Shown: positions 1 through 64,000 of the stretch, one piece after another
How the letters are laid out: each line of letters begins with the position of its first letter
Numbering within the stretch: position 1 is the stretch's first letter
Assembly: GCA_025358295.1 (NCBI GenBank)
Contig: JANYJY010000036.1
Span: 1 to 64,000, forward strand
Source: Gammaproteobacteria bacterium
GTDB lineage: Bacteria; Pseudomonadota; Gammaproteobacteria; Steroidobacterales; Steroidobacteraceae
DNA length: 64,000 nucleotides
Direction of reading: 5' to 3'
Program-made: the position numbers and the translations under genes
The notes under the pieces: generated by a model
Seen by the model: only the letters and a program-made list of their open reading frames with translations
Told to the model about the DNA's origin: nothing
Database searches by the model: none

Positions 1-307
1 ACATGACGGCGGTGGCCAGTGCGGCGCCATTGCGCGTAAAAATGAGCTGAATTCCCAGAGCTCGATCCAGCCACGCCCCGATGGGCCCTCGGCTCCCAAA
101 CAATATCAACAGGAGGTACCCGACCACTACCGGCGGCAGCACCAGCGGCAAATGCACCAGCGCGTCGAGCAGAGTATGTCCGGTAAAACGGCGCCGGGTC
201 AGCAGCCAGGCGGTCGCGACGCCCACGGGCAGGCTGAATACGACGCTGCGTGTCGCGACGCTCAAGCTGAGACGCAGGGCCTCACCTTCGCTGGGGCTCA
301 ACCACAT
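1..307 (-). CDS. modB: Molybdate ABC transporter permease ModB (partial, N-terminal part)
   Basis: Inner-membrane permease subunit of the ModABC molybdate importer. The reverse strand reads from an ATG at 307 off the left edge, giving about 102 residues that follow E. coli ModB closely, including the run HLPLVLPPVVVGYLLL (about residues 51-66) and the downstream ILFGSRGPIG segment. Two to three transmembrane segments are visible. A GTG sits directly before the ATG and could be used instead. The 80-bp gap to hemH is divergent and contains TATACT at 351-356, a possible -10 element for hemH. The C-terminal half, with the loop that contacts the ATPase, lies outside the window. Confidence 0.88.
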   Translation of the reverse strand, partial: MWLSPSEGEALRLSLSVATRSVVFSLPVGVATAWLLTRRRFTGHTLLDALVHLPLVLPPVVVGYLLLILFGSRGPIGAWLDRALGIQLIFTRNGAALATAVM

Positions 308-387
308 CACGGTGCGCAAGACTCGGTGCAGAGCTTCATCCGGCAGGCAGTATACTGTGTGGGCGGATTAGCTTAAGGATTTGCTCC

Positions 388-1425
388 ATGCCCTATTATC
401 GCGCCGTGGCGCAATCGGCAACGGCGCCCGGCCGTATCGGTGTGCTGCTGGTCAACTTGGGAACGCCGGATTCCCCATCCTATGTCGCCGTGCAACGCTA
501 CCTGCGGGAGTTCCTCGGCGATCGCCGGGTGATCAACACTTCCCGCTTGGTGTGGCTGCCTCTCTTGTATGGCGTGGTGCTGCCGTTTCGTCCCATCAAA
601 ACCGTGCGTAAATACCGCAAAATCTGGATGAACGGCGGTTCACCGCTGGCGGTCTATTCGCAACGCCTCACCGATAAAGTCGGTGCACTATTGCAGAGCG
701 ACCTGGGCGATCAGGTGCGTGTCGAGCTTGCCATGACCTATGGCAATCCCAGCATAGCGAGTGCGATTCGCTCGCTGGCCGAACACAACGTGCGCAAGCT
801 GCTCATCCTGCCGCTGTATCCGCAGTACTGCTCGTCGACCACGGGCTCCGTGTTCGACCGCGTTACCCGTGTCTTGCAAAAATGGCGGTGGCTGCCCGAG
901 ACACGCTTCGTCAACGACTATCATGACGATGCAGGGTACATCGATGCATTGACGGCGCGAATTCAACACCATTGGTCCGAGGCGGGGGAGCGCTCGCATC
1001 TGCTGTTCTCTTATCATGGAATTCCCGCGGTCTATGTTGCGGAGGGCGATCCCTACCAGGTGCAGGCGCAGCGGACCACCGAACTGGTGGTCGCTCGTTT
1101 GGGATTGACGCCGCAGGAGTACTCTCACTGTTACCAATCGCGTTTCGGGTCGGTGGTCTGGCTGCAACCTTACACCGAGGACACTCTTGTGGCCTTGAGC
1201 CGCCAAGGGCTGCGCAAGGTCACCGTCGTGTCGCCGTCCTTTGCGGTCGATTGCCTGGAGACTCTGGAAGAGGTGGCCATCGAATATCGCGACAAGTTCT
1301 TAGGGCTGGGCGGCGAGCAATTGTCGCTGGTGCCCTCATTGAACGATGACGACCGCCATGCCCAAGTCTTATCGGCCATCGTGAAGAAACAGCTGCGCGG
1401 CTGGCAAGGGGGAGACAATCAATGA
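388..1425 (+). CDS. hemH: Ferrochelatase
   Basis: Inserts Fe2+ into protoporphyrin IX, the last step of protoheme synthesis. The 345-residue protein has the family opening GVLLVNLGTPDSP, the catalytic histidine in FSYHGIP (H210) and the acidic residue in SPSFAVDCLETLEE (E291), the two signature sites of HemH. Length is slightly above E. coli HemH (320). The start is supported by AAGGA about 10 bases upstream. The stop overlaps the next start by 4 bases (ATGA), so translation of the downstream cupin protein is probably coupled. Confidence 0.95.
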   Translation: MPYYRAVAQSATAPGRIGVLLVNLGTPDSPSYVAVQRYLREFLGDRRVINTSRLVWLPLLYGVVLPFRPIKTVRKYRKIWMNGGSPLAVYSQRLTDKVGALLQSDLGDQVRVELAMTYGNPSIASAIRSLAEHNVRKLLILPLYPQYCSSTTGSVFDRVTRVLQKWRWLPETRFVNDYHDDAGYIDALTARIQHHWSEAGERSHLLFSYHGIPAVYVAEGDPYQVQAQRTTELVVARLGLTPQEYSHCYQSRFGSVVWLQPYTEDTLVALSRQGLRKVTVVSPSFAVDCLETLEEVAIEYRDKFLGLGGEQLSLVPSLNDDDRHAQVLSAIVKKQLRGWQGGDNQ

Positions 1426-2156
1426 ACGGCAATTGGATAGTCGGGCTGTCGATTTTCACACTGGCTGCAGCGCCGATCGCGTTTGCGGGGTCATCCACGG
1501 CAGCGCGACCGACCGCGTCCCTCTACGCGAATCTTCAAGGTGATGTGCTGCTCGACAACGAGCGCGTGCTGGTGCAGAAATTCATCGTTCTGCCCGGGCA
1601 ATTCACCGGCCGCCATACCCGGTGCGGTGACCAGCTGTTGGTGTTCATCAAAGGCGGGGTTCTCACGTCGCAGTCCGGGCGGTCGACCCTGTGGAAGGAC
1701 GGCCGGGTGGCCTGGAGCAATGCGGTTGACGGGCTCGACGCCGGCAGCACCAATACCGGCAAGACCCCCATCGAGATGATCTGGGTGACGCTCAAGCCCG
1801 TCGCCAAAGCGGCGGCGGCCGCAAATGCGGCGGCCCCCAAGTATCGCTATCTCAACTATCCGAATATTCCGGGCGAGGATTTGCTGGAGAACGATCTGGT
1901 GATCGTGCAGCGCTTCGTCGTGAACCCGGGCCAGTGGGAGGGGGTGCATGCCCACCATCCGGACATGCTGTACATCCACATCAAGGGCGGGCAGTGGGCC
2001 GCTCGATCAAAGCATGAGGCCGAGCACGCCTATCCTGAAGTCTCGCCGGACGGCGAGGTGGGCTGGATGGCCACCGTCGATATCAGCGAGGGCCACGAGT
2101 CGGGAAATATCGGCAAAGAACCGATCGACCTGATTTGGGTGACGCTGAAAAGATAG
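1422..2156 (+). CDS. Secreted double-cupin-like protein of unknown function
   Basis: A 244-residue protein with a clear signal peptide (hydrophobic stretch 6-21, likely cleavage after AFA at 20-22). The mature part is a tandem duplication: each half has a DNERVLVQKF / NDLVIVQRF strand, a PGQ turn, a metal-site-like segment, an (H)IKGG strand, and ends in P-I-E/D-hydrophobic-IWVTLK. The second half keeps a histidine cluster (GVHAHHPDM) and the first has GRHTRCGD, so metal binding may differ between the two. This looks like a cupin/jelly-roll arrangement. No enzymatic role can be assigned. It overlaps hemH by 4 bases, which suggests co-translation, but a heme-related role is only inferred from that. 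Confidence 0.75.
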   Translation: MNGNWIVGLSIFTLAAAPIAFAGSSTAARPTASLYANLQGDVLLDNERVLVQKFIVLPGQFTGRHTRCGDQLLVFIKGGVLTSQSGRSTLWKDGRVAWSNAVDGLDAGSTNTGKTPIEMIWVTLKPVAKAAAAANAAAPKYRYLNYPNIPGEDLLENDLVIVQRFVVNPGQWEGVHAHHPDMLYIHIKGGQWAARSKHEAEHAYPEVSPDGEVGWMATVDISEGHESGNIGKEPIDLIWVTLKR

Positions 2157-2163
2157 GGAACTA

Positions 2164-2562
2164 CTACACCAGCAGTTGAAATTCCGGCAGCTTGGAGGCT
2201 TTGCGATCGAAGGTGGCTGTGAATTCGCAGCCCGCCTCCGCATTGATTACGCCAAGTAAGCAGTCGGCGAAATCGGCCGAACTCGAACGATATCGCTGCA
2301 ATGCCGCCGCTACCGCAGAGGCGTCGGCCGCGCGTAGCTGTGCGGTGGCCAGCAGGCCGTCAATGGCGTCGCCTATCTGTGTGCGGGAATACTCATAGAT
2401 GTCTTCCAAGACCCATGCGCACTCCACGATGACAATGTCGGACAGTAATGCGGGGTCGTCGCTGGAGCAGCGAGTCTTGAGGTAGCGCGAAGCGGCATCC
2501 GCCTGTTTCTCATCGTCAGCAACCAGCAAGCGAACAATTACATTGGTGTCGACGCCGATCAA
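2164..2562 (-). CDS. vapC: PIN-domain ribonuclease toxin, VapC-like
   Basis: A 132-residue PIN domain. The acidic residues that coordinate Mg2+ in this family are visible: D5 in GVDTNV, E47 in VIVECAW, D97/D100 in SADFADCLLG, and D119 in TFDRKA. VapC toxins cleave RNA and are neutralised by the antitoxin encoded just upstream. The start is a TTG whose last bases overlap the antitoxin stop (TTGA, 4-base overlap), so synthesis is translationally coupled to the antitoxin. The gene converges on the cupin gene with a 7-base gap. The RNA target cannot be told from sequence. Confidence 0.88.
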   Translation of the reverse strand: MIGVDTNVIVRLLVADDEKQADAASRYLKTRCSSDDPALLSDIVIVECAWVLEDIYEYSRTQIGDAIDGLLATAQLRAADASAVAAALQRYRSSSADFADCLLGVINAEAGCEFTATFDRKASKLPEFQLLV

Positions 2563-2807
2563 TCGCGGGTCCGTTTGGCCGCATGCCGGCGAATCGCAAA
2601 TTGAATATCGTCAAGAGTTGCTCGACGCTTGGGGCGTGGCAGGATATCCCGAAGAGTAGATACATCGCGAGTCGCGGCGGCGATTCGAACCGAGCCATCG
2701 GTTTCTACAACGAAGCGCAGCCTATCGCCTACTTTCAAATGCATACGCGTACGAATTGCCTTCGGGATAGTCACCTGGCCTTTGCTGGAAATGGTCGATT
2801 CGCTCAA
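2559..2807 (-). CDS. vapB: AbrB/SpoVT-type antitoxin, VapB-like
   Basis: An 82-residue antitoxin: the N-terminus has the swapped-hairpin AbrB signature SSKGQVTIPKAIR followed by LKVGDRLRF, a DNA-binding dimer fold. The C-terminal 40 residues (rich in Arg/Lys and Asp) would wrap the toxin. The start is TTG at 2807; an in-frame TAA lies three codons upstream, so no longer form is possible. The promoter region carries overlapping GGTAAA/TTACC half-sites (see 2833-2856) that fit autorepression by this protein. Confidence 0.88.
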   Translation of the reverse strand: MSESTISSKGQVTIPKAIRTRMHLKVGDRLRFVVETDGSVRIAAATRDVSTLRDILPRPKRRATLDDIQFAIRRHAAKRTRD

Positions 2808-2832
2808 TTTGGCTTACTCTTATTGCATTTCC

Positions 2833-2856
2833 TTACCGTAGGTAAAGAATTTTACC
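2833..2856. promoter_or_regulatory. Candidate autoregulatory operator of the vapBC-like pair
   Basis: Three alternating half-sites are seen: TTACC (2833-2837), GGTAAA (2841-2846) and TTTACC (2851-2856). They form two overlapping inverted repeats with 3- and 4-base spacers, 26-49 bases upstream of the antitoxin start. On the minus strand TTGACC (2868-2863) lies just outside and could be a -35 element, so a bound antitoxin would cover the promoter. The assignment to this regulator is inference from position and symmetry. Confidence 0.55.
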
Positions 2857-2897
2857 ATGAGCGGTCAAAATTCAGCAACAAAGGCAAAAAACCCGCT

Positions 2898-2937
2898 ATT
2901 GCACCGAATACGGGACCAATGCTAGATTCGGTGCAAT
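2898..2937. promoter_or_regulatory. Perfect 12-bp inverted repeat overlapping the start of the leuA leader ORF
   Basis: ATTGCACCGAAT (2898-2909) and ATTCGGTGCAAT (2926-2937) are exact inverse complements separated by 16 bases. The right arm runs into the ATG at 2936-2938. A weak promoter may sit inside it (TTGCAC at 2899, TAGATT at 2923-2928), which would start transcription at or next to that ATG. It could be a protein operator or an RNA hairpin. Confidence 0.5.
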
Positions 2938-3016
2938 GAGCGCATTCGCCAGCAAGCTTTTCGTCCCGCGCAGCTTATCGCTGCCGGGCCTGCTTGCGCT
3001 GCAGCTGCGCCGCTAG
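2936..3016 (+). CDS. Candidate leucine-rich leader peptide of leuA
   Basis: A 26-codon ORF ending 117 bases before leuA. Seven of 26 residues are leucine (positions 8, 14, 16, 19, 20, 22, 24), concentrated in the C-terminal half and including an LL pair, as expected for a ribosome-sensing attenuation leader. No Shine-Dalgarno sequence precedes the ATG; a transcript starting near 2935 would be leaderless. Downstream, the segment at the stop codon can pair with 3091-3098 (see next entry). The coding call rests on composition and context only; no homologue was recognised. Confidence 0.4.
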   Translation: MSAFASKLFVPRSLSLPGLLALQLRR

Positions 3017-3098
3017 GCGCCACCAATACGCGCTATCGGTCGGCGCTTACAAGACCGGAAAAATCTTCAAGTTGCGCCAGCCGAAGCTCAGTGGCGCC
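3016..3098 (+). promoter_or_regulatory. Mutually exclusive stems between leader ORF and leuA
   Basis: GGCGCCAC (3016-3023), which begins on the last base of the leader stop codon, is exactly complementary to GTGGCGCC (3091-3098). The same 3' element can pair instead with the nearer GCGCCA (3074-3079). A ribosome parked at the leader stop would hide the first arm and favour the local hairpin. There is no U-run after either stem, so if this is a switch it is not a classical intrinsic-terminator attenuator. Confidence 0.4.
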
Positions 3099-3124
3099 AT
3101 AGATCAGCCGTTTAGCGCGAGTAA

Positions 3125-4831
<1,707 letters not shown>

Positions 4832-4850
4832 CCGGCCGTCCGGGGCGTCA

Positions 4851-4885
4851 AGGGGCGTATCTGCCCCTCATTCATGGTGTTTTTG
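4851..4885 (+). terminator. Weak terminator-like hairpin after leuA
   Basis: AGGGGC (4851-4856) pairs with GCCCCT (4863-4868) across a 6-base loop. The T-run (GTTTTT, ending about 4885) starts some 11 bases after the stem rather than directly, so this is a poor match to an intrinsic terminator. It lies 20 bases after the leuA stop. Confidence 0.4.
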
Positions 4886-4982
4886 CCTTAGCAGTTGAAT
4901 GCCGGGCAGAATCGGATATAGTGCGCAGCTTCAGCGATTGGGGCTGTTAGATCCTATTGATTTCAAGGGCTTTTCTCGAACA

Positions 4983-5201
4983 ATGAGTGAACGCGAAGAC
5001 GAACATTTTGATATCGACGACGAGTTTCTCGGGGAAGCCGAAGAATCGCACGACTTCGATCCCCTTCTGGAACGCACCGAGCGGCGTCCCAAAGCGGTCG
5101 CCGTGGGCAAACGCGGCAAGGCGGCTTGGAGCCGCGTGGAAGACGTACTCGCCGAACGCCAGTTAGAAAAAGAACTGCGCGATATTTTCGAAGACGATTA
5201 G
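4983..5201 (+). CDS. Small conserved acidic protein resembling the PA3496 family
   Basis: A 72-residue soluble protein. The first 45 residues are strongly acidic (EDEHFDIDDEFLGEAEE); the C-terminus carries a basic-then-helical segment with SRVEDVLAERQLEKEL, resembling the short Pseudomonas PA3496-type proteins, whose function is not well established. No signal peptide or membrane segment is seen. The reading frame is open further upstream to 4899, but the ATG at 4983 gives the conserved-looking N-terminus and has AAGGG 13 bases before it. It sits alone between leuA and lysC-lysA. Confidence 0.65.
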   Translation: MSEREDEHFDIDDEFLGEAEESHDFDPLLERTERRPKAVAVGKRGKAAWSRVEDVLAERQLEKELRDIFEDD

Positions 5202-5295
5202 CCGATCTTGCCGGCGCCGATCTGCGGGCCTTGCCTCAGCTTAGGGCCACGCGATTGCGCGACGCGGAATTGAATTCACATGTGCGATACGGTCT

Positions 5296-7890
5296 GTGTT
5301 GGAAAATAGTCAAGCCTGGGTAGTCCTCAAATTTGGCGGCACCAGCGTGTCCACCGCCGCCAATTGGCACAATATCGCCCTGGTGGTCAGGGCACGAATG
5401 GCCGCGTCGTTCAGACCGGTTATCGTCCACTCCGCACTGTCGGGCATCACCGACCGCCTCGAATCGCTGTTGGCGGCAACCCAAGTCGGCACCCATGCCA
5501 ACGTGCTCGAACAAATATCCGTCAAGCACAGAGATCTCGCCCAGGCGCTGGGGATTGAACCGAGTGCGCTGTTCGAGCGCCACATGCAGGACCTGCGCGA
5601 CCTCGCCACCGGCTTGGCGCGCAGCGTCATGATAAGCGATGCCTCGCGCGCCCGCGTCATGGCGATGGGTGAGCTTCTGGCAACCACCTTGGGCGCAACT
5701 TTCTTGAATGCACAGGGCATTAGTACGGCGTGGGCCGACGCGCGCCAGGTGCTTCGTGCCGATGCACGCCCCGGCGCTACGCAAAAGGCCGATTTACTAT
5801 CGGCGACCTGCGATTTCTCGCCGGACTTGAAGTTGCAGGCGCAATGGCAGGCGCTGGACCAGGTCGTGATCACGCAGGGATTCATTGCTGCCAACGACGC
5901 CGGCGAGACGGTGCTGCTGGGCCGCGGCGGCTCGGACACCTCCGGCTCGTATTTCGCCGCTAAACTTAGCGCGGCGCGCCTGGAGATTTGGACCGACGTG
6001 CCGGGCATGTTCAGCGCCAATCCCCGGCAGGTTCCGACCGCCAGGCTGTTGCGCGCCTTGCACTACGATGAAGCGCAGGAAATCGCCAGCAACGGCGCAA
6101 AGATTTTGCATCCGCGCTGCGTCCTGCCGGTCCGGCAGTACAAAATTCCGCTGCATGTCTATGCCACGCAGGCGCCGGGACTCGAAGGCACCATCGTCTC
6201 CGAGAACGTGGCCGACAGCGCGGCGCAAGTCAAAGCGATTGCCATCAAGAAGGGAATTACCCTGGTCTCGATGGACAGTCCCGGCATGTGGCATCAGGTC
6301 GGTTTTCTCGCCGATGCGTTCCAGATATTCAAACAGGAAGGCCTGTCGGTGGACCTTGTCTCCACGTCCGAGACCAATGTCACCGTCTCACTGGATCCCA
6401 CTGCCAATACCCTGGACGCTGCGGCGCTCGACCGCTTGAGCGCGGCTCTTGGGAGTCTTTGCCGGGTGGAGATTCTCGGACCCTGCGCATCCTTGAGCCT
6501 GCTCGGGCACAACATTCGCGGCATCTTGCACGAGCTGGGCTCGGCATTCGAATTGTTTCAAGACCAGAAGATATACCTGGTGTCTCAGGCCGCGAACGAC
6601 TTGAATTTCACTTTTGTGATCGACGAGTCGCAGGGCGATCGTCTGGTGCACCAGCTACACGAGCGCCTGATTCAGGGCATCGGCTCGGACAAGGTGCTGG
6701 GACCCACCTGGCAGCAGCTGTTTTCCGAGACGAAGAGCACGCCACCCGCGGCAAACTGGTGGGAGGACGCCGATAAGCGCCGCCGCCTGATCGACATCGC
6801 GACGCGCGAGTCTGCGGCGTTCGTCTATGACGCCGCGACCTTGGACGCCGCCGTCGCCGCGCTGCAGCGAGTGAAATCCGTCAGCCGCTGGGCCTATGCG
6901 ATGAAGGCCAACTGGCATCCACAGATCCTGCGTCGTTTCTATGCGGCGGGCCTGACGTTGGAATGCGTTTCCCAGGGCGAGTTGGAGCACGCGTTTGCGT
7001 CCGTTCCGGGCCTCGAACCGAAGCGAGTACTGTTCACGCCGAATTTCGCCCCGCGGGCCGAATACGAGGCGGCTTTCGCCCGAGGCGTGCATGTCACGCT
7101 GGATAATCTCCACCCCCTCAAATTTTGGCCGGACTTGTTTCGCGGCAAAGACATATTCCTGCGCATCGATCCGGGATTTGGCCGCGGCCATCATAGCCAC
7201 GTCCGTACCGGCGGGGTTCACTCGAAATTCGGCGTGCCGATGGGGGAAGCCGATGAGTTGGTCGCCTTGACGCAGGGTGCCGGCGCACGGGTCACCGGTT
7301 TGCATGCTCACACGGGCAGCGGAGTTTTCGACGTCAGCAATTGGACGGAAACCGGCGCACTGCTCGCAGACCTAGCGCGGCGGTTCCCCGCTGTCACTGT
7401 GGTCGATCTGGGCGGCGGAATTGGTGTTCCAGAGCAGCTGGGTCATGGCGAAATCGACTTGAACGCTCTGGATCGCGGGGTTGCAAAATTGGCGGCGGCA
7501 TTCCCGCACATTGAATTCTGGATGGAGCCCGGGCGTTTCCTGGTTGCCAAGGCGGGCGTGTTAGTGGCGTTGGTCACTCAGTTGAAGGGCAAGGGCGACG
7601 TCCAGTATGTGGGTATCGCCACCGGCATGAATTCGTTGATCCGGCCGGCCCTGTACGGAGCGCATCACGATATCCGCAACTTGACCCGGTTGGATGCGCC
7701 GATGAGTCATCGCGTCAACGTCGTCGGCCCCATCTGTGAGTCAGCCGATCTGCTCGGTGCGGATCGTTGGCTGCCGCAGACCGAGGAGGGAGACGTGCTT
7801 CTCATCGCCACCTGCGGAGCCTACGGCTATGCCATGGCCTCGCACTATAATCTACGTTCTCCAGCCCCTGAGTTTATGATCGAGACATGA
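5296..7890 (+). CDS. lysC-lysA fusion: Bifunctional aspartate kinase / diaminopimelate decarboxylase
   Basis: One 864-residue polypeptide with the first and last enzymes of lysine synthesis. Residues 1-300 are aspartokinase: [10 protein letters not shown] (9-18), GRGGSDTSG and the [13 protein letters not shown] segment. Residues 310-460 hold tandem ACT domains, the usual site of lysine feedback inhibition. From about 500 on is the group IV decarboxylase: AMKANWHP with PLP-lysine K537, [13 protein letters not shown], and catalytic C814 in [11 protein letters not shown]. The start is GTG at 5296 with no strong ribosome site; a TTG follows at once. The stop overlaps asd by 4 bases (ATGA). This fusion is known from Xanthomonadales relatives. 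Confidence 0.95.
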
Positions 7891-9014
7891 AACAAATAGG
7901 AATCATCGGTTGGCGCGGCATGGTGGGGTCGGTGCTTCTCGAGCGAATGCGCGAGGAGTCTGATTTCGATCTCGTTCAGCCGACCTTTTTCAGCACATCG
8001 CAGGCCGGCGGCGCAGCGCCCCAAGTCACCGGCGCGGGCTCGGTGCGGGACGCCAAGGTCCAAGATGCCAATGACATCGCGGCGCTGGCCAAGTTGCCCA
8101 TGATCATCAGCACCCAGGGCGGCGAATATACGGACAGCATACATCCGCGGTTGCGCGCGGCCGGCTGGCAGGGCTATTGGATCGACGCCGCCTCGGCTCT
8201 GCGCATGAAGAAGAATGCCGTGATCGTTTTGGATCCGGTCAATCTCCCGGTAATGCAGGCGGCGCGCGAACAGGGCGTCAAGGACTTCATCGGCGGCAAT
8301 TGCACCGTCTCGCTGATGCTGATGGCCATGGGGGGATTGCTGCGTGCAGGCGTGGTCGACTGGGTCACAGCCATGACGTATCAATCGGCATCGGGCGCCG
8401 GCGCGCAAAATATGCGTGAATTGTTGGAGCAGATGGGCGCCGTGCATCGCTCGACCGAAGCGCTGCTGCGCACTCCCGCATCGAGCATTCTTGAGATTGA
8501 TCGCACGGTAACTGCGACGCTGAGGAGCCCGGAATTCCCGACGACGAACTTCGGCGCGCCGCTTGCGGCCAGCTTGATTCCCTGGATTGACAAGGATCTG
8601 GGCAACGGGCAAAGCCGTGAGGAATGGAAGGCGGGCGCCGAGGCGAACAAGATACTGGGGACCGAGGCGCAGCCCGTGCCGGTGGAAGGCATTTGCGTGC
8701 GAGTCAGCGCGATGCGCTGCCATTCGCAGGCGCTGACCATCAAGCTTAAGCGCGATTTGCCGCTGGCGGAGATCGAAAAGATACTTGCGGGCGCCAATCC
8801 CTGGGTGCGCGTCGTGCCGAACGACCGCGAGACCTCGATTCGCGAGCTCTCGCCGGCTGCGGTGAGCGGCGGCTTGAACATCCCCATTGGGCGTTTGCGC
8901 AAGCTGGCGATGGGCGGGGAGTATCTGTCCGCATTCACCGTTGGCGATCAGCTGTTGTGGGGGGCGGCGGAGCCGCTGCGCAGGACTATGCGATTCCTGC
9001 TTCCGCATGTGTGA
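7887..9014 (+). CDS. asd: Aspartate-semialdehyde dehydrogenase
   Basis: Reduces aspartyl phosphate to the semialdehyde with NADPH, directly after the kinase step encoded just upstream. The 375-residue protein matches the E. coli-type enzyme: [13 protein letters not shown] nucleotide-binding loop at the N-terminus, catalytic C139 in GGNCTVS, and the late RCHSQA segment with the substrate-side histidine. It overlaps lysC-lysA by 4 bases, so the pair should be co-translated and feed lysine, threonine and methionine. Its last 29 bases overlap the convergent glgP gene. Confidence 0.95.
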
Positions 9015-11481
9015 GTAGCTGAATCGGCACCGACTTGACGCGCCAAATATCGGCGCAGTATTCGCGAATGGTGCGATCCGATGAGAATTTTCCGCTGCGG
9101 GCGGTGTTGAGAATGGACATTCGTGTCCAGCGATCGGTTTGTCCGTAGGCCTCGGACACCTTGGCTTGGCACTCGATATAAGATTGAAAATCGGCCAAGA
9201 GAAGATAAGGGTCTTGATACAGCAGCCCATCGATCAACGGTCGAAACAGCTCGGTGTCTCCGCGTGAGAAGAAACCGCTGCGAATGAGATCGATCACGTC
9301 GCGCAGGTCCTGGTTACCATTGTAATAGTCCATCGGCCGGTAACCCTGGGACTTCAACGCGTAAACTTCCGCCGCGCTCAATCCAAACAGGAAAAAATTG
9401 TCGGCGCCCACTTCTTCGCGGATCTCGATATTGGCGCCGTCGAGCGTGCCGATGGTGAGGGCGCCGTTCATCGAGAATTTCATATTGCCGGTCCCGGACG
9501 CCTCCTTGCCGGCGGTGGAGATCTGTTCCGACAGATCAGCGGCGGGATACACGCGTTGCCCGTTTCTCACGCTGAAATTCGGCAGAAACACGACCTTCAG
9601 TCGGCCCCCCAAATCCGGATCCCGATTGACGACGTCGCCTACCGAGGTGATCAGCTTGATCATGAGCTTGGCGAGATGGTATCCGGGGGCCGCTTTACCG
9701 CCGAAAATAAAGGTGCGCGGCTGTATTTTCATCGTCGGGTCGGATTTGATCTTGTGATACAGGGATACGATGTGCAGTACTTGCAGATGCTGGCGCTTAT
9801 ATTCGTGAATACGCTTCACCAGCACATCGAACATTGAATTCGGATCGACGACTATGCCGGTGCGCTGCGCGGCGCGCACCGCGAGCCTCTGTTTGTTGTC
9901 CTGTTTGATGGCGCGCCAGCGCGCGCGAAAATCGGGATCCTCGACCAACGGCTCCAGCTTTCGAAGCTGCGACAGATCCGTGATCCATTCACTGCCGATA
10001 TGCTCGCTGATGAGATCGGCGAGATTCGGATTCGACAGCACCATCCAGCGCCGCGGTGTCACGCCATTGGTCTTGTTGCTGAATTTCTGCGGCCACAGTT
10101 CGTAGAAATCCTTCAGCACGTCCGTCTTGAGCAGTTCGGAATGCAATTCGGCCACGCCGTTGATGGCATGGCTGCCCACGCATGCCAGATGGGCCATGCG
10201 TACGTAGCGTTCGCCGCTTTCGTCGATCATCGACAGGCGCGCGATGCGCGCTTCATCACCTAGAAAGCGAATGCGCACTTCTTCGAGGAATCGTGCGTTG
10301 ATCTCTTGGATGATCTGCAAGTGCCGCGGCAATATGCGGCCGAACACAGCCAGCGGCCAGCGTTCCAAAGCTTCGGGCAGAAGGGTGTGATTGGTGTAAG
10401 CGAAGGTGCGGCTGGTGACTTGCCATGCTTCCGCCCAGGGCAACAGCGCCTCGTCCACCAGCAGGCGCATCAATTCCGGGATGGCGACCGCCGGATGGGT
10501 GTCGTTGAGCTGCACTGCGAATTTGACGTGGAACTGATCCACGGGCAATTTCTGGGTGCGTAATATCCGCATCATGTCCTGCAGGGAGCACGAGACGAAA
10601 AAATACTGTTGCTCGAGCCGCAGCTCCTTGCCCCGCACCTGCTCGTCGTTCGGATAAAGCACTTTGCTGAGGTTTTCGGATGCCACCTTCTCGTGTACGG
10701 CGCCGTAGTAGTCGCCGCTGTTGAAGATCGCCAAATCGAAGGACTCGGGAGCTTCAGAACGCCATAACCGCAGCGTATTCGCGGTGTTGGTGTGATAGCC
10801 GAGGATGGGCGTGTCGTAGGGCACGCCGATGACGGTCTTGTGCGGCACCCAGCGCACACGCAGGCGGTTGTGTTCATCGATGTACTGATCGGTCGTGCCG
10901 CCGAGTTTCACCTCGACGGCCCACTCGGGGCGCACCAATTCCCAGGGATTGCCGTAACGCAGCCACTTGTCGGTCTTTTCCACCTGCCAGCCGTCGACGA
11001 TCTCCTGGTGAAATATGCCGAATTCATAGCGAATGCCATAGCCCACGGACGGCACTTCGAGAGTGGCCAGGGAGTCGATGAAGCAGGCTGCCAGGCGACC
11101 CAGGCCGCCGTTGCCGAGGCCGGGTTCCTCTTCTTGCTGCAGCAACTCTTCGAAATTCAAACCCAACTCAGTCATGCATTGCTTGACCTTGTCGAGGATC
11201 CCGAGATTGATGAGATTGTTGCCCAAGTGGGGGCCCATCAAGAATTCCGCGGATAGATACGCCACGGTTCGCGAGCCCTGCTTGGTGTATGCGGCCGCCG
11301 TGCTGATCCAGCGCTGCAGCATACGGTCGCGCACCGCGTAGGCCAGCGCCATGTAGTAGTCGTTCTTGGTCGCCAGCGCGGGAAATTTTCCCTGCACGTA
11401 AAACAGGTCGTCAAGAAAAGCGTTCTTCAGCGCATCTTTGCTGAGTGCGGTGCGATCATCCTCCAACTGCAATGAACTCAC
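8986..11481 (-). CDS. glgP: Glycogen / alpha-glucan phosphorylase
   Basis: Releases glucose 1-phosphate from alpha-1,4-glucans. 831 residues, normal family length. It shows [18 protein letters not shown] near residue 130, [11 protein letters not shown], and the PLP-lysine K668 in [16 protein letters not shown]. The frame is open well upstream, but the GTG at 11481 overlaps the pgl stop by 4 bases (GTGA) and gives an N-terminus typical of the family, so I start there. It is the last gene of zwf-pgl-glgP, an arrangement that sends glycogen-derived hexose phosphate towards the oxidative pentose phosphate or Entner-Doudoroff route. Confidence 0.95.
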
Positions 11482-12194
11482 GTTGCCTCCGCGGGCGACC
11501 ACATGACATCGACGGGCGTGCGCGTTTGCCGCAATACCGAGCGCACCGGCATCTCTTCGATGGGGCCCGGCGCGCATGCGGCAAGGTAGGTGCGCCACTT
11601 CGCCTCGCCGCTGATCAATAGGACCACGCGCCGCGAGTCCAGCAGCGCTGGCAAATTCAGGCTGAGCCGAGCCTGCGGTGGCGTTGGGGACCACATGCCG
11701 ACGCATCCCGCGACCGCAGAGGGATTCAATGCCCGCGGAAGATTCGGTGAACCGGGGAACAGCGAGGCGGTGTGTCCGTCGTCGCCCATGCCCAGCACCA
11801 TGGCGTCGAATGGCCGCGGCACGCGGGCGAATGTCTCCCAGGCCGACACCGCACCGAGATCCGGAGTCGGCGCGCCATTCTTCAGGCCGCTGAAGCGGGC
11901 GGATTTTGCCTGATCTTTCAGCAAATGTTCGCGTACCAGTCGCTCGTTGCTTGCCCCGTCATCAGTGGGCACCCAGCGTTCATCCGCCAAGGCAATGCAG
12001 ACTCGCGACCAATCGATGGTTTGGGTGCGCAGAATCTCGAACAGCCTCACCGGCGACCGACCGCCCGACACCACCAGGCTTGCAAGTCCGCGTGCGCGAA
12101 TTGCGGCAGCGAGGCCGGCCGCGATCTGGGCCGAGAGATCTTGCGAGAGCGCTTCGATGTCGCCGTAGCGATGAACGGGCAGCTCAGAGCTCAT
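11478..12194 (-). CDS. pgl: 6-phosphogluconolactonase
   Basis: Hydrolyses 6-phosphogluconolactone, the product of Zwf. 238 residues of the NagB-like (DevB) type: [14 protein letters not shown] at the phosphate site, ALADERWVP, and the [13 protein letters not shown] motif with the catalytic histidine. The start overlaps the end of zwf by 11 bases and its stop overlaps glgP by 4, so all three genes are a translationally linked operon. Confidence 0.95.
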
Positions 12195-13644
12195 CGTGCC
12201 ACTCGAATCCGTCGCGGCCTATCATCGCACTGGAGGCCGACGGTCCCCAGCTGCCGGCGATGTAGATCTTCGGGCGGTCGTCGTATTGTTCCCAGCCCGC
12301 GCGGATCGGATCAATCCATGCCCAGGCCGCGTCCAGTTCGTCCCTGCGCATGAACAGCGTGAGGTTTCCTTTCACCGTATCCATGAGCAATCGCTCGTAT
12401 GCGTCGAGGCTCCGGGTTTTGAATGTCTCGCCCAGATCGAGCGCGAGGCTCACGGGCTTCAAACGCATTCCCTCGCCGGGATTCTTGGCCAGTATGGTCA
12501 TGGTGATGCTCTCGTCAGGCTGCAAGCGAATTACCAATTCGTTGGCGGTTCGCGTCGTAGGCGGTTTCTCGAAGATCGGATGCGGAACTTCATCGAAGGT
12601 CACGACCAGTTCCGTGAGCCTATCCTGAAGGCGCTTTCCGGTCCGCAAGTAGAAGGGTACTCCCGCCCAGCGCCAGGTGTCGATTTCAACCTTGAGTGCC
12701 GCAAAGGTCTCCGTGTTGCTGTCCGCGGCAATGTCGGGCTCCTGCAGATAGCCCGGAACCGGCACGCCCCGTACTGCACCCGCCTTGTACTGGCCACGCA
12801 CCGTTTTGGTGAGCACGTCACGGTCCCGCAGCGGCCGCAACGCTCTCAACACTTTGAGTTTCTCGTCGCGGACGGCGTCCGGGTCGCTGCTGGCCGGCGG
12901 CTCCATCGCCATGATGCAAAGCAGCTGTAACAAATGGTTTTGCACCATGTCACGCAATGCGCCGGTTTTATCGTAGAACTGGCCGCGGCGCTCCACGCCG
13001 AGTTCTTCGGCGACGGTGATCTGCACGTGCTTGATCATTCCTCGTCGCCACAGCGGCTCGAACAAGGCATTGCCGAAGCGCAGGGCCATGAGGTTTTGCA
13101 CGGCCTCTTTGCCCAGATAGTGATCGATGCGATAGATCTGCTTTTCGGCAAAGACTGCGCCGACATCGGAGTTGATGAGATCGGCGGAGAGGGTGTCGTG
13201 TCCCAGCGGCTTTTCGAGCACCACCCGCGACAGGGGAGTCACCACCGCGGCTTTCGCAAGATTTTGGCAGATGACCGAAAACAAATTGGACGCGGTTGAG
13301 AAAAAGAATACCCGCACGATGCTATCGCGCCCCTGCAGCAGGCTGCCGAGCGCAGCATAGTCCGCTTCGAGCGCGGCATCGACCTTGATGTAGCCGAGCA
13401 GTGCGCTGAACGAGGTCCAATGCGCAGCGTCAAATTCTTTTCCGAGAAACTCGCGGCAGGCGGACTCTGCCTGGCTCAAATACTGAGCACGCGACAATGC
13501 CGAGCGGGCGATGCCGAAGATACGGGTTTCCGCCGACACCTGTCCTGCAGCATGACGTCGATACAGCGCCGGCAGCAGTTTGCGCGTCACCAGGTCGCCG
13601 GTTCCGCCGAAAAGCAACATATCGAAAGTCGGTAGTACTGCCAC
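12184..13644 (-). CDS. zwf: Glucose-6-phosphate 1-dehydrogenase
   Basis: Oxidises glucose 6-phosphate to the lactone. 486 residues from a GTG at 13644; this start has GAGGGA 8 bases upstream and aligns with the N-terminus of E. coli Zwf, whereas the in-frame ATG at 13659 lacks a ribosome site. Visible motifs are [19 protein letters not shown] (dinucleotide loop), the active-site [13 protein letters not shown], and EDKPLGHD-like VLEKPLGHD. First gene of zwf-pgl-glgP. The 117-bp divergent gap to the MATE gene should hold both promoters. Confidence 0.95.
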
Positions 13645-13761
13645 GCAAAAATCCCTCATAGACTTGCAAAGAGCGTAGCACTTGCGTGCGCGCTCAGTTA
13701 AGTCTTCGTGATATGGCACAATGATGCATGCACCAAACTTGACCATCGATGGAAAAATGCA

Positions 13762-15117
13762 ATGAAAGACCTGACGGACGGCTCGATTGCCAAGAATATC
13801 CTGCAGATGGCGGTGCCGATCATGGCAGGCATGTTCTTTCAAACATTGTACTTCCTCATAGATTTGTACTTCGTATCCGGGCTGGGCGATGCGGCGATCG
13901 CCGGTGTCGGTGCCGCTGGGAATGTCATGTTCATCGTATTTGCGCTCACCCAGGTGCTGGGAGTGGGCACGGTGGCGCTGATTTCGCACGCGGTGGGGCG
14001 CAAGGACAGGGCGGACGCGAATTTGGTGTTCAACCAGAGTCTGGCCTTGTCGGCCACGTGCGCGGTGGTGATGATGATTCTGGGCTATGGGGCCGGACAT
14101 TTATATGTGCAGACCATGGGATCCGACGCCGCCACGGTGCTGGCCGGGACGCGTTACTTGTACTGGTTCCTGCCGAGTCTCGCGCTGCAATTCGGTTTGG
14201 TTGCGATGAGCTCCGCGTTGCGCGGCACGGGCATCGTGCAACCGACCATGATCGTGCAAGTCCTGACCGTGGTATTGAACGCCGTGCTGGCTCCGGTGCT
14301 GATCGCGGGATGGGGCACGGGCCATCCGATGGGTGTGGCCGGCGCCGGCCTCGCAAGCTCGCTGTCCGTGGGTGTGGGCGTGGTGCTGCTTGCAATGTAT
14401 TTCTATCGCCTGGAAAAATACGTGGGATTCGAGCCTTCCGCCTGGCGCCCGCACTTTCTCACCTGGGGCCGGTTGCTGCGCATCGGGTTACCCGCCGGCG
14501 GTGAATTCGCGCTTATGTTCGTTTACATGGCCGTCATTTATTGGATCATTCGTCGCTTCGGTGCGGATGCCCAGGCGGGATTCGGAATCGGTCAGCGACT
14601 CATGCAAAGCATGTTTCTGCCGGCGATGGCGGTGGCATTCGCGGCCGCGCCCATCGTGGGTCAGAATTTCGGTGCCCGTCGATTCGACCGGGTGCGCGAG
14701 ACGTTTTTATTGTCGGCGCTGATCGGCAGCGCCGTCATGATCTTGCTGACGGTATTTTGCAAGTTGAGCGCGAACTGGGCGATTCAAGGGTTCACCAAGG
14801 ATCCGACCGCATTAGCCGTCGGTGGCCAGTTTCTCCAAGTCATCTCCTGGAATTTCGTGGCATCGGGCATTGTGTTCACATGCTCGGCGGTGTTTCAGGG
14901 GCTGGGCCACACGGTGCCGGCGGTATTGAGTTCAGCAACCCGCCTCGTGAGCTTCCTGATACCGGCACTGTGGCTGGCGTCGCACCCGCAGTTTCAACTG
15001 ATCCAACTCTGGTACGCGTCGATCGGCAGCGTCACTTTGCAAGCCTGCGTCAGCCTTTGGCTGGTGCGGGTGGAATTTCGTCGTCGTCTGCCGATTGCGA
15101 CCGCGGTGCCCGCATGA
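13762..15117 (+). CDS. MATE-family multidrug/solute exporter
   Basis: A 451-residue inner-membrane protein with about 12 hydrophobic segments and the two-half MATE layout. The N-terminus has [14 protein letters not shown], then the helix [21 protein letters not shown], typical of NorM/DinF-type antiporters that use Na+ or H+ gradients. The frame is open from 13708, but the ATG at 13762 (GGA about 10 bases upstream) fits family N-termini. The stop overlaps the following small gene by 4 bases. Substrate unknown. Confidence 0.88.
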
Positions 15118-15389
15118 GCCTGAAAACCTTCATCGACTCGTCCGGCTGGCTGGCAGCGATTCTGATTCTCGGCAGCTATACATTGCTGTCATTCGGCAAG
15201 ATCCGCTCGCTCTCGCCGATCTATCAGTGGATGAACATCCTCGGCGCGTTGGGGTTCATCATCAACTGCGCCTGGAACGGCGCCTGGCCGTCGGTGGCGC
15301 TCAACGTGGCGTGGATGGCCATCGGCATCTATGCGCTACGGCGAAATAGCCGTATGCCGCGGAATGAGACCGGCGAAGCCGTCCACTAA
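15114..15389 (+). CDS. Small three-helix membrane protein (CBU_0592-like)
   Basis: A 91-residue integral membrane protein with three hydrophobic helices (about 11-29, 42-58 and 60-75), and a short charged tail. The pattern GWLAAILILGSYTLLSFG...YQWMNILGA resembles the CBU_0592-type small membrane domain found next to many unrelated genes; no function is established. It overlaps the MATE stop (ATGA), so it may be an accessory subunit, but that is inference. Its 3' end overlaps the convergent L,D-transpeptidase by 4 bases. Confidence 0.75.
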   Translation: MSLKTFIDSSGWLAAILILGSYTLLSFGKIRSLSPIYQWMNILGALGFIINCAWNGAWPSVALNVAWMAIGIYALRRNSRMPRNETGEAVH

Positions 15390-15865
15390 GGAGTGATGGT
15401 GACTGGCATGCCGATCGACGCCAGATCGTAGAGCTTCTGCATGTCGGCATTCTCCATGGCTATGCAACCTCGGGTCCCTGCGGAATCGAACTGAGTGCCC
15501 CGGCCGTGAATGTAGATTTCACCGCCGAGCGCTGTGTGTTGCGGCGGCATTTGCCGCGCGCCGACGGCGTCGATGATCTGCCGGTATTCTTCCGCGTCGA
15601 TCAGCCCTTCAGCCAGGCCGCGTGCTGCGTCTTGCGCATTGGGATAGCTGATGCATAGCGAGAGAAAGTGCTTGCTGCGGGGATTTTTCGCGCAAATATA
15701 AAAGTCCCCGATGGGCGTGGCTGCATCTCCCTCCAGCGATTTATGCTGCGCCGAATTTCGTCCCAGCGTAATGGCGTACCGTTGTTGCACTTCCGCGCCC
15801 GACAGCAACGTGAGCTCACGTGCCTGTTTGGCAATGACAATGCGCTGTTCAGGCGCTGCCGGCAT
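15386..15865 (-). CDS. L,D-transpeptidase (YkuD domain) protein
   Basis: A 159-residue single YkuD domain. The catalytic motif is intact: H in IYIHGRGTQFDSAGTRGC with the nucleophile cysteine in the final SAGTRGCIAM. These enzymes cross-link peptidoglycan or attach proteins to it in the periplasm, yet no signal peptide or membrane helix is visible here. The gene is the last of the his operon: its ATG lies inside the end of hisIE (17-base overlap). Either export is by an unusual route or the true start is different; the motif assignment itself is secure. Confidence 0.85.
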   Translation of the reverse strand: MPAAPEQRIVIAKQARELTLLSGAEVQQRYAITLGRNSAQHKSLEGDAATPIGDFYICAKNPRSKHFLSLCISYPNAQDAARGLAEGLIDAEEYRQIIDAVGARQMPPQHTALGGEIYIHGRGTQFDSAGTRGCIAMENADMQKLYDLASIGMPVTITP

Positions 15866-16475
15866 GGTGTTCCGCGTGACGCGCTTCGAGTTCGGCGGCG
15901 ACCTGGGATAAGGAGAGCCCCTTGACCTTGAGCAGGAGCAGGGTGTGATAGAAAAGGTCGGCAGCTTCGCCGATGATTTCGCCGTCGGATTGCGCCACGG
16001 CGGCGAGCGCCAGTTCCAGTCCTTCCTCTCCCACTTTTTGCGCGATCCGGCGGGTGCCCTGCGCCAACAGCTTGGCAGTGTAGCTGCCCGGCGGCCGGGT
16101 CGCGATTCGCTCTGCGATGACCTGTTCGAGTCGGCCCAGAAATGCGGCTGATTGTGCGGCTGATTGCGGCGCTGTCGCGCCCCAGCAGGTGGGTGTGCCG
16201 GTGTGGCAGGTCGGCCCCATGGGGTCCGCGAGGATCAGTAGAGTGTCGCCGTCGCAATCCGCAGCGATTTGTTTGACCAGGAGAAAGTGGCCCGAGGACT
16301 CGCCCTTGGTCCACAGGCGGTCTTTGCTGCGGCTCCAAAATGTGACCCGGCCGCTCGCCTGAGTGGCGGCCAGCGCCTCCCGATTCATATATCCCAGCAT
16401 GAGCACCGCGCCGCTGTTGGCGTCCTGAACGATGACGGGCAACAGGCCGTTGTCTTTATTCCAATCGATATTCAT
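15849..16475 (-). CDS. hisIE: Bifunctional phosphoribosyl-AMP cyclohydrolase / phosphoribosyl-ATP pyrophosphatase
   Basis: Second and third steps of histidine synthesis in one 208-residue protein. The HisI half (1-110) has GYMNREAL, TFWSRSK and the zinc-binding DCDGDTLL and CHTG segments. The HisE half (115-208) has the all-alpha pattern KVGEEGLELALAA and GEAADLFYHTLLLL with the metal-binding acidic residues. The ATG overlaps the hisF stop by one base (TGATG). The C-terminal codons overlap the downstream L,D-transpeptidase gene. Confidence 0.95.
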   Translation of the reverse strand: MNIDWNKDNGLLPVIVQDANSGAVLMLGYMNREALAATQASGRVTFWSRSKDRLWTKGESSGHFLLVKQIAADCDGDTLLILADPMGPTCHTGTPTCWGATAPQSAAQSAAFLGRLEQVIAERIATRPPGSYTAKLLAQGTRRIAQKVGEEGLELALAAVAQSDGEIIGEAADLFYHTLLLLKVKGLSLSQVAAELEARHAEHHAGSA

Positions 16476-17242
16476 CACGCTCGCACCTCGATGCCGTCGC
16501 CTCTGAGGCGGCATTTCAAGTTCGGAATGGGGATCTCGCCCGAGTGAAAAACGCTGGCCGCCAGCGCTGCGTCCACGTGAGCCGTTTGAAATACGTCGGT
16601 GAAATGTTCCATCGCGCCGGCGCCGCCCGAGGCGACCAAGGGGACGTGACACACCTCGCGTATGGCGCACAACTGCGCAATGTCGTAGCCGCGGCGCACC
16701 CCGTCGCTCGACATGCAGTTGAGCACGATCTCGCCCGCGCCGCGCCGTTGGGCCTCGATGACCCAGTCGATGGTGTTGCGCGAGGTGTCACGGCTGCGTG
16801 CGACGTCGCCGGTAAACTGTTGGACTCGATAGCCCTGCTCGACCGTTTGACTGTCCACGCCCACCACCACGCACTGCGCGCCGAATCGCCGGCTCAGGTC
16901 GTCGATCAAATCCGGATTCTCGAGCGCGGGTGAATTCACAGAGATCTTCTCAGCGCCGGAGGCCAATACGTCTTCGGCCTGCGCTACGGAGCGGATGCCG
17001 CCGGCAACGCAAAATGGGATGTCGAGAATGCGCGCCACGCGAGTGATCCAGGAGCGGTCCACGCCGCGCCCCTCGGGGCTCGCGGATATATCGTAGAACA
17101 CGAGTTCGTCGGCGCCTTCGTCACGATATCGGGCCGCGAGTTCCAGAATGTCGCCCACGACGCGATGGTCGCGAAAGCGCACGCCTTTGACGACCTGCCC
17201 GTCGCGCACGTCCAGGCAAGGGATTATGCGTTTGGCAAGAAT
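16475..17242 (-). CDS. hisF: Imidazole glycerol phosphate synthase, cyclase subunit (inferred ATT start)
   Basis: Works with HisH to make IGP and AICAR. The frame carries the complete HisF barrel, including [18 protein letters not shown] at the N-terminus (catalytic Asp in CLD), VGVD and the phosphate-binding GGAGAMEHF segment. There is no ATG, GTG or TTG in frame before CLD. The codon that aligns with the family's initiator Met is ATT at 17242-17240, nine bases after GAGGA. The next usable start, GTG at 17209, would remove the essential aspartate. I therefore infer an ATT initiation codon, giving 255 residues (E. coli 258). It overlaps the end of hisA by 19 bases. Confidence 0.9.
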
Positions 17243-17964
17243 GGGTGCAGTTCCTCGATTGGAATGAGCTCTTCGAGCAGCGCCTTGCCGCTGATGGCGG
17301 CCGCTGCCCCCGCGTCGGTGAGCGCGCGCAGATCCCGTGAGTCACGGATCCCGCCGGAGGCCTGCCATTGAATTCGGGGATAGAGCCGCACCGCCTCGCG
17401 ATACAACCCGACATTCGGTCCCGTCAATGCGCCGTCGCGGCCCACGTCCGTGCAAAGCACGTGTTTGAGTTGCGAGCGGCCGAAATTCTCCATGGCGTTC
17501 CACAGCGTCAGCGTGGATTGCCGCTGCCATCCGTGCGTGGCGACGCGCGGAATATCGGTCTCGTCCAGCCGTACGTCGAAAGCCAGAGTGATGCGTTCCG
17601 GACCGAAGTGATCGAGCCAGGTGATCACTTGTTCGACGTGAGTAATTGCGGCGCTGCCGATCACCACCCGGGCCACGCCAAGGTCCAGCATTCGAGTGAC
17701 CGCGGCGGTATCGCGCAGGCCGCCGCCCACTTGCAGCTTGACGGACCTCTGGCCGGCGAGCTGTGCAATGATGGCGCGGTTGTCGAGGCCGCCATCCTTC
17801 GCGCCGTCAAGGTCGACGACATGCAGCCAGTCGGCGCCCAGGCCGCGATACTTCTCCAGCAGCTCCGCTGCGTCCGGGGCGTAGCGGGTCTCCTTGGCGA
17901 AATCCCCTTGCAGCAGCCTCACGCAGTGTCCGGATTTCAGGTCGATGGCGGGGATGAGACGCAT
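17224..17964 (-). CDS. hisA: Phosphoribosylformimino-AICAR ribotide isomerase
   Basis: Fourth step of histidine synthesis. 246-residue TIM barrel starting [17 protein letters not shown] (catalytic Asp at residue 8), then [17 protein letters not shown] and, near the end, [15 protein letters not shown] with the second catalytic Asp, and ASGGIRD. The frame is open far upstream, but the ATG at 17964 is the family start and lies 16 bases after the hisH stop. The 3' end carries the ribosome site for hisF (GAGGA). Confidence 0.95.
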
Positions 17965-17980
17965 GGTGGGCGGCCTGCGC

Positions 17981-18583
17981 CTAGCGAATGGCCAGGAAAT
18001 TCTTGAGCAGACGCGCGCCCACGGCCGCCGAACGTTCAGGGTGAAATTGCGCGCCGTAGAAATTGCGCCACTGCACGCAGGCGCTGAAGTCGGCACCGTA
18101 GGCCGTGCTCGCCACCGTCGCGGCGCTGACGTCCAGAGCGAAGCTGTGCACGAAGTAGGCATAGTCGCCGTCTGTCAGTCCCGCCAGTAGCGCACAGGGC
18201 TTCAGTATGTCGAGGGTGTTCCATCCCATGTGAGGCACCGGCCGAGTCTTTGCCGGCGCAAAGCGGGCGGCCGCGCCGGGAATGATACCGAGGCAGCGGG
18301 CGTCGCCTTCCTGCGAGGCCTCGAACAACAATTGCATGCCCAAGCAAATGCCGAGCACGGGCTGCTGAAGAGTGGGAATCAAGGCGTCTAGGCCGCTCTG
18401 CCGCAGGCGCGCCATGCCGTCCGCAGCCGCGCCCACTCCGGGCAGAATGACATGGCTGGCCGCACGAATCTGCGCTGAGTCCGCGGACACCGTCGAGGCG
18501 ACATCGAGCCTTGCCAGCGCAAATTGCAGCGAGGCGATATTCGCGCCGCCGTTCGCAACGATGACGACCTGTGCCGGGTTCAC
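17981..18583 (-). CDS. hisH: Imidazole glycerol phosphate synthase, glutamine amidotransferase subunit
   Basis: Supplies ammonia from glutamine to HisF. 200 residues with the class I amidotransferase triad: Cys in GICLGMQLLFE, His and Glu in GAQFHPERS; oxyanion-region LPGVGA is present. The start is GTG, overlapping the hisB stop by 4 bases (GTGA). Confidence 0.95.
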   Translation of the reverse strand: MNPAQVVIVANGGANIASLQFALARLDVASTVSADSAQIRAASHVILPGVGAAADGMARLRQSGLDALIPTLQQPVLGICLGMQLLFEASQEGDARCLGIIPGAAARFAPAKTRPVPHMGWNTLDILKPCALLAGLTDGDYAYFVHSFALDVSAATVASTAYGADFSACVQWRNFYGAQFHPERSAAVGARLLKNFLAIR

Positions 18584-19656
18584 AGCGCCCCTTTGGTGCT
18601 CGGCAGGTCATGGCCCTCGAGCCGGATGGCCTGGCGCAGGCTTCGGCCCAGGCCTTTGAAGCAGGATTCGATCATGTGATGGGTATTCTCGCCGCGCACG
18701 CTGAGGTGCAGCGCGGCGCCCAGCGATTCGGCGAATGAACGGAAGAAATGCGGCACCAGTTCGGTGGGAAGCTCGCCGATTCGCTCGCGATTGAACTGTC
18801 CTTGCCATACGAAGTACGGACGCCCCGAGATGTCGAGTGCGATCTGCGCCTCGGCCTCGTCCATGGCGAGCAGAAAGCCGTAGCGTGCGATGCCGCGCTT
18901 GTCGCCGAGGGCCTCGCGCACGGCGGCGCCCAGCGCCAAGGCGCAATCCTCGACCGTGTGATGTTCATCGATCTGCAGATCGCCGCTGCAGCGAAGATCG
19001 AGCGCGAAGCCGCCGTGCCTGGCCACTTGTTCCAGCATGTGATCGAAGAACCCTAGGCCAGTGACGATGGTGCTCGGGCCTTCGCGCGACAGGTCGATAT
19101 CGACATGAATGTCGGTTTCCTTGGTCTTGCGATGCACATGTGCGCGCCGTGCCTCGCCGAGAATGCGCCGCGTGATGGCGGGCCAGGTCTGCGGCGCCGC
19201 GCCGCCCAGAGTGATCCGCAAGCCCTGTACGCCCAAGTTCACCGCGAATTCCATATCCGTATCGCGATCGCCGATCATGTAGCTGCGCGCCCGGTCGATG
19301 GGGTGCGCAGCAAGATAGTCCCGTACCATGCCGATGCTGGGCTTGCGGCAGCCGCAGTCCTCGCGTTTAAAGTGCGGGCAGATGCACACGGCATCGAAAT
19401 TGATTCCCTGGGAGGCCAGCAACTCCATGATGAATGTGTGGGCGCGTTCGAATTTCTCCTGCGGAAAGGCGGGCGTGCCCAGTCCGTCCTGATTCGTGAC
19501 CATGACAAAGGCGAAGCCGGCGGCCTTCAGTTCGAGCAACGCCGGTACCACGCCGGGCATCAGCCGGACTTTGTCCAGGCTGTCGATCTGCTCGTCCGGC
19601 GTTTCCTCATTGAGGGTGCCGTCGCGATCCAGGAACAAAGTTCGTGCGCCGCTCAT
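18580..19656 (-). CDS. hisB: Bifunctional histidinol-phosphatase / imidazoleglycerol-phosphate dehydratase
   Basis: Seventh and ninth steps of the pathway in one 358-residue protein, the enterobacterial/gamma-type fusion. Residues 1-165 are the HAD phosphatase: LFLDRDGTLNEE with nucleophile Asp, VTNQDGLG, and a CPHFKREDCGCRKP zinc site. Residues 167-358 are the dehydratase with the duplicated metal motifs FFDHMLEQVARHG, DEHHTVED, and the ENTHHMIE segment. The ATG overlaps the hisC stop by 4 bases. Confidence 0.95.
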   Translation of the reverse strand: MSGARTLFLDRDGTLNEETPDEQIDSLDKVRLMPGVVPALLELKAAGFAFVMVTNQDGLGTPAFPQEKFERAHTFIMELLASQGINFDAVCICPHFKREDCGCRKPSIGMVRDYLAAHPIDRARSYMIGDRDTDMEFAVNLGVQGLRITLGGAAPQTWPAITRRILGEARRAHVHRKTKETDIHVDIDLSREGPSTIVTGLGFFDHMLEQVARHGGFALDLRCSGDLQIDEHHTVEDCALALGAAVREALGDKRGIARYGFLLAMDEAEAQIALDISGRPYFVWQGQFNRERIGELPTELVPHFFRSFAESLGAALHLSVRGENTHHMIESCFKGLGRSLRQAIRLEGHDLPSTKGAL

Positions 19657-20714
19657 GTTGATCCTATGCAGTGAAGTAAGGCGTCGTTCTGCGCCCGGCT
19701 GCCCACCGAGATGCGCAAGGAACGCGGCAGGGTGGGGTAGGCGCGCAGGTCCCGGACGATCATGCCGCCCGCCAAAGTGCTGCTCAGGAAGCGGTCTATA
19801 TCGAGGCAATCGATGAGCAGGAAATTCGCATTGCTCGGCCAGACCTTGGCGACCAGGGGTGATGCCGCGAGACCCTTGCTCAAGTAATCGCGCTCCGCCA
19901 GCAATCCTTCCAGTCGACCTCGTGAGGCTGCAAGCTCAGCAGGATCCAGCGCCCGCAAGGCCGCCTCCACTGTCGGTTGCGCCAAGGCGTAGGGCGGAAT
20001 CACCCGCTTCGCCAATTCGATGAGCCTGGGGTGCGCCAGCAATGCGCCGACCCGCGCACCGGCCAAGGCGTGCGCTTTGGACAGAGTGCGAAGTATGGCC
20101 AGCGTCGGGAAACGGTCCAGCCAGCGCGTCAAACTCGCGCAACGGGACCACTCTATGTAGGCCTCGTCGATGACGACGATGGCCTTGCCCTCGAGCGCCC
20201 GGCAGATCGTTTCGAGCGCTTCGGTATCGAGCATATTGGCCGTAGGGTTGTTCGGCGAGCATAGATACACAAGTTTGACATGCGGCTGCCATGCGCCCAA
20301 GAGCTGCTCCGGATCGACGGCCCAGCCGCGCGCGGGGTCGAGCGGAACCTCGATGACGTCGGCGCCCTGAATGTGCGCGGCCACTTGGTACATGCCGAAG
20401 GTCGGTGCGCATTGCAAAATGGCGTCGGTGCCGGCGCGCAAATAGATGCGCGATAGCAGATCGATGGCTTCATCTCCGCCTCGGGTGGCGAGTATCGCGG
20501 CTGCCGGAACCTCGTACAGCGCGGCCATGCGCTCGATCAGCGCGTGGGGTTGAGGTTCGGGGTAGCGATTCAAGCCTGCGTTGGTGGTATCGCCCGTGGG
20601 CCGCCATGGCGCTTCGTTGGCGTGCAGACGCGTCAGCGACGGTCTCCAGGCCGCGTGTGAGTAGGGTTTGAGATTGACGATCTCGGGCCTGGCGAGAGTG
20701 ACGACGGCATTCAT
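19653..20714 (-). CDS. hisC: Histidinol-phosphate aminotransferase
   Basis: PLP enzyme that transaminates imidazole-acetol phosphate. 353 residues, fold-type I: LHANEAPW, NRYPEPQP, CSPNNPTANM, VIDEAYIEW and the PLP-lysine in LRTLSKAHALAGARVG. The frame extends upstream to 21008 but the ATG at 20714 overlaps the hisD stop (ATGA) and gives the normal length. Confidence 0.95.
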   Translation of the reverse strand: MNAVVTLARPEIVNLKPYSHAAWRPSLTRLHANEAPWRPTGDTTNAGLNRYPEPQPHALIERMAALYEVPAAAILATRGGDEAIDLLSRIYLRAGTDAILQCAPTFGMYQVAAHIQGADVIEVPLDPARGWAVDPEQLLGAWQPHVKLVYLCSPNNPTANMLDTEALETICRALEGKAIVVIDEAYIEWSRCASLTRWLDRFPTLAILRTLSKAHALAGARVGALLAHPRLIELAKRVIPPYALAQPTVEAALRALDPAELAASRGRLEGLLAERDYLSKGLAASPLVAKVWPSNANFLLIDCLDIDRFLSSTLAGGMIVRDLRAYPTLPRSLRISVGSRAQNDALLHCIGST

Positions 20715-22021
20715 CGCCGGGCTCCGGCCAGCGCCGCAAGACGAACGCTGACCGCCGCCGCATGTGCATCGAGTCCTTCGAGATTCGCAAGCACTTGCGC
20801 CGTCGGTCCTAAATCCTCGAGCCCGCCGGGCGTCAGCTCTTGGACCGTGATGCGCTTTTGAAAGTCCTCCAGCGACAGGCCGCTGTGGGCTTTGGCATAG
20901 CCATAGGTGGGCAGCGTATGGTTGGGCCCGCTGCAATAGTCGCCCACCGATTCCGGCGACCAATGTCCCAGGAATACGGCACCCGCGGCGCTGACCCGGG
21001 GCAGCCATCGACGCGGCTCGCGTACTTCGAGCAATAGATGCTCGGGTGCATAGTCGTTGGCGATATGGATTGCAGCGTCGAGAGTATCGACGATCAGCAA
21101 TCTGATATGCGGTATGGACTTCGCCAGCACGCTGCTGCGCGTGAGGCTTTTGGCCTGAGCCTTGACTTGTCGCACGACCTCTTCGGCCAAGGATGCAGAC
21201 GTCGTCACGAGTAGCGATTGCGCCTCGGGACTATGTTCCGCTTGCGCGAGCAGATCGGCGGCGACGAACTCGGCGCGAGCGCTGTCGTCCGCAATCACCA
21301 TGACTTCGGTGACGCCCGCGGGAAGGTCCGCCGCCGCACCCTCGGCGTCTTGGGCGACCAGCATCTTGGCGGCGGTCACATACGCATTGCCGGGCCCAAA
21401 CAGCTTGTTGCACTTCGGGATGGTCGCCGTGCCGTAGGCCATGGCAGCGATGGCTTGAGCGCCGCCGGCCTTGAACACCTGGCTGATGCCCGAGCGGCGC
21501 GCGGCGACCAGCACGGCGGGATCCGCAGCTCCGTTACGGGCGGGAGGCGTGCACATCACGCGCACGGGGCAACCCGCGATGGCGGCGGGAACGGCCAGCA
21601 TGACGGCCGTGGAGGGCAGGGGAGCGGAGCCCGCGGGGACATACAGTCCGACTGCCCGGATGGGGACACTGTAACGCTCGCACACCACGCCGGGCGCCGT
21701 CTCGACGCGTAAGGGCGCAGCCCCCTGTGCGGCATGAAAGCGTCGAACATTAACGATGGCCCGCTCGATTGCCGCCGTTTGAGCGCTGCTCAAGGTGCGC
21801 TCGGCCGCCGCAAATTCCTCGGGCGACACGGCCAGCGAGTCGGGTCGCACCGCGTCGTATTTCTCGGTTAGAGCCAAGACTGCGGCGTCGCCGTCGCGGC
21901 GCACGGCATCAATGATGCCTTGCGCGGCCTCCCGAGTTGCCGCGGCTTCGAGCTGAGCAGGGCGCTGCAGGGCCTGCGCACGCTGCACCGTGGACAGGGA
22001 GTTCCAATCGAGAATGCGCAT
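20711..22021 (-). CDS. hisD: Histidinol dehydrogenase
   Basis: Last two oxidations of histidine synthesis, NAD+ and Zn2+ dependent. 436 residues (E. coli 434), with YVPAGSAPLPSTAVM, the FGPGNAYVTAAK motif, DLPAGVTEVMVIAD, and AQAEHSPEAQ with the zinc/catalytic residues, then DYCSGPNHTLPT. The ATG at 22021 lies 13 bases after the hisG stop. Confidence 0.95.
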   Translation of the reverse strand: MRILDWNSLSTVQRAQALQRPAQLEAAATREAAQGIIDAVRRDGDAAVLALTEKYDAVRPDSLAVSPEEFAAAERTLSSAQTAAIERAIVNVRRFHAAQGAAPLRVETAPGVVCERYSVPIRAVGLYVPAGSAPLPSTAVMLAVPAAIAGCPVRVMCTPPARNGAADPAVLVAARRSGISQVFKAGGAQAIAAMAYGTATIPKCNKLFGPGNAYVTAAKMLVAQDAEGAAADLPAGVTEVMVIADDSARAEFVAADLLAQAEHSPEAQSLLVTTSASLAEEVVRQVKAQAKSLTRSSVLAKSIPHIRLLIVDTLDAAIHIANDYAPEHLLLEVREPRRWLPRVSAAGAVFLGHWSPESVGDYCSGPNHTLPTYGYAKAHSGLSLEDFQKRITVQELTPGGLEDLGPTAQVLANLEGLDAHAAAVSVRLAALAGARR

Positions 22022-22034
22022 TGTTCGACTGAGC

Positions 22035-22952
22035 CTAGGCCAGCATTTTTTCGACGGGAAGTACCAGCACTGACGAGGCGCCGACACCCTTCAGTTCCTC
22101 GAGTGTTTCCCAAAAGACGTTTTCGCGGCATACCGCGTGCACCGCCACCCGATCGCCGCGGCCTTCGAGAGGAATGACGGTCGGCGCTTCGCTGCCGGGC
22201 AGCAGCTTGACGATGGCCGGCAGCGCGGAGCGCGGCGCATGCAGCATGATGTACTTACTGCCCTTGACCTGTTCGACGCCATCGATGCGCATCAGCAGAC
22301 GCCGGGTCCACTCCTGCTTTTCCGGAGCGATCGGCACGGGCGTACGGATCAGCACCGCCTGGCTGTCCAGCACCGTTTCGGCCAGCCGCAAATGATTCGC
22401 GGCCAGAGTGGAACCGGTCGACACCAGATCGCAGATCAAATCCGCCCGTCCGAGCCGCGGGGCAATCTCCACCGAGCCGGAGAGCACCACCACTTCCGCG
22501 GTGATGCCGTGATCGGCGAGGAAACGTCCCAGGATATGCGGATACGTGGTCGCAATGCGCTTGCCCTGAAGGGATTGGGCGCCGCGATACTCGAATCCGT
22601 CGGGCACCGCGATACACAACCTACAGCGGCCGAAATCCAGGACCTGCACCGTTTCAAACAGCGGTGCAATCGACCGTGCAGCGAACGCCAGGCGCTTCTC
22701 CTGGACCACGTTCAATCCGACCAACCCCAAATCGCAGACATCCTCTTGCACCAGATCGGGAATGTCGTCGTCGCGCACGAACAGTACGTCGAGCGGCATA
22801 TTCTCGCCGTAGCACATGAGCTGGTCCTTACCGCGGCTGTACTTCAGGCCGCAGCGCGACAGCAAGTCGAGCGAGGCATCGGTGAGCCTGCCGCTTTTTT
22901 GCACGGCGATCTTCAGGCGCATGGAGTCGGGAGTATTTATATCGCTAGCCAT
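22035..22952 (-). CDS. hisG: ATP phosphoribosyltransferase (long form)
   Basis: Commits PRPP and ATP to histidine synthesis. 305 residues: the two-lobed catalytic part (KIAVQKSGRLTDAS, DLGLVGLNV, the PRPP-binding LICDLVSTGSTLAANHLR) plus a C-terminal ACT-like regulatory domain of about 75 residues, which binds histidine in the long form, so no HisZ is needed. The ATG overlaps the end of the upstream TrpR-like regulator gene by 8 bases, showing that the regulator heads the operon. Confidence 0.95.
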   Translation of the reverse strand: MASDINTPDSMRLKIAVQKSGRLTDASLDLLSRCGLKYSRGKDQLMCYGENMPLDVLFVRDDDIPDLVQEDVCDLGLVGLNVVQEKRLAFAARSIAPLFETVQVLDFGRCRLCIAVPDGFEYRGAQSLQGKRIATTYPHILGRFLADHGITAEVVVLSGSVEIAPRLGRADLICDLVSTGSTLAANHLRLAETVLDSQAVLIRTPVPIAPEKQEWTRRLLMRIDGVEQVKGSKYIMLHAPRSALPAIVKLLPGSEAPTVIPLEGRGDRVAVHAVCRENVFWETLEELKGVGASSVLVLPVEKMLA

Positions 22953-23256
22953 TGAGTTTCAACCGTTCGGTCACTGCGCGGTAGCCGCCGTTTCCAGAGG
23001 TGAGATACCGGGCGACGCGGCCGACGGTGGTGACGCTGACTCCCGTTTGCTTGTGAATCTCCCGATAGGGCAGCCCGCGCTCCAGCAGCTCCACCACGGC
23101 CCAACGGTCCGCCATCGCCTGCAATTCCGCCGGCGTGCACAAATCGCGGAAAAAACTGCGGCATTCTTCGAGACTGCGTAGCGCGAGTATGGCCGTGCAG
23201 AGTGCACGTTCGTGCTGTTGCTCCTGGCGTACGGTGACGGGTCGATTGGTTTTCAT
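22945..23256 (-). CDS. TrpR-family (YerC/YecD-like) repressor, likely histidine operon regulator
   Basis: A 103-residue all-helical protein of the Trp-repressor fold: CTPAELQAMADRWAVVELL, then a helix-turn-helix in LPYREIHKQTGVSVTTVGRVARYL, ending SGNGGYRAV. This is the YerC/YecD branch, not tryptophan TrpR itself. It is the first gene of the his operon (8-base overlap with hisG) and a large palindrome lies 37 bases upstream, so it probably represses its own operon with histidine as co-repressor. The ligand is inferred from context; in relatives a TrpR-type HisR has been proposed. Confidence 0.82.
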   Translation of the reverse strand: MKTNRPVTVRQEQQHERALCTAILALRSLEECRSFFRDLCTPAELQAMADRWAVVELLERGLPYREIHKQTGVSVTTVGRVARYLTSGNGGYRAVTERLKLNG

Positions 23257-23292
23257 GGGAGGGCCGGGGGTCAGTGTTTGCCGCTGGGTTTA

Positions 23293-23328
23293 TCAATGTA
23301 TTAACGTGCTAGTACATTAATACATTGA
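23293..23328. promoter_or_regulatory. 36-bp near-perfect palindrome, candidate his operon operator
   Basis: Arms TCAATGTATTAA (23293-23304) and TTAATACATTGA (23317-23328) are exact inverse complements. The 12-base centre is also mostly symmetric around CTAG (23309-23312), so 32 of 36 positions obey dyad symmetry. A CTAG core flanked by GTAC-like bases recalls Trp-repressor operators. It is 37 bases upstream of the regulator start and covers the expected -10 region of the minus-strand promoter. Confidence 0.75.
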
Positions 23329-23399
23329 TGAGCGCAGCGCAAGCTGTACGGGCGCAAAATGCCTTGACGCACCCTGGGGCAGTCCCTAAAATTCTCATT

Positions 23400-23529
23400 G
23401 CCTATCTAGACCGGCTGAGGGAAAGGCCCTTAGAAGCCGGGGCAACCACCCAATGATCCTCAAGGGAATACATTGGAACGGTGCCAACTCCTGCGGAATC
23501 GGGCGATAGCTCGAATCCGGTAGATAGGC
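23400..23529 (+). ncRNA. SAM-I (S-box) riboswitch controlling metX-metB
   Basis: The aptamer is recognisable from its invariant blocks in order: P1 5' strand GCCTATCTA (23400-23408), CTGAGGGA with GGCCC and GAAGCC forming P2 and the kink-turn, GGCAACC, P3 stem CCAATG (23450-23455)/CATTGG (23471-23476), GGTGCCAACTCC, a P4 stem, and P1 3' strand TAGATAGGC (23521-23529), which is exactly complementary to the 5' strand over 9 bp. It lies 91 bases upstream of metX. No obvious intrinsic terminator follows; CTC (23598-23600) could pair with the GAG (23606-23608) of the candidate Shine-Dalgarno, hinting at translational control. Confidence 0.92.
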
Positions 23530-23620
23530 CGCCGATTGCACGGGCATTTATCCGATGTAGTGGGCTGCGAGCGCTGGCGCTGCAGGGGTTATGTAACCTC
23601 AATTGGAGCTGAAGCGTCAC

Positions 23621-24613
23621 GTGGCCGAGAAATCCACCAGTCAACTTGATCAAACACTGCGGTTGCCGCAGCCATTTGCTTTGCATTACGGCGACGTCTT
23701 GCCGGATGCCCGCGTGGCGTACCGCCTGGTCGGTCCCGAAGGGGCGCCCGTGGTCGCCGTACTCGGTGGCATTTCCGCGCATCGCGGGGTAGCCGGGGCT
23801 CCTGGCGTGGGGTGGTGGCCGGAGATCGTTGGCCCCGGTCTCGGCGTGGATACGCGGCACTTCCGGGTTCTCGGCATCGACTATCTCGGCGGCCGCGGCG
23901 AGAGCTCCGCGCCGCAAAGCGGCGAGAGCTTTCCGTCCTTGAGTTCCTACGATCAGGCCGATGCCCTGCACGCCATCGTCCGGCATATTGGTTTGCCGTC
24001 GTTGCACGCCATTGTCGGCGCCTCCTACGGGGGCATGGTGGCTCTGTGCTTCGCCGAGCGCTATGCACAGTGGGTAAATCGCATCGTAGTCCTGAGCGCC
24101 GCCGACAAGGCCCAGGTGCTTTCGACCGCCTGGCGCAGCGTGCAGCGGCAGATCGTGCGCGAGGCGATCGCGCGCGGCGATGGGGCCGCGGGACTGAAGC
24201 TTGCACGGGCGTTGGCGATGGCGACTTATCGCAGCGCGGTAGAGTTTCAGCTGCGTTTCGGCGCGGCGCCGAAACGCAGCGACGACCGATTTCGGTTTCC
24301 GATCGAGGACTACCTGTTCGCGCGCGGCGATGACTATGTGCAGAAATATCGCGCGGAATCCTTCTTGGTCTTGAGTGAATCGACCGATCTGCACTACGTG
24401 GACGCGACCCAGGTGCAGACACCAGCGACGCTGATCGCCGTGCGCGAGGATCAATTGGTGCCTTTTCAAGACATGCAGGCATTGTCCGCGCGCCTCAACG
24501 GGCCGCGGCAGCTCATCGAAATCAACTCCATTTTCGGGCATGACGCCTTCTTGAAGGAAGCCGCCGCCCTGATTCCCATCATTAAACTAGCCCTCGCGGA
24601 GCAGACGACATGA
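23621..24613 (+). CDS. metX: Homoserine O-acyltransferase, MetX family
   Basis: Acylates homoserine to start methionine synthesis. About 330 residues, alpha/beta hydrolase fold: nucleophile Ser in IVGASYGGMVAL, the late Asp in VREDQLVPF and His in FGHDAF. The short chain and divergent core resemble the Xanthomonas-type enzymes reassigned as succinyl-transferring, so the acyl donor (acetyl- or succinyl-CoA) cannot be settled by eye. Start is uncertain: GTG at 23621 has GGAG and GAAG upstream; a TTG at 23603 would add six residues but lacks a ribosome site. Stop overlaps metB by 4 bases. Confidence 0.88.
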   Translation: MAEKSTSQLDQTLRLPQPFALHYGDVLPDARVAYRLVGPEGAPVVAVLGGISAHRGVAGAPGVGWWPEIVGPGLGVDTRHFRVLGIDYLGGRGESSAPQSGESFPSLSSYDQADALHAIVRHIGLPSLHAIVGASYGGMVALCFAERYAQWVNRIVVLSAADKAQVLSTAWRSVQRQIVREAIARGDGAAGLKLARALAMATYRSAVEFQLRFGAAPKRSDDRFRFPIEDYLFARGDDYVQKYRAESFLVLSESTDLHYVDATQVQTPATLIAVREDQLVPFQDMQALSARLNGPRQLIEINSIFGHDAFLKEAAALIPIIKLALAEQTT

Positions 24614-25818
24614 GCAGCAAGACCCCTCCCAAGAAAAGCATCGCAACGCGATCGGTACGCGCGGGGCTCGAGTCCGATGCACAGCATGGTTCAGTGGTGC
24701 CGCCGATCTATCTATCCACGAATTTCGCCTTCGAGGAATTCCGCAAGCCGCGCAAGTACGACTACACGCGCTCGGGCAATCCCACGCGCGATCAATTAGC
24801 GGTTGCCCTGGCCGATCTCGAAGGCGGCGTCGGCGCGGTGGTGACCTGCACGGGGTTGTCGGCCATTACGCTGATATTGGCGACCTTGCCGGGCCGGGCC
24901 CGAGTCATTGCACCCTACGACTGCTACGGCGGCACGTATCGCTTGCTCGCGGCATTGCATGCGCAGGGAAATCTCGTGGTCGATTTCATCGATCAGTCCG
25001 ATCCCGATGCTTTGCAGGCGGCGTTGCGAGCCAGTCCGAGCTTGGTGTGGATCGAGACGCCGAGCAATCCGCTGCTGCGAGTGGTGGATATCCGCGCCAT
25101 TGCGGATGCGGCGCATGGCGCGGGCGCGCTCGTCGTGGTCGATAATACTTTTCTCTCGCCCGTCTGGCAGCAGCCGCTGGCGTTGGGCGCAGACATGGTG
25201 ATGCACTCCACCACCAAGTATCTGAACGGCCACAGCGATGTGGTAGGGGGCGCGGTCGTGGCGGCGAGCGCCGAGCGCAAGGATAAGCTGGCCTGGTGGG
25301 CCAACGCCATCGGCGTCACGGGCGCGCCGTTCGACAGCTTCTTGACGCTGCGCGGCGTGCGCTCATTGCATGCCCGGATGCGCGTACACGCCGAGAATAC
25401 GGCGGCGGTAGTCGATTTTCTGTGCAAACAACCCGGCGTCGAACGGGTCTACTACCCAGGCTTGCCGGATCATCCCGGACATGAGATTGCGCGGCGCCAG
25501 CAGAGCGGCTTCGGCGCCATGCTGAGTTTTGAACTCGCCGGAGGCGAGGCGGCGGTGCAGGCCTTTGTCACCGGGCTGGAATGCTTCACACTCGCCGAAT
25601 CCTTGGGCGGCGTCGAGAGTTTGATCGCGCACCCTGCAAGCATGACTCACGCGGGTATGGAGGAATCGGCACGCTTGCGCGCCGGCATCGGCCCGGGATT
25701 GCTGCGGGTCTCCGTCGGTATCGAAGATCCGGCGGATCTCGTGGCTGACTTGGCGGCGGCGCTCGACCGCGCCGTCAAAGTCCAGCCAACACCGCATCTC
25801 CGGCGGCACGCGTCGTAA
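24610..25818 (+). CDS. metB: Cystathionine gamma-synthase
   Basis: Joins acyl-homoserine with cysteine to give cystathionine. 402 residues very similar to E. coli Met[26 protein letters not shown], the PLP-lysine in [35 protein letters not shown], and [13 protein letters not shown]. The WWAN-IGVTG stretch favours MetB over the sulfhydrylases. It overlaps metX by 4 bases and shares its riboswitch. The last 44 bases overlap the convergent leuB gene. Confidence 0.93.
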
Positions 25819-26848
25819 TGGCCGCGGCGGCCGTTGCCGCGCCGGCCGTTGCCAAATCGGCCGGCAGCGCGCCGGATTCCACGGCGCGCCAGACGGCGGC
25901 TTCGATGGCGAGGGCCTCGGCCTCCAATTGCAGGGAGTAGCGCAGCAGCATCGCGGTGCTCAGTATCGTGGCGTAGGGATTGGCGATGCCGCGACCTGCG
26001 ATATCGGGAGCGGAACCGTGGATGGGCTCGAACAAACCGCCGCGCGTCGCGGCGCCCAAAGAGGCCGAGGGCAGCATTCCGAGGGAGCCTGCCAGCATGG
26101 AAGCTTCGTCGGTGAGAATGTCGCCGAACATGTTTTCGGTCACGATCACGTCGAAGTCACGAGGCCGTTTCAATAGATGCATGGCGGCTGCATCGACCAG
26201 CATGTGCTCGAATTTCACGTCGGGGAATTCGACGGGCATGATCCGCTCTACCGTCGCGCGCCACAGTCGCGAGGTTTCAAGCACATTGGCCTTGTCTATT
26301 GAACATAACTTGCGGCGTCGCGCCATGGCCAGGCGACCTGCGAGACGCACGACGCGTTCAATCTCGACCACGGTGTAACGGCAGATATCGACGGCTTCGG
26401 TCGCAGTGCGGGTCTTGTCCCCGAAATAGATCCCGCCCGTCAGTTCGCGCACCACCATGATGTCCACACCATGCAGCAGTTCTGCTTTGATGGGCGAGGC
26501 ATGGAGCACGGTCGGGTGCGGCACCACCGGGCGCAAGTTGGCAAACAATCCAAGCGTCTTGCGCAGACCCAGCAGGCCCTGTTCGGGGCGAACCTTGGCA
26601 TCGGGAGCGGACCATTTCGGACCGCCGACGGCGCCGAGCAAAATCGCATCCGCGCGCTTCGACAATGCCAACGTCGCTGCCGGCAGCGCTTCTCCCGTTG
26701 CGTCGATGGCGACCCCGCCGATGAGCCCTGTCTGAATCTCGAAGGAATGGCCAAAGCGCGCGGCGACCGCTTCCAGCACGCGTACGGCTTCCGTCGTGAC
26801 CTCGCCGCCGATGCCGTCGCCGGCGAGAACTGCAATCAACGCCTTCAC
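25775..26848 (-). CDS. leuB: 3-isopropylmalate dehydrogenase
   Basis: Oxidative decarboxylation of 3-isopropylmalate with NAD+. 357 residues: [10 protein letters not shown] at the N-terminus (a small change from the common PGDGIGPE), [47 protein letters not shown] with the catalytic Lys, [14 protein letters not shown], and the NAD site [19 protein letters not shown]. Start is GTG at 26848, four bases after the leuD stop. Last gene of ilvC-leuC-leuD-leuB. Confidence 0.94.
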
Positions 26849-26852
26849 GCCC

Positions 26853-27431
26853 TCACCAGGTTCGCGCCGCTTCGTAGCGTTCGATGTCGGCGGTCTTGCT
26901 GCGCAAGTAGCCCAGTTCATCGATGCCGTTTAACAGGCAGTGGCGCGCGAACGCATCCAGGGGAAATGATACCGATACGCCCGTCGGCAGGGTCAGTCGT
27001 TTCGATTCAAGATCGATGTCCACGTCGGCGCCGGGATGCTCCAGCAGCCATGCCGATGTGGCTGCATCGACCACGATCGGCAGCAAGCCGTTCTTCAAGG
27101 AATTGCCGGTGAAAATATCGGCGATTTCCGTGCTGATGACGGCACGAAATCCAAAATCCAGCAGCGCCCAGGGCGCGTGTTCGCGCGAGGAGCCGCAGCC
27201 GAAATTGCGGCCGGCGACCAAAATCTGCGCGCCGTGCGACTCCGGGCGATTCAGCACGAAATGCGGATTCGGCGAGCCGTCGGCGTGATAGCGCCAGTCG
27301 GCGAACAGCTGGCGGCCCAGGCCTTCTTTGGTCGTGGTAGTTAGGAATCTGGCCGGAATGATCTGATCAGTGTCGATATTGCTCGACGAAATCACCACCG
27401 TTTTGGAATGGACGCGGATCACGGGCTCCAT
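26853..27431 (-). CDS. leuD: 3-isopropylmalate dehydratase, small subunit
   Basis: Forms isopropylmalate isomerase with LeuC. 192 residues: [31 protein letters not shown] and the swivelling-domain features of the aconitase family. The ATG overlaps the leuC stop by one base (TAATG). The open frame upstream is inside leuC and is not used. Confidence 0.95.
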
Positions 27432-28825
27432 TACAACATGCCCCGTGGGTCGGTAATCCGGCCCTGCACGGCACTGGCCGCGGCGGTGAAGGGACTGACC
27501 AGCAAAGTTCGGGCGCCGACACCCTGGCGTCCCTCGAAATTGCGATTGCTGGTGCTGATGGCGTACTGACCGGCGGGGACCGTGTCGCCGTTCATCCCTA
27601 AACACATCGAGCAGCCCGATTCGCGCCAATCCGCGCCCGCTGCCTTGAAGATATCTGCATAGCCGGCGGCTTCGGCCGCACGCTTGATTTCCTGGGAGCC
27701 CGGCACGATGAGCAGATGCACGCTCGGCGCGACCTTGCGCCCCTTGAGGATTTGCGCCGCCGCTTGCAGATCTTCAAGCCTGCCATTGGTGCAGCTGCCG
27801 ATGAACACGACATCCACGCGCTTGCCGAGCATGGCCTCGCCGCCGTGAAAACCCATGTAGTGCAGGGCTTTGTCGAACACCGCATCGCCGGTCTTGGTCG
27901 GGATGTTGGCACCGATGGCCACGACCATGCCGGGATTCGTCCCGTAGGTAATCATCGGTTCGAGCGCCGATGCGTCGATATCCACGGAGGCATCGAACGT
28001 GGCGCCGGGATCGGAGACCAGCGTACGCCAGCGCGCGACCGCCAGGTCCCAATCCTTGCCTTGAGGGGCGCGGGGCCTGCCTTTGAGATAGGCGAAGGTG
28101 GTCTCGTCAGGCGCGATCATTCCGGCGCGCGCGCCGGCCTCGATGGACATATTGCAGACGGTCATCCGCTCGTCCATGGACAGGGCGCGAATGGCCGAGC
28201 CGCGATATTCCAATACATAACCGGTGCCGCCGGACACGCCGATCTTGCCGATCACTGCAAGGATCAAATCCTTGGCGCTGACACCGGCCCGAAGCCGTCC
28301 TTCGACATTAACCGCGAATGTCTTCGGCTTGCGCTGTAACAGCGATTGGGTGGCAAATACATGTCCCACTTCGGTGGTGCCGATGCCGAAGGCGAGGGCG
28401 CCGAAAGCGCCGTGGGTGCTGGTATGACTGTCGCCGCAGACGATGGTCATTCCCGGCTGCGTGCAGCCGAGTTCCGGGCTGATCACGTGCACGATGCCGC
28501 GCCGCGCATCGCGCATGCCGAACAGCTCCACGCCGAATTCCGCCGCATTCTGTTCAAGCTGGCGCACCTGTTTTGCCGCCGCATCGACTTTAATCGGCAC
28601 CCCGCCGAACACCTGGTCGCTGCTCGTCGGCGTGGAATGATCCATGGTAGCCAACGTGCGATCGGGGCGGCGCACCGGCAGGCCCAGACCCTTGAGGACA
28701 CTGAACGCCTGCGGCGAGGTGACCTCATGGATCAGGTGCAAATCGATGTACAGCACCGCCGGGGTGTCCGGCGTTTCAGCAACGACTACGTGTGCGGCCC
28801 AGACCTTGTCAAACAGGGTGCGCAT
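27431..28825 (-). CDS. leuC: 3-isopropylmalate dehydratase, large subunit
   Basis: Aconitase-family subunit holding the [4Fe-4S] cluster. 464 residues: [20 protein letters not shown], the cluster cysteines in [14 protein letters not shown] and [10 protein letters not shown], and [12 protein letters not shown] near the end. It follows ilvC by 12 bases and is one-base coupled to leuD. Confidence 0.95.
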
Positions 28826-28837
28826 GGATCTTAAACG

Positions 28838-29830
28838 TCAGGCCTTTCCAGATTCCAACCAAGGCATGCGGGCACGCAATTTCGCGCCGACCTTTTCGAT
28901 GGAATGGGTCAGGTCCGCCTTCAGCAGCTTGGAATACTTGCGCCGGCCGCCGTTGTTCTCGGCTATCCACTGGCGCGCGAACTTGCCCTGTTGAATCTCG
29001 GTCAGGATCTTGCGCATTTCCTTCTTGGTGGCCTTGTTGACGATGCGCGGGCCGCGCGTCAGATCGCCGTACTTGGCCGTCTCGCTGATGAAGCGATGCA
29101 TCTTCGTGATCCCGCCCTCGTGCAATAAATCAACGATGAGCTTCAGTTCATGCAGGCACTCGTAGTAGGCCACCGCGGGTTGATAGCCGGCTTCGACGAG
29201 AGTCTCGTAGCCCTTGACCACGAGTTCGGTCGCGCCGCCGCACAGCACCGCCTGCTCGCCGAACAGATCCGTTTCGGTCTCCTCGGCAAAGGTGGTTTCC
29301 AGGACGCCGCCGCGCGTTCCGCCGATGCCGTCCGCATAGGCCAGCGCCTTCACCTTGGCGCGCTTGGAGATATTTTGAGCCACTGCGATCAGACAGGGCA
29401 CGCCGCGTCCTTGCTGGTATTGACGGCGCACCAGGTCGCCCGGGCCCTTCGGCGCGATCAGCACTACGTCGAGATCCTTGCGCGGCTTGATTTGCCCGAA
29501 GTGAATGTTGAAACCGTGGGCAAACAGCAGGGTCGCGCCCTTCTCGAAGTCGCCCTTCAATTCGTTGTACAGGGATTTCTGGGTCAGATCGGGAACCAGC
29601 ATGGATACCAGTTGCGCGCCCTTGACGGCCGCCGCGGGCTCCATCACGTTCAAGCCGTCCTTCTTGGCTTTCTTCCAGCTGTCGCCCTTGCGCACGCCGA
29701 CCACCACGTCGTAACCGCTGTCGTGCAGATTGAGCGCGTGCGCACGACCCTGGCTGCCGTATCCCAAGATAGCGATCCGCGCTCCGCGCAGAGCTTTCTT
29801 GTCGACGTCTTTTTGCGAATACAAACGCAT
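28838..29830 (-). CDS. ilvC: Ketol-acid reductoisomerase (class I)
   Basis: Second common step of isoleucine and valine synthesis, NADPH and Mg2+ dependent. 330 residues, the short class I form: [15 protein letters not shown] dinucleotide loop, [30 protein letters not shown], and the metal-binding [13 protein letters not shown] and [12 protein letters not shown] segments. The ATG at 29830 has GGAG six bases upstream. It is the first gene of ilvC-leuC-leuD-leuB and its 5' region carries a terminator-like hairpin (29864-29909). Confidence 0.95.
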
Positions 29831-29863
29831 GAAATTCTCCTGTAACCCTAAATCCGTGCCTTC

Positions 29864-29909
29864 AAAATACAAGACCCCGCGTTGAAGACTTTTTTGCCTC
29901 AGCGGGGTC
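29864..29909 (-). terminator. Terminator-like hairpin in the ilvC 5' region, candidate attenuator
   Basis: On the minus strand GACCCCGC (29909-29902) pairs with GCGGGGTC (29880-29873), followed at once by TTGTATTTT (29872-29864). The hairpin stands 33 bases before the ilvC ATG, inside the leader rather than after a gene. CAAGAC at 29933-29928 could pair with GTCTTG at 29875-29870 and break the stem base, giving an alternative fold. Read on the plus strand it lacks a U-tract. Confidence 0.5.
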
Positions 29910-30017
29910 CGTTACTATCGCGCTGTCGTCTTGTGAACTAGCCGTAAATAGCACCACAGAATCTCTTATGATGCAAGACATTCCCAGGTGTTTGCCGCTT
30001 CGTGAGGACGCAGTTTC

Positions 30018-31403
30018 ATGAACCTCGATAGCAATGATTCGGTCCCCTTGTGGTTGCTGTACGAGAGCGAAATCGATGCGTGGCGCGCGTCCCAGACTGA
30101 GCAAATTGCGAGCTGGCTTACGCTGCAAAACTACAGGGCCGAAAAACATCGCGTGCTGCTGCTGCCGGATTCGGCCGGCGGCCTGGCTGGTGCGGTGGGC
30201 GGCCTGGGCCGGCGTCAAGGCGGGCTGTCTTTGTGGCATGCGGCCGGTATGACCGAGAGGCTGCCGCCGCGCCGCTTTCGACTCGCCCAATCGTTCACGT
30301 CCGACGAGGCGACGCAGCTGTGCTTGGGTTTCGCCTACGGCGGCTATCGCTTCGATCGCTATCGACCGGTGAAGAGCGAGGTCGCGAGCATCGAAGCGCC
30401 GCCGAACGCCGATGTCACTTTCGTTGCGCTCGCCGCGGAGGCCCTGCGTATGGCGCGCGATTGGATCAACACGCCGGCCGCCGATTTTGGCCCGGCTGAA
30501 TTGGCGGCGGCGGCGCGGCGCTTGGCCGAGCGCCATCGTGGCGACTATCGGGAGTGGGTGGGCGAGGAGCTGCTGGCCGCGAATTTCCCAGCCATCCATG
30601 CAGTCGGCCGTGCCAGCAGCGAAGCTCCGCGCCTGGTCGAATTGCGTTGGTCGCCGCCGGGCGGAGAGAATTTCCCGCGCCTGACGCTGGTGGGGAAGGG
30701 CGTGTGTTTCGACAGCGGCGGCTTGGACATCAAGCCCGGGCCCGGCATGGCTCTCATGAAAAAGGACATGGGCGGCGCGGCCGTGACCCTGGCGCTCGCG
30801 CACATGATCATGAGCACGGGGTTGCGAGTACGCCTTCGAGTGCTGGTGCCGGCGGTGGAAAACGCCATCAGCGGCAATGCATACCGCCCCGGTGATGTGC
30901 TGTCGACGCGCAAGGGCTTGACGGTGGAGGTTGGCAATACGGATGCCGAGGGCAGACTGGTGCTGTGCGATGCACTGGCATTGGCCGATGCTGAGCAGCC
31001 TGATTTGATCATGGATTTTGCGACGCTCACCGGCGCCGCGCGAGTGGCGCTGGGTCCCGAGCTGCCGGCCCTGTTCGGCAATGACGATGCAGTGGTGCGC
31101 GATCTGGCGCGTGTGGCCGCAGCGGAACACGATCCGCTCTGGCCCATGCCGCTGTGGCAGGGATACGAGGACGAACTGGCCAGCAAAATTGCTGATTTGA
31201 ACAATGTGGCGTCCTCAGGGCTGGCCGGTGCCATCTTCGGAGGATTGTTCCTGAAGCGTTTTGTCAGCGAGTCCACGCCCTGGGTGCATATCGACCTATA
31301 TGCCTGGAATTCCAAGGATCGTCCGGGACGCAGCATAGGCGCCGAGGCTCAGTCGGTGCGCGGCGTGTTCCGCTACCTCGTACATCGCTACGGTGCGGGC
31401 TAG
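30018..31403 (+). CDS. Leucyl aminopeptidase family (M17) metallopeptidase
   Basis: A 461-residue cytosolic aminopeptidase that removes N-terminal residues from peptides. The C-terminal catalytic domain (about 170-461) is complete: VGKGVCFDSGGLDIKPGPGM, MKKDMGGAA, and the family signature NTDAEGRLVLCDAL with two-metal ligands. The N-terminal domain is divergent. This is the shorter PepA/PepB-like branch rather than classical PepA (about 500 residues). It is divergent from ilvC. Stop codon followed by an inverted repeat that may be its terminator. Confidence 0.88.
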   Translation: MNLDSNDSVPLWLLYESEIDAWRASQTEQIASWLTLQNYRAEKHRVLLLPDSAGGLAGAVGGLGRRQGGLSLWHAAGMTERLPPRRFRLAQSFTSDEATQLCLGFAYGGYRFDRYRPVKSEVASIEAPPNADVTFVALAAEALRMARDWINTPAADFGPAELAAAARRLAERHRGDYREWVGEELLAANFPAIHAVGRASSEAPRLVELRWSPPGGENFPRLTLVGKGVCFDSGGLDIKPGPGMALMKKDMGGAAVTLALAHMIMSTGLRVRLRVLVPAVENAISGNAYRPGDVLSTRKGLTVEVGNTDAEGRLVLCDALALADAEQPDLIMDFATLTGAARVALGPELPALFGNDDAVVRDLARVAAAEHDPLWPMPLWQGYEDELASKIADLNNVASSGLAGAIFGGLFLKRFVSESTPWVHIDLYAWNSKDRPGRSIGAEAQSVRGVFRYLVHRYGAG

Positions 31404-31404
31404 G

Positions 31405-31443
31405 GCGCTCGCCACGGCAGGTCTGACGAGCGCGTTCCTTCTT
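31405..31443 (+). terminator. Probable terminator after the M17 aminopeptidase
   Basis: GCGCTCG (31405-31411) and CGAGCGC (31427-31433) form a 7-bp GC-rich stem with a 15-base loop, beginning one base after the stop codon and followed by the pyrimidine-rich GTTCCTTCTT. The U-tract is broken by C, so strength is uncertain. Confidence 0.5.
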
Positions 31444-31471
31444 CAGCGTTTCAATAGGCATTGCGCGGCGT

Positions 31472-31503
31472 CGATGGGGATGTTTATGCTGCGCACCCCA
31501 TCG
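31472..31503. promoter_or_regulatory. Inverted repeat over the putative ilvD promoter
   Basis: CGATGGGG (31472-31479) and CCCCATCG (31496-31503) are exact inverse complements 16 bases apart, ending 30 bases before the ilvD ATG. A plausible promoter overlaps it: TTGCGC (31461-31466), 18-base spacer, TATGCT (31485-31490). The -10 lies inside the loop, as expected for an operator. Confidence 0.45.
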
Positions 31504-31533
31504 CCCGGTCGAACTCATTAAACAAGCGCATCC

Positions 31534-33249
31534 ATGCCCAAAAAATCTAAATCCGTCGATATACGCCCCTATTCGCGCCTGGTGGTCGATGGGGTCAAGC
31601 AAACGCCCAGCAGAGCCATGTTGCGAGCCGTCGGCTTCGTCGACGGTGATTTCGACAAGCCGCAGGTGGGCATTGCATCGACTTGGAGCAACTTGACGCC
31701 CTGCAATATGCACATCAACGAACTGGCGCGCTTGGCGGCGGACGGCGCGGAGGCAGCGGGCGCCAAGGCGATTACCTTCAATACCATCACCGTGTCCGAC
31801 GGTATATCCATGGGCACTCCAGGCATGCGCTATTCCCTGGTGTCGCGCGAGGTCATTGCCGATTCCATCGAAACGGTGGTGGGCGCGCAGGGATTCGACG
31901 GGGTCGTGGCGATCGGCGGTTGCGACAAGAATATGCCCGGCTGCATGATGGCCCTGGCGCGACTCGATCGGCCCGCCGTATTCGTATACGGCGGCACTAT
32001 TCGCCCCGGCGCCGACCAGCGCGACATCGTCTCGGTGTTCGAAGCCGTGGGGGGCTACGCGATGGGTACAGTTTCCGAGCAAACCCTCAAATTCGTCGAG
32101 CGAACCGCCATTCCAGGGCCCGGATCCTGTTCTGGTATGTACACCGCCAACACCATGGCTTCGGCCATTGAAGCTCTGGGCATGAGCCTGCCGAACAGCT
32201 CGGCGCAGGACGCCATCTCCGGGCAGAAGCGTGACGACTGCGCGCGTGCGGGCGCGGCGGTGGTCAATTTAATCAAGCGGGGCATCACACCGCGCAAGAT
32301 CTTGACTCGCCGAGCTTTCGAGAACGCCATTACGGTGGCCATCGCGCTCGGCGGGTCGACGAATGCTGTACTGCACCTCATGGCGATCGCCTCCTCTGCC
32401 AATGTTAAATTGACGCTGGATGATTTCACGCGGGTCGGCAAGCGCGTTCCGGTATTGGCGGACTTGCGGCCGAGCGGCCGCTACGCCATGTCGGAGTTAG
32501 TGGCCATCGGCGGAATTCAGCCCTTGATGAAGACCTTGCTCGACGCGCGATTGCTGCACGGCGATTGCCTGACCGTCACTGGCGCCACGCTGGCGGAGAA
32601 TCTGCGCGACGTTGCACCCTATGCGGAAGGCCAGCAGATAGTCCGGCCGCTGAGCGCGCCCATCAAGAAGGACAGCCACTTGGTGATCCTGTATGGGAAT
32701 CTCGCGCCCGACGGCGCGGTCGCCAAAATCACGGGGAAAGAAGGGCTGCGCTTCCAGGGGAAGGCGCGTGTGTTCAATTCCGAGGAGGCCTCTCTGAAGG
32801 GAATTCTGGATGGCAAAGTACGCGCCGGCGACGTTGTGGTCATTCGTTACGAGGGGCCGAAAGGCGGTCCCGGCATGCGCGAGATGTTAAGTCCCACGGG
32901 CGCCATCATGGGCAAGGGCTTGGGAAACGACGTCGCGCTTATAACCGATGGACGGTTCTCCGGCGGCAGCCATGGATTCGTGGTCGGCCATCTATCGCCC
33001 GAAGCGGCGCTGGGCGGTCCGATCGCTCTGGTTGAGACGGGCGATATCATCACGATTGATGCGGAGCGTCGTGAAATCACGGTGAACCTGAGTGCCGCCG
33101 AACTTAAACGTCGGCGTAAATCCTGGGTGGCACCCAAACCCTATGCACGCCGCGGTGCGTTGGCAAAGTATGCGCGCCAGGTCAGCAGCGCATCCTTGGG
33201 AGCGGTAACCGATTTGGAGCAGATCGACCACGCTAAGAAGAGGCCATAG
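31534..33249 (+). CDS. ilvD: Dihydroxy-acid dehydratase
   Basis: Dehydrates the dihydroxy acids in isoleucine and valine synthesis. 571 residues, the shorter form of the IlvD/Edd family. Three conserved cysteine sites are present: [25 protein letters not shown] and [14 protein letters not shown], matching an iron-sulfur enzyme. C-terminal [22 protein letters not shown] is typical. It stands alone between the aminopeptidase and tonB. Acetolactate synthase genes are not in the window. Confidence 0.95.
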
Positions 33250-33458
33250 TGTCCGAGCGTCACGCTGATCATTCATGGGTCAAACTCGCGCTTGCAGTTC
33301 GGACGCGATATGTGTCAGGCTCTTTACTCGCCGCAGGGAATGAAGGGACGCAATGTAGTAATGTGTTGCGTGCCTTCGCGACGTGTTTCCGACGCGCATC
33401 ATTTGGTGCACACGGTGCTAATAGTTGAATCGGTTTAGGGGTAGGGTCGCTTAGACTT

Positions 33459-34091
33459 ATGTATAAATACGAAGAGCCATCATTGTTCTCCGGCAGAAGG
33501 GGCGCCGCCTTTATTGCCGTCATCATTCTCCACATCGGCATTGTCTGGGCCTTCTACACCGGGTTGGCCGGCAAGCTGGTTCAGAAAATTATTCCGCCGG
33601 TGGAGATCGCGCAAATCGACAAACAGAAAGAAGTCGACAAGCCGCCGCCACCGCCGCCCAAGCTCGAAGAGATCAAGCCCTTTGTGCCGCCGCCGGAATT
33701 TGTCGATATCCAAGCACCGCAAGTGGAAACCACGGCAATCACTCAGACCACCCAGGTGAACCGTCCGCCGCCGCCGGTTGCGGCAGCGGCGCCGAAGCCG
33801 GGTACTCCCATCAAGCAGGACCCGCGACATCCGCTCAGGATCGGCGAAGACTATTATCCTGACGCATCGAAGCGCGCCAACGAAGAAGGCCGCTGCGTAG
33901 TGTTGATGACGGTGTCGGCCGACGGCAAGATCACCAACGAATCCATTCAAACGAGTTCCGGCTTTCCGCGCCTGGATGAAGCCTGCCTGAAGGGTGTTCA
34001 TGGCCAGCGCATGTTGCCGGCAACCGAAGAAGGCAAGCCGGTCGAGAAAACGGTATCGATTCCGATCGTCTGGAAACTGACGGGCAAGTAA
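33459..34091 (+). CDS. tonB: TonB energy-transducing protein
   Basis: Links the ExbB/ExbD proton channel to outer-membrane receptors. 210 residues: one N-terminal transmembrane helix (about 16-37), a Pro/Lys/Glu-rich spacer with KPPPPPPKLEE and RPPPPV, and the C-terminal domain (about 120-210) with YYPDASKRANEEGRCVV, SSGFPRLDEA and a final IPIVWKL strand. First of tonB-exbB-exbD-exbD. The 209-bp region upstream holds no other gene that I can support. Paralogous TonB systems are common in this group, so receptor specificity is unknown. Confidence 0.92.
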   Translation: MYKYEEPSLFSGRRGAAFIAVIILHIGIVWAFYTGLAGKLVQKIIPPVEIAQIDKQKEVDKPPPPPPKLEEIKPFVPPPEFVDIQAPQVETTAITQTTQVNRPPPPVAAAAPKPGTPIKQDPRHPLRIGEDYYPDASKRANEEGRCVVLMTVSADGKITNESIQTSSGFPRLDEACLKGVHGQRMLPATEEGKPVEKTVSIPIVWKLTGK

Positions 34092-34161
34092 CGAGCCGTA
34101 CTAGAAGAATATTGTCTTAATTACACTGGAATTTAAGCTTTTCTAAAGAGGGAATCGGTCA

Positions 34162-34911
34162 ATGCAAGAGACAGCTGTTGATAACCCATATGGCCTTGGC
34201 GCCCTGATCGCGAATGGCGACATTATTGCGCGGTCAATTCTCGTCATCCTGTTGGTCATGTCGTTGCTGACATGGTTCATCATGATCACCAAGTTCTTCG
34301 ACCAACGCCGCCAGAAGAAGCAGGCGTTGGAGGCCGAGAGGGAATTCTGGTCTTCATCCAGCCTGACCGACGCACTGAACAAGCTGAAGGGCACGTCCAA
34401 CCCCTTCCGCGCGCTTGCCGAAACCGGTAAGCACGCTTATGAGTACCACGAGACGAACAAGACGCGTTTGTCCGGTGCCATCGGCACCAGCGAATGGATC
34501 ACGGAGTCCCTCCAGCGTACGGCCGACACGGTAACCAGCCGCATGCAATCCGGTCTGCCGGTGCTGGCGTCGGTCGGCGCGACGGCGCCCTTCGTCGGAC
34601 TGCTCGGAACGGTTATCGGTATTTACCACGCGCTGATCGCCATCGGCGTCGCGGGCCAGGCCTCGATCGACAAGGTGGCCGGCCCCGTCGGTGAAGCCTT
34701 GATCATGACCGCCATCGGTCTTGCCGTAGCCGTGCCCGCGGTGTTGGGCTACAACATCCTATTGCGCCGCAATAAGGGCGTCCAAGAAATGGTCAGCCAC
34801 TTCACCCATGAATTGCACGCCTATTTGATTTCGGGCGCCAAGATGGGTTTGGGTATGGACAAGCCGCAGCAGGCGGCGATGGCCAAGCCGGCCCCCACGG
34901 CCGCTCGTTAG
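34162..34911 (+). CDS. exbB: MotA/TolQ/ExbB proton-channel protein
   Basis: Inner-membrane channel subunit that powers TonB. 249 residues, three transmembrane helices (about 22-42, 134-158 and 176-200); the conserved core LASVGATAPFVGLLGTV and the GPVGEALIMTAIGLAVAVPA segment are intact. GAGGGA lies 12 bases before the ATG. A 70-bp gap separates it from tonB; exbD follows after 12 bases. Confidence 0.93.
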   Translation: MQETAVDNPYGLGALIANGDIIARSILVILLVMSLLTWFIMITKFFDQRRQKKQALEAEREFWSSSSLTDALNKLKGTSNPFRALAETGKHAYEYHETNKTRLSGAIGTSEWITESLQRTADTVTSRMQSGLPVLASVGATAPFVGLLGTVIGIYHALIAIGVAGQASIDKVAGPVGEALIMTAIGLAVAVPAVLGYNILLRRNKGVQEMVSHFTHELHAYLISGAKMGLGMDKPQQAAMAKPAPTAAR

Positions 34912-34923
34912 GAAGCTGATCTC

Positions 34924-35355
34924 ATGGCGATCAACGTCGGCGGTAGTGAAGAAGCCGAAGCAATGTCGGACATCAATGTCACGCCCCTCGTGGACGTGAT
35001 GTTGGTGCTCCTGATCATTTTCATCATCACGATCCGGGTCATCATTCAGCAGGTGCAACTCGACCTGCCGAAGGCGACGAATCTACCGACTCAGACCAAG
35101 CCGGAAAACATCACCATTGCCATTGACAAGCAGGGCGATATTTTCTGGAATACCCAGCGGTTGTCGGGCCAGGAAGAGCTGAAGGGAAAGCTGCGGGAAA
35201 TTGCCCCTAGAGACCCGCAGCCGGAAATCCACATCCGCGGCGACGCGGCGGTGCGATACCAGTTTGTGGGCCAGGTGCTCGTGGCCACTCAGCAGATCGG
35301 CATACGCAAAGTGGCGTTCATCACCACTCCCGATCATTTCGGTCCCGGAACCTAG
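34924..35355 (+). CDS. exbD: Biopolymer transport protein ExbD (first copy)
   Basis: 143 residues. One transmembrane helix with the proton-relaying Asp in INVTPLVDVMLVLLIIFII (about 17-36), then a periplasmic domain. Assembles with ExbB. It differs from the next gene mainly in the periplasmic half (QQVQLDLPKATNLPTQ versus a Pro-rich stretch), so the two copies are old paralogues, not a recent duplication. Confidence 0.92.
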   Translation: MAINVGGSEEAEAMSDINVTPLVDVMLVLLIIFIITIRVIIQQVQLDLPKATNLPTQTKPENITIAIDKQGDIFWNTQRLSGQEELKGKLREIAPRDPQPEIHIRGDAAVRYQFVGQVLVATQQIGIRKVAFITTPDHFGPGT

Positions 35356-35367
35356 GAGAGCGCGCGC

Positions 35368-35787
35368 ATGGCCATGAATGTAGGTGGAGGTGGCGAAGGC
35401 CAGTCGTACTCCGACATTAACATGACGCCGTTGATCGACGTCATGTTGGTGCTCCTGATTATTTTCATCATCACGATTCCCAGTCAGACGCATGCGGTAA
35501 AAATCGATAATCCGCTGCCGCCGCCACCGAATTTCGTACCGCCGCCGCCGCCTGAAGTGATCGACTTGACGATCGATTTCGACGGCACGCTGTTGTGGAA
35601 CAAAACGCCGGTAGATCGGGCGACATTGCAGGGATACATCGGCCAGGAATCTACAAAGACGCCCCAGCCGGAAGTCCACATCAATGTCGATAAATTTGCC
35701 AAGTACGAAATTGTGGCTCAGACCTTGGCGGATTTGCAGCATCGCGGTTTGAAGAAAATAGGATTCGTCAATAACGATTATTTCTGA
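35368..35787 (+). CDS. exbD: Biopolymer transport protein ExbD (second copy)
   Basis: 139 residues with the same N-terminal layout as its neighbour: NMTPLIDVMLVLLIIFIITI carries the functional Asp. The periplasmic region begins with a proline-rich segment (PLPPPPNFVPPPPPEV) unlike copy one. Twelve bases separate the two genes, with GGAGAG before this ATG. Paired ExbD proteins may form a mixed dimer in the channel; that is inference. A strong terminator follows. Confidence 0.92.
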   Translation: MAMNVGGGGEGQSYSDINMTPLIDVMLVLLIIFIITIPSQTHAVKIDNPLPPPPNFVPPPPPEVIDLTIDFDGTLLWNKTPVDRATLQGYIGQESTKTPQPEVHINVDKFAKYEIVAQTLADLQHRGLKKIGFVNNDYF

Positions 35788-35810
35788 TTAGGCATCCCTT
35801 AGGTGGTATT

Positions 35811-35855
35811 ACGGCGCGTCAGTCCCCGAATTGGGCTTGACGCGCCGTTTGTTTG
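35811..35855 (+). terminator. Intrinsic terminator of the tonB-exbBDD operon
   Basis: ACGGCGCGTCA (35811-35821) and TGACGCGCCGT (35838-35848) form an exact 11-bp stem with a 16-base loop that can itself pair (CCC/GGG), followed by TTTGTTTG. It lies 23 bases after the second exbD stop and separates it from the TPR gene. Confidence 0.88.
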
Positions 35856-35935
35856 AACAGAGGCAACGTGCCGTCGGCGCGTTCGCTCGGGCAACGCGAA
35901 ACAAATTTAAGGCTTGTACGCAGCGAGGTTTGGTA

Positions 35936-37216
35936 ATGACTCATTCGATACACGATGTTGGACAGCGGCCGAGGAAATCCTGGAACGCTCATTTGAGCGC
36001 AGCGTTCATTCTGGCGCTGGTGTGCGTCGGCTTTAGTCCGCAGGCGGCGCTTTCGGCCGAGAAGGAAAAGGGTCAGCAAATCAGCCGGGTCATCGCCAAG
36101 GAAATGACGGCGGCGCAAAAGGCGCTGCAGGCCAATCAATGGGCCGATGCGATCAAGGATCTGGATGCCGCGGAAGGCAAGGCCGGATTGACGCCTTTCG
36201 ACGTCAAGACGATTCACTATTTCAAGGGCTTCGCCAACATCAAGCTCGGCAATCTCAAAGTCGCGCAGGTCGAATTCGAGAAGGCCCTAGCGACCGGCGC
36301 GGTGGGCGCGGAAGAGAAGGCGAGCATGACCCGAACACTGTTCGGCATCGCCGCTCAGTCGCAGCAATATCAGAAGACCATTGATTACGGCAAAGAGATG
36401 GCGGAGGCCGGGAGCGCGACGCCCAACGACCTCTTGATCATTACGCAGAGCTACTTTCAGTTGAAGGACTGCAAGAACGCCGGGGTGTGGGCCGACAAGG
36501 CGGTGGCCGCCTCACGCAAGGCAGGCGAGGCTCCGAAGGAGAACCTGTTCCTGTTCAAGCTGCAGTGCGCCTCCGATGCGAGCGACAATGCTGCGATGAT
36601 TCCCGTGCTGAATGACTTGATCCGCCTCAACGGCAAGTCGACGTACTGGAATACCTTGCTGCGTATCGAGCGCCAGGATGAGCGGGACGACCGCAACACC
36701 CTGATGCTGTATCGCGTGATGTTCGACACCGGCTCGATGACGGCGGGCAGCGACTACATTGAAATGGCGCAGTTGCTGGGCGATGCCGCGCTTCCGGCCG
36801 AAGCCCAGACTGTGATCGAAAAGGCCATGAGCGCCGGGCTGATCGGCGATGCTCAGAAGGAGCGCACCACGCGCTTGCTGAACTCGTTCAAGACCCGTGC
36901 CGAGGCTGACAAGAAGGGCCTCGCAGCATTGGATGCCGAGGCAACGAAGAATCCCGCCGGCGAGCTCGACGTGAAGCTGGGCGAGGTGTACTACGGCACC
37001 GGTGACTATCAGAACGCCGTGTCGGCCATTAGTCGCGGCATTCAGAAGGGCCAGATCAAGCATCAGGATGAGGCGTATGTGTATCTGGCACGGTCCCAGG
37101 TTGCCCTGACCCACACCGCGGAGGCCAAAAAGGCAATCGCGGGTCTGAAGGGTGTCCCCAACATCAGTCCGCGGGTCCTGAAATTGTGGACTCTGTACGG
37201 AGATACGCTCCGCTAA
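35936..37216 (+). CDS. Exported TPR-repeat protein
   Basis: A 426-residue secreted or periplasmic protein. The N-terminus has a signal peptide (hydrophobic core about 20-33, cleavage probably after LSA at 36-38). The rest is alpha-helical with several tetratricopeptide-like units, e.g. residues about 60-100 and 320-400 (GEVYYGTGDYQNAVSAISRG). The frame is open to 35831 but that region is inside the terminator; the ATG at 35936 has GAGG upstream. Similar TPR proteins follow tonB-exbBD clusters in other gammaproteobacteria, where they assist TonB function; the role here is inferred. Confidence 0.8.
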   Translation: MTHSIHDVGQRPRKSWNAHLSAAFILALVCVGFSPQAALSAEKEKGQQISRVIAKEMTAAQKALQANQWADAIKDLDAAEGKAGLTPFDVKTIHYFKGFANIKLGNLKVAQVEFEKALATGAVGAEEKASMTRTLFGIAAQSQQYQKTIDYGKEMAEAGSATPNDLLIITQSYFQLKDCKNAGVWADKAVAASRKAGEAPKENLFLFKLQCASDASDNAAMIPVLNDLIRLNGKSTYWNTLLRIERQDERDDRNTLMLYRVMFDTGSMTAGSDYIEMAQLLGDAALPAEAQTVIEKAMSAGLIGDAQKERTTRLLNSFKTRAEADKKGLAALDAEATKNPAGELDVKLGEVYYGTGDYQNAVSAISRGIQKGQIKHQDEAYVYLARSQVALTHTAEAKKAIAGLKGVPNISPRVLKLWTLYGDTLR

Positions 37217-37239
37217 GCGGGGCGTCTAGGAGAAGCGCA

Positions 37240-37722
37240 ATGACTATCAAAGCCGGCGAGAAAATGCCCGAGGGGGCCTTTACGCGTATGACCCAGGACG
37301 GGCCGCAGAAAATCACCACGGAGCAGCTCTTTGCGGGCAAGACCGTGGTGCTGTTTTCGGTTCCGGGGGCATTCACTCCCACTTGTGATGCCAAGCACCT
37401 GCCCGGCTTCGTTGAACTCGCGGATCAATTCAAGGCCAAGGGCGTGGACACTATCGCCTGCACGGCCGTGAACGACGTATTTGTGATGAATGCATGGGGT
37501 AAGCACGGCGGCGTCGGCGATAAGATCTTGATGTTGGCGGACGGTAACGCTGCCTATGCCAAATCTCTGGGACTTGAGCTGGACGCAAGCAAGTTCGGCA
37601 TGGGCGTGCGCGGCCAACGATTTGCCATCATCGTCAAAAATGGCGTTGCCACCCAGGTCAATATCGAAGGGCCTGGAGAATTCAAGGTCTCTGCAGCCGA
37701 TTTCGTTCTCAAGCAGCTATAG
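37240..37722 (+). CDS. Peroxiredoxin, Prx5-type
   Basis: A 160-residue thiol peroxidase of the AhpC/TSA superfamily, Prx5 group. The peroxidatic cysteine lies in VPGAFTPTCDAKHLPGF (about residue 50); the KHGGVGDKILMLADGN and GVRGQRFAIIVKNG segments match glutaredoxin/glutathione-linked members. It reduces H2O2 and organic peroxides in the cytosol. AGGAGA precedes the ATG by 8 bases. It follows the TPR gene by 23 bases and may share its transcript. Confidence 0.92.
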   Translation: MTIKAGEKMPEGAFTRMTQDGPQKITTEQLFAGKTVVLFSVPGAFTPTCDAKHLPGFVELADQFKAKGVDTIACTAVNDVFVMNAWGKHGGVGDKILMLADGNAAYAKSLGLELDASKFGMGVRGQRFAIIVKNGVATQVNIEGPGEFKVSAADFVLKQL

Positions 37723-37732
37723 CGCGGACCCA

Positions 37733-40060
37733 TTGCTAGCGCTGCGGACCTCTCCGCCATCCTTTGGCATCGCGGAAGGCGAGCGGATTGTCCGCGATTT
37801 CTATGGGCTGGCGGCCTCCATTACGCCACTGCCCGGCGAGCGGGACTGCAATTTCCGCCTGCGCACCGCCGACGCCCCCGGCGTCGAATCGAGGGAATTC
37901 GTACTGAAGATACTCGACGTCGCGGCCGACGTGGGCAGTACCGAGTGCCTGATTGCAGTTCTCGATCATCTGGCGGAGCAGGATCCGGCCTTGCCGGTGC
38001 CGCGGCTGTTCCCCACTCAGCAAGGCGACGCGATCGGCCGGTTTAGCCGCGATGGGATCGACTACGCCGCCTGCCTCGTAAGTTTTCTTCCCGGACAGCT
38101 GTTGGCCGACTCGGCTCCCAGTGGCGCCTTGCTGCACCATGTCGGTGTCACGCTCGCCAGAATTGACCGAGCTCTGCAAGGATTTTTCCATCCCTCCCTG
38201 ACGCGCCGTCTCGCATGGGACGTGCGGCGGCTGCCCGAGCTGGCAGAGTTCTCGAGCTACATCGACCCTCCGGCACTGCGCTCGGCGGTAGAGAAGGTTG
38301 CTACCGCGCTTCGTGCCTGCCTGCCCAGGCTCCGTGCTTTGCGCAGCCAGGCCATCCATGGCGATTGCCATGCCGCCAACTTGTTGGTCGATGCCGAAGG
38401 ACTCTCGGTCCGGGGCATATTGGACTTCGGTGACATGATTCACGCGCCCGTGATAATGGAACCCGCCGTCGCCATGTCCGAGCTATTGACCGAAGCAGTG
38501 GCGCCGTTGGAATCGGCCTCAGCCCTTCTCCAGGGCTACGCCGAAGGGCAGCTGCTGCAAAGCGACGAGGTTGAGCTGCTCTTTGATCTCATCACGGCGC
38601 GCCATGCCGTGACGGTACTGGTGCATGCCTGGCGCTGCCGCCACGACCCGCAGGGCGCACAGGTGCTGGCATCGGCGGCGTCGCATAGCGGACGTTCGCT
38701 CGCTCATTTGCTGAGCGCAGATCGCGAGGCGTTGACCCGCACCTGGCACGAGGCGGCGGGGACCTCGCCCCGGTTGGCGCGCCCGGTCGATCTGGCGCGG
38801 CGACATCGGCTGATGGGAGCCGGCGCCGAACTGTTCTATGCAAAGCCTTTGCACTTAGTGCGCGGCGCCGGGGTGTGGATGTATGACGGCCAGGGTCAGG
38901 CGTATCTGGATGTGTACAACAATGTCCCCCATGTGGGCCACAGCCATCCCGCCGTGGTCGCGGCGATTCAAAAACAGACCGCCATACTCGCCACACATAC
39001 TCGCTACCTGCACGAGAATATTTTGCGGTATGCGGAGCGGCTGACCGCCCGGTTGCCGGCCAAGCTAAATGCCTGCCTATTCGTCAATTCCGGCAGCGAA
39101 GCGAACGACGTGGCGTGGCGAATGGCTCAATTGGCCTCCGGCCACCACGGCGGTCTGGTGATGGAGAACGCCTATCACGGCATCACCGATGCAGTCGCTG
39201 CGCTCACCCCCAGCACGGGCACGCCGCGCGATCCGCGAGTGGTGACCCTGGCGCCGCCGCCGAGCGGCCTGCGGGTGGACCATGCCATGAGCCGGGCCGA
39301 TTTGGACGCCGCCGAGATAGATACCGACAGGGCGGTCGAGCGGCTGTCGGAACGCGGGTTCGCGCCTGCCGCGTTCTACATCGATACGGCCATCACCAGC
39401 AGCGGCATATTCGATCCGCCGGCCACGTGGGCCCGGGCGGTCAGTGAGCGGGTGCGCGCCGCCGGGGGCCTCATCGTTGCGGACGAGGTGCAGTATGGAT
39501 TGGGCCGCCCTGGCTCACATTTTTGGGGCTTCGAGCGCCGCGGCCTCGAACCTGACATCGTGACTCTGGGCAAGCCCGTGGCCAATGGCTATCCCATGGG
39601 GGTGGTAGTGGCCAATCGCACCTTGATCGAAGCCTTTCAGGCCGAGTTTGGATTCTTCTCGACCTTCGGCGGCAATCCGGTTGCCGCCGCAGCGGGTCTG
39701 GCGGTGCTCGAGGTACTGGATCGCGAAGCGCTCATGGCGAATGCGTCGGCCACCGGCAACTACCTGCGCGAAATGCTCGAGACGGTGGCCGCGCGGCATG
39801 ACTGCTTGGGTGCGGTTCGCGGCACCGGCTTGCTGCTCGGCCTCGACGTGTTGGGGCTGGACGCCGTGGCGGCAAAGCTGCGCACCAAGCGGATCATCAA
39901 TATTCTGGCGTCCGAGTTTCGCATCCTGATCAGCTACGAAGGTCCCCACGTTAACATTCTCAAGTTGCGCCCACCGATGCCCTTTGGGCGCGGGCACGTC
40001 GACCTGTTGGTCCAGGCAATCGACGCCGCCGCCGGCGCAATCGACGCCGGCGGCAACTAA
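37733..40060 (+). CDS. Fused APH-type kinase and class III aminotransferase (probable amino-alcohol kinase/phospho-lyase)
   Basis: A 775-residue fusion. Residues 1-330 form an aminoglycoside-phosphotransferase/choline-kinase fold with the Brenner motif IHGDCHAANLL (catalytic D211) and ILDFGDM. Residues 345-775 are a PLP fold-type I class III enzyme: FVNSGSEANDVAWR, ENAYHGITDA, ADEVQYGLGR, and K614 in TLGKPVANGYPMG. In animals hydroxylysine kinase and the phospho-lyases acting on phosphohydroxylysine or phosphoethanolamine are homologues of these two halves, so a phosphorylate-then-eliminate route for an amino alcohol is likely. The M23 peptidase domain found in some such fusions is absent. 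Start TTG at 37733, 10 bases after the peroxiredoxin stop; no other start is in frame. Confidence 0.82.
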   Translation: MLALRTSPPSFGIAEGERIVRDFYGLAASITPLPGERDCNFRLRTADAPGVESREFVLKILDVAADVGSTECLIAVLDHLAEQDPALPVPRLFPTQQGDAIGRFSRDGIDYAACLVSFLPGQLLADSAPSGALLHHVGVTLARIDRALQGFFHPSLTRRLAWDVRRLPELAEFSSYIDPPALRSAVEKVATALRACLPRLRALRSQAIHGDCHAANLLVDAEGLSVRGILDFGDMIHAPVIMEPAVAMSELLTEAVAPLESASALLQGYAEGQLLQSDEVELLFDLITARHAVTVLVHAWRCRHDPQGAQVLASAASHSGRSLAHLLSADREALTRTWHEAAGTSPRLARPVDLARRHRLMGAGAELFYAKPLHLVRGAGVWMYDGQGQAYLDVYNNVPHVGHSHPAVVAAIQKQTAILATHTRYLHENILRYAERLTARLPAKLNACLFVNSGSEANDVAWRMAQLASGHHGGLVMENAYHGITDAVAALTPSTGTPRDPRVVTLAPPPSGLRVDHAMSRADLDAAEIDTDRAVERLSERGFAPAAFYIDTAITSSGIFDPPATWARAVSERVRAAGGLIVADEVQYGLGRPGSHFWGFERRGLEPDIVTLGKPVANGYPMGVVVANRTLIEAFQAEFGFFSTFGGNPVAAAAGLAVLEVLDREALMANASATGNYLREMLETVAARHDCLGAVRGTGLLLGLDVLGLDAVAAKLRTKRIINILASEFRILISYEGPHVNILKLRPPMPFGRGHVDLLVQAIDAAAGAIDAGGN

Positions 40061-40075
40061 CTCCCGAGTCGCCGG

Positions 40076-41020
40076 CTAACCGCCGACCAAGCGCTCGAAC
40101 TCCGGCACGATCTGAAACAGATCGCCGACCAAGCCCACGTCGGCAACTTCGAAGATCGGTGCCTCGCCGTCCTTGTTGATGGCCACGATGGTGCGGGCGT
40201 CCTTGATGCCGGTCAGATGCTGGATGGCGCCGGAAATGCCGATGGCGATGTAGATGTCCGGGGAAATGATCTTGCCGGTCTGACCGACCTGCATTTCATT
40301 CGGCGCATAGCCCGCATCGACCGCGGCGCGCGACGCGCCCACCGCAGCGCCGATTTTGTCGGCGAAGCTGAACAGCAGTTTGAAATTTTCCGCACTGCCG
40401 AGCGCACGCCCGCCGGACACGACGCGTTTGGCGGTCTGCAAATCGGGCCGGTCCGTCGAGCCGGTTTTCGCGCCGATGTAGCGGGTGTGCGAGGGCAGGG
40501 CGACGCTGAGGGATTTGGATTCGACAGTTGCGCTGCCGCCTCCCTTGGCCGCTTCGAAGGATGCAACACGCACGGTCGCAACCAGTTTCCGCGCCGGTTC
40601 GGCTTCCACCGTGACGATGGCATTGCCGGCATAGGTCGGCCGTTTGAAGCGATGCGAGCCCTCGACCGCCATCAAGTCGCTGACCTGCGGGACGCCGAGC
40701 AATGCCGCGACGCGCGGCATCAGGTCCTTGCCGAAGCTCGTCGATGGTCCGAATATGTGCGTAAAATCTGTCGCGAGCGCCACCAACTGCGGCGCGAAAA
40801 TCGCGGCGAGGGGGTGCTGGTTCTCAGGCCGATCCACCCGCAGTACCGATTTGACACCCGCAATGGCGGCAGCTTGGCCCGCCACGGCTGCCGTATCGGC
40901 GCCCAAGACCACAATCGTAATTTCGCCGCCTGAAATGCCGGCGGCGCAGTGAACGCACTTGGCAGTCGCGGGATTGAGGTTTTTTCCGTCGTGTTCACCG
41001 ACGATGAGAATCTTGTGCAT
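40076..41020 (-). CDS. etfA: Electron transfer flavoprotein, alpha subunit
   Basis: Holds FAD and passes electrons from acyl-CoA and related dehydrogenases to ETF-quinone oxidoreductase. 314 residues: [14 protein letters not shown] start, and the C-terminal FAD domain with [29 protein letters not shown], and [13 protein letters not shown]. Start ATG overlaps the etfB stop by one base. No dehydrogenase or ETF-QO gene is adjacent. Confidence 0.95.
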
Positions 41021-41769
41021 TAGATCAAACCCTTCTTCTTGAGTACGTCAACCAATTCCGCCACGTCCTTGACCATCACGCCTTTCTGGCGCTGCGGCGG
41101 CGGCTCGGTCTTTATGACTTTGAGCAGTACGCCCGCGCTCACGCCGAGCGCGTCGAGTGACGTCACGTCGAGCGGCTTTTTCTTGGCCTTCATGATGTCC
41201 GGCAATTTCACGTATCGAGGTTCGTTCAAGCGCAGATCCACCGTCACGACGGCCGGCAAGTCCACTTCGATGGTTTCCAATCCCGCGTCGATTTCGCGGG
41301 TGACCGACGCCTTACCCGCGGCGATCTCCACCTTCGATGCATAGGTCGCCTGCGGCCGATCCCAGATCGCAGCCAGCATCTGACCGGTCTGATTCGCATC
41401 GTCATCGATGGCCTGCTTACCCAGGAAGATCAGGTCGGGGTTTTCCTTCTTCGCCAGCGCAAGAAAAATCTGCGCTGCCGTGAGAGGCTCCACAGCGGCA
41501 TCGGTCTGCACGAGGATGGCGCGATCGGCGCCCATCGCCAAGGCTGTGCGCAATTGCTGTTGAGTGTCGGTCACGCCGATGCTGACGGCGACGACCTCGA
41601 TATTTGTGCCGCGCTCCTTGATGCGCAGGGCCTCCTCGAGAGCAATTTCATCGAACGGATTGATGCTCATTTTGACCCCGTCGAGCATAACGCCGGTGCC
41701 GTCCGGTTTGACGCGGATGCGCACGTTATAGTCGACGACACGCTTGATACATACCATGATCTTCTGCAT
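41020..41769 (-). CDS. etfB: Electron transfer flavoprotein, beta subunit
   Basis: AMP-binding partner of EtfA. 249 residues: [33 protein letters not shown], the [18 protein letters not shown] signature and a C-terminal arm. It starts 9 bases after the iclR-type gene stop and is followed by etfA, so iclR-etfB-etfA is one transcription unit. Confidence 0.95.
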
Positions 41770-41778
41770 TGACGCTCC

Positions 41779-42591
41779 TTAAGCAGCCGCTTCAGGCGCG
41801 CCTTTGATGCGTGCCTCGGCCTGTTGTTCCGAAAACTGAGTGCTGATTTGGGCGGCGCATTGGCGCAGCTTCGGCAAAAATCGTTCGACGCCGCTCTTCA
41901 GCGGCAGGGCGGGGCCCGTGAAGCGCACGGTCAAGCTGGCCAACACTCGGTCGTGCAGCAGGACGGGGACGCTCAAACTGTGTTCTTCCACCAGGCGGCG
42001 CGTGCGTGTGGCGGTTGCATAGCCCGCCGTGCGGATCTCCGCTAGCAGGCGCTGCAGGTCGACGCGTGCTCTGGCAAGCCGGTCCTCTTCCTTGTTGGAG
42101 CGGGACAAAATATCGATGAGAGTGTCCCGCTGCGTGGCCGGCGAATGGGCGAGATAAGCCCGCCCGGTTGCGGTGGTCAGCAAGGGCGCGCGAAATCCGG
42201 CCGAATTACGTTCGGTGGCAAGCGGGCTGCTGTGATCCGTCGATTCGCGCACCAGCATGGTGGTGCCTGACAGCGTGGCGATGGAGACGGGCCACACCAC
42301 ATCGCCGCACAATTCATGGATGAAAGGTTTGGCGATCTGCGTCACCCAGGCTTCATCGTCGAAGCCATGGCTCAAGCCGCGGACCAAAATCGTCAGCCGG
42401 TAGCGGTCATCGGCCGCATCGCGAAACACAAATCCGGCACTGCACAGGGTCTCTAAAATACGGTAGACCGTGGTGCGCGGCAGGCGAATTTCCTGGGCAA
42501 CTTCCGACACCGTGGCGCCGTCGCGCAGATTTAGAACGGTCAGCGCATCTAGGCCGCGCATCAGCGCACGGATTGGGCGTGTTGATTCCAT
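41779..42591 (-). CDS. IclR-family transcriptional regulator
   Basis: A 270-residue regulator: N-terminal winged helix (about 5-65; ATVSEVAQEIRLPRTTVYRIL), then the IclR effector domain (85-255; RAPLLTTATGRAYLA, VEEHSLSVPVLL). Close in layout to regulators of aromatic or fatty-acid catabolism. The ATG at 42591 is preceded by GAGG; the longer open frame is not needed. It is cotranscribed with etfBA and divergent from oppBCDF; an imperfect palindrome lies between them at 42621-42647. Effector unknown. Confidence 0.88.
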   Translation of the reverse strand: MESTRPIRALMRGLDALTVLNLRDGATVSEVAQEIRLPRTTVYRILETLCSAGFVFRDAADDRYRLTILVRGLSHGFDDEAWVTQIAKPFIHELCGDVVWPVSIATLSGTTMLVRESTDHSSPLATERNSAGFRAPLLTTATGRAYLAHSPATQRDTLIDILSRSNKEEDRLARARVDLQRLLAEIRTAGYATATRTRRLVEEHSLSVPVLLHDRVLASLTVRFTGPALPLKSGVERFLPKLRQCAAQISTQFSEQQAEARIKGAPEAAA

Positions 42592-42620
42592 GAAACCTCG
42601 AAAAGATGGGGCGACCGGCC

Positions 42621-42647
42621 TGCACAGCACCTGCGGGTGCCGGTGCA
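42621..42647. promoter_or_regulatory. Imperfect palindrome between iclR and oppB
   Basis: TGCAC (42621-42625) with GTGCA (42643-42647), and nested GCACC (42627-42631) with GGTGC (42636-42640). It lies 30 bases upstream of the IclR-type gene and about 70 before oppB, a natural place for this regulator's operator. The binding assignment is inference. Confidence 0.4.
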
Positions 42648-42718
42648 AGTTCGGCGCGTCAGTTTAAGGATCGGCGCTTCGCTTGTCCACCTCGCGGTCA
42701 ATGGATAGACTGGCTGCG

Positions 42719-43645
42719 ATGCGTCGCTACTTCCTGACCCGCCTGGCCGGTGCGGTGCCCACACTGTTCATCATTGTCACGCTTGCATTTTTTCTCATTC
42801 GTGCCGCTCCGGGCGGACCCTTCGATCAGGAACAGACGCTTCCCGTCGAGGTCATGGCCAACCTTCAGAAGGCCTACGGTCTCGATCAGCCCGTCTGGAC
42901 GCAGTACGGGCACTACGTGGGCGCTTTGTTGCACGGGGATTTCGGACCCTCGTTTAGGTACAAGGATTTCTCGGTGACGGAACTCATCGGCCAGGGGTTG
43001 CCCGTGACCTTCGAATTAGGATCAATCGCGTTGGCGTCGGCATTGATCCTGGGCGTGCTCATCGGAATCTTCGCCGCACTCCGCCACAACCGAGCCGGCG
43101 ATTACGCCGCCATGTCGCTGGCCGTCGTCGGCGTGGCGATTCCTTCCTTCGTGGTGCTGCCGTTTCTCGGCTTGCTGTTCGGCATCTATCTGCATTGGCT
43201 GCCGGTGGCCGGCTGGGAGCCCGCGTCGATACGTCATTTGATTCTGCCCGTGGTTGCCTTGGCATTGCCACCGCTCGCCGTGATTGCCAGGCTGGTGCGC
43301 GCAAGCATGCTCGAGGTATTGCGCAGCCACTACATTCGCACCGCCATTGCGAAGGGACTGCCGTTGCGCACGGTCATTCTTCGGCACGCGCTGCGGCCCG
43401 CCTTGTTGCCGGTGGCGAGTTATCTTGCGCCGGCGGTTGCTTCCATCATGACCGGCTCTTTGGTGGTCGAGTCCATCGCGGGATTGCCGGGCATCGGCCG
43501 ATACATGGTTCAAGGCGCGCTCAACCGGGACTACACCCTCGTTATGGGCATGGTCATTATCTACTCGGCCTTGCTCATCGTCATGGGTCTGCTGGTGGAT
43601 TTGCTGTATGCATGGCTCGACCCACGCGTGAGACTCGACTCATGA
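42719..43645 (+). CDS. oppB: Peptide-type ABC transporter permease (OppB/DppB family)
   Basis: A 308-residue inner-membrane permease with six transmembrane helices. Opening MRRYFLTRLAGAVPTLF and the early APGGPFDQE loop are typical of OppB; the EAA loop lies around RTVILRHALRPALLPV. In-frame ATGs at 42683 and 42701 would add 12 or 6 residues; 42719 matches the family N-terminus. ATGA overlap with oppC. Could import oligopeptides, dipeptides or another solute of this family. Confidence 0.88.
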   Translation: MRRYFLTRLAGAVPTLFIIVTLAFFLIRAAPGGPFDQEQTLPVEVMANLQKAYGLDQPVWTQYGHYVGALLHGDFGPSFRYKDFSVTELIGQGLPVTFELGSIALASALILGVLIGIFAALRHNRAGDYAAMSLAVVGVAIPSFVVLPFLGLLFGIYLHWLPVAGWEPASIRHLILPVVALALPPLAVIARLVRASMLEVLRSHYIRTAIAKGLPLRTVILRHALRPALLPVASYLAPAVASIMTGSLVVESIAGLPGIGRYMVQGALNRDYTLVMGMVIIYSALLIVMGLLVDLLYAWLDPRVRLDS

Positions 43646-44487
43646 GCGCGCTGCTGGGCGATGCCGCGCGTCGCTTGCGGTCGAATCCCGCCGCCCTTTG
43701 CGCGATGTTCTTTATCCTGGGGATGGTCGTACTGACCTTACTCGGACCTTGGCTCAATCCCAACGGCAGCGACAGCTTGGACTGGCTGCACGTGGCGTCG
43801 CGCCCGGCGCTGCAGAGCGCGCATTGGTTCGGCACCGATCGGCTGGGACGCGATCTGTTCGCGCGTACGCTGGAGGGCACGCGTGTCTCATTGGCGGTGG
43901 GATTGGTGGCGAGCGCCGTCAGTTTGATCGTCGGTATCGGCTATGGGGCCGCCGCCGGCTACATTGGCGGGCGCACCGATCATGCGATGATGCGAATAAT
44001 CGAAATATTGAGCGGACTGCCGCTGATTTTTTTCGTCATATTCTTGACCGTGATATTCGGGCGCAACGAGTATCTGTTGTTTTTATCCATCGGTGCGGTC
44101 GGTTGGCTGACGATGGCGCGCATCGTGCGCGGTCAAACCCTGAGCATTCGCCATAGGGAATTCATCGAAGCCGCCGTGGCCTCCGGGGCGGGTACGGCCC
44201 GCATCATCTGCAGGCACGTGATTCCCAATGTCATTGGTCCGGTCGTCGTCTATGCCACGCTCACCGTCCCGCAGATCATCATGCTGGAAAGTTTCTTGAG
44301 CTTTCTGGGCCTGGGTATTCAGGAGCCGCATGCCAGCCTGGGAACATTGATCGCCGAGGGTGCGGGCGAAATGGAGGCCGCGCCTTGGATGTTGCTGGTG
44401 CCGGGCGGTTTTCTCGCCGTTTTATTGCTGTCGCTCAATGTTTTCGGCGACGGCTTGCGCGATGCTCTCGATGCCGAGGAGCGCTGA
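43642..44487 (+). CDS. oppC: Peptide-type ABC transporter permease (OppC/DppC family)
   Basis: 281 residues, partner permease of OppB. Visible: GTDRLGRDLFARTLEGTR, the N-terminal OppC-type helix (about 20-40), and the EAA loop AAVASGAGTARIICRHVIPN. The coupled ATGA start at 43642 is preferred over the open frame that begins inside oppB. The ATPase gene follows after 1 base. Confidence 0.9.
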   Translation: MSALLGDAARRLRSNPAALCAMFFILGMVVLTLLGPWLNPNGSDSLDWLHVASRPALQSAHWFGTDRLGRDLFARTLEGTRVSLAVGLVASAVSLIVGIGYGAAAGYIGGRTDHAMMRIIEILSGLPLIFFVIFLTVIFGRNEYLLFLSIGAVGWLTMARIVRGQTLSIRHREFIEAAVASGAGTARIICRHVIPNVIGPVVVYATLTVPQIIMLESFLSFLGLGIQEPHASLGTLIAEGAGEMEAAPWMLLVPGGFLAVLLLSLNVFGDGLRDALDAEER

Positions 44488-44488
44488 G

Positions 44489-45460
44489 ATGGAGCCGCTC
44501 CTGAACATCGAGGATCTGAGCGTCGATTACACGCATGGCGGTATGGAAATTCCCGCCGTGCGCCAGGTATCGTTGGCCGTGGCGGCACGCGAATCCGTCG
44601 GCATCGTCGGCGAGTCCGGCTCCGGTAAGACTCAGGTCTTCATGGCCGCCATGGGCTTGCTCGCAGCCAATGCCGCGGTGCGCGGCAGAGTACGCTTCGA
44701 GGGTGGCGATATATTGGGCGTCGGCGCCGAGAGCCTGAACCGCGTGCGCGGATCCAAGCTCACCATGGTGTTCCAAGATCCGATGACTTCGTTGACGCCG
44801 CATCTGACCATCGGCACGCAACTTGCGGAAGTGCTGGTATGTCACGCGGGCAGGTCGTGGCGCGAGGCGCGCAATGCCGCACGGCATATGCTGGATCGCG
44901 TCAGGGTGCCGGAACCTGAGCGTCGCATGAGTCAGTATCCGCATGAATTGTCGGGCGGATTGCGGCAACGGGTCATGATAGGCATGAGCCTGTTGTGTGA
45001 GCCCTTGCTCGTCATCGCCGACGAGCCGACGACGGCGCTCGATGTGACCGTGCAGGCGCACATCATCGATTTGCTCGGCACCATGCGCCGGGAACTCGGG
45101 ATGGCGTTGGTGCTGATCAGTCATGACCTCGGTGTGGTGGCCGGTCTTACCGATCGGATTCTGGTCATGTATGCCGGCCGCATTGTGGAGAGCGCCGGCG
45201 CTGCCGAACTGTTCCAGCAGGCGCGCCACCCCTATACGGCGGAATTGCTGAAATGCATCCCGAGCCTGACGGGCCCGCGCCAGCAACGCATGCCGACACT
45301 GCTTGGGCAGCCGCCACGGCCCGGAGATCCGGATGAAGGTTGCGCATTTGCGCCGCGCTGCGCGCGTGCCGCGCCACGCTGCCGGACCGTGCGGCCGCCG
45401 CTCGAAGACGCCGGAGGCAGTGCGCACCGGGTCGCCTGTCATTTCCCGCTGCCATCATGA
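44489..45460 (+). CDS. oppD: Peptide-type ABC transporter ATPase (OppD family)
   Basis: 323 residues. Walker [10 protein letters not shown], signature motif LSGGLRQRV, Walker [15 protein letters not shown]-loop LISHDLGVV, and the C-terminal oligopeptide extension with four cysteines ([14 protein letters not shown]) seen in OppD/DppD. The Walker A threonine is followed by Q instead of the usual S/T. AGGAG lies 8 bases before the ATG. ATGA overlap with oppF. Confidence 0.92.
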
Positions 45461-46416
45461 ATGACGCCGTTGCGGTGACCGATGCCTTGCTGCGGGTCAG
45501 GGACCTGCGAGTGGAGTTCGGCGGCCGTGCCGTGCTGCGCGAAGTGAGCTTCGATTTATTCGCGGGCGAAACCCTGGGCCTGGTGGGGGAATCCGGATCA
45601 GGTAAGTCGACTCTGGCGCGCGCCGTCCTGCGCTTGCTACGCGCGAGCCGCGGCTCGGTCGCCTGGCGGGGCAGGGATCTGCTGGCTTGCGATTCGCGCA
45701 CACTGCGTGCGTTGCGCCGCGACCTGCAAATCGTGTTTCAAGATCCCCTCGCCAGTTTGGATCCGCGCATGACGATCGGCGAGACGATTGCCGAGCCGCT
45801 GCGGATCTTTGAACTGGCGCTGGATGAGCCGGCGCGGGCAGGGCGGGTGGCCGGCATGCTGGAGCGCGTCGGTCTGGCCGCCGCTATGGCCGGCCGTTAT
45901 CCTCACGAGTTCAGCGGCGGCCAGTGTCAGCGCGTCGGCATTGCACGCGCCATGATCTTGAGTCCGGCGCTCTTGATCTGCGACGAACCCGTCAGCTCCC
46001 TGGACGCATCGATTCAGGGGCAGATTGTCAATTTGCTGCGCGATCTGCAGGCGGACAACAACACCGCAATGCTGTTCATCAGCCACAATCTGGCTGTGGT
46101 GCGGCACCTCAGCCATCGAATTCTGGTGATGTATTCAGGGCGGCTGGTGGAAATGGCGCCACGCGATGCCTTGTTTGACCGGCCCATACATCCTTATACC
46201 CGAGCCCTGTTGGCGGCCGTCCCGTCACCCTGGGCGCCGCAGCCGCAGCCAGCCGCGACCGCCGTACCTGCCTCGTTGCCGTCGGCCACGGGTTGTTCAT
46301 ATCGCGAGCGCTGCCGCTATGCCGCCGCGATTTGCGCCGCAACCGAGCCGCCGCTCGAGGAAGTCGTTCCCGGCCATTTCGCTGCCTGTCATCGCGCTCG
46401 GGAACTCATGACTTAG
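45457..46416 (+). CDS. oppF: Peptide-type ABC transporter ATPase (OppF family)
   Basis: 319 residues, second ATPase. Walker [10 protein letters not shown], signature [14 protein letters not shown], Walker [14 protein letters not shown]-loop FISHNLAVV, and a C-terminal cysteine-containing extension ([14 protein letters not shown]). No substrate-binding protein gene (oppA) is adjacent, so the transporter must use a binding protein encoded elsewhere. Confidence 0.92.
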
Positions 46417-46443
46417 TCTGCCGTAATCCGCTATTCTTCACCC

Positions 46444-47718
46444 ATGACGCAACGCAAACCGGTTCGCCCCAGCGCTGGCCTCGCCAACGTACGCTATGAG
46501 ATTCGCGGCAAGCTCGCGCGGCGCGCATTGGCCATGGAGCGGCTGGGTTATGACATTGTGTCGTTGAATATCGGCAATCCTTTCGCCTTCGGCTTCAGGA
46601 CTCCCGAGACCATGCGTCTGGCGATGATCGAGAATCTGCGCAACAGCGAAGGCTATGTCCACCAGAAGGGCATTTTCCCCGCGCGCGAAGCGGTCGTCAT
46701 GCAGCAGCAGGAGCGTGGCGTGCGTGGCGTCACGGCCGAAGAGGTTTTCATCGGCAATGGCGTGAGCGAATTGATCGATCTGACCTTGCGCGCGCTGCTC
46801 AATCCCGGCGACGAAGTGCTGGTGCCGAGTCCCGACTACCCGCTTTGGACGGCCGCAGTGAATTTGAATGGGGGGCGCGCCGTGCACTACCCCTGTCACG
46901 CGGCGAACTCGTTCATTCCCGATCCGCAGGAAATCGAAGCGCTGGTGTCGAAGCGGACCCGAGCCATCGTCATCGTCAATCCCAATAACCCCACCGGTGC
47001 GGTATATCCGCGCGCAACGCTGGCGGCCATCGCGACGCTGGCGGAACGGCATCGTTTGGTGGTGTTGTCCGATGAAATCTACGACCAGATTCTCTACGAT
47101 GACGCGGAATTCGTGCCCATGGCAAGCCTGGTGCACGACACCCTGTGCTGCACCATGAGCGGTCTATCCAAGATCTATCGAGCCTGCGGCTATCGCGTCG
47201 GTTGGGCCTCCTTTTCCGGCGATATCGAAACTGCTGCCGAGTATCTCAGCGGCCTCGAGTTGCTCTCCTCCCTGCGTCTGTGCAGCAATGTGCCGGGTCA
47301 ATGGGCCGTGCAGACCGCGTTGGGCGGTTATCAAAGCATTCGCGAACTGACTCGCCCGGGCGGCCGCCTATACGAGTCGCGGCAGGCGATTCTCGACGGT
47401 GTCGCTCGTAGCAAGTATCTGCGCCTGGCCCGCCCGATGGGCGCGCTGTACTCCTTCGTCGAAGTGCGCAGCGACGTGCTCCCGAACTTCGACGATCAAG
47501 CCTTTGCGCTCGAGCTTCTGGAAAACAAGCACGTCCTGGTTGCTCCCGGCGTAAGCTTCAATGTGCCGTACCGGAATTATTTCCGTATTACCAATCTGCC
47601 CGAGCCGGCGGTGCTCGCGAGCGTTTTCGCGCGCATCGAGGAATTGCTCGACGCGCAGGCGGCGGCCCGGCCGGATCTGCAGCTCATCGCATCCAACGCG
47701 GCGATGCAGACGCGCTGA
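46444..47718 (+). CDS. alaA: Alanine-type aminotransferase (AlaA-like)
   Basis: 424 residues, fold-type I PLP enzyme that follows E. coli AlaA across its length: LNIGNPFAFGF, IGNGVSELIDLTLRALLN, VPSPDYPLWTAAV, NPNNPTGAVYPR, SDEIYDQILYDDAE, the PLP-lysine in MSGLSKIYRACGYRVGW, and LGGYQSIRELTRPGGRLYE. It probably makes alanine from pyruvate with glutamate. The gene starts 27 bases after oppF and may be on the same transcript. Confidence 0.9.
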   Translation: MTQRKPVRPSAGLANVRYEIRGKLARRALAMERLGYDIVSLNIGNPFAFGFRTPETMRLAMIENLRNSEGYVHQKGIFPAREAVVMQQQERGVRGVTAEEVFIGNGVSELIDLTLRALLNPGDEVLVPSPDYPLWTAAVNLNGGRAVHYPCHAANSFIPDPQEIEALVSKRTRAIVIVNPNNPTGAVYPRATLAAIATLAERHRLVVLSDEIYDQILYDDAEFVPMASLVHDTLCCTMSGLSKIYRACGYRVGWASFSGDIETAAEYLSGLELLSSLRLCSNVPGQWAVQTALGGYQSIRELTRPGGRLYESRQAILDGVARSKYLRLARPMGALYSFVEVRSDVLPNFDDQAFALELLENKHVLVAPGVSFNVPYRNYFRITNLPEPAVLASVFARIEELLDAQAAARPDLQLIASNAAMQTR

Positions 47719-47732
47719 GCACGGAGCCCGCT

Positions 47733-50348
47733 GTGCCAGGGCTGATGGCGGCGGCCGTTTCCGGCCATACGATACTGACGCCGAACGCGGAGCTCGCGGC
47801 CGCCTTGTTCGATGCGATCGAGCGCGCTTATCTCAATGCCGGCCGGGATGTCTGGCCCACGCCGCGCGTGCGGGATTTCGGCACCTGGCTGCGGGAGCAG
47901 CACGCGGCACGTCAATTGATTGACGGCGGCTCGCCGCGAATTCTCGGCGACATCGAGGAGCGCGAATTGTGGCGAAGCGTCATCGATTCGAGCGACGTGG
48001 GTCAGGATATTCTCGAACCGGCAGGCGCCGCACGCGCTGCGCGCCGTGCCAGACGCGCGCTTCACGAGTACGGTATTCCCCTGCGGTTGCTGGCGGCGCA
48101 GGCGGCGGATTCTGAGGAGTCGCGGGTGTTTCTCGATTGGAATCGGCGCTTCGAGGAGCAATGCCGCGCCCTCGATTGCATCAGCGCCGATGAATTGGCG
48201 GCCAGAACCGCGCCCCCCGCCACGCCGCTTGTGTGGATCGAAAGCCCGGTCTGGCGACCGGCGGCACGTCGTTGGCTGCAGCAGCATGGTCGGGCCCTGT
48301 CGCCGTCCCAGCATGAATCGCCAGCACTGATCCGCGTGCACAGCGCCTCTCCCGGGGCGGAGTTGGCCGCGATCGGCGAGTGGGCGCGCTCGAACTTGGG
48401 TTCTGAGAAGGACTTTCGCGCCTGGATTTGCATTCCGGACTTGCATTTGCGCCGCGTCGATGTCGTGGATGCTCTAGACGCGGCGTTGGCGCCGCAGCGA
48501 TTTTCCTTGTCCGACGGCGCCGGCCCGGCTCCCTATGCCATCTCGGGTGGAACACCTCTGGCCGAGTTTGCACCGGTGTGCGCGGCGTTGAACATGTTGA
48601 CCGTCAGCGTCGATCTGGTTTCCTTCGAACAATTCAGCAGCGTGTTACGCGCGCCGGAATTGCACGCGACGGCGGCGGAGAACGGCGCCGCCGCATTGCT
48701 GGATTTGCGTCTGCGAAAGCAGGGACCGAGCGAAGCCGGAATGGCTGCCTGGCTGGCGTTGTCGCAGCGCATTGCGGCGGCCCAGGGCATCGGCCCACTG
48801 CCCGCGTTGCAGCGGCTGATCATCGCGCTTCGGGCTCTCGATGACATACACGGCAATCATCCCGTCAGCCGCTGGGTTCCGGCGTGGATTGAGGCTCTGA
48901 ATCTGGGGCCCTGGGTGCATCGGCACCGGTGGTCGAGCAGTGAGTATCAAGCGGCCGAACGGTTTCGCGAGCTGCTGGCTGCACTCGCCGCTGCGGATTC
49001 TTTCTTTGGCACGCATTCTCGCCGCTCGGCGCAACGCATTCTGCGGCGCGCGGCGCAGGACACCTCGTTTCAAGCACAAACTGGGATACCCCCAGTCTGG
49101 GTGAGCGGCCAGCTCATGGACCCATGGCTTAATTACAGCGGACTGTGGATCAGCGGCTGCAACGATGAGAAATGGCCGCCCGCCGTGGCGCCCATTCCTT
49201 TGCTGCCGGTGAGATTGCAACGTGAGTTCGGTGTCATTGCGGCTGCGCCTGAATCGCAAATGCAGTTAGCGCTGGAGCTTCAGGCTCGCTGGACGGCACG
49301 CGCGGCTCAATGCGTGTTCAGTTATGCCGATCCGGGCGATGGCCGTTCTGCCGCTCCGAGTCCCATACTGCCCGATACCGGCGAATCGAGATCGGCGGAC
49401 CTGCCGCGTCCGCATTGGCGCGCACTGTTGAGCGTTGCCCCCGCACTTGAGCGGCTGACGGATGAGCTGGCGCCGGCATTTGCGGCCGGCGAGCGCACGC
49501 GCGGGGTGGCTACGTTGAGAGCCCAGTCGCGCTGCGCTTTTCGCGGTTTTGCGGAGACGCGTCTCGGCACCGAACGGCTGGAACGGCCGGTACCGGGATT
49601 CAACCAGCGCGAGCGCGGCGACTTGATTCATCACGCCTTGGAACACATCTGGACCAACTTGCGCAATTCCAATGCGCTGCTGTCGATTTCAACCGAGGCA
49701 CAGGCACAGCTGCTGGATGAGGGCATAGCGACCGCGCTCGCCAAAGTATGCAGAATTCGCGATCCCGGTACGCGCTGGCGGACGCGCGAGCGTGCACGCA
49801 TGTTCGGTGTGCTCGGCAAGTGGTTGGACGTCGAACGGCTGCGCGAGCCCTTCGAGGTGGAAGATCTGGAGCGCGGCGCGCAGACGGCAAGATTTGCGAA
49901 TCTCGACTTCGACGTCAGGATCGATCGAGTCGACAGGCTTGGCGACGGTGCGCGGGTGTTGATCGACTACAAGACCGGAATTGCGACCACGGATTGGCGC
50001 GGCGAGCGGCCCGATAACCCGCAGCTGCCAATCTATGCATTATTGCAGCCGCAGGCGCTGGTCGCGGTGGCTTATGGCCGGGTGAATGCCGGCGAATGCA
50101 GCTTCATCGCCGAAGCCGAACGGCGGGCCATCTTCAAGCCGCGCGGCCAACGCTCCTCGCTTGAAGGCATGCTCAGTTTCGCAGCTCTGATCGATGTATG
50201 GTCGCAGCGGATCGAGAATCTGGCCGCGGATTTCGCCGCCGGCAGGGCGGCCGTGGCGCCTACCTTGCGCGCCTGCAAGTCCTGCCGGCTGCACGGACTA
50301 TGCCGGGTGCCGGCGCTGCACGAGGAAGCGGTGGAAACCCGTGACTGA
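47733..50348 (+). CDS. AddB-like DNA repair nuclease with iron-sulfur cysteines
   Basis: 871 residues. N-terminal half is a degenerate helicase-like region without Walker motifs; the C-terminus is a PD-(D/E)XK nuclease with VLIDYKTG (D745). Four cysteines, C601 and C848, C851, C857, have the C...C-x2-C-x5-C spacing of the AddB iron-sulfur cluster that clamps the nuclease domain. This matches the proteobacterial repair-protein family related to AddB. Start is GTG at 47733, 14 bases after alaA; an ATG at 47745 is an alternative. It overlaps the helicase gene by 8 bases. Confidence 0.85.
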   Translation: MPGLMAAAVSGHTILTPNAELAAALFDAIERAYLNAGRDVWPTPRVRDFGTWLREQHAARQLIDGGSPRILGDIEERELWRSVIDSSDVGQDILEPAGAARAARRARRALHEYGIPLRLLAAQAADSEESRVFLDWNRRFEEQCRALDCISADELAARTAPPATPLVWIESPVWRPAARRWLQQHGRALSPSQHESPALIRVHSASPGAELAAIGEWARSNLGSEKDFRAWICIPDLHLRRVDVVDALDAALAPQRFSLSDGAGPAPYAISGGTPLAEFAPVCAALNMLTVSVDLVSFEQFSSVLRAPELHATAAENGAAALLDLRLRKQGPSEAGMAAWLALSQRIAAAQGIGPLPALQRLIIALRALDDIHGNHPVSRWVPAWIEALNLGPWVHRHRWSSSEYQAAERFRELLAALAAADSFFGTHSRRSAQRILRRAAQDTSFQAQTGIPPVWVSGQLMDPWLNYSGLWISGCNDEKWPPAVAPIPLLPVRLQREFGVIAAAPESQMQLALELQARWTARAAQCVFSYADPGDGRSAAPSPILPDTGESRSADLPRPHWRALLSVAPALERLTDELAPAFAAGERTRGVATLRAQSRCAFRGFAETRLGTERLERPVPGFNQRERGDLIHHALEHIWTNLRNSNALLSISTEAQAQLLDEGIATALAKVCRIRDPGTRWRTRERARMFGVLGKWLDVERLREPFEVEDLERGAQTARFANLDFDVRIDRVDRLGDGARVLIDYKTGIATTDWRGERPDNPQLPIYALLQPQALVAVAYGRVNAGECSFIAEAERRAIFKPRGQRSSLEGMLSFAALIDVWSQRIENLAADFAAGRAAVAPTLRACKSCRLHGLCRVPALHEEAVETRD

Positions 50349-53300
50349 CGGCCGGCGTGTAGCTTCGGACTTGGCAGCCCGGGAGCAGGCCGTGTCTGCG
50401 GATGCTTCCGTACTGGTTCAGGCTCCTGCGGGCTCGGGTAAGACGACGCTACTGGCGCAGCGCTATTTGCGTCTGTTGGCCCTGGTCGATGCGCCCGAAC
50501 GGATCCTGGCGCTTACCTTCACTCGCCGAGCCGCGCAGGAAATGCGCGAGCGTGTACTCGCGGCTCTGGATTGCGCACATCTCACGCACTGCCCTAAGGA
50601 CATGAATCGCGAGACCTGGAATTTGGGGGTGTCCGCAAGCCGACATCTGGACTCCTTGAATCTCGACGTCGAACGCCAGCCGTCGCGTCTGCGTATCGAG
50701 ACCATCGATGCATTCAATGCGTGGCTGGCAGGGCAGTTACCGATAACGGCGGGGGCGGGCGCTGCCGTGCAGGTGCTGACCGATGCGAGGCCATGCTACG
50801 AAGAAGCGGCCCGGCGCGCACTCGCGCGCGAGGAGGCGGATCAGTTTGGCGCCGCCGTCGATCGAGTGCTGGCGCTCGACGATCAACGCTGGCGCCGTCT
50901 GCTCGACCTCATCGCAGATATGCTGCCGCATCGCGACCGCTGGCTGCCGTTGCTCGCCGGCAGGCTGCAGGCGGCAAGCGCGCTGGATGCCGGCCAGCTC
51001 GCGCGCGTGCGTCTTCACCTCGATGAGGATTTGCAACTGCTGCTGTTGCGGGTACTGAAACGCGCCCATGATGTGCTCGGCGCGGAAAAGATTGCTGCGC
51101 TGTCAGGCCTGGCGCACGCGGCGGCCAAGCGCGCCACAGCAGATCACCCAGACCTGTCGGAATGGTTGCACGAGTCCGCGACTCTACGAGCCGATACAAG
51201 TGACCTGGCGCGATGGCGCGCCCTCGCAGGGCTGTTGCTCACCGCGGAGGGAGAGTTTCGCAAGCGGCTCACCAAAAACGAGGGCTTCCCACCGCAATGC
51301 GCCGACAAGGCGCCCATGATGGATCTATTGCAGGAAATGGATGGGCTGCCCGGCGCACGCAAGGCTCTGGTGGAGCTACGAGCATTGCCGGCGCCTGCCT
51401 ATAGCGATGAGCAGTGGGAGCGGGTGCGCGATGTGGCGCAGGTTCTGGTGCTGGCCGCGGCGGAATTGGATCAGGTGTTTCGCGAGCAGGGCGCGGCGGA
51501 TTTTCCCGCGGTGTCCATGGCCGCCCTGCGCGCCCTGGGATCCGCGGATGCGCCGACCGATTTGGGATTGCGCCTCGACTACCGACTGCAGCATATATTG
51601 ATCGACGAATTCCAGGACACCTCGGGCGCGCAACTGGAATTGGTGAAGCTGCTGACGGCCGGATGGCAGGCGGGCGATGGACGCAGCGTGTTTTGCGTGG
51701 GCGATCCCATGCAGTCCATTTACGGTTTCCGTCAGGCGGAGGTGCGTGCCTTCCTGGAACTCGCCGAAGATGGAATCGGCAACGTGCGTTTCAATGTCCA
51801 ACGTCTGCGCGATAATTTTCGTTCCGCCGAGCCGCTGGTGGCTTGGATCAACGGCTGCTTTTCGCGAGTCTTGCCGCGCATCGATGATCGTGATCGCGGT
51901 GCCATCGCATTTCGGCCGAGCACGGCTGCCGTGGCGGCATCGCATGATGAGCAGGCTCCGGCCGTGGTATTGCGGGGCTTCGCGAGTCGCGCCGAGGAAT
52001 CGGCGGCCATTGCCGGCATGATTGCGGCGCAAGTTCAGCGCCATCCAGAGCGGCGCGTTGCCGTGCTGGTGCGGGCTCGTTCTCACGCGCGTGAAATTGC
52101 CGCGGCCCTGCGTTCTCGCGGCATCCTGTTCCGGGCCGTGGACATCGAGCCGCTGCACGATCGTGCCGTGGTGCGCGATGTCATCATGCTGGTGTGTGCG
52201 ATGTTGCACCTGGGCGATCGCGCGGCCTGGCTCGCAATACTGCGCGCCCCATGGTCGGGCGTCGATTTATCCGACCTTCTGCAGATTGCGCGTGCCGCTC
52301 CCTTGGTATGGGACGCGCTGAACGATGACGCTCTGCTGGAGCGGCTCAGCGAGGATGGGCGCGTGCGCTGCAGGCGGCTGCGATCCGCGCTCGAGGCTGC
52401 CTTTCTCAGGCGCAACGAGAGTTCCGTGGCCCGTTGGGTGGAACAGTGCTGGCTCAGTATCGGCGGGGCGAGTTGCGCCGCATCGCCACAGGATCTGGAA
52501 CACGCGGCAGCCGCCTTCGCGCGGCTCCGAGAATTGGAAGCACGAGGCCTGCCCGACGGCGCGGATTTGCCCGAGAGCTTCGCGGATCTGTACGCGGATC
52601 ATGGCCACGCGAGCACCGTTGAAATCATGACCATCCACAAGGCGAAGGGGCTCGAATTCGATATGGTCGTTCTGCCCGCGCTCGACCGTTACATTCCGGG
52701 TAGTCGCGACCAATTGCTGGTATCGCATCAATTCGCGCGCACCGGCCGCGACGGTATGGTAATGGCGGCACGTCCAGCGGTCGGCGCCGATAATGACCGC
52801 TTGTTCGATTTTCTGCGCCGCCAGCTTCGCGATTCTAGCGGTCTTGAGGCAGAGCGTCTGCTTTACGTAGCCTGCACCCGGGCGAAATGGCAGCTCTGTT
52901 TGACCGCGACCATCGGTAGAACCGAGGAATCGGAAGACCCGGCCGAAGATACTGAGAATCACGCCTCCTGGTCGCCGCGCGTCGGCAGCTTGCTTGCCGT
53001 TCTGTGGCCTGTGGCCGGCGCCGAATTTTCCGTGCAAGCGTCCGACGAGGTCCCGCAGGATCAGGCGCTCGCGGCGCCGCGTGGCGGACCGCTCAGTCGG
53101 GTTCCTCGGGACTGGACGCCCGCTCTCGATGGAGTGGTGTCCCGCTTGGAACCCCTGTTGACGCCGCCCACCTTGCGCGAGGAGCCCCCGGTTTTCGATT
53201 GGGCCGGCGAGACGGCGCGCCGTGTCGGCACGCTGGTGCACGCCGAACTGCAAGCCATGGACGTGGACCTGGCCGATGAAACGGCCATTCGAGCGCGGGC

Positions 53301-53721
53301 GCCGCATTTTCGGCAATGGCTGGCCGCGCATGGCGTGCCCGAGGAGCGTCTGCCAGACGCCGCATCGCGGGTGGTCGATGCGCTGGTCGCCGTGATCCGA
53401 GACCCGCGTGGCCGCTGGATATTGCAAAAAGCGCGTGAGGACGTGCGCGAGTACCAGATCTCGGGACGCTGGCAAGGCCAAGTGGCGCGAGTAGTGTTCG
53501 ATCGCAGCTTTGTCGACGATCAGGGGGTGCGCTGGGTGATCGACTACAAGACCAGCCAACACGTCGGCGGCGGCCTCGACGAGTTTCTCGATCGCGAGGT
53601 CGATCGCTATCGGCCGCAACTGCAGCGGTATGCAGTGTTCGCCCAGAGGCTGGGCCCTGAACCTGTGCGCCTGGGCCTGTACTTTCCGCTGATGCGCGCC
53701 TGGCGGGAGTGGGCGGCGTGA
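50341..53721 (+). CDS. AddA/RecB-like UvrD-family helicase-nuclease
   Basis: 1126 residues. Superfamily 1 helicase motifs: Walker A in QAPAGSGKTTLLAQ (about 27-40), ALTFTRRAAQEMRERV, motif II LIDEFQDTSGAQ, and late motifs TIHKAKGLEFDMVVLP and YVACTRAKWQL. The C-terminus is a second nuclease domain (GTLVHAELQ, then VIDYKTS with D1068). With the gene before it this forms an AddAB-type double-strand end resection complex that would load RecA. GTG start at 50341 overlaps the AddB-like stop. Both nuclease centres look intact. Confidence 0.88.
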   Translation: MTDGRRVASDLAAREQAVSADASVLVQAPAGSGKTTLLAQRYLRLLALVDAPERILALTFTRRAAQEMRERVLAALDCAHLTHCPKDMNRETWNLGVSASRHLDSLNLDVERQPSRLRIETIDAFNAWLAGQLPITAGAGAAVQVLTDARPCYEEAARRALAREEADQFGAAVDRVLALDDQRWRRLLDLIADMLPHRDRWLPLLAGRLQAASALDAGQLARVRLHLDEDLQLLLLRVLKRAHDVLGAEKIAALSGLAHAAAKRATADHPDLSEWLHESATLRADTSDLARWRALAGLLLTAEGEFRKRLTKNEGFPPQCADKAPMMDLLQEMDGLPGARKALVELRALPAPAYSDEQWERVRDVAQVLVLAAAELDQVFREQGAADFPAVSMAALRALGSADAPTDLGLRLDYRLQHILIDEFQDTSGAQLELVKLLTAGWQAGDGRSVFCVGDPMQSIYGFRQAEVRAFLELAEDGIGNVRFNVQRLRDNFRSAEPLVAWINGCFSRVLPRIDDRDRGAIAFRPSTAAVAASHDEQAPAVVLRGFASRAEESAAIAGMIAAQVQRHPERRVAVLVRARSHAREIAAALRSRGILFRAVDIEPLHDRAVVRDVIMLVCAMLHLGDRAAWLAILRAPWSGVDLSDLLQIARAAPLVWDALNDDALLERLSEDGRVRCRRLRSALEAAFLRRNESSVARWVEQCWLSIGGASCAASPQDLEHAAAAFARLRELEARGLPDGADLPESFADLYADHGHASTVEIMTIHKAKGLEFDMVVLPALDRYIPGSRDQLLVSHQFARTGRDGMVMAARPAVGADNDRLFDFLRRQLRDSSGLEAERLLYVACTRAKWQLCLTATIGRTEESEDPAEDTENHASWSPRVGSLLAVLWPVAGAEFSVQASDEVPQDQALAAPRGGPLSRVPRDWTPALDGVVSRLEPLLTPPTLREEPPVFDWAGETARRVGTLVHAELQAMDVDLADETAIRARAPHFRQWLAAHGVPEERLPDAASRVVDALVAVIRDPRGRWILQKAREDVREYQISGRWQGQVARVVFDRSFVDDQGVRWVIDYKTSQHVGGGLDEFLDREVDRYRPQLQRYAVFAQRLGPEPVRLGLYFPLMRAWREWAA

Positions 53722-53983
53722 TCTGTCGCAATGACAACGAGTTTTCACAAGGCGCATCGCTCGTGGCTGCCGAACGCATGAAAGGCTCGTTTTGCAGCCC
53801 GAGACATGTATGCTTTATGTGAATAAATTTGCGTTGGAAACCCGATGTCCCGTAAATCGTTGTCAATAAAAGCGATCAATGTGCCCTATCCAGGAGCGCG
53901 CGCTGTGGGGCAGTTATGATCCTGATGGTGGTGCGCACACCGCTAGAAATACTCCTTCCTAAACTCGCAATAGGGGATACCCC

Positions 53984-54352
53984 ATGATCGGATACGTCAC
54001 TATCGGAACCAATGATTTAACCCGCGCCGCCGCGTTCTATGACGCGCTGCTCAGCGAAGTAGGCGCCAAGCGAATGATGGAAAACGAGCAGTTCATTGCC
54101 TGGTCGGTAAAGCCGACCGCACCGGGCCTCGGCGTCACCAAGCCCTTCGACAAGAAGCCGGCGACCGTGGGCAACGGCGTTATGGTGGCTTTGGAGGCAG
54201 GCAGCCGTGCTGAGGTCGATGCATTGCATCGTAAGGCTCTGCAATTGGGCGGCAAAGATGAAGGTGCACCTGGCGACCGAGGCGGCGGGTTCTATGCCGG
54301 CTACTTTCGAGACTTGGACGGTAACAAACTCAACTTTTTCCACATGGGCTAG
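53984..54352 (+). CDS. VOC (glyoxalase/dioxygenase superfamily) protein
   Basis: 122 residues, two beta-alpha-beta-beta-beta modules: GYVTIGTNDLTRAAAFYDALL at the start and YFRDLDGNKLNFFHMG at the end, the usual VOC signature pair. Metal ligands are not all conserved, so it may be a binding rather than an enzymatic member. AGGGG precedes the ATG. A 262-bp gap upstream separates it from the helicase; that stretch is AT-richer but I see no gene in it. Function unknown. Confidence 0.85.
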   Translation: MIGYVTIGTNDLTRAAAFYDALLSEVGAKRMMENEQFIAWSVKPTAPGLGVTKPFDKKPATVGNGVMVALEAGSRAEVDALHRKALQLGGKDEGAPGDRGGGFYAGYFRDLDGNKLNFFHMG

Positions 54353-54355
54353 TGG

Positions 54356-55177
54356 CTAGAAGCTGAATTCCAGATCCAGGGGAATACGTCCCTGGGGATC
54401 TCGGCCGCGAACTTGCGCGATGCTTTGTAGTTCGCTGACGAGTGCCGCCGGCGCCTCCGCACGCTCGCGCAAAGCGCCGGACAGCAGGCCGGTGTGCTCT
54501 TTCACGGCGAAGTGAATGAGCGCCTGCAGCTCCAGGGGTCCACCGGTATCTGTGAGCTGCGCAGCGACATTGCCGTCGGCGCCAACAGCGCCTTGCAGCA
54601 ACTTGAGCGCGTAGCCACCCAAATCGACGCCGCCGGCAATTCCTGCTGACGACAGATTCGATACTTGCAGCTCGCCGACGGCGGCGAGCGGCTTGTCTGA
54701 GTCGAAACTCAATTCACTGAAGTCGATGTTGGCGCTGCCGCGCCATCCTGGCGCGACTCCCAGCTCGCGAAGCTCCTCGACGGATCCGCCACCCTTGACG
54801 GCATGCGCGATGAATCCGTGCCGGCTCACGTCGACGGCTGCGTCGACCACGAAGCTGCCCCTGACCCAGTGAAGGTCGGCAGAGATGCCGAGTCCGAGCA
54901 GCGCGAGGGGATGCAGACGCCACTCCAGGGCGCCGGCGTCGTGTGCGTCGACGCTGATTTTTCCGGCCGAACCGTGCCAGAGGTTGCCGGAGAAATCCTC
55001 GGCGTGTATCGACGGCGGCAGGAAGCGCGTGAGCATCGAGGCGGGTAATACAGCAATGACCACGGCAAGCACTGCCGCAGCGCCGATAAGTACGAGCGGC
55101 CAAATCAAACGTGTTGAGGCCGCGGGCGCGGCCGGCGCGGATTTAGCGCGGTGGTTTGGTGAACGTGACGGTGGCAT
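54356..55177 (-). CDS. gspN: Type II secretion system protein N
   Basis: 273 residues. One N-terminal transmembrane helix (about 26-46), then a periplasmic domain with HAEDFSGNLWHGSAGKI and repeated strand segments typical of GspN. GspN occurs in only some systems and is thought to help the inner-membrane platform. It overlaps gspM by 35 bases and is the last gene of the operon in this window; gspC, D, E and F are not present here. Confidence 0.85.
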   Translation of the reverse strand: MPPSRSPNHRAKSAPAAPAASTRLIWPLVLIGAAAVLAVVIAVLPASMLTRFLPPSIHAEDFSGNLWHGSAGKISVDAHDAGALEWRLHPLALLGLGISADLHWVRGSFVVDAAVDVSRHGFIAHAVKGGGSVEELRELGVAPGWRGSANIDFSELSFDSDKPLAAVGELQVSNLSSAGIAGGVDLGGYALKLLQGAVGADGNVAAQLTDTGGPLELQALIHFAVKEHTGLLSGALRERAEAPAALVSELQSIAQVRGRDPQGRIPLDLEFSF

Positions 55178-55628
55178 TCACCACTCCCGGCCGGGCCGCT
55201 CGATCCACGGTGACGGATTCAACCGCGAACCCATAGCGCTCATCGAGGGTGGCAAACCAACTGACCAGGACATCGAAAGGCGCAGCCTCGAGTTGTACGC
55301 GCACACCCGTGCCGCTGGGCCGAGAATCGCGCAATGCGTCAGTGAGCCCGGCCTCGCGGCCGATTCTGTTGACCAGCAGCACCGGCGCCTCATTCGTTTC
55401 CTGCGCGAGGGGAAGACCCGGATCGCGAATTTCCGAGGCATGCAGCTGCATCCATGCCAGATCTTCGCGCTTGGATTCGTTGCGCTCGACGCCACGCGAC
55501 ACGGCCGAATGCAGAGGCATGAGAAGTCCAAATACGAGGATCAGAAACGCCACGGCGACGCCGCCGACGGCGACGACACGCTGCTCGCGCTGCTGTAGAG
55601 CCTGGTACCAGAAGAGGAGCTTGTTCAT
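55143..55628 (-). CDS. gspM: Type II secretion system protein M
   Basis: 161 residues. A single transmembrane helix near the N-terminus (about 19-37), preceded by YQALQQREQRVV, then a periplasmic ferredoxin-like domain. It partners GspL in the inner-membrane platform. The ATG overlaps the gspL stop by 4 bases; the longer open frame upstream is not used. Confidence 0.87.
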   Translation of the reverse strand: MNKLLFWYQALQQREQRVVAVGGVAVAFLILVFGLLMPLHSAVSRGVERNESKREDLAWMQLHASEIRDPGLPLAQETNEAPVLLVNRIGREAGLTDALRDSRPSGTGVRVQLEAAPFDVLVSWFATLDERYGFAVESVTVDRAARPGVVNATVTFTKPPR

Positions 55629-56893
55629 GGGCGCGCCCGCGACGCTTGATTGCGCATTTGAATATGCGCCTCCACTCCGGCCGCGACGGGCGTGGAGGAT
55701 TGAATCTCCACCGTCCAACCCTGCTTGCCGGTGGCCTGCGACAATTGCGAAAGCGATGCGAGGGCGGGCGCAGTCACTTTCATGTCAAGCGTGTTCTCCC
55801 GGTAGCTCAGGGCATCGATGTCGGTCTTCGGCATGACGGCCATGGCGTCGCTCAGCACTTTCAGCGAACGCAGAAATTCCTCCGGACCCGCTCCGGATTT
55901 GTGGATGCGATCAAGTCGCGCCTGCATTTGACGGCGCGGATCCTGCACGGTTTCCCCGGGCATGGCCGAGGCGAAGACGGCTGCGATCTGGCTGTCGAGT
56001 TCAGTTCCCTCGCGCTTGGCGTTGTGCAGCTGCAGGGCTTCTGCGGCGATGTGCGCAGTGAGCAGTCCCAGCGCCAAGAGAGCGGCGGTGCGCCATGGGC
56101 GCCAGCGCATGCCGAAGTCGGTGGCACGGGCAAAATCTCCCTGCAGGAGGTTGACCGCGTCGCTGCTCTGTAGCCCGCGGGCTAGCCATGGCAGGGGCCC
56201 GTCCGGCAACAGCTGCACTTTCAGAGTCGCGAATTTATCGGCCAGATGCTCAAATTCACTCTGTGACTCGACCCAGTCTTCACGCGTCACGTACAGAACG
56301 ACGCTTTCGAGCGTCTTGGGTTCGGCTGTGGTGTCGAGCGGATCGGCGATGACACCGGCGACCACCAGCGCTTCGCTGACCGGCGAAAGCTCCACGACGA
56401 ATGCCTGGGCGCCCGGGCGGCGCACCGCAAGCCGGCTCTTCTCCAGCCACAATACGGTCTGGGTGGGGTTTTCCGGCATCAGCGAAATGTCCGGGTATAT
56501 GGCCACGGGCTCGAGACCGGCCGCCTTCAGGTCCGATACCCAGCCTTCCATCAAGGCGCGGGACACGGCGACGACGGGAGTCCCCCCGTCGGAGCGGCGC
56601 CGGCCGATGGCGAAATTCAATTGATCGATATCTTCGGTCAGTTGTTCTTCCAACGCGAAGGGCACGGCCCGCGCCAACTTGACACCGCTGCCGGGAGGCA
56701 ATTCGGGCTCGGCCAGCAGCATTTGCGTGGCGGGTGCAAGCACCCACACCTTGCCGGTACGGGAAACCGCGGCAGCCAGGGTGAGGGATCCGCGTTGCCG
56801 CAGCGATGCCGATTCGCCGGCCTCGTCCGTCACGAGCCATTCGGTCTCCTCTTGACCAGGTGGAGGCAGGCGCAGCAGTAATGTTTGTGGCAT
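55625..56893 (-). CDS. gspL: Type II secretion system protein L
   Basis: 422 residues. Cytoplasmic actin-like domain (1-240) that binds the GspE ATPase, one transmembrane helix around 264-284 (WRTAALLALGLLTAHIAAEAL), then a periplasmic domain with EFLRSLKVLSDAMAVMP. The stop of gspK lies 3 bases upstream of its start. Confidence 0.9.
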   Translation of the reverse strand: MPQTLLLRLPPPGQEETEWLVTDEAGESASLRQRGSLTLAAAVSRTGKVWVLAPATQMLLAEPELPPGSGVKLARAVPFALEEQLTEDIDQLNFAIGRRRSDGGTPVVAVSRALMEGWVSDLKAAGLEPVAIYPDISLMPENPTQTVLWLEKSRLAVRRPGAQAFVVELSPVSEALVVAGVIADPLDTTAEPKTLESVVLYVTREDWVESQSEFEHLADKFATLKVQLLPDGPLPWLARGLQSSDAVNLLQGDFARATDFGMRWRPWRTAALLALGLLTAHIAAEALQLHNAKREGTELDSQIAAVFASAMPGETVQDPRRQMQARLDRIHKSGAGPEEFLRSLKVLSDAMAVMPKTDIDALSYRENTLDMKVTAPALASLSQLSQATGKQGWTVEIQSSTPVAAGVEAHIQMRNQASRARP

Positions 56894-56896
56894 GAG

Positions 56897-57913
56897 TTAG
56901 GGGATTCCGAAAGAGCGCGTAAGCGGGGTTACCTTGGCTGGTCCGCGCAGCAAAAGACTGTACAAGGTGAATTCCGTAGTGCCAAGCGTGATGCGCGTGG
57001 TCAGACGGAAATAATTGCTTTTTTGATCATATCGGCCGGTGAGGGACGCCAGCAACTTCGGACCGACCACATTCCGAAAGGCATTCAGATCCGGAAAGCA
57101 GCCCTGCTTTCGGCCGTTGGCGAGAAATTCGGGGCTGTATTCACCGTTTAAGTTCTCTGCCAGGCTTTCGAGCACGGCTGAGGGTGCCGTGCAGATGTTG
57201 ACGGGCACGGTGGCGCTCGGTAGCGCCGTTACATAGGGCGCGATCTTGCGGTATCGATCCGCGCCGAAACCCGGCAGGTTCATTAGCTCGCTCGGAGACA
57301 TCATCGGCCAGTTGCCGGTGCGGTAGGGCGGAGTCTGACTCGTATACACCTGGTCCTCGGCGCCGTCCGGGCTGCCAGGCATGTCATCGGCATCGATCCA
57401 ATCGCGCGCAATCGCCGCCCATTTGGGCTCAAGGCCCACCAAGGTCAGCAAGCGCTGGAACTGCTCAAGGGGCTGCGGGTCTTGGACGACTTGATGGGTC
57501 GTGGCATCGGTGATGACCCTGGCCAGGTTATTGAGATTGAAGCGGCCTTGCAGGTCCTCCAATTCGCCTTGCAGGGTGCCGATAGGCTCGCCTTCGGGGT
57601 TGTCCTGGGGAGTGATGGGCAGAGGCTGGGAGGGCTGCGCCCAGGCCCCGGCCAAGGTGGTTAGTCCGCCGCTATTTTGTAGATCCCTGATCAGCACATC
57701 GGCCGCCAGAGCTTCCGCGCCGAACCCGAATTGCAACGCCTGTTCGGCAGCCAGCACGCCGATGGTACGCCGGCGTTCGAGAAACCCATCGAAGGTGAGC
57801 TTGGTGGCCAGAATGGTGGCGAGCGCCACCAATATGAGCGCGATGATGAGGGCGACGCCCCGCTGGCGTCCCGGACCGTTCATCCTGCGAAGCCTGGGCG
57901 CGCGCGCCGTCAT
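56897..57913 (-). CDS. gspK: Type II secretion system minor pseudopilin K
   Basis: 338 residues. Prepilin-type N-terminus: RQRGVALIIALILVALATIL, lacking the Glu at +5 of the mature chain, as is normal for GspK. The large insertion domain (WIDADDMPGSPDGAEDQVY, calcium-site-like) is intact. It caps the pseudopilus with GspI and GspJ. The ATG at 57913 overlaps gspJ (ATGA). Confidence 0.93.
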   Translation of the reverse strand: MTARAPRLRRMNGPGRQRGVALIIALILVALATILATKLTFDGFLERRRTIGVLAAEQALQFGFGAEALAADVLIRDLQNSGGLTTLAGAWAQPSQPLPITPQDNPEGEPIGTLQGELEDLQGRFNLNNLARVITDATTHQVVQDPQPLEQFQRLLTLVGLEPKWAAIARDWIDADDMPGSPDGAEDQVYTSQTPPYRTGNWPMMSPSELMNLPGFGADRYRKIAPYVTALPSATVPVNICTAPSAVLESLAENLNGEYSPEFLANGRKQGCFPDLNAFRNVVGPKLLASLTGRYDQKSNYFRLTTRITLGTTEFTLYSLLLRGPAKVTPLTRSFGIP

Positions 57914-58668
57914 CCCGCCACCTCGATGAGGCGGCGAACGCGACCCCAATCCTTGAATTCAATAATCAATTCCACGGCGGCCGGACGCGACCATAGGTTT
58001 GCCGGCGCGGCGATATTCGACGGCGGCCACTGGCTTTGCCAGGCTTGGTTCTCGTCGAGGTAGCGCAGCTGGATGGCTTTGATGCCGGTGAGTAGGTCCT
58101 GCACCACCGGCTTATTGCCCTGTACGGTATCAAGGTTCACTTGATAGCTGCGCTTGAGCACGTCGATGACCAAGGCGTAGGAAACTCGCTGCATCGTGCC
58201 GCGCTGCTGTCCGGCCGTGTTCGACCATCCGGCGCGAGTCAAATCCATGATGGGTGCCAGGCTGGCGCTGGTACTGCCGCCGAAGTTTGCGCCTGAGTTG
58301 AAGCTTTGGGTGGCGAAGCTCATGCCCGAGCTCGACGTTGAGCCCGAGGTGGACGTTGAACTCGGCAGGGGAGTGAGAGTGCCGATTCCGCCGGTGCCCT
58401 GCAGCGCGGGCAAGCGAGTCTGACCCAATATGTCGCGCACCGGTCGCGGTACGGTTTGGGCAATATCCTGCACCAACATGCGCATGCCGAATTCGATTTC
58501 GCGCGAGCGTTTCAGCGACTCTTCCGTGCGCTCGGCCGACATGCGTGCAGCTCGATAGGTGCCGTAGCCCAGCGCCGACATGATCCCGAGAATCAACAGT
58601 GCCACCAAGATCTCGATGAGGGTGAACCCGGCGGCCGAATGAGGCCGATGTCGATGCGGCGGGTTCAT
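57910..58668 (-). CDS. gspJ: Type II secretion system minor pseudopilin J
   Basis: 252 residues with the prepilin cleavage signature AAGFTLIEILVALLILG (cut before Phe, Glu at +5). A Ser/Thr/Gly-rich low-complexity stretch (about 100-140) interrupts the globular part and is longer than usual. Overlaps gspI by 4 bases. Confidence 0.92.
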   Translation of the reverse strand: MNPPHRHRPHSAAGFTLIEILVALLILGIMSALGYGTYRAARMSAERTEESLKRSREIEFGMRMLVQDIAQTVPRPVRDILGQTRLPALQGTGGIGTLTPLPSSTSTSGSTSSSGMSFATQSFNSGANFGGSTSASLAPIMDLTRAGWSNTAGQQRGTMQRVSYALVIDVLKRSYQVNLDTVQGNKPVVQDLLTGIKAIQLRYLDENQAWQSQWPPSNIAAPANLWSRPAAVELIIEFKDWGRVRRLIEVAG

Positions 58669-59219
58669 GGCGGCTGGGTGGGCACTGGCGGGGCGGTCGG
58701 CGTCGGAGTCCGAGTCGTCGTCGTGGGCGCACCGGGGGTTGTCGGGTTCGTAGGGGTTTCGGCCGACGCGCTGGCCGCAGTGCTGCCGACGGTCCAGTCC
58801 CCATCGGAACTTCCTGGCGGGGCCACCGATGCGCCAGTGAATCCGGTGGATTCCGCCAACGCATTGCCCTTGCTTTTCGCCTCGCCGGCGTAAATGCGCA
58901 CGACCACGCGCTTCATCGTGGCAATGCTGGTGTCGTAGTACCGTGTGTCGTAGTGCCAGGTGCGATTCGCGAAGCTGATTTCCCCGGTGTCGGTGTTCTG
59001 GCCATACTTGATCAAGTTCAGGCGTACTTCAGAGAGGCGATTGAGCGCCATCCATTGCGCCAGAGTCTTGTCGCGCAAGTAGCCGCTGGTGCGCGCCGTG
59101 CCGCTGACAGCGATCATTAGCGCCGACAGGCCCATCGCGACCACCATGAGCGCGACCAGCACTTCGATCAGCGTAAAGCCGCGGCTGGCGGAAAGGGGGC
59201 GCCACGAAGCGCTGCTCAC
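58665..59219 (-). CDS. gspI: Type II secretion system minor pseudopilin I
   Basis: 184 residues, prepilin signature SRGFTLIEVLVALMVVAMG; globular GspI core to about residue 120. The C-terminus is an extra tail (about 145-184) of Pro/Thr/Ala (TPGAPTTTTRTPTPTAPPVP) not found in typical GspI, which is near 125 residues. Overlaps gspH by 4 bases. Confidence 0.9.
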   Translation of the reverse strand: MSSASWRPLSASRGFTLIEVLVALMVVAMGLSALMIAVSGTARTSGYLRDKTLAQWMALNRLSEVRLNLIKYGQNTDTGEISFANRTWHYDTRYYDTSIATMKRVVVRIYAGEAKSKGNALAESTGFTGASVAPPGSSDGDWTVGSTAASASAETPTNPTTPGAPTTTTRTPTPTAPPVPTQPP

Positions 59220-59755
59220 GTCTGTTTCTCCGGATGATCCGAGCTGATGCGCGTGATCTTACCGAGCGCATCGCCATCCACGGAAGCCCTGGCGTTCGTG
59301 CCTTCGCGCAGCAAGGTGAGGCGAAACGGCGTGCCTTCTCCACTTGCCGCGATGGCGAGTTGCGGAGTCGGCGGCACGGCATTGCTGGCCAGCTTCCGAT
59401 CGATGGCTTTGATGACGACGATCTGAGAATCGAGCTGCAGTTGGAAGCTCACGCCCTTGGGTAAGTTGCGACGCCGAAATTCATGTTCCTGGTCGAATGC
59501 GAGCCAGCGATCGCGTCGCGGCTCGTACACGACGAACTCATAGGCAGTGGGCTCGATTCTCAGTCCGAAATCGCGGCCCTCCAGCAGCGCACGCTCATGC
59601 AGCAGGCCCACCAGGCCCTCGATGCGCCGGCTTTCCTCGTCGAGTTGGCTGTCGCGTCCGGTAGTGCCTATGGATAACACGGCAAGTGAAATGACGATGG
59701 CGATGATGACGACCACCACCAATATCTCAACCAGCGTGAAGCCCTTGCTGCGCAT
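59216..59755 (-). CDS. gspH: Type II secretion system minor pseudopilin H
   Basis: 179 residues with prepilin signature RSKGFTLVEILVVVVIIAIV. The N-terminal start is ATG at 59755; an earlier open frame would place residues before the leader and does not fit a short prepilin signal. It lies 25 bases after gspG. Confidence 0.9.
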   Translation of the reverse strand: MRSKGFTLVEILVVVVIIAIVISLAVLSIGTTGRDSQLDEESRRIEGLVGLLHERALLEGRDFGLRIEPTAYEFVVYEPRRDRWLAFDQEHEFRRRNLPKGVSFQLQLDSQIVVIKAIDRKLASNAVPPTPQLAIAASGEGTPFRLTLLREGTNARASVDGDALGKITRISSDHPEKQT

Positions 59756-59780
59756 GCTGCAGGAGCGCCCGGCGGCGCGC

Positions 59781-60215
59781 CTATTTTTGATCGAGCGTCG
59801 CGGTGCTGATATCCGCGTCGTAGCCATCGCCGCCCGGCTTCCCATCGCGGCCGTAGGTCACGATTTCATATTCGCGGCCGTTGGTGCCGGGGCTCGTATA
59901 TTGATACACATTGCCCCAGGGGTCCTTGGGAAGGGATTTCAAATAACCGTTCGAATTGTAATTGGTGATGGTGGGGTCCACCGGCTGCTTGACCAGCGCC
60001 AGCAAGCCTTGCTCGGTGGTGGGGTATTTGAAGTTGTCCAAGCGGTACAGGTCCAAAGCCGTCTCGATCGCCCGGATGTCGCTTTGTGCTCTCTTTACCT
60101 TGGCGACATCGACCTTGTCTATAATTTGCGGCACCACGAGTGCCCCGAGCACTGACAGAATGACGACCACGACCATGATCTCGATAAGGGTAAAACCACG
60201 TTGAACGTTGCGCAT
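59781..60215 (-). CDS. gspG: Type II secretion system major pseudopilin
   Basis: 144 residues. Prepilin signature QRGFTLIEIMVVVVILSVLGALVVP, then the GspG-specific C-terminal segment DPWGNVYQY, GREYEIVTYGRDGKPGGDG with its calcium-binding loop. First gene in the window of gspGHIJKLMN; E and F, which usually precede it, are replaced by a divergent rhombosortase gene after 46 bp. Confidence 0.95.
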   Translation of the reverse strand: MRNVQRGFTLIEIMVVVVILSVLGALVVPQIIDKVDVAKVKRAQSDIRAIETALDLYRLDNFKYPTTEQGLLALVKQPVDPTITNYNSNGYLKSLPKDPWGNVYQYTSPGTNGREYEIVTYGRDGKPGGDGYDADISTATLDQK

Positions 60216-60261
60216 AGTGACCTCGAATATTCCTTGAATGATACCAAAATAGGGGCCACAG

Positions 60262-60879
60262 ATGCCGCGTGACGCCGCAAATCGCTTGTCGCAAATTGCA
60301 GCCGCGCTACAGTGGGATCGCGGCCGATGGATTTGGTTGCTTGCTATTTTGCTGATACTGGATGCGGTGTTGGGTCTTGGCGACAGTATCAGCCAACTAT
60401 TGCGCTATGATCGCAGCGCCATAGCAAACGGCGGCTGGTGGCGGTTGCTCACAGCCCACATCGTACATCTCGATGTCCACCATCTATTGCTGAACGAATT
60501 GGGTTTGGTGCTGGTGTGGTCGCTGTTCGCCCAAGACTACGATGCCGAAGAGTGGTGCGCCATCGTGCTGGCCGGCGCCTTGGCCATCTCGTCGGGCCTT
60601 TGGTGGCTGAGTCCACGCGTCGAATGGTACGTGGGCGCATCCGGAGTCCTGCATGCGGCAATGGCTGCGGGCGCCGCAAAACACCTGGCGCTGCGTGCCT
60701 GGGATCGATGGATATTGGCGGTGGGTCTGTGCGCCAAGCTGGGATGGGAGCAATTGGGCGGCCCGGCGGCGCCCTTGATCGTCGTCGATGCTCATTTGTA
60801 CGGCGCTTGCTGCGGATTTGTCGTTGGGGCAGCACTCTCGTTTAGGATAGCTATAATTCGCCACCGTTCCCGCGGCTAG
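60262..60879 (+). CDS. rrtA: Rhombosortase (rhomboid-family intramembrane protease)
   Basis: A 205-residue six-helix membrane protein. WWRLLTAHIVHLDVHHLLLN is the rhomboid L1 loop; the active-site Ser is in WYVGASGVLHAAM (S127) and the His in DAHLYGACCGF (H178). The GxSGVLH form is that of rhombosortases, which cut GlyGly-CTERM sorting tags; those proteins are type II secretion substrates in Vibrio. Its position divergent from gspG fits this. AGGGG precedes the ATG. It is ten bases from fabD, so it may also be cotranscribed with the fatty-acid genes. Confidence 0.85.
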   Translation: MPRDAANRLSQIAAALQWDRGRWIWLLAILLILDAVLGLGDSISQLLRYDRSAIANGGWWRLLTAHIVHLDVHHLLLNELGLVLVWSLFAQDYDAEEWCAIVLAGALAISSGLWWLSPRVEWYVGASGVLHAAMAAGAAKHLALRAWDRWILAVGLCAKLGWEQLGGPAAPLIVVDAHLYGACCGFVVGAALSFRIAIIRHRSRG

Positions 60880-60888
60880 AGGCCAATC

Positions 60889-61830
60889 ATGTCACTTGCG
60901 TTCGTATTTCCCGGTCAAGGTTCACAGTCCATCGGCATGATGAGCACGTTGGCCACGAGCTCGCCGCTGATCGCAGCAACCTTTGCCGAGGCTTCAGCCG
61001 TGCTGGGCTACGATCTCTGGCAACGCTGCCAAGAAGGGCCGGTCGAAGCGCTCAACTCCACCGAGTGCACTCAGCCCGCGATGTTGACGGCCGGAGTCGC
61101 CACTTATCGATTGTGGCGCGAGCGCGGCGGCGCGGTACCCGCGATGATGGCCGGGCACAGTCTCGGGGAATTCACGGCATTGGTGGCTGCGGGCGTCCTG
61201 GATTTCAAGGCGGCTGTCGATTTGGTCCGATATCGTGGTGAATTGATGCAGGCGGCCGTGCCGCCGGGCCAGGGCGCCATGGCCGCAATTCTGGGATTGG
61301 AAGACATCGATATCGATGCGGCGTGCGACGAGGCGGCGCAAGGTGAAATTGTCGAGGCGGTCAATTTCAACGCGCCGGGCCAGGTGGTGATCGCGGGTCA
61401 TGCCGCGGCGGTGGCGCGGGCCATCGAGGCTGCAACGGCCAAGGGTGCGAAGCGTGCACTGGCATTGCCCATCAGCGTGCCCGCGCATAGCTCGCTCATG
61501 CAGCCGGCGGCGGAGCAATTGCGGTTGCGGCTCGAGAGCACGGTGGTCATGCCGGCGCGCGACATTGCAGTCTACGGAGTCGATGTCAGGACGCATGCCT
61601 CTTCGGAAGCCATTCGGGCCGGCCTGGTCAAGCAGCTGTACACGCCGGTGTTTTGGGCGGCGACGGTGCGCACCATGATCACCGCGGGTGCGACTCAGAT
61701 CGTCGAATGCGGTCCGGGCAAGGTGCTGACGGCCTTGAATCGGCGAGTGGACAAGAATCGCGATCTGAAAATGATGGCGCTCGAAGATCCGCAGTCCCTG
61801 GATATCGCGCTGACAACGGCAAAAGCATAA
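60889..61830 (+). CDS. fabD: Malonyl-CoA:ACP transacylase
   Basis: 313 residues. VFPGQGSQSIGMM opening, catalytic Ser in MAGHSLGEFTALVAAG, the later LPISVPAHSSLMQPAAEQL with the catalytic His, and VECGPGKVLTALNRR. Loads malonate onto ACP for chain elongation. AGAGG lies 8 bases before the ATG. fabH is not next to it, unlike many gammaproteobacteria. Confidence 0.96.
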   Translation: MSLAFVFPGQGSQSIGMMSTLATSSPLIAATFAEASAVLGYDLWQRCQEGPVEALNSTECTQPAMLTAGVATYRLWRERGGAVPAMMAGHSLGEFTALVAAGVLDFKAAVDLVRYRGELMQAAVPPGQGAMAAILGLEDIDIDAACDEAAQGEIVEAVNFNAPGQVVIAGHAAAVARAIEAATAKGAKRALALPISVPAHSSLMQPAAEQLRLRLESTVVMPARDIAVYGVDVRTHASSEAIRAGLVKQLYTPVFWAATVRTMITAGATQIVECGPGKVLTALNRRVDKNRDLKMMALEDPQSLDIALTTAKA

Positions 61831-61843
61831 CGAGGTGGCGGAC

Positions 61844-62578
61844 ATGTTGAATGGAGAAATTGCCTTGGTTACCGGCGCCACCCGCGGCATCGGTGCTGCC
61901 ATCGCCGAACGCCTCGCCAAGGATGGAGCGCGCGTCATCGGCACTGCGACGACGGCGGAGGGCGCAGCCCGGATCGGCGCGAGCTTGGCGGCGAGCGGCG
62001 GACGCGGCGTGGTCCTCGACGTGGTCAAACCGGACTCGATCAAGGCGGCGTTCGATGACATTGAAGCCAACGAGGGACCCGTCGGCATTCTCTGCAATAA
62101 CGCCGGTATCACGCGCGACACTTTGCTGCTGCGTATGAAGGAAGAGGATTGGGACGCCGTGCTGGACACCAATCTTGCCTCGGTGTTCAGGTTATCCAAG
62201 GCTGTATTGCGCGGAATGATGAAGGCGCGCAAGGGCCGCATCGTCAGCATCACCTCGGTGGTGGGCATGACCGGAAATCCCGGGCAAGCCAACTATGCGG
62301 CCGCGAAGGCCGGGATCCTTGGTTTCACGAAATCGTTGGCCCGGGAAGTGGGTTCGCGCGGCATTACGGTCAATGCGATCGCGCCGGGCTTCATCGATAC
62401 CGACATGACTCGGGCCCTGGCCGAGGCGCAGCGCACGGCATTGACCACACAGATTCCCTTGGGGAGGCTGGGGCAGCCGGCCGATATTGCGGCCGCGGTG
62501 GCGTTTCTCTGTTCCTCCGACGCCGGCTATATCACGGGGGAAACCCTGCATGTGAACGGCGGCATGTACATGCCCTAG
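61844..62578 (+). CDS. fabG: 3-oxoacyl-ACP reductase
   Basis: 244 residues, short-chain dehydrogenase: TGATRGIGAAIAERL, NNAGITRD, catalytic Ser-Tyr-Lys in VGMTGNPGQANYAAAKAG, and C-terminal HVNGGMYM. The ATG at 61844 has GAGG 8 bases upstream; a GTG at 61835 would add three residues. Confidence 0.95.
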   Translation: MLNGEIALVTGATRGIGAAIAERLAKDGARVIGTATTAEGAARIGASLAASGGRGVVLDVVKPDSIKAAFDDIEANEGPVGILCNNAGITRDTLLLRMKEEDWDAVLDTNLASVFRLSKAVLRGMMKARKGRIVSITSVVGMTGNPGQANYAAAKAGILGFTKSLAREVGSRGITVNAIAPGFIDTDMTRALAEAQRTALTTQIPLGRLGQPADIAAAVAFLCSSDAGYITGETLHVNGGMYMP

Positions 62579-62768
62579 GCGCCACTTGGACCCTTACTCG
62601 GCGCGGTTTGTCAATACAAAGCCGCTAGACCCTAGGTCAAATGTAGTTTCAAGGTAGCCGTCGCCGTCGGGTTCACATAAAATACGCGCCCTGTCGATTC
62701 CTTAAGGCTGGTCGCGGGCTTAAGTTAGTTCTGTGCATAATTAGTAATTCCGAGAGGACACCATAACG

Positions 62769-63011
62769 ATGAGTACTGTTGAGCAGCAGGTTAAGAAGAT
62801 CGTGGCCGAACAATTGGGCGTAAAAGAAGAAGAAGTCACCAATGACGCCTCGTTCGTCGACGATCTAGGCGCAGACTCGCTGGATACGGTTGAACTGGTG
62901 ATGGCGCTCGAGGAAGAATTCGAGACGGAGATTCCCGACGAAGACGCCGAGAAAATCACAACGGTTCAGCAGGCGATCGACTATATCAATTCGCACAAGG
63001 GTAAGGCCTGA
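62769..63011 (+). CDS. acpP: Acyl carrier protein
   Basis: 80 residues, very acidic, with the phosphopantetheine site [17 protein letters not shown] (Ser37). GAGAGGA lies about 13 bases before the ATG. The 190-bp gap after fabG probably contains its own promoter, usual for the abundant ACP; AT-rich TTCACATAAAAT and TAATTA blocks are seen but no promoter can be fixed. Confidence 0.97.
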
Positions 63012-63089
63012 ACCCCATTGGGTTGCGGGGCGGTGCCCTGACTCGCATTGGGGTCGAGGCTGAATGCAAATCCTAGCGAGGAGTCGCCG

Positions 63090-64000
63090 TTGAGTAAACG
63101 ACGCGTCGTTGTTACGGGTCTTGGAATCGTATCGCCGGTGGGCAACGACGTAGCGGGCGCTTGGGCTTCGATCCTGGCCGGCCGCAGCGGCATCGGTGCC
63201 GTGACGCGTTTCGACTCGGTGAATTTCCCCACGCATTTCGGCGGCGAGATCCGCGATCTGAATCTCGAATCCTACATGACCGCGAAAGACGCGCGGCGCA
63301 TGGACGCATTCATGCAGTACGGCGTCGTTGCCGGCATGCAAGCCATGCGAGATTCGGGACTTGGCGTCACCGAGGCGAATTCCGATCGCATCGGTGTGCT
63401 GATGGGTTCGGGTATGGGCGGTCTGGAATCCATCGAGGAGGCCTACGACAAGTACCTTGAGACTCGCTCGCCAAAGAAGGTCTCGCCGTTTTTCATCCCG
63501 GCCAGCATCATCAATCTGGTCGGCGGACACTTGTCGATCGCATTCAAGATCACGGGCCCGAATCTCGCCGTTGCCACGGCCTGCACGACCTCGACGCACG
63601 CGCTCGGTTTGGCCATGCGCCTCATTCAGTACGGCGAAGCGGATGCCATGATTGCCGGCGGCTCGGAGATGGCAACCTGCGCCACCGGCATGAGCGGTTT
63701 TGCCCAGGCCAAGGCGCTGTCGCAGCGCAATGACGATCCGCAGGGAGCAAGCCGTCCTTGGGACAAGGATCGCGACGGCTTCGTCATGGGCGACGGCGCC
63801 GGCGCCATGTTGCTCGAGGAATACGAACACGCCAAGGCGCGCGGCGCGAAGATCTACGCCGAGCTCGTGGGCTTCGGAATGAGCGGCGACGCCTACCATG
63901 TCACCGCGCCGCCGGAAGACGGCGAAGGTGCCCGCAAGGCCATGGCCAAGGCGCTCAGCGATGCTCAATTGAATCCTGCGCAGGTGCAATACGTGAATGC
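63090..64000 (+). CDS. fabF: 3-oxoacyl-ACP synthase II (partial, runs off the right edge)
   Basis: The first 303 residues of KAS II. RRVVVTGLGIVSPVGN opening, RMDAFMQYGVVAG, MGSGMGG, and the catalytic Cys in VATACTTSTHALGLAM. The reading frame is open to the window end. The start is TTG at 63090 with GAGGAG 7 bases upstream; no ATG is available before the conserved N-terminus. About a quarter of the protein, with both active-site histidines, is missing. Confidence 0.94.
   Translation, partial: MSKRRVVVTGLGIVSPVGNDVAGAWASILAGRSGIGAVTRFDSVNFPTHFGGEIRDLNLESYMTAKDARRMDAFMQYGVVAGMQAMRDSGLGVTEANSDRIGVLMGSGMGGLESIEEAYDKYLETRSPKKVSPFFIPASIINLVGGHLSIAFKITGPNLAVATACTTSTHALGLAMRLIQYGEADAMIAGGSEMATCATGMSGFAQAKALSQRNDDPQGASRPWDKDRDGFVMGDGAGAMLLEEYEHAKARGAKIYAELVGFGMSGDAYHVTAPPEDGEGARKAMAKALSDAQLNPAQVQYVN

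Follow-up and report, generated by a model that had tools for sequence, protein, structure and literature searches.

In a clade of gammaproteobacteria, the histidine biosynthesis gene hisF appears to start at AUU or AUA, probably because the bases of its start codon also encode the end of HisA, a weak start then being the compromise between two genes. The gene is described here from the window, i.e., the whole stretch of 64,000 nucleotides that was analysed, and from related loci.

The hisF gene and its start in the window

The his genes form a set on the minus strand of the window, in the order hisG-hisD-hisC-hisB-hisH-hisA-hisF-hisIE (Table 1). The profile match of hisB begins at residue 56, placing its true start inside the open frame 18580..19809, and the ATG of hisIE and the TGA of hisF have base A 16475 in common. 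One full hisF gene was found in the genome, the two other profile matches being hisA and a weak one on C29; with one hisF and one hisGDCBHAFIE set, the ATT gene would have to serve histidine synthesis. A small protein of the Trp-repressor family (PF01371, 93 bits) is encoded directly upstream of hisG (22945-23256, minus strand) and might regulate the operon. An L,D-transpeptidase gene (YkuD, PF03734; 15386-15865, minus strand) directly follows hisIE, and a MatE efflux transporter gene (PF01554; 13708-15117, plus strand) lies on the strand opposite to the his genes.

Table 1. Coordinates of the his genes and of the features around the hisF start in the window.
Feature	Position	Strand	Remarks
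hisIE	15849..16475	-	NF002747
hisF, imidazole glycerol phosphate synthase cyclase subunit	16475..17242	-	255 codons + TGA, ATT start
hisA/hisF overlap, 19 bases	17224..17242	-	read from sequence
hisA, ProFAR isomerase	17224..17964	-	ATG start, TAA stop; TIGR00007, 230.1 vs cut-off 228.95
ATT start codon of hisF	17240..17242	-	read from sequence
Shine-Dalgarno-like GAGGA	17252..17256	-	nine bases before ATT; also codes HisA Glu-Glu
hisH, glutaminase partner of HisF	17981..18583	-	TIGR01855; GTG start in ORF list
hisB, bifunctional, open frame	18580..19809	-	NF003937
hisC, open frame	19653..21008	-	TIGR01141, match from residue 107
hisD, open frame	20711..22087	-	TIGR00069
hisG	22035..22952	-	TIGR00070

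Around the start of hisF the minus strand reads ...GAGGAACTGCACCC ATT CTT GCC AAA CGC ATA ATC CCT TGC CTG GAC GTG... The first base of the ATT (17242) is also the third base of the HisA Pro codon CCA (17244-17242), and its second and third bases (17241-17240) are the first two of the HisA Phe242 codon TTC (17241-17239). The GAC of hisF at 17212-17210 encodes Asp11, presumably the catalytic residue as in T. maritima HisF, and is followed at once by the GTG at 17209-17207, the first NTG codon of the gene. A TGA closes the frame upstream of the ATT, and among the 33 open codons between the two, ATG, GTG, TTG, CTG, ATT, ATC and ATA are all absent. An ORF list restricted to ATG, GTG and TTG has hisF begin at 17209, giving 244 aa, and the first strand of HisF and Asp11 are present only with initiation at the ATT or upstream of it.

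Translated from the ATT, the protein gives a full-length match to the equivalog profile TIGR00735 over its curated cut-off (323 bits, cut-off 294.55; profile positions 2-254 of 254), with the match running through residues 2-254, and it aligns from residue 2 to solved HisF chains, e.g., 4evz and 2wjz. The first-pass annotation had put the family start on this ATT, and had claimed that no in-frame ATG, GTG or TTG precedes the Asp (which a start at GTG 17209 would drop), that GAGGA lies nine bases upstream and that hisA overlaps by 19 bases. Direct reading, the TIGR00735 match and the scan of the 33-codon upstream frame bear out each of these points, the GAGGA being read at 17256-17252 and the overlap at 17242-17224, with the hisA stop TAA at 17226-17224.

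Start codons of hisF among relatives

Genomes of the genus (23), family (150), order (97) and class (229) were searched for hisF, along with the best 80 hisF loci of named public contigs and a phylum draw of 398 genomes (67 matches). The genus, family, order, class and phylum draws overlap, and removal of duplicates by identical hisF DNA left 271 distinct loci, to which the phylum draw adds 27 that were read separately. Those read are a part of the 127 family-draw, 38 class-draw and 67 phylum-draw matches: 100 distinct loci of family f1, all 74 order matches outside f1 (before duplicate removal) and, outside the order, 26 class-draw and 27 phylum-draw loci. L206 was left out, as its alignment starts at residue 19.

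At the homologous codon the 271 loci have ATT (139), ATA (15), ATG (84), GTG (15) or another codon (18). In fourteen of these 18 the codon just before the aligned one is ATG, which makes the N-terminus one residue longer, and in the remaining four (L078, L285, L287, L299) hisF starts elsewhere. Aligning the start in related genomes had been proposed in the first-pass annotation; done here, it shows ATT or ATA to be conserved in 154 of the 271 loci. Within the genus, ATT is found in 18 of the 19 distinct loci read (L001, L004-L018, L020, L021). The sole exception, L019, has ATG (L019:202-204) with HisA Cys then Ser, and is a natural revertant.

Ten of the fifteen coded families with hisF read, all of one gammaproteobacterial order, have ATT or ATA (f1, f3, f4, f5, f6, f7, f11, f13, f15 and f16). 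Neither codon was seen in the loci read from f2, f8, f9, f12 and f14 of the same order, and the search of f10, also of this order, gave no hisF match. Outside the order 53 coded loci were read, 26 from the class draw and 27 from the phylum draw, and neither codon occurs in any of them; the 27 of the phylum draw have ATG (26) or GTG (1). Eighteen named ATT/ATA loci belong to MAGs labelled in their records as Steroidobacteraceae, Chromatiales, Gammaproteobacteria, Proteobacteria and, once, Rheinheimera. ATT is also present on seven single-contig genomes or chromosomes (L046, L153, L156, L231, L250, L256, L278).

An AUH start without an NTG alternative is found in the window's hisF and in most relatives. 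Among the 154 ATT/ATA loci, 79 have no ATG, GTG or TTG anywhere in the upstream open frame, and 148 have no NTG in codons 2-11. An upstream NTG within 20 codons occurs in only two (L177, L278), many loci having the nearest one at -42, -51 or -71 (27, 17 and 16 of 154), and an in-frame stop lies within five codons upstream in 31 of the 153 loci where that stop was found. Counting against a start by exclusion are the six of 154 loci with an NTG in codons 2-11, and the 14 of 154 with another in-frame CTG or ATH codon within ten codons upstream. Exclusion and conservation together strongly support initiation at the ATT, and the first residue of HisF would then be fMet.

The overlap with hisA

In all ATT/ATA loci hisF starts inside hisA, with overlaps of 7 to 55 bases. 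The length is 19 bases in 123 of the 154, and 7 (L241), 31, 37, 52 and 55 also occur. The hisA frame passes its usual TAA in 30 of the 154 (overlaps of 31, 37, 52 or 55 bases), adding 4 to 12 residues to HisA, and hisF keeps ATT or ATA in these run-on loci (L117, L126, L130, L177 and others), examples of which have ATC or ATT as hisF codon 6 instead of ATA.

Four of the hisA/hisF overlaps lie in another frame. The 223 in the main frame show five pairings of HisA residue and hisF start, namely Phe/ATT (139), Tyr/ATA (15), Cys/ATG (54), Cys/GTG (13) and Trp/ATG (2), and no other; this table is partly forced by the genetic code, the informative parts being the invariance of base 1, the lack of ATC and the loci without overlap. 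ATC, which would give HisA Ser, is found at none of the 154 starts.

Base 1 of the hisF start is the wobble base of a HisA codon, and it is A in all 154 overlaps with HisA Phe or Tyr. In 138 of these it falls at a four-fold site of HisA, where the expectation from these loci is 13.1 A (relatedness ignored). The HisA codons that end at this base are CCA, TCA, CAA, CGA, GCA, ACA, AAA, GAA and TTA, for nine different residues. On the HisF tree, base 1 changes 0 times over 153 tips, while the HisA residue to which it belongs changes at least 33 times. By comparison, the 25 other sites within the last 39 HisA codons that are four-fold in at least 100 rows change between 16 and 60 times each. The simplest explanation of the frozen base 1 is that hisF needs an A-initial codon in its own frame.

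Among the 67 loci of the Cys type, HisA ends at that Cys in 34 and a Trp adjoins it in 30, so that in most the aromatic side chain seems to have moved by one position or the tail to have been dropped. Neither is the case in L019 (Cys-Ser), L057 (Cys-Leu) and L294 (Cys-Gln). The five alignments of the window's HisA to solved structures that were shown end at residue 238, before the site of Phe242.

The tree was built with FastTree from HisF without its first 12 residues and has 252 rows; 19 of the 271 were omitted, namely 18 distant HisF of less than 52% identity and L301, which is cut by a contig end. By parsimony the ATT/ATA state changes to or from all others 10 times, and ATT and ATA (Phe and Tyr) interchange about ten times. 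Rooted by choice on the E. coli row, the reconstruction has the state gained twice, in clades of 170 and 12 tips, and lost eight times, a polarity that depends on the imposed root, as the number of changes alone does not settle direction. Loss is seen in two loci with a Trp overlap, in the L063 group (two separated loci and three with a Cys overlap), in L232, in two clades of nine members each, one with GTG and HisA Cys and the other with separated genes, and in L131, L019 and L179.

In 13 loci of the main ATT clade hisF lies outside hisA, the outcome of four ATT losses, and all 13 have ATG or GTG; the start thus does not stay weak when it is free of the coding link to hisA. The aligned HisA site in the same 13 loci is W (8), F (3) or Y (2). 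Of the 38 non-overlapping rows overall, 25 were aligned (HisF of at least 52% identity); the aromatic residue is missing at the site in nine of these 25 HisA rows, all nine outside the main clade. Escape to an NTG start with HisA Cys is seen in L019, L179, three loci of the L063 group and the nine-member GTG clade (Cys-Trp), so this precise position does not strictly require an aromatic residue.

The first-pass annotation had linked the ATT start to hisA through the 19-base overlap. The link itself stands, and looks mainly like one of coding, the same bases encoding the HisA aromatic residue, but the length of 19 bases is not essential. Under the proposed compromise, selection on HisA would keep Phe or Tyr near the C-terminus, making bases 2 and 3 of the start TT or TA, and selection on hisF would keep A at base 1, AUU and AUA being presumably the codons best usable by initiator tRNA among NUU and NUA. 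The weak start would then be what two coding demands allow. Initiation with fMet-tRNA is presumed to use the GAGGA(G) that is conserved within hisA, perhaps with help from ribosomes that pass through or finish hisA.

Apart from its weak codon, this site resembles an ordinary initiation site. GGA stands at a spacing of nine in 141 of the 154 ATT/ATA loci, and a stronger Shine-Dalgarno sequence as compensation is not seen, the mean being -8.1 kcal/mol in ATT/ATA loci versus -8.7 kcal/mol in ATG loci. In the available portion of one source, ATT has about 0.3% of the efficiency of ATG in E. coli (PMC10666635, citing Hecht 2017), which makes a need for help at the hisF start plausible; such a figure is difficult to reconcile with an enzyme subunit that has to keep pace with HisH, unless there is help from context or coupling. 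The abstract of the same paper gives reinitiation coupling as almost abolished at an intergenic distance of about 20 nt (PMC10666635); with reinitiation so local, coupling is uncertain for a start that precedes the end of the hisA stop by 7-55 bases.

Comparison with infC and the rival explanations

The start of infC was read in the window's family, 26 of 30 fetched loci (L302-L331) being readable and L311, L323, L325 and L330 not. The apparent starts are ATC (13), ATA (9) and ATT (4), and in none of the 26 does an NTG or CTG separate the upstream stop from the conserved body, a pattern that suggests that these bacteria are able to initiate at AUH. In 25 of the 26 the first ATH is the second codon after the in-frame stop and a GGAGG lies within the 14 bases that end with this stop; ATC is the commonest start. 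The free choice among AUU, AUC and AUA that infC displays in the family is not found in hisF, where ATC is absent from the 154 loci against 13 of 26 for infC (Fisher p 5e-13, relatedness ignored), which argues that regulation does not pick the hisF codon.

A profile search found IF3_C in 52 of 60 family genomes. IF3_N, IF3_C and ribosomal protein L20 were not found in the window's own assembly (97.5% complete, 74 contigs). Ribosomal protein L20 is encoded near infC, and the joint absence of IF3 and L20 is most likely an assembly gap, i.e., one missing stretch. Loss of IF3 as the reason for AUU use was rejected, since L20 is missing too and IF3_C is present in the three other genus genomes searched (G006, G008, G018).

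The hisA-hisF junction of E. coli type (L099) resembles that of the window in its 19-base overlap, in its frame and in a Shine-Dalgarno-like GGAGG in the same place, but differs in having an ATG start with HisA Cys then Trp (...ACWQNA), where the window has ATT and HisA Phe. The pcnB gene of E. coli has an AUU start, and in this hisF is similar, as an AUU start outside infC; the pcnB start is not known to be part of a gene overlap. Like infC, hisF has an AUH start over a wide taxonomic distance, and tools limited to ATG, GTG and TTG miss both. The infC codon, unlike that of hisF, serves autoregulation by its own product and may be ATC, ATA or ATT in the family, whereas hisF is a metabolic gene without ATC and its codon tracks the HisA residue.

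According to part of a published account, infC starts with ATT in E. coli and ATC in Streptomyces, and IF3 repression of non-canonical starts is described for E. coli infC and demonstrated for Streptomyces sigR, which starts with GTC in 32 of 34 cases across the genus (PMC5472188). In that account sigR is, like hisF, an operon gene with a non-canonical start that is conserved, in its case across a genus, and misannotated; unlike hisF it is repressed by IF3 and needs the GTC for regulation, and the part concerned mentions no upstream overlap that would force the codon (PMC5472188).

An explanation by regulation would have AUU/AUA kept for IF3 repression as in infC, which would make the level of HisF depend on initiation factors or the state of the ribosomes, or, as the first-pass annotation suggested, to hold HisF below HisH. 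IF3 repression of the E. coli infC and Streptomyces sigR starts (PMC5472188, in part), the IF3_C found in 52 of 60 family genomes, the AUH starts of the 26 readable infC loci and the persistence of ATT/ATA over ten coded families are all compatible with it. If only weakness counted, however, ATC should do, as it does in infC, and hisF has it in 0 of 154; outside the overlap, moreover, all 13 main-clade loci have ATG or GTG. Nor is a feedback loop of the infC type obvious, HisF not being an initiation factor, and regulation as the reason for the codon is considered improbable. Overprinting on hisA is preferred to it.

Far less probable still is that hisF is not begun at the ATT at all, but is fused to hisA by a frameshift or started upstream inside hisA. 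The open frame of 33 codons in the window would permit this, as would the upstream NTG that many relatives have nearest at -42, -51 or -71, but a stop within five codons in 31 of 153 loci, and the lack of any upstream NTG in 79 of 154, go against an upstream start. Against a frameshift are the variation of codon 4 (AAA, AAG, CGC, CGA, AGG, AGA, CAG), with no slippery motif evident, and the overlap of only seven bases in L241, and neither version accounts for the frozen A at base 1. An ATG turned into ATT by sequencing or assembly error, which together with an indel had been raised in the first-pass annotation, might be imagined for one assembly of 74 contigs and 97.5% completeness; with 139 distinct loci carrying ATT, seven of them on single-contig genomes or chromosomes, the chance is negligible, and conservation of the ATT rules such an error out.

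AUU starts were already known, and a search of the literature, mostly of open-access papers, gave no report of an ATT start for hisF; a metabolic gene with such a start, apparently imposed by an overlap and conserved through much of an order, is seemingly new. It offers a natural example of conflict between overlapping genes over three shared bases, with a weak start as the result, and raises the question of how a codon of about 0.3% of the strength of ATG (E. coli; PMC10666635, in part) feeds an essential pathway. Gene finders limited to ATG, GTG and TTG are predicted to cut the first eleven residues, Asp11 included, from many HisF proteins of the clade, a cut observed in the ORF list of the window. 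That the histidine pathway is wired to IF3 and initiation fidelity, as a by-product of the overlap-forced AUU/AUA start, is doubtful; if it were true, HisF output would rise when IF3 is scarce, a metabolic gene would be subject to the type of initiation-codon control known from infC and sigR, and a large part of a bacterial order would for a very long time have made an essential enzyme from AUU or AUA.
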